Part shown: piece by piece, positions 1 to 10,347 of the stretch
Layout of the letters: each line of letters opens with the position of its first letter
How positions within the stretch are numbered: position 1 is the stretch's first letter
Origin: Candidatus Mcinerneyibacteriota bacterium
Lineage (GTDB): Bacteria > AUK180 > JAQVHJ01
Assembly (NCBI GenBank): GCA_030630935.1
Contig: DAOVMD010000072.1
Location: 1-10,347 of the forward strand
Reading direction: 5' to 3'
DNA length: 10,347 nt
Notes under the pieces: generated by a model
Database searches by the model: none
What the model saw: only the letters and a program-made list of their open reading frames with translations
Told to the model about the DNA's origin: nothing
Made by a program: the position numbers and the translations under genes

Positions 1-2107
1 CATCCTTTTCAAGGTTCTTATAAAAATTCAGGAATAATGTTTTTGTTGATTTATCATTTATTTCCCAGAGAGAAGAAATGATGAATGGAGCACCGGCATA
101 AACTAATGCCCTTGTTAATCCAACTACATCATCTCCGTAAGGTAATTGTTTAGATGTTGCTGAGGTATAGCTTGAAAACTTACCTGACTCACAGGCAGAT
201 AAAATTATTAAACTTGCTTTTATATCAAGATTAAATATTTCCCGGACTGTTAGAAAACCATCGTTCATGGAATCTTTTGTAAGAAGAATCTTAGACTCTA
301 ATGGTTTATCGGGATGGAGTATTCCATGTGTTGCAAGATGGATTATATCAAAGCTACTACAATTATTTCTTAAATATGTTTCTGTCGCTTCTGATTTTAT
401 CTTTATCTCTGTATCAGGATAAAGAACTTTTAATTCTTTTGCTTCTTCTTCAGCATATTTCAATTCATTCCAATCACTGGGATATTGAGCATTTGCAAGA
501 ACTAATTTCCTTTTACTCTCCTGCGGTTTCTTCAGGGGACTCCCAAGAAAATATAACATGCTTGCAGTTGGTAATACTAAAATCTTATATTTCTCAATTA
601 AAAATTCAGGTTTTGGTAGTTGCTTACTCTTTTTATCCTTCTTTGTTACAAGAGCATTAAACGGGAAGTGGTGAAGCATCCTATGCGGAACAATGCAAAT
701 TAACTTGTCTTTTGAAAGGTACCCTTCAATAGGTTCAAATAACGCTTTATATAACCAGTGCAAATCATCCTGCCATGATTTATCCAGGATATTCATTCTT
801 GCACCCGTAGCAGATTGTCTGAATTTTCTAATTCTTTCTTCAATCTCCCATGGTTTCCTTTTTAAAACCACCACTTTTAAAGTCCATTCCTTAAGAACAA
901 ATACAAAAGCAGCTTCAGTACCCAAAAAATAATCTACAAGAATAATATCCTTCCCGAGTATGTTATAGAGTTGATTAAGACTAATTGGTGTAACAGTTTT
1001 CAAGTTTGAATATTCGGGAGCCTGTTGCTTTAACTGATTTAAAATATTCTTTTGTTCTGATATTAAACTCGAAACATCTTCCTTATCAATCTTACTTGCA
1101 ATTTTGAAAGATAATTCCTTCTCCTTTTTAATTAATCCCTTTACTTCACCCGAATATTTCTCTTCACCTACAACCTTACTCCCGATCAAGTCAACAAAAG
1201 TTTTTGCCTTAGCTCTTTCTACAGTTTTAAAACTTAACTCATTCTGGTTTAGAATAATATATAGAGAAGCCAGCTGTTCGTAAACAAAGATTTTATTTTC
1301 AAGGAAAGTTGCCCTGGATCTTTCAAGTGAGATATCACCCCGAATCTCTTCGATTATTTTTCTTGCCCTATTTAATAACTTTACTGCAGTTTCATAATTC
1401 TTTAACTCTCTCTGTGTAATGCCCATATTAATTAAGGATATTACAATCCCAATCTTTAATTTTGCTTTAGTATAAATAAAATTTGCTTTAACAAAATCCT
1501 TTAATGCCTCTTCAGGTTTAGCTAATCTGAAAAATAACTTACCCCGATCAAGATGCAGGTTGCCCAGTAACTCAGGATCTTTAATCTTCTTATCTTCAAT
1601 TAACTTGCTCAGTTCCAAATATGTTTTTTCAGAATCTTTATACTTCTCCTGCTTTTCATATAGGACTGCAATATTTAATAAAATATGTCCAACCCCAGTG
1701 AAATCATTTTCATTCTCAAGAAGTATTTTTGAAGAATCATAAGATTCCTTTGCTCGTTTAAATTCTTTTTGCATCATATAAATTGTACCAAGGTTATTCA
1801 GGGTATTAGCTCTTTCAATATTATCATTTAAAGAGTTAAATATCAGAAGGGCTTCAATATAAAAGCGTTCTGCAGTTCTGTAGTCATAATATTGCCAATA
1901 AATATTTCCCAGGAATTTTAAGGATAAACCTTCCGTTTTTGAGACTTTTCCTTTTTCAGTTGAATGAATTTGTTCAAATATCTTTTTGCTTGCTTCATAT
2001 TCGCCCTTATAGAATAGTTCAATACCTTCTTCAATTGAAACAGCGAAAATATTTACAGATGAAAAAATTAAAATTAGAATAATAAAAATCGTTGAAGATC
2101 TTTTCAT
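1..2107 (-). CDS. Second exported TPR-CHAT caspase-like protease, 3' end outside window (702 aa visible)
   Basis: This reading frame is open from the ATG at 2107-2105 to the window edge and was read directly from the reverse complement. Residues 1-22 are a signal peptide (MKRSST, then an Ile/Leu/Phe core, likely cleavage after IFA). No lipobox Cys is present, so the product should be soluble periplasmic or secreted. TPR units run from about 24 to 300 and close with ERAKAKTFVDLIG, a segment typical of the junction between TPRs and CHAT. A Lys/Glu-rich coiled coil follows, then the CHAT domain from about 395. The catalytic motifs are HLATHG with His594 and LSACESG with Cys639. Compared with the large CHAT protein, about a dozen extra Ser/Thr-rich residues follow the Cys. 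By alignment to that protein roughly 45-50 residues are missing beyond the window. It starts 6 nt after the FecR-like gene stop with only a weak GAAG as possible ribosome site. Confidence 0.88.
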   Translation of the reverse strand, partial: MKRSSTIFIILILIFSSVNIFAVSIEEGIELFYKGEYEASKKIFEQIHSTEKGKVSKTEGLSLKFLGNIYWQYYDYRTAERFYIEALLIFNSLNDNIERANTLNNLGTIYMMQKEFKRAKESYDSSKILLENENDFTGVGHILLNIAVLYEKQEKYKDSEKTYLELSKLIEDKKIKDPELLGNLHLDRGKLFFRLAKPEEALKDFVKANFIYTKAKLKIGIVISLINMGITQRELKNYETAVKLLNRARKIIEEIRGDISLERSRATFLENKIFVYEQLASLYIILNQNELSFKTVERAKAKTFVDLIGSKVVGEEKYSGEVKGLIKKEKELSFKIASKIDKEDVSSLISEQKNILNQLKQQAPEYSNLKTVTPISLNQLYNILGKDIILVDYFLGTEAAFVFVLKEWTLKVVVLKRKPWEIEERIRKFRQSATGARMNILDKSWQDDLHWLYKALFEPIEGYLSKDKLICIVPHRMLHHFPFNALVTKKDKKSKQLPKPEFLIEKYKILVLPTASMLYFLGSPLKKPQESKRKLVLANAQYPSDWNELKYAEEEAKELKVLYPDTEIKIKSEATETYLRNNCSSFDIIHLATHGILHPDKPLESKILLTKDSMNDGFLTVREIFNLDIKASLIILSACESGKFSSYTSATSKQLPYGDDVVGLTRALVYAGAPFIISSLWEINDKSTKTLFLNFYKNLEKD

Positions 2108-2113
2108 CGTGAG

Positions 2114-3031
2114 TTACTTCAATTTCTTAATTAAATTTATCTCCTTATTATAGGGGAGGAGAAGTTTCTGTCTTAGGTGTGTAATTGCAAGCATCTGGTG
2201 GATATAAACACTTTTTGGAGTTTTTTTATTCAGTTCATTAAAATAGACAAAAGCATCTGAATATAATTTTTGTTTAATCAAATAGTTACCATAAGAAATA
2301 TTCAAAGTGTTTTTGCTTGTGATATATTTTTTCCTGAATTCCTTATATACATTTGAATGCAGATCAAGCTTATCTTTCGGCATGATCTTAAAATACGTTT
2401 CTTCTGAAGCATAGTTCTCAGATTCAGTTATGATTACCCAGGTATAAATTTTACCGGGAATTAATTCAGGAGCATCATCCGGATAATCAAATTCGAATTT
2501 GTTCTTTATAACCTGCTTAAATATTTCCTTCCCATTTGAATCCATCAGGATAATAGTAAAACTCTTTTCCTTAACTGAATCAGAATCAACTGTCCAATAG
2601 AATCCGGGTCTTTTATTAATTGTTGAGCTCCTGGGAGAGATGGTTGCAATTTCGTCACCTTCCCGGAGTGATACTGCATCAGCTAAAACAGTCTTCCTGT
2701 TATCAGACGAAAAGAAATCTTCTGTTTTATCCGCATATCTTTTCTTGGCCCTTGTAATATCAACAACCAAGATAATTGTTTTCTCTTCACCCGCTTCAAT
2801 ATTGATAAAGTCACCATTTGCCATTAAAATATCAACACTTGATTCCGCTCCCGGCTTCACTTTATCTCCTTCAAATAGCTCCGTTCCAATATCTGCATTT
2901 ATTGTTTCAGTTCCACGGCTAATTTTTATAGTACCGTTATAATCAGAAATGATCCCCGCTGTTTCTGCAGCAAAGCTGATGAAGGAAATAGAAAGGATAA
3001 AGACCATAGAAATAATGAATTTTGTTCTCAT
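2114..3031 (-). CDS. Exported FecR-like / Ig-like domain protein with short TPR-like tail (305 aa)
   Basis: Residues 1-22 are a signal peptide with likely cleavage at the SFAA region. Residues about 24-90 match the FecR-domain pattern: GxIxxYxGTIKISRG, then AxxGTELFEGDKV, PGAESSVDILMANGD and a final acidic/Gly turn. Residues about 131-217 look like an Ig or fibronectin-type sandwich with conserved-looking Trp146 (FYWTVDS) and Trp198 (YTWVI). This arrangement is often seen in exported accessory proteins encoded beside CHAT-TPR genes, for example the DUF928-type proteins of cyanobacteria (family knowledge, not a search result). Residues about 240-290 look like one degenerate TPR. There is no transmembrane segment after the signal peptide and no sigma-factor gene nearby, so a classical anti-sigma FecR role is unlikely. 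GGAG sits 7 nt before the ATG, and the start overlaps the stop of the large CHAT gene by 4 nt. Inferred periplasmic adaptor or ligand-binding partner of the CHAT proteins. Confidence 0.82.
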   Translation of the reverse strand: MRTKFIISMVFILSISFISFAAETAGIISDYNGTIKISRGTETINADIGTELFEGDKVKPGAESSVDILMANGDFINIEAGEEKTIILVVDITRAKKRYADKTEDFFSSDNRKTVLADAVSLREGDEIATISPRSSTINKRPGFYWTVDSDSVKEKSFTIILMDSNGKEIFKQVIKNKFEFDYPDDAPELIPGKIYTWVIITESENYASEETYFKIMPKDKLDLHSNVYKEFRKKYITSKNTLNISYGNYLIKQKLYSDAFVYFNELNKKTPKSVYIHQMLAITHLRQKLLLPYNKEINLIKKLK

Positions 3032-6000
3032 TTAAAATCTCCTATTAATAAGTATGATGCCCAGTAATATGGGTGTGAATATTTTTTATTTGATTTTTGT
3101 TTCAGTTGTGCATTATGTAAAGCTTCAAGCTTACCCTGCTTCTTTGTTTTTAAATTAGCATAAAACTCTAAAAATAATTCTTTTGTAGATGCATCATTTA
3201 TTTTCCATAATGTCGCAATAAGAGTAGGGACGCCGGCTGTAGCAAATGCTTTTGCAATTGAAATGAATTCCTTTCCTTTGGAACGTTTCTTCTCAATTGC
3301 AGTTTCACATGCAGAGAGAACAACTATATCAACATTCTTACGCATCTTATCATAACCGGCAATGTCAAGGATTGTTAACTTCTTATCTTCTCCTGCAAGA
3401 ATAATGAAAGAATCAAGCGGTTTATATTTCAGGATGCCATGAGTTGCGAGATGTACAATATTATAATCCTTAGCTTCTTCGAAAAATTTGGATTTTGTAG
3501 CATCTTCTTTTATATAAATCTTTGCGTTATTAAAGATAGTCTTCTTTATCTCAATTACTTCCAGTTCAGAGTAAGGTAAGTTATTCTCGGGGTTCCCAAA
3601 TGCAATTAATGAATAATCTTTTTTGATTTTTGACTTCTCTTCTACCAGGTCAAGGATTGTTGCTGAAGTTAAATAATCTATTTTCTTTGAATCAATCAAG
3701 TAAACTGGCTCTGAATTTTTGAACTCTTTAATTAAAGCTGCATACGGTAAATAATATAAAATACCAAACGGAACAATTGAAAGAACTTCATACCCTTCAA
3801 TCTCCGTCTCAACAGGTTTTATCAGGATATTATAAAGGTCATTAAGGTTTTGATAAAGTTCTTTTGTAGAATCGGTGTTTGTAATTAGCCTCTTAAAATT
3901 TATTACCTTATCTTCAAGCGCATCACTTTTTATCTGAACATTCTGAGCTTTAAAACCATCTTTTGCAATTAGAAATATATATAAACTTTCATCCGTAATG
4001 AAATACTCCAGAATAATTGCATTAGCCGGTAATTTCTTCCGGATATCACCAAGGTTTACAGGTTTAATTGAAAGTAAAGAATAAACATCAGGATACTTGA
4101 ACTCAAGCTTCAGCATTAATTGATTAAATTCTCCTTCGGTCTTTGCAATTGTATCATTTAAATATTTTATCTTCGCTTTATCTTGTTCGTCCTTCGGTTT
4201 CTCCTTCTCTTGCTTTAGAAGTTTCTTCAGGTTCTCATTCTTTTGCTCTTTTTCTTTTATATCTTTTAAGAAGGTTTTAAGTTCAGGATTATCAGTTCCG
4301 ATCTGGTCAAAGTTCTTGAATGCTTCTTTTGTCATAAAAGATTTCTGCTCTTCAAGATAACGGAGTGCTTCTTCCTTCCTGTCTAATTTAATCAATATTT
4401 CTATTAATCTTGTGTAGGGCTCCGATTTATTTTCAAATTTAAAAAATTTCTCCTGATGTTCTTCACTGGTAATTGTTATGAAGATATCATTTAAAAGTTT
4501 AATGCTGAGTTTATAATCCTGCACTGCAAGCTCTGACTTTCCCCGGTCTTCATTAATCTTACCGCGTAATAAATGAGCTTTCCATAAAAGTTTAATATAC
4601 CCAATTTGATTTGAGTATTTAATAGACTTATTTACATTATCAGTTGCAGTTTCATAATCCTTCTTCTCATAATAGATCTTTCCCTTTGTTAAATAAATTG
4701 AAACCATGGAGTCAAAATTGTTATATTCTTCGGCAATCTTTAAACTTTCGTCTCCTGTTTTCAATGCTTCTTCATAATCTCCTTTTCGGTAATATAACTC
4801 TGCTAAGTTTGAAAGTGCAATTGAAATTGCCTTGGGTTTATTTGCAAGTCTAAATAACTTAACTGCTTCCTTCAAGTTCTTTTCTGAATTCTCAAAATCA
4901 CCCAGGAAATTTACTTGAAGTTCTCCAAGGTTATTTTTTGCCGCGCCTCTCCAAAAATCATCTCCAATCCTGGTTGCAACAGTATAAAGTTTATTATAAT
5001 CTTCTACTGCTTTCTCAAGCTCACCGAAATTACCGGAGACTTCTGCTTTCAGGTTTAATATGCTAAGCTCGAGGAAAGGATAATATTCTCCTTTAATGAA
5101 ATATGAATATGCAAGGTCTGAATATTCACGGGATTTATTAAGCTTCCCTTCTCTTGCATAGATCCAGGCAATATCCTTTGATATGTTAGTCAATAAATAA
5201 TAATTACTATGAGCTTCAGAATATTCTAAAGCGATTAAATAATTTTCGATTGCTTTAGCATTGTTCCCTGCTGAATAATAACTTCGTGCAAGACTATTAT
5301 AAGTATAATTAATATTATAAATCTCAAAAAATAAATCATCCATTATTAGCAAAGCTAACTGCTCATTTATTGCACTTTCATATTGACCATAATTTAAATA
5401 AAAATCGGTTCGTGCATTTCTAATAAACCGTTCTTGATTCTTAAATGCATGTTTACTAAAAAGATAATCAATTTTCCCCATTATCTGCTTGACATCATCA
5501 CTTCGCCCCAGAGTATAAGCAGACCAGAACATCTTTAAATTCAATGATATCACGGAATTATAATCATCAATATCTTTAAATATCTTCTCTGCTCTCTTAT
5601 AATTTTCAAATGCTTCTTCATAATTATATAGCCGGGAAAATCGATTTCCTTTTGTAATGAATTTCTGTGCTTCAATTCCTTTTAAGATCAATTTCTCAAG
5701 CTTCTTTTTTTCAGGGGAATCTCCCATTAGCAGAAGAAATGTATATGCATCAAAATATTCCCCAGCTTCAATCTCTGATTTTGTGAAATTAATTAAAGCA
5801 TAACCAGGATCAGATTTTAAGTTTTTAATTGCATGACAATAATAAAGAAATTCCTTTACATTTACTGAAGGGTAAAACGTCAACGCTTTCTTAAAATGCT
5901 TAATTGCATTGTCATAATCAAGGTTAAAATAATATGCTTCACCAAGAGTTTGATGAAATTTGAACATTATATCTTTATTTGATTTATCTAAATTTAATGA

Positions 6001-8064
6001 TAATCCATGCTTAATAGCTTTATCATAAATAAACAATCGCTTTAATAATACAAACTTTAAAATACTCTCTTCCCGGGTAAGCTTATCCTTTTTATTCAAG
6101 GCAATTAATTTTTCATATTGAAGTTTCATTAATTTAAATGACGATTTATCAGGAAATGCTTTCTCCATCTCAACAAATACTTCTTCAGCTTTTTCAAATT
6201 TATTCAAATTTAAATATGAAATGACTAAGGATTCCAGGGGAGTGAAAAAGTCCTTGTCAAGTTCCTTTGCCTTAATAAAATATGGAATTGCCTCCTCAAA
6301 CTTATGGAGTTTTCTTAAGGAAAAACCTTTCAGATTTAAGAGGGACGGGTTATTAGGGAATTTCTTTAATCCATCATCCGCTGTTTTGATTGCAAGTTCA
6401 TAATCCTGATATAATGTATAAGTTGAAACCATATCAACAATTCCATCAGGTGATTCAGGATCGATTTCAATTAAATATTCATAATATCTTCTTGCTAAAT
6501 ACGGGTTCCCAATATCCTCAAATAGTTGACCGGTATCTTTATATATTTTCTTTAAACCCTTTTTATAATCGTTCTCCTTGAAGATTCCAATTGATTTATT
6601 TAATAATTCCAAACCATAGAAGTACTTGAACTCTTCTGTGAAATTCGATTTAAACCATGCGAAATTTTGATAACCATCTTGAATCTGTTTAATTTTTCCT
6701 ACCATAGCCAATGCTTCAAGGTTATTACTATCGACTTCAACTGCTTTCATATAATAATTGCTTGCATCTTCAAATACTTCATCATCAAAGAAAACCTTTC
6801 CAATCTTCATATAGTTTTCTGATTTATTCGAAGGGTCAGATTGGATTTTTTCAAGTGCTGTAGATATCTTTATCCATTTATCAAGAAAATCCAGAGTAGG
6901 GTCAGCAGCCTTTGCCTGCTTAAAATAATCAATTGCTTTAGTGTATTCGTCACTTGCAAAATGTGTTTTACCAATTCTAAATAGAGTTGTTCCCTTTTTA
7001 TAATCGGTTTCTAAAACTTTTTGGAATTCAATTTTGGAATCAGTATAATTCTGGAAATAATAATATAGTTCTCCAAGTTTGAATCGGTCCTCTAAATTAT
7101 CAGGGTCATTCTTAAGGGTCTTTCTAAGTTCTTTGAGTTCCTTGAGATTATTAAGAAATTGCTTTGCCTTTTTGAAATCCGGATAAATTTGCAATGCTTC
7201 CTTAATCGTTTCTTCTCCAATTTCAAGTTCGTTTTTTTTCATGTGGTCAGCTGCAATTAAATAAACAGGAACTGCTTTTTCACGTAATATTGCATTCTTT
7301 GCATCTGGAGTATCATTAATTATCCAGGTCATATAAATCTCATTAAATTTCCAGGACTTGGTTAGATATTTTCCAGGATAGTATTTTAGAAATAAAATAA
7401 AATCAACGATATCTTCAATTGTTGTAGCAAGGATTGCTTCTTTATACGTCATACCTGCAAATTTTCCACCGGTTACACTATTTGAAGATAAATATTCATC
7501 AAACTCAACTGCGGTTTCACGAATATCACTTAACATCTCTTGGAGAATATTATCATAAGAGATATTTTTATCAGTTGACATTAGATCTTTAATTGTATAG
7601 AATTCATTTTTATCATAAATATCCTTCATCTGAATATTTCTCAACCATAAACTAAAGAAAGGATTATCAGGGTCCGGTGGGTTCAAATCAATTTGACCGG
7701 AAACAATATCCGCATATTCAGGTGGTTCATAAAGTTTATCGAGTCTAATCACGGATGTTGAAGGATATATCTCAAAGATTGTTCCAGTCGCTATAACCCG
7801 TACCCAATCAATGTTGATCGGATTATCTTTGGTACCAATATTCTTGATTACTTTTACTTGCTTGTCAACTTTGTTAATATAATCATTCTCACCACGATTA
7901 ACAATAATTGTATTATCAGTTGAGTTATAGGTTAGAACCTTAAACAATATCTCATGGGTAGTTTTATCTTTTTCAGTAGGGGGCTTACCTGGTTTTGGGC
8001 AACCAACTAAAAATATAATAAGGCTTAGGATTAATGCTAACTTCCAATACTTAGATAATTTCAT
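3028..8064 (-). CDS. Giant lipoprotein with TPR solenoid and C-terminal CHAT caspase-like protease (1678 aa)
   Basis: The N-terminus is a lipoprotein signal with lipobox LVGC, so Cys22 would be lipidated. Residues about 36-115 are a beta-rich domain (IIVNRG, VRVIATGTIFEIY), loosely like small barrel-type domains such as the FlgT C-terminus; this likeness is only a guess. Residues about 130-250 are helical. From about 258 to 1230 there are some two dozen TPR units, the last ones of the longer kind common in CHAT-TPR proteins. A charged Lys/Glu coiled coil follows (about 1262-1325), then a CHAT domain (about 1340-1678). The caspase-clan motifs are intact: HLATHG with catalytic His1542 and LSACET with Cys1586, followed by AGVP and LW. 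It starts 18 nt after the barrel gene with no clear Shine-Dalgarno; the lipobox supports the start. The stop overlaps the next start (ATGA). It is predicted to be an envelope-anchored cysteine peptidase with a protein-binding scaffold; its substrate is unknown. Confidence 0.9.
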   Translation of the reverse strand: MKLSKYWKLALILSLIIFLVGCPKPGKPPTEKDKTTHEILFKVLTYNSTDNTIIVNRGENDYINKVDKQVKVIKNIGTKDNPINIDWVRVIATGTIFEIYPSTSVIRLDKLYEPPEYADIVSGQIDLNPPDPDNPFFSLWLRNIQMKDIYDKNEFYTIKDLMSTDKNISYDNILQEMLSDIRETAVEFDEYLSSNSVTGGKFAGMTYKEAILATTIEDIVDFILFLKYYPGKYLTKSWKFNEIYMTWIINDTPDAKNAILREKAVPVYLIAADHMKKNELEIGEETIKEALQIYPDFKKAKQFLNNLKELKELRKTLKNDPDNLEDRFKLGELYYYFQNYTDSKIEFQKVLETDYKKGTTLFRIGKTHFASDEYTKAIDYFKQAKAADPTLDFLDKWIKISTALEKIQSDPSNKSENYMKIGKVFFDDEVFEDASNYYMKAVEVDSNNLEALAMVGKIKQIQDGYQNFAWFKSNFTEEFKYFYGLELLNKSIGIFKENDYKKGLKKIYKDTGQLFEDIGNPYLARRYYEYLIEIDPESPDGIVDMVSTYTLYQDYELAIKTADDGLKKFPNNPSLLNLKGFSLRKLHKFEEAIPYFIKAKELDKDFFTPLESLVISYLNLNKFEKAEEVFVEMEKAFPDKSSFKLMKLQYEKLIALNKKDKLTREESILKFVLLKRLFIYDKAIKHGLSLNLDKSNKDIMFKFHQTLGEAYYFNLDYDNAIKHFKKALTFYPSVNVKEFLYYCHAIKNLKSDPGYALINFTKSEIEAGEYFDAYTFLLLMGDSPEKKKLEKLILKGIEAQKFITKGNRFSRLYNYEEAFENYKRAEKIFKDIDDYNSVISLNLKMFWSAYTLGRSDDVKQIMGKIDYLFSKHAFKNQERFIRNARTDFYLNYGQYESAINEQLALLIMDDLFFEIYNINYTYNSLARSYYSAGNNAKAIENYLIALEYSEAHSNYYLLTNISKDIAWIYAREGKLNKSREYSDLAYSYFIKGEYYPFLELSILNLKAEVSGNFGELEKAVEDYNKLYTVATRIGDDFWRGAAKNNLGELQVNFLGDFENSEKNLKEAVKLFRLANKPKAISIALSNLAELYYRKGDYEEALKTGDESLKIAEEYNNFDSMVSIYLTKGKIYYEKKDYETATDNVNKSIKYSNQIGYIKLLWKAHLLRGKINEDRGKSELAVQDYKLSIKLLNDIFITITSEEHQEKFFKFENKSEPYTRLIEILIKLDRKEEALRYLEEQKSFMTKEAFKNFDQIGTDNPELKTFLKDIKEKEQKNENLKKLLKQEKEKPKDEQDKAKIKYLNDTIAKTEGEFNQLMLKLEFKYPDVYSLLSIKPVNLGDIRKKLPANAIILEYFITDESLYIFLIAKDGFKAQNVQIKSDALEDKVINFKRLITNTDSTKELYQNLNDLYNILIKPVETEIEGYEVLSIVPFGILYYLPYAALIKEFKNSEPVYLIDSKKIDYLTSATILDLVEEKSKIKKDYSLIAFGNPENNLPYSELEVIEIKKTIFNNAKIYIKEDATKSKFFEEAKDYNIVHLATHGILKYKPLDSFIILAGEDKKLTILDIAGYDKMRKNVDIVVLSACETAIEKKRSKGKEFISIAKAFATAGVPTLIATLWKINDASTKELFLEFYANLKTKKQGKLEALHNAQLKQKSNKKYSHPYYWASYLLIGDFK
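3039..3042 (-). promoter_or_regulatory. Ribosome binding site for the FecR-like gene, inside the CHAT gene end
   Basis: GGAG on the minus strand lies 7 nt before the ATG at 3031 and within the last codons of the large CHAT gene. Together with the ATGA stop/start overlap (3031-3028) it points to translational coupling, keeping the large CHAT protein and the FecR-like protein at linked levels. Confidence 0.75.
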
Positions 8065-8085
8065 AAGAATAAATTTAAGTTCTTA
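8064..8085 (-). promoter_or_regulatory. Small inverted repeat spanning the barrel-gene stop and the CHAT-lipoprotein start
   Basis: In the message, UAAGAA (starting at the stop codon of the barrel gene) can pair with UUCUUA, whose final A is the first base of the AUG at 8064. The stem is 6 bp with a 10-nt loop and is mostly A-U, so it is weak. If it forms, it would partly hide the start of the CHAT gene until a ribosome finishing the upstream gene opens it. No Shine-Dalgarno is visible in this 18-nt gap. Confidence 0.25.
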
Positions 8086-10113
8086 GAATTTATGTGAGAA
8101 TACAACATTGGGTTCAGTCCGTTCCTCTTCAAGAAAGTCGGGAATTGTTTCATCCCAGATATATGTTTTTTTATATTCAATGAAAAACTTAAAGTATTTC
8201 AAGAATGGTACGGATAGTGAAGCTTCAATATAAGTATTAAAATCTTCAAGTTCAGAACCAACGAGGTCGGGAACCTGTGACCTAATATAAATTGCATAGA
8301 AATCAATCGGTGATTTATCAAGTGTGAACATTGTGAAAGACATTGTACTGGAGTTTTCCACGTCAGGAAACGCTTGATATTCTACATTGGTTTGGAAAAA
8401 CCTTTTTATATTAAAACTCGCCAGGTAGAATTGACCAACTTCGCTCTTTGCCCTGGACTGAATTAAAACGGAAGTTGTATTGATACTGCTTGTTTCAGCT
8501 AATCGATATTTTTCACTTTCATAAAACGAATCAAAGATGGCAGGTTCAAAATCCTCACCTTTTTGAATGATTCCACCGAAGATTTGAAATTTTGTATCGC
8601 TTCGATTTAGAGAGCCAATTGTGATTAATAAACCTCCAATTGCTCCACTTCCGTAATCCTGGATTTGCGCGCCCTCTGCAAATAATGCAAATGAGAAATG
8701 CTGTCTTGAACCTAAATACATTAAAATATCTGCTCCGGCTGTTGTTAGAGAGTCTGGTGTATCAGGGTTTAGGTCCGGGTCAATGTCAGTTGCGAATGTG
8801 AAACCCAGCTCAAATCTTTGGAGGAATGAAGTCCGGCGTTTTCCAAATTTACCAAAGTAGAATCTACCCGCATAAAAAGTCGGGTTCTCAATATCATTGA
8901 TGATTCCTTCAATCCCAATTGTTCCGCGTTTTGTTTGAAAAATAAATCTACCCCCGATCCTTTGTTCGTCTTCATCAATCCTATTCATATAATTCCGGAC
9001 GATGAAGCCGTAGCCGATACTGATATTTTCCATATTACCAATATATAATAATGCAGGCCCGTACTCCCTGCCAATCCTAAGCCGTTGGATAATTTTATGA
9101 TGATCAAGTTCTTCCTTCTTTAAATCACCATCTTTATTTAAAAGGTACTTGAAGGATAATTGCATCCCGAAATTCTTATAAAGAACCTCAGGTTCAAACC
9201 TGAGTGCATAATAGCTTTCGGAATTGATAGTTGTGGAACCAACACCGGCATTCGGGATAAAATGTTTCTTTGGTAAATTAAGCAGGTCCCTTTGCTCCAT
9301 AGTTAATAACCGCATATAAACAAGGTCAAGTGTCGTGGTCATGAATTTAACCGAAACCTTCTTCCCGCGTAAAATCAAAGACTCAGAAATATCTACAAGT
9401 TCTAAGGGTGGTTTTAACTTTATCGCCTTCTGCCGAAATTGTGAACTCTTTTCTTCATCACCTTTCTCTTTATAAACATATGATAAATATAGGTAAGGTT
9501 CAGGATAACTTTTATCAATAGCAATTGCTTTTAATAAAACCTTCTCAGCATTATCATAATCCTTTTTTGAAATGTAAATCGCTCCCTGGGCAGTATAACC
9601 ATACTTGAAGTTTGAATCAAGCTGTGTGGATTTTTGAAAATCTTCAAGGGCCTTATCCGGAGCATCAAGATAAAACTGTAATTGACCGCGGTTAAGATAT
9701 ATATAAGGATTTGAAGGATGCTTTGAAACTAATTCATCAAAATACTTGAGACCTTTTTCCAGCTTCTCCGATTTTGTATAGTACTCAGCAAGAAGCCAGT
9801 ATGATTCGTTTATCTGTGAATCAAGTTCAATGGCTTTTTTAATATCCTTAATACCAAGATGATATTTCCCGGTCTTCCCATAAGCAATTGAACGGGCAAT
9901 ATAATAACTCGGAGCGGTTGCCGTGATCTCAATTGCATCATTGAAGTCTTTTATTGCAAGATCAAATTCGGCTTCGTCAATATTGTTAATTCCGGAAACA
10001 TATAAATGGAATGATTCGTCCTCATCAGTAATGCCCAGGGCGTTTGTCGTGAGTAGAAATGAAAATATCAAAATTAATAAGAGTACCTTAAAACTTGTGT
10101 TGAACTGTTTCAT
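8083..10113 (-). CDS. Exported TPR protein fused to a C-terminal outer-membrane beta-barrel (676 aa)
   Basis: First gene of the operon. Residues 1-27 form a signal peptide: a basic start (MKQ...K) and a Leu/Ile/Phe-rich core, with likely cleavage near NALG. Residues about 33-235 hold roughly six TPR units of about 34 residues with the usual pattern (Y/A at helix positions, Pro near the helix B end, e.g. AIELDSQ, AIAIDKSYPEP). From about 240 onward the sequence turns into alternating polar/hydrophobic strands rich in Gly, Phe and Tyr. The protein ends in NVVFSHKF, and a C-terminal Phe after alternating hydrophobics is the usual signal for BAM-dependent barrel insertion. The barrel family is not recognised; nothing suggests a TonB plug. 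The start is well fixed by AGGAGG 5 nt upstream and by the signal peptide it yields. The role is inferred to be an outer-membrane pore or anchor with periplasmic TPRs that could dock the downstream CHAT proteins. Confident of architecture, not of function. Confidence 0.85.
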   Translation of the reverse strand: MKQFNTSFKVLLLILIFSFLLTTNALGITDEDESFHLYVSGINNIDEAEFDLAIKDFNDAIEITATAPSYYIARSIAYGKTGKYHLGIKDIKKAIELDSQINESYWLLAEYYTKSEKLEKGLKYFDELVSKHPSNPYIYLNRGQLQFYLDAPDKALEDFQKSTQLDSNFKYGYTAQGAIYISKKDYDNAEKVLLKAIAIDKSYPEPYLYLSYVYKEKGDEEKSSQFRQKAIKLKPPLELVDISESLILRGKKVSVKFMTTTLDLVYMRLLTMEQRDLLNLPKKHFIPNAGVGSTTINSESYYALRFEPEVLYKNFGMQLSFKYLLNKDGDLKKEELDHHKIIQRLRIGREYGPALLYIGNMENISIGYGFIVRNYMNRIDEDEQRIGGRFIFQTKRGTIGIEGIINDIENPTFYAGRFYFGKFGKRRTSFLQRFELGFTFATDIDPDLNPDTPDSLTTAGADILMYLGSRQHFSFALFAEGAQIQDYGSGAIGGLLITIGSLNRSDTKFQIFGGIIQKGEDFEPAIFDSFYESEKYRLAETSSINTTSVLIQSRAKSEVGQFYLASFNIKRFFQTNVEYQAFPDVENSSTMSFTMFTLDKSPIDFYAIYIRSQVPDLVGSELEDFNTYIEASLSVPFLKYFKFFIEYKKTYIWDETIPDFLEEERTEPNVVFSHKF

Positions 10114-10118
10114 TAAAT

Positions 10119-10124
10119 CCTCCT
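10119..10124 (-). promoter_or_regulatory. Strong Shine-Dalgarno for the TPR-barrel gene
   Basis: AGGAGG lies 5 nt upstream of the ATG at 10113. It fixes the start of the first gene and is the best ribosome site in the window; the two later starts after 18-nt and 6-nt gaps have poor ones, as expected if they depend partly on ribosomes arriving from the gene before. Confidence 0.85.
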
Positions 10125-10168
10125 GAATTTAAATTAAAGCTTTTTAATGTTTTAATTTATACACGCTT

Positions 10169-10198
10169 ATTATAGCATATAATTATATGAAAATTCAA
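10169..10198 (-). promoter_or_regulatory. Sigma-70-type promoter of the operon
   Basis: On the minus strand TTGAAT (10198-10193) and a perfect TATAAT (10174-10169) are separated by 18 nt. Transcription would start near 10162, giving a 5' leader of about 50 nt before the ATG at 10113. This is the only good promoter seen upstream of the four tightly packed genes. It is a sequence match only, in AT-rich DNA where chance matches occur, but its position directly ahead of a strong ribosome site supports it. Confidence 0.6.
10176..10189. promoter_or_regulatory. Perfect 14-bp palindrome inside the promoter spacer (candidate operator)
   Basis: CATATAATTATATG reads the same on both strands and fills most of the 18-nt spacer between the -35 and -10 boxes. 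A dimeric regulator bound there would block or modulate RNA polymerase. The site is entirely A/T apart from its ends, so chance is a real alternative, and no regulator gene is in the window. Confidence 0.35.
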
Positions 10199-10258
10199 TA
10201 TAAATATTTAACCTGAAATAGGAACAGGATTTGGTGAAAAGTATCAAGAATTAAGATT
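10199..10258. other. Intergenic stretch upstream of the promoter, nothing recognised
   Basis: About 60 bp of AT-rich sequence between the promoter and the repeat element. No coding frame, tRNA or convincing terminator was found. It may carry upstream promoter elements, but nothing specific is visible. Confidence 0.4.
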
Positions 10259-10309
10259 TGTCATTGCGAAGGAGCGGAGCGACTGCGGCAATCTGGGAGC
10301 AATCTCCCA
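10259..10309. repeat. GTCATTGCGA-type intergenic repeat with hairpin
   Basis: This GC-richer patch in AT-rich surroundings starts TGTCATTGCGAAGG and reaches GCAATC near 10293; ATTGC (10263-10267) and GCAAT (10288-10292) are inverted. Within it GGAGC occurs twice in tandem (10271-10280), and CAATCT recurs at 10289 and 10300. It ends in a 6-bp stem, TGGGAG/CTCCCA, around a CAAT loop (10294-10309). Sequences of the form GTCATTGCGA...GCAATC are known as dispersed intergenic repeats in a range of bacterial genomes and metagenome bins; copy number here cannot be seen from one window. Confidence 0.6.
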
Positions 10310-10327
10310 TTTAACAAGACGTATGTG

Positions 10328-10347
10328 TGTCATTGTCCCGACGTGTC
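10328..10347. repeat. Possible second, truncated copy of the intergenic repeat at the window edge
   Basis: TGTCATTG at 10328-10335 repeats the first eight bases of the element at 10259, 69 bp away in the same orientation. It then continues differently (TCCCGACGTGTC) and looks like the left half of a CCCGAC...GTCGGG hairpin that would close outside the window. The second half of that statement is inference, since the sequence stops there. Confidence 0.4.

Follow-up and report, generated by a model that had tools for sequence, protein, structure and literature searches.

Two predicted exported CHAT proteins and a FecR/DUF928-like protein encoded in a conserved gene set of a Mcinerneyibacteriota bacterium

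Genes and domains of the locus

The window analysed here, a stretch of 10,347 nucleotides from Candidatus Mcinerneyibacteriota bacterium, is an entire contig (C157) of a genome assembly that is 80% complete. It carries four co-directional genes on the minus strand, to which all coordinates below refer, with intergenic gaps of 18, −4 and 6 nt; these gaps are exactly those given in the original prediction. An export signal had also been claimed for each protein, and a home-made hydropathy/charge rule indeed predicts signal peptides on all four N-termini.

Gene 1 (8083..10113) encodes a putatively exported protein of 676 aa with a signal (residues ~1-27), a TPR region (~27-236) and a barrel-like part (237-676) that ends in a terminal Phe. 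The Pfam matches of this protein are to TPR families only, with no match to POTRA, Omp85 or ShlB. Residues ~290-677 match an exported family of ~440 aa from other lineages, and this homology together with the terminal Phe makes the outer-membrane barrel that had been proposed for gene 1 probable. Other analyses speak less clearly for a barrel: no Pfam barrel family is matched, a single-sequence AlphaFold2 model reached a pLDDT of 33.9, and the count of amphipathic strands did not separate from that of shuffled sequences (z about 1). A PDB search with the profile of this part gave no match. Fusions of a FecR-like part with such a barrel part occur in two other lineages, which ties the two parts together.

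Both CHAT proteins match the Pfam CHAT family (PF12770, cut-off 24 bits), and they are the only CHATs detected in the 80% complete source assembly. Gene 2 (3028..8064) codes for CHAT-A, a predicted lipoprotein of 1,678 aa that has TPR repeats and, at its C-terminus, a CHAT protease domain (3037..3846, residues 1407-1676; E 3.1e-56, 191.4 bits). Gene 4 (2..2107) codes for CHAT-B, a predicted exported TPR-CHAT protein of at least 702 aa that runs past the contig end; its CHAT domain (8..769, residues 447-700; E 3.3e-51, 174.9 bits) covers positions 2-250 of 289. Both contain the motifs HLATHG and LSACE, and the His-Cys dyad is intact in the two sequences (His1542 and Cys1586 in CHAT-A, His594 and Cys639 in CHAT-B), for which proteolytic activity is predicted. 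The lipoprotein signal of CHAT-A (8002..8064) contains the lipobox LVGC ending at Cys22; the +2 residue is Pro, which by the E. coli rule would direct the protein to the outer membrane. The N-terminal region of CHAT-A (7165..7977, residues 30-300) belongs to no Pfam family and was confined to three CHAT-A orthologues in a set of 145 genomes. A scan of the genome contigs with CHAT-A for related loci returned TPR matches only.

Gene 3 (2114..3031) encodes a protein of 305 aa, likewise predicted to be exported, that is a candidate adaptor or sensor. It had been described as FecR/Ig-like. The protein itself does not match Pfam FecR (PF04773) at E 0.1; a weak match (0.017) was found in one full-length homologue, and it is through its homologues that the FecR/Ig/TPR make-up can be recognised. 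The earlier description thus holds by way of the homologues, and a DUF928/Fn3-like domain and a TPR hairpin have to be added to it. The DUF928-like part (2387..2632, residues ~134-215) contains a tyrosine-corner-like motif, L-I-P-G-K-I-Y, of which Leu190 and Tyr196 are invariant in seven homologues. Pfam DUF928 (PF06051) is matched below its cut-off (E 4.8e-4, 20.4 bits, cut-off 26), and a distant homology is supported by hhalign, which aligned residues 134-283 with 13 DUF928 proteins of the cyanobacteria type at a probability of 95.8 and E 7.6e-9. The single-sequence AlphaFold2 model of the gene 3 protein had a pLDDT of 35.0. The profile of the FecR-like N-domain also matched the LapA-type retention module (PDB 5IX9; NCBIfam NF033682) with E 4.9e-5, and two homologues matched retention_LapA weakly; unlike in LapA-type systems, the gene 3 protein is not an adhesin and the window contains neither LapG/LapD-like partners nor a large repeat adhesin. 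We rejected a FecR anti-sigma system because no sigma factor gene is present in the window or in the related loci L034 and L035; the N-terminus of the gene 3 protein is a predicted signal peptide.

Conservation within the class

The original prediction had named a gene set that is not kept together in relatives as the result that would speak against it; we checked this in the class, and the outcome was in favour of the prediction. In a genome of another genus of the same family (G001) the order of the four genes is kept across a contig break, with the same 4-nt overlap; the homologues are 51-71% identical over nearly their full length, with 51% for CHAT-A and 71% for the gene 1 protein, which is encoded at the equivalent position. 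A member of another family of the class (G004) has CHAT-A (31% identity, near full length), the FecR-like protein and CHAT-B; the barrel gene is absent. The barrel protein is thus no fixed part of the set, and its C-terminal half belongs to a family that occurs mostly outside CHAT loci. Altogether, the CHATs are present in three of seven class members and missing from the four others.

The lipobox is also found in the CHAT-A homologue of G001 (LSGC). His and Cys of CHAT-A are both kept in G004, and in G001 the His is located on fragment L033 and the Cys on L034. The CHAT-B orthologues, which are complete in G001 and G004 (735 and 743 aa), keep the dyad as well. We rejected the idea that the two CHATs arose by a recent tandem duplication, because in the tree CHAT-A and CHAT-B fall into different 99% clades, both of which include a G004 member. 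Upstream of the CHAT-A gene, G004 has genes for a histidine kinase (dCache) and an NtrC-type regulator (sigma-54 activator), and the kinase, activator and CHAT-A genes overlap by 4 nt each in turn.

The patchy distribution and the missing barrel gene of G004 would fit unrelated envelope genes that lie side by side by chance. The near full-length identity, the order and the 4-nt overlap kept in another genus, the three genes found in G004 and the FecR-DUF928/CHAT pairing in other lineages (see below) all disfavour this already. The set is more than a chance neighbourhood by these comparisons, and we regard coincidence as highly improbable.

Exported CHAT proteins and their partners in other lineages

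Exported CHATs had been taken to be exceptional. This premise did not hold: among 79 CHAT ORFs from about 60 loci of diverse bacteria, 44 have signal-like N-termini by the same home-made rule, and the pairing of an exported CHAT with a DUF928/FecR-like protein recurs in cyanobacteria and other lineages. Homologues with the FecR-DUF928-TPR make-up adjoin a gene for a CHAT-type protein in one locus (L184), for a CHASE2 protein in a second (L183) and for a CHASE2-cyclase in a third (L185). Among 13 DUF928 genes of other lineages, eight have an exported-type CHAT within ~10 kb, and for ten there is a CHAT or, directly adjacent, a CHASE2 gene; FecR-only control loci showed a CHAT in 0/20 and CHASE2 in 6/20 cases.

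The cyanobacteria-type loci (L068-L072, L205, L207) resemble the window in that a signal-bearing TPR-CHAT lies beside a DUF928 protein, and they also contain CHASE2-kinase/cyclase or TPS/FhaC genes. They differ in having a single CHAT in each unit where the window has two, mostly no FecR N-domain, and a CHASE2 sensor or a secreted haemagglutinin in place of the barrel; their CHATs form a 99% clade of their own. We found no functional paper on these loci in the literature searched. The presence of TPS-domain and FhaC genes raises the question of whether the gene 1 protein exports or displays the CHAT and FecR proteins at the surface, as in two-partner systems. Since its barrel part shows no POTRA/Omp85/ShlB match, none of the four window proteins has a Pfam match to a TPS domain or to ShlB/FhaC with POTRA, and CHAT-A is predicted from its lipobox to be lipidated, we consider such a secretion pair very unlikely.

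A tblastn search with the FecR-like protein gave five weak matches on Nostoc plasmids (E 9e-4 to 0.8), all of which adjoin a CHAT gene; they were not recovered by the profile search and count as about one observation, because all five represent a single locus type in syntenic copies. In these weakly similar loci, genes for kinase-TPR, NB-ARC and secreted haemagglutinin proteins accompany those for a FecR-like protein and an exported CHAT. Such a neighbourhood, like the patchy presence in the class, would suit a conflict or defence function, in which a caspase-like system of the envelope responds to phage or neighbouring cells and the FecR/barrel part is the sensor. Against it, the PADLOC 2023 models of known anti-phage systems gave only weak, generic matches to TPR regions, and neither the window nor the ORFs listed for L033-L036 include a gene for a toxin, a nuclease, a retroelement or a mobile element. 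A defence role therefore appears quite unlikely.

MtxA of magnetotactic bacteria (PDB 4Z29) has the same order of signal peptide, beta-rich N-region, Ig/Fn3-like domain and TPR as the gene 3 protein. The profile of the gene 3 family matches MtxA co-linearly over residues 25-306 (E 4.9e-6), a score that TPR alone may drive. Because this match is lost without the TPR part and a single homologue as query does not find MtxA, we keep MtxA as a lead and not as a family member. The two share the corner motif L-x-P-G, with a histidine in MtxA instead of the tyrosine corner. MtxA is the only studied protein that resembles the gene 3 product in this way. The mtxA gene precedes a CHASE2-adenylate cyclase gene, and under standard conditions its deletion had no phenotypic effect (PMC4439547); unlike for gene 3, no CHAT neighbour is mentioned there. 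The CHASE2-cyclase neighbour is shared by the L185 homologue and in part by L183 (CHASE2 alone). The window shows no such gene within its contig, which stops short of covering every neighbour.

A candidate envelope signalling and proteolysis module

Solved CHAT structures were found only for the Craspase TPR-CHAT protein Csx29 (E about 0.006), which combines TPR and a CHAT cysteine protease as CHAT-A and CHAT-B do. Craspase is cytoplasmic and CRISPR-guided, whereas the window proteins carry predicted export signals, and neither the window nor the ORFs of L033-L036 include cas genes (gRAMP/Cas7-11, Csx30). Among membrane CHAT proteins, the best studied is HetF of Anabaena, in which the CHAT domain is assigned to the first 555 aa and a TM domain serves as anchor; the passages considered here note no FecR/DUF928 partner. 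HetF is located at midcell, works with FtsI and acts in cell division, and mutation of its active site causes a loss of function (PMC8406250). Its location and the very long TPR arrays of the window CHATs would agree with large platforms for assembly during envelope biogenesis or cell division, in which the CHAT domain is a binding module without proteolysis. The conservation of both His-Cys dyads across genera at 31-36% overall identity, the loss of function in HetF active-site mutants and the patchy distribution of the operon, which is unlike a core role, point the other way, and we judge such a scaffold unlikely.

Most likely, the locus is a variant of a recurrent and essentially undescribed association of exported CHATs with FecR/DUF928 proteins; our literature search on CHAT with FecR, DUF928 or CHASE2, whose coverage took in few subscription papers, found no description. 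We give about even chances to the reading that the locus encodes a conserved module for signalling and proteolysis in the envelope. It is supported by the conserved gene order, coupling and dyads, by the recurrence of FecR-DUF928-TPR proteins beside CHAT or CHASE2, by the overlapping sensor genes of G004 and by the FecR-barrel fusions of two other lineages, and weakened by the absence of the barrel from G004, the mtxA mutant without phenotype and the role of HetF in cell division. In such a module the four proteins would be exported across the inner membrane, and CHAT-A would be lipid-anchored, presumably in the outer membrane, next to the TPR/barrel protein, which may contribute to signalling. 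The FecR-DUF928-TPR protein would serve outside the cytoplasm as a sensor or adaptor; by docking on the TPR arms of CHAT-A and CHAT-B, it would hold them inactive, or activate them, depending on an envelope cue. Activated CHAT-A and/or CHAT-B might then cleave a periplasmic or surface substrate, possibly a partner, in what could be the proteolytic cascade that had been suggested along with a possible self/non-self response. In relatives, an adaptor of the same type would be wired to CHASE2 sensor cyclases or kinases, or its locus follows the genes of a two-component system.

In distant bacteria, too, this adaptor occurs beside exported CHAT or sensor genes, which points to a so far undescribed family of signalling systems of the cell envelope. 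We tentatively propose, at somewhat less than even chances, a widespread class of exported TPR-CHATs under FecR/DUF928/MtxA-type adaptors that are wired to CHASE2 or two-component sensors; if true, the orphan proteins DUF928 and MtxA would have a common role. The functional work we found on bacterial CHATs (Craspase, HetF) leaves the exported forms aside, which make up about half of the sampled CHAT ORFs by appearance. Their recurrent FecR-DUF928-TPR partner can be found by sequence, which makes the regulation of exported CHATs directly testable, and it hints at what DUF928, and perhaps MtxA, may do. Provided that the protease activity is real, the locus would represent a caspase-like pathway of regulated proteolysis in the bacterial envelope.

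Gene layout and conservation in the class

The window comprises the complete contig C157 of a draft genome of 3.16 Mb (471 contigs, 80% complete). Four ORFs are encoded on the minus strand: gene 1 (10113-8083), CHAT-A (8064-3028), the FecR-like gene (3031-2114) and CHAT-B, which starts at 2107 and is incomplete at the contig end. The intergenic gaps of 18, -4 and 6 nt given in the original prediction match these coordinates exactly. No other ORF in the window is gene-like; two plus-strand ORFs (119 and 100 amino acids) are located fully within CHAT-B and the FecR-like gene. Upstream of gene 1 lies a 33 bp dispersed repeat, TTGCCGCAGTCGCTCCGCTCCTTCGCAATGACA (10259-10291, minus strand), which has 14 copies in its own genome (at most 3 mismatches; none for the reversed control) and may have caused the contig break.

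In a genome of the same family but another genus (G001), contig C247 carries gene 1 and then CHAT-A, which is cut off where the contig stops. The C-terminal 111 residues of CHAT-A open contig C69, on which the FecR-like gene and CHAT-B come next. Since the two contigs do not overlap, their continuity is likely rather than proven. The 4 nt overlap between CHAT-A and the FecR-like gene is identical in both genomes, and identities to the window are 71% (gene 1), 51% (CHAT-A), 57% (FecR-like) and 56% (CHAT-B). In another family of the class (G004) the order, on a single strand throughout, starts with a dCache histidine kinase and a sigma-54-type response regulator, continues with CHAT-A and two exported-type proteins of 238 and 444 amino acids, and closes with FecR-like and CHAT-B. 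The first three genes show successive 4 nt overlaps, CHAT-A is 2041 amino acids long with an additional N-terminal part, and gene 1 is missing from the locus. Here identities are 31% (CHAT-A), 29% (FecR-like) and 36% (CHAT-B). Neither CHAT nor FecR-like matches were found in four further genomes of the class (91-96% complete). The gene set is thus an accessory operon whose genes were inherited or transferred together.

Two CHAT proteins with predicted export signals

Pfam identified the CHAT domain (E 3.1e-56 for CHAT-A, 3.3e-51 for CHAT-B) and numerous TPRs in both CHAT proteins, only TPRs in gene 1, and as the sole match of the FecR-like protein a weak DUF928 (E 4.8e-4). Both CHATs contain the HLATHG and SACE motifs, and both catalytic residues are conserved in G004. 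CHAT-A and CHAT-B align across TPR, linker and CHAT (26% identity, E 3e-43). In a tree of 62 CHAT domains they fall into separate 99% clades, each with its own G004 orthologue, which by sequence makes them old paralogues retained together. CHAT-A residues 30-300 (window 7165-7977, minus strand) match no Pfam family and were found, among 145 genomes, only in the three CHAT-A orthologues.

All four N-termini scored positive for an export signal by a simple predictive rule, and that of CHAT-A contains a lipobox; export of the four proteins is thus predicted. A sample of about 60 CHAT loci, in which the best-scoring matches predominate, contained 79 CHAT ORFs, 44 of them with a signal-like N-terminus. 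This fraction is approximate, because ORF starts were set mechanically and with an uncalibrated rule for the signals. Judged by such predicted signals, export is ordinary for the CHAT family. Another envelope caspase-like locus (L133:1290-12630) has an exported CHAT gene beside a CHASE2-adenylate cyclase and two exported-type WD40-caspase (Peptidase C14) proteins. One genome (G053; L040, L085) gave about 39 CHAT candidates in a loose first look, eight of which were scored; several of the candidates lie in tandem arrays with signal-like N-termini.

The FecR-like protein and its neighbours

When the profile of the FecR-like protein was compared by hhalign to 13 DUF928 proteins from other genomes, residues 134-283 aligned with a probability of 95.8 (E 7.6e-9). 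DUF928 occurs in 4 of 290 genomes, counting the window's own, whose match is below the curated cut-off; CHATs are present in all four, compared to 81 of the 290 overall. Full-length homologues beyond the class (E below 1e-20) were found in three of these genomes. In G061 the homologue is followed by a gene for an exported protein that has TPRs and the TPR-to-CHAT linker, the contig ending before the catalytic residues; directly after it lie a CHASE2 protein gene in G262 and a CHASE2-adenylate cyclase gene in G059. Twenty control loci, whose protein matches the FecR part only, contained CHAT in none of the stretches and CHASE2 in six. Therefore, CHASE2 pairs with FecR proteins in general and CHAT with the DUF928-bearing type, a consistent pattern in small groups that gives no precise statistic.

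A CHAT lies within about 10 kb of 8 of the 13 DUF928 genes, and two more have an adjacent CHASE2 gene. Neighbours confirmed by Pfam include CHASE2-kinase, CHASE2-cyclase, TPS and FhaC. On a Nostoc plasmid, a 374-amino-acid protein aligns along the length of the window's FecR-like protein (E 4e-6), and its gene lies in a run containing a CHAT gene. In Nostoc plasmid loci L213-L217, genes for a kinase-TPR protein, a FecR-like protein, an exported CHAT and a secreted haemagglutinin occur together, mostly accompanied by an NB-ARC gene and adjoining the CyRepA1 replication gene.

Leu190 and Tyr196 are invariant in the FecR-like alignment and agree with the Fn3 tyrosine-corner consensus L-X-X-G-X-X-Y, as described in the MtxA paper (PMC4439547), which also places a CHASE2-cyclase gene next to mtxA. 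In MtxA, of magnetotactic bacteria, the parts follow one another in the same order, and the profile matches it across residues 25-306. This match disappears once the TPR part is removed; thus, kinship with MtxA remains a lead from sequence comparison. A further match of the FecR-like part is to the module at the N-terminus of a LapA-type adhesin (5IX9, E 4.9e-5).

Gene 1 and a candidate envelope module

Other lineages have exported proteins, about 440 amino acids long, to which the C-terminal 440 residues of gene 1 align. Proteins of two other lineages (L190:7544-9565 and L194:7795-10035) combine a clearly recognisable FecR domain (E 1.6e-13 and 2.2e-11) with a gene 1-type barrel-like part fused behind it, which links FecR domains to this family. 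None of the tests run confirmed the barrel fold of gene 1, and its homologues match the NCBIfam model ImpL63 far below the cut-off. In L186, L187 and L189 such homologues, again with ImpL63 matches below cut-off, adjoin a comF-like gene (named by eye).

We propose that an adaptor with protein-binding domains would control exported CHAT proteases as an envelope module; interaction, activity, substrate and outer-membrane location of its proteins are what we infer. That the adaptor is associated both with sensors (CHASE2, two-component) and with CHATs speaks for a role in signalling. Less probable readings are, from more to less likely, a non-proteolytic scaffold, a defence system and a secretion pair. 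The literature searched contained one paper that names DUF928, but neither a description of the adaptor-CHAT association nor a mention of CHAT domain and CHASE2 together; since its coverage is incomplete, this is weak evidence that the association is new, its parts being already known. Read as such a signalling module, the operon in the window would be a variant of a recurrent association.
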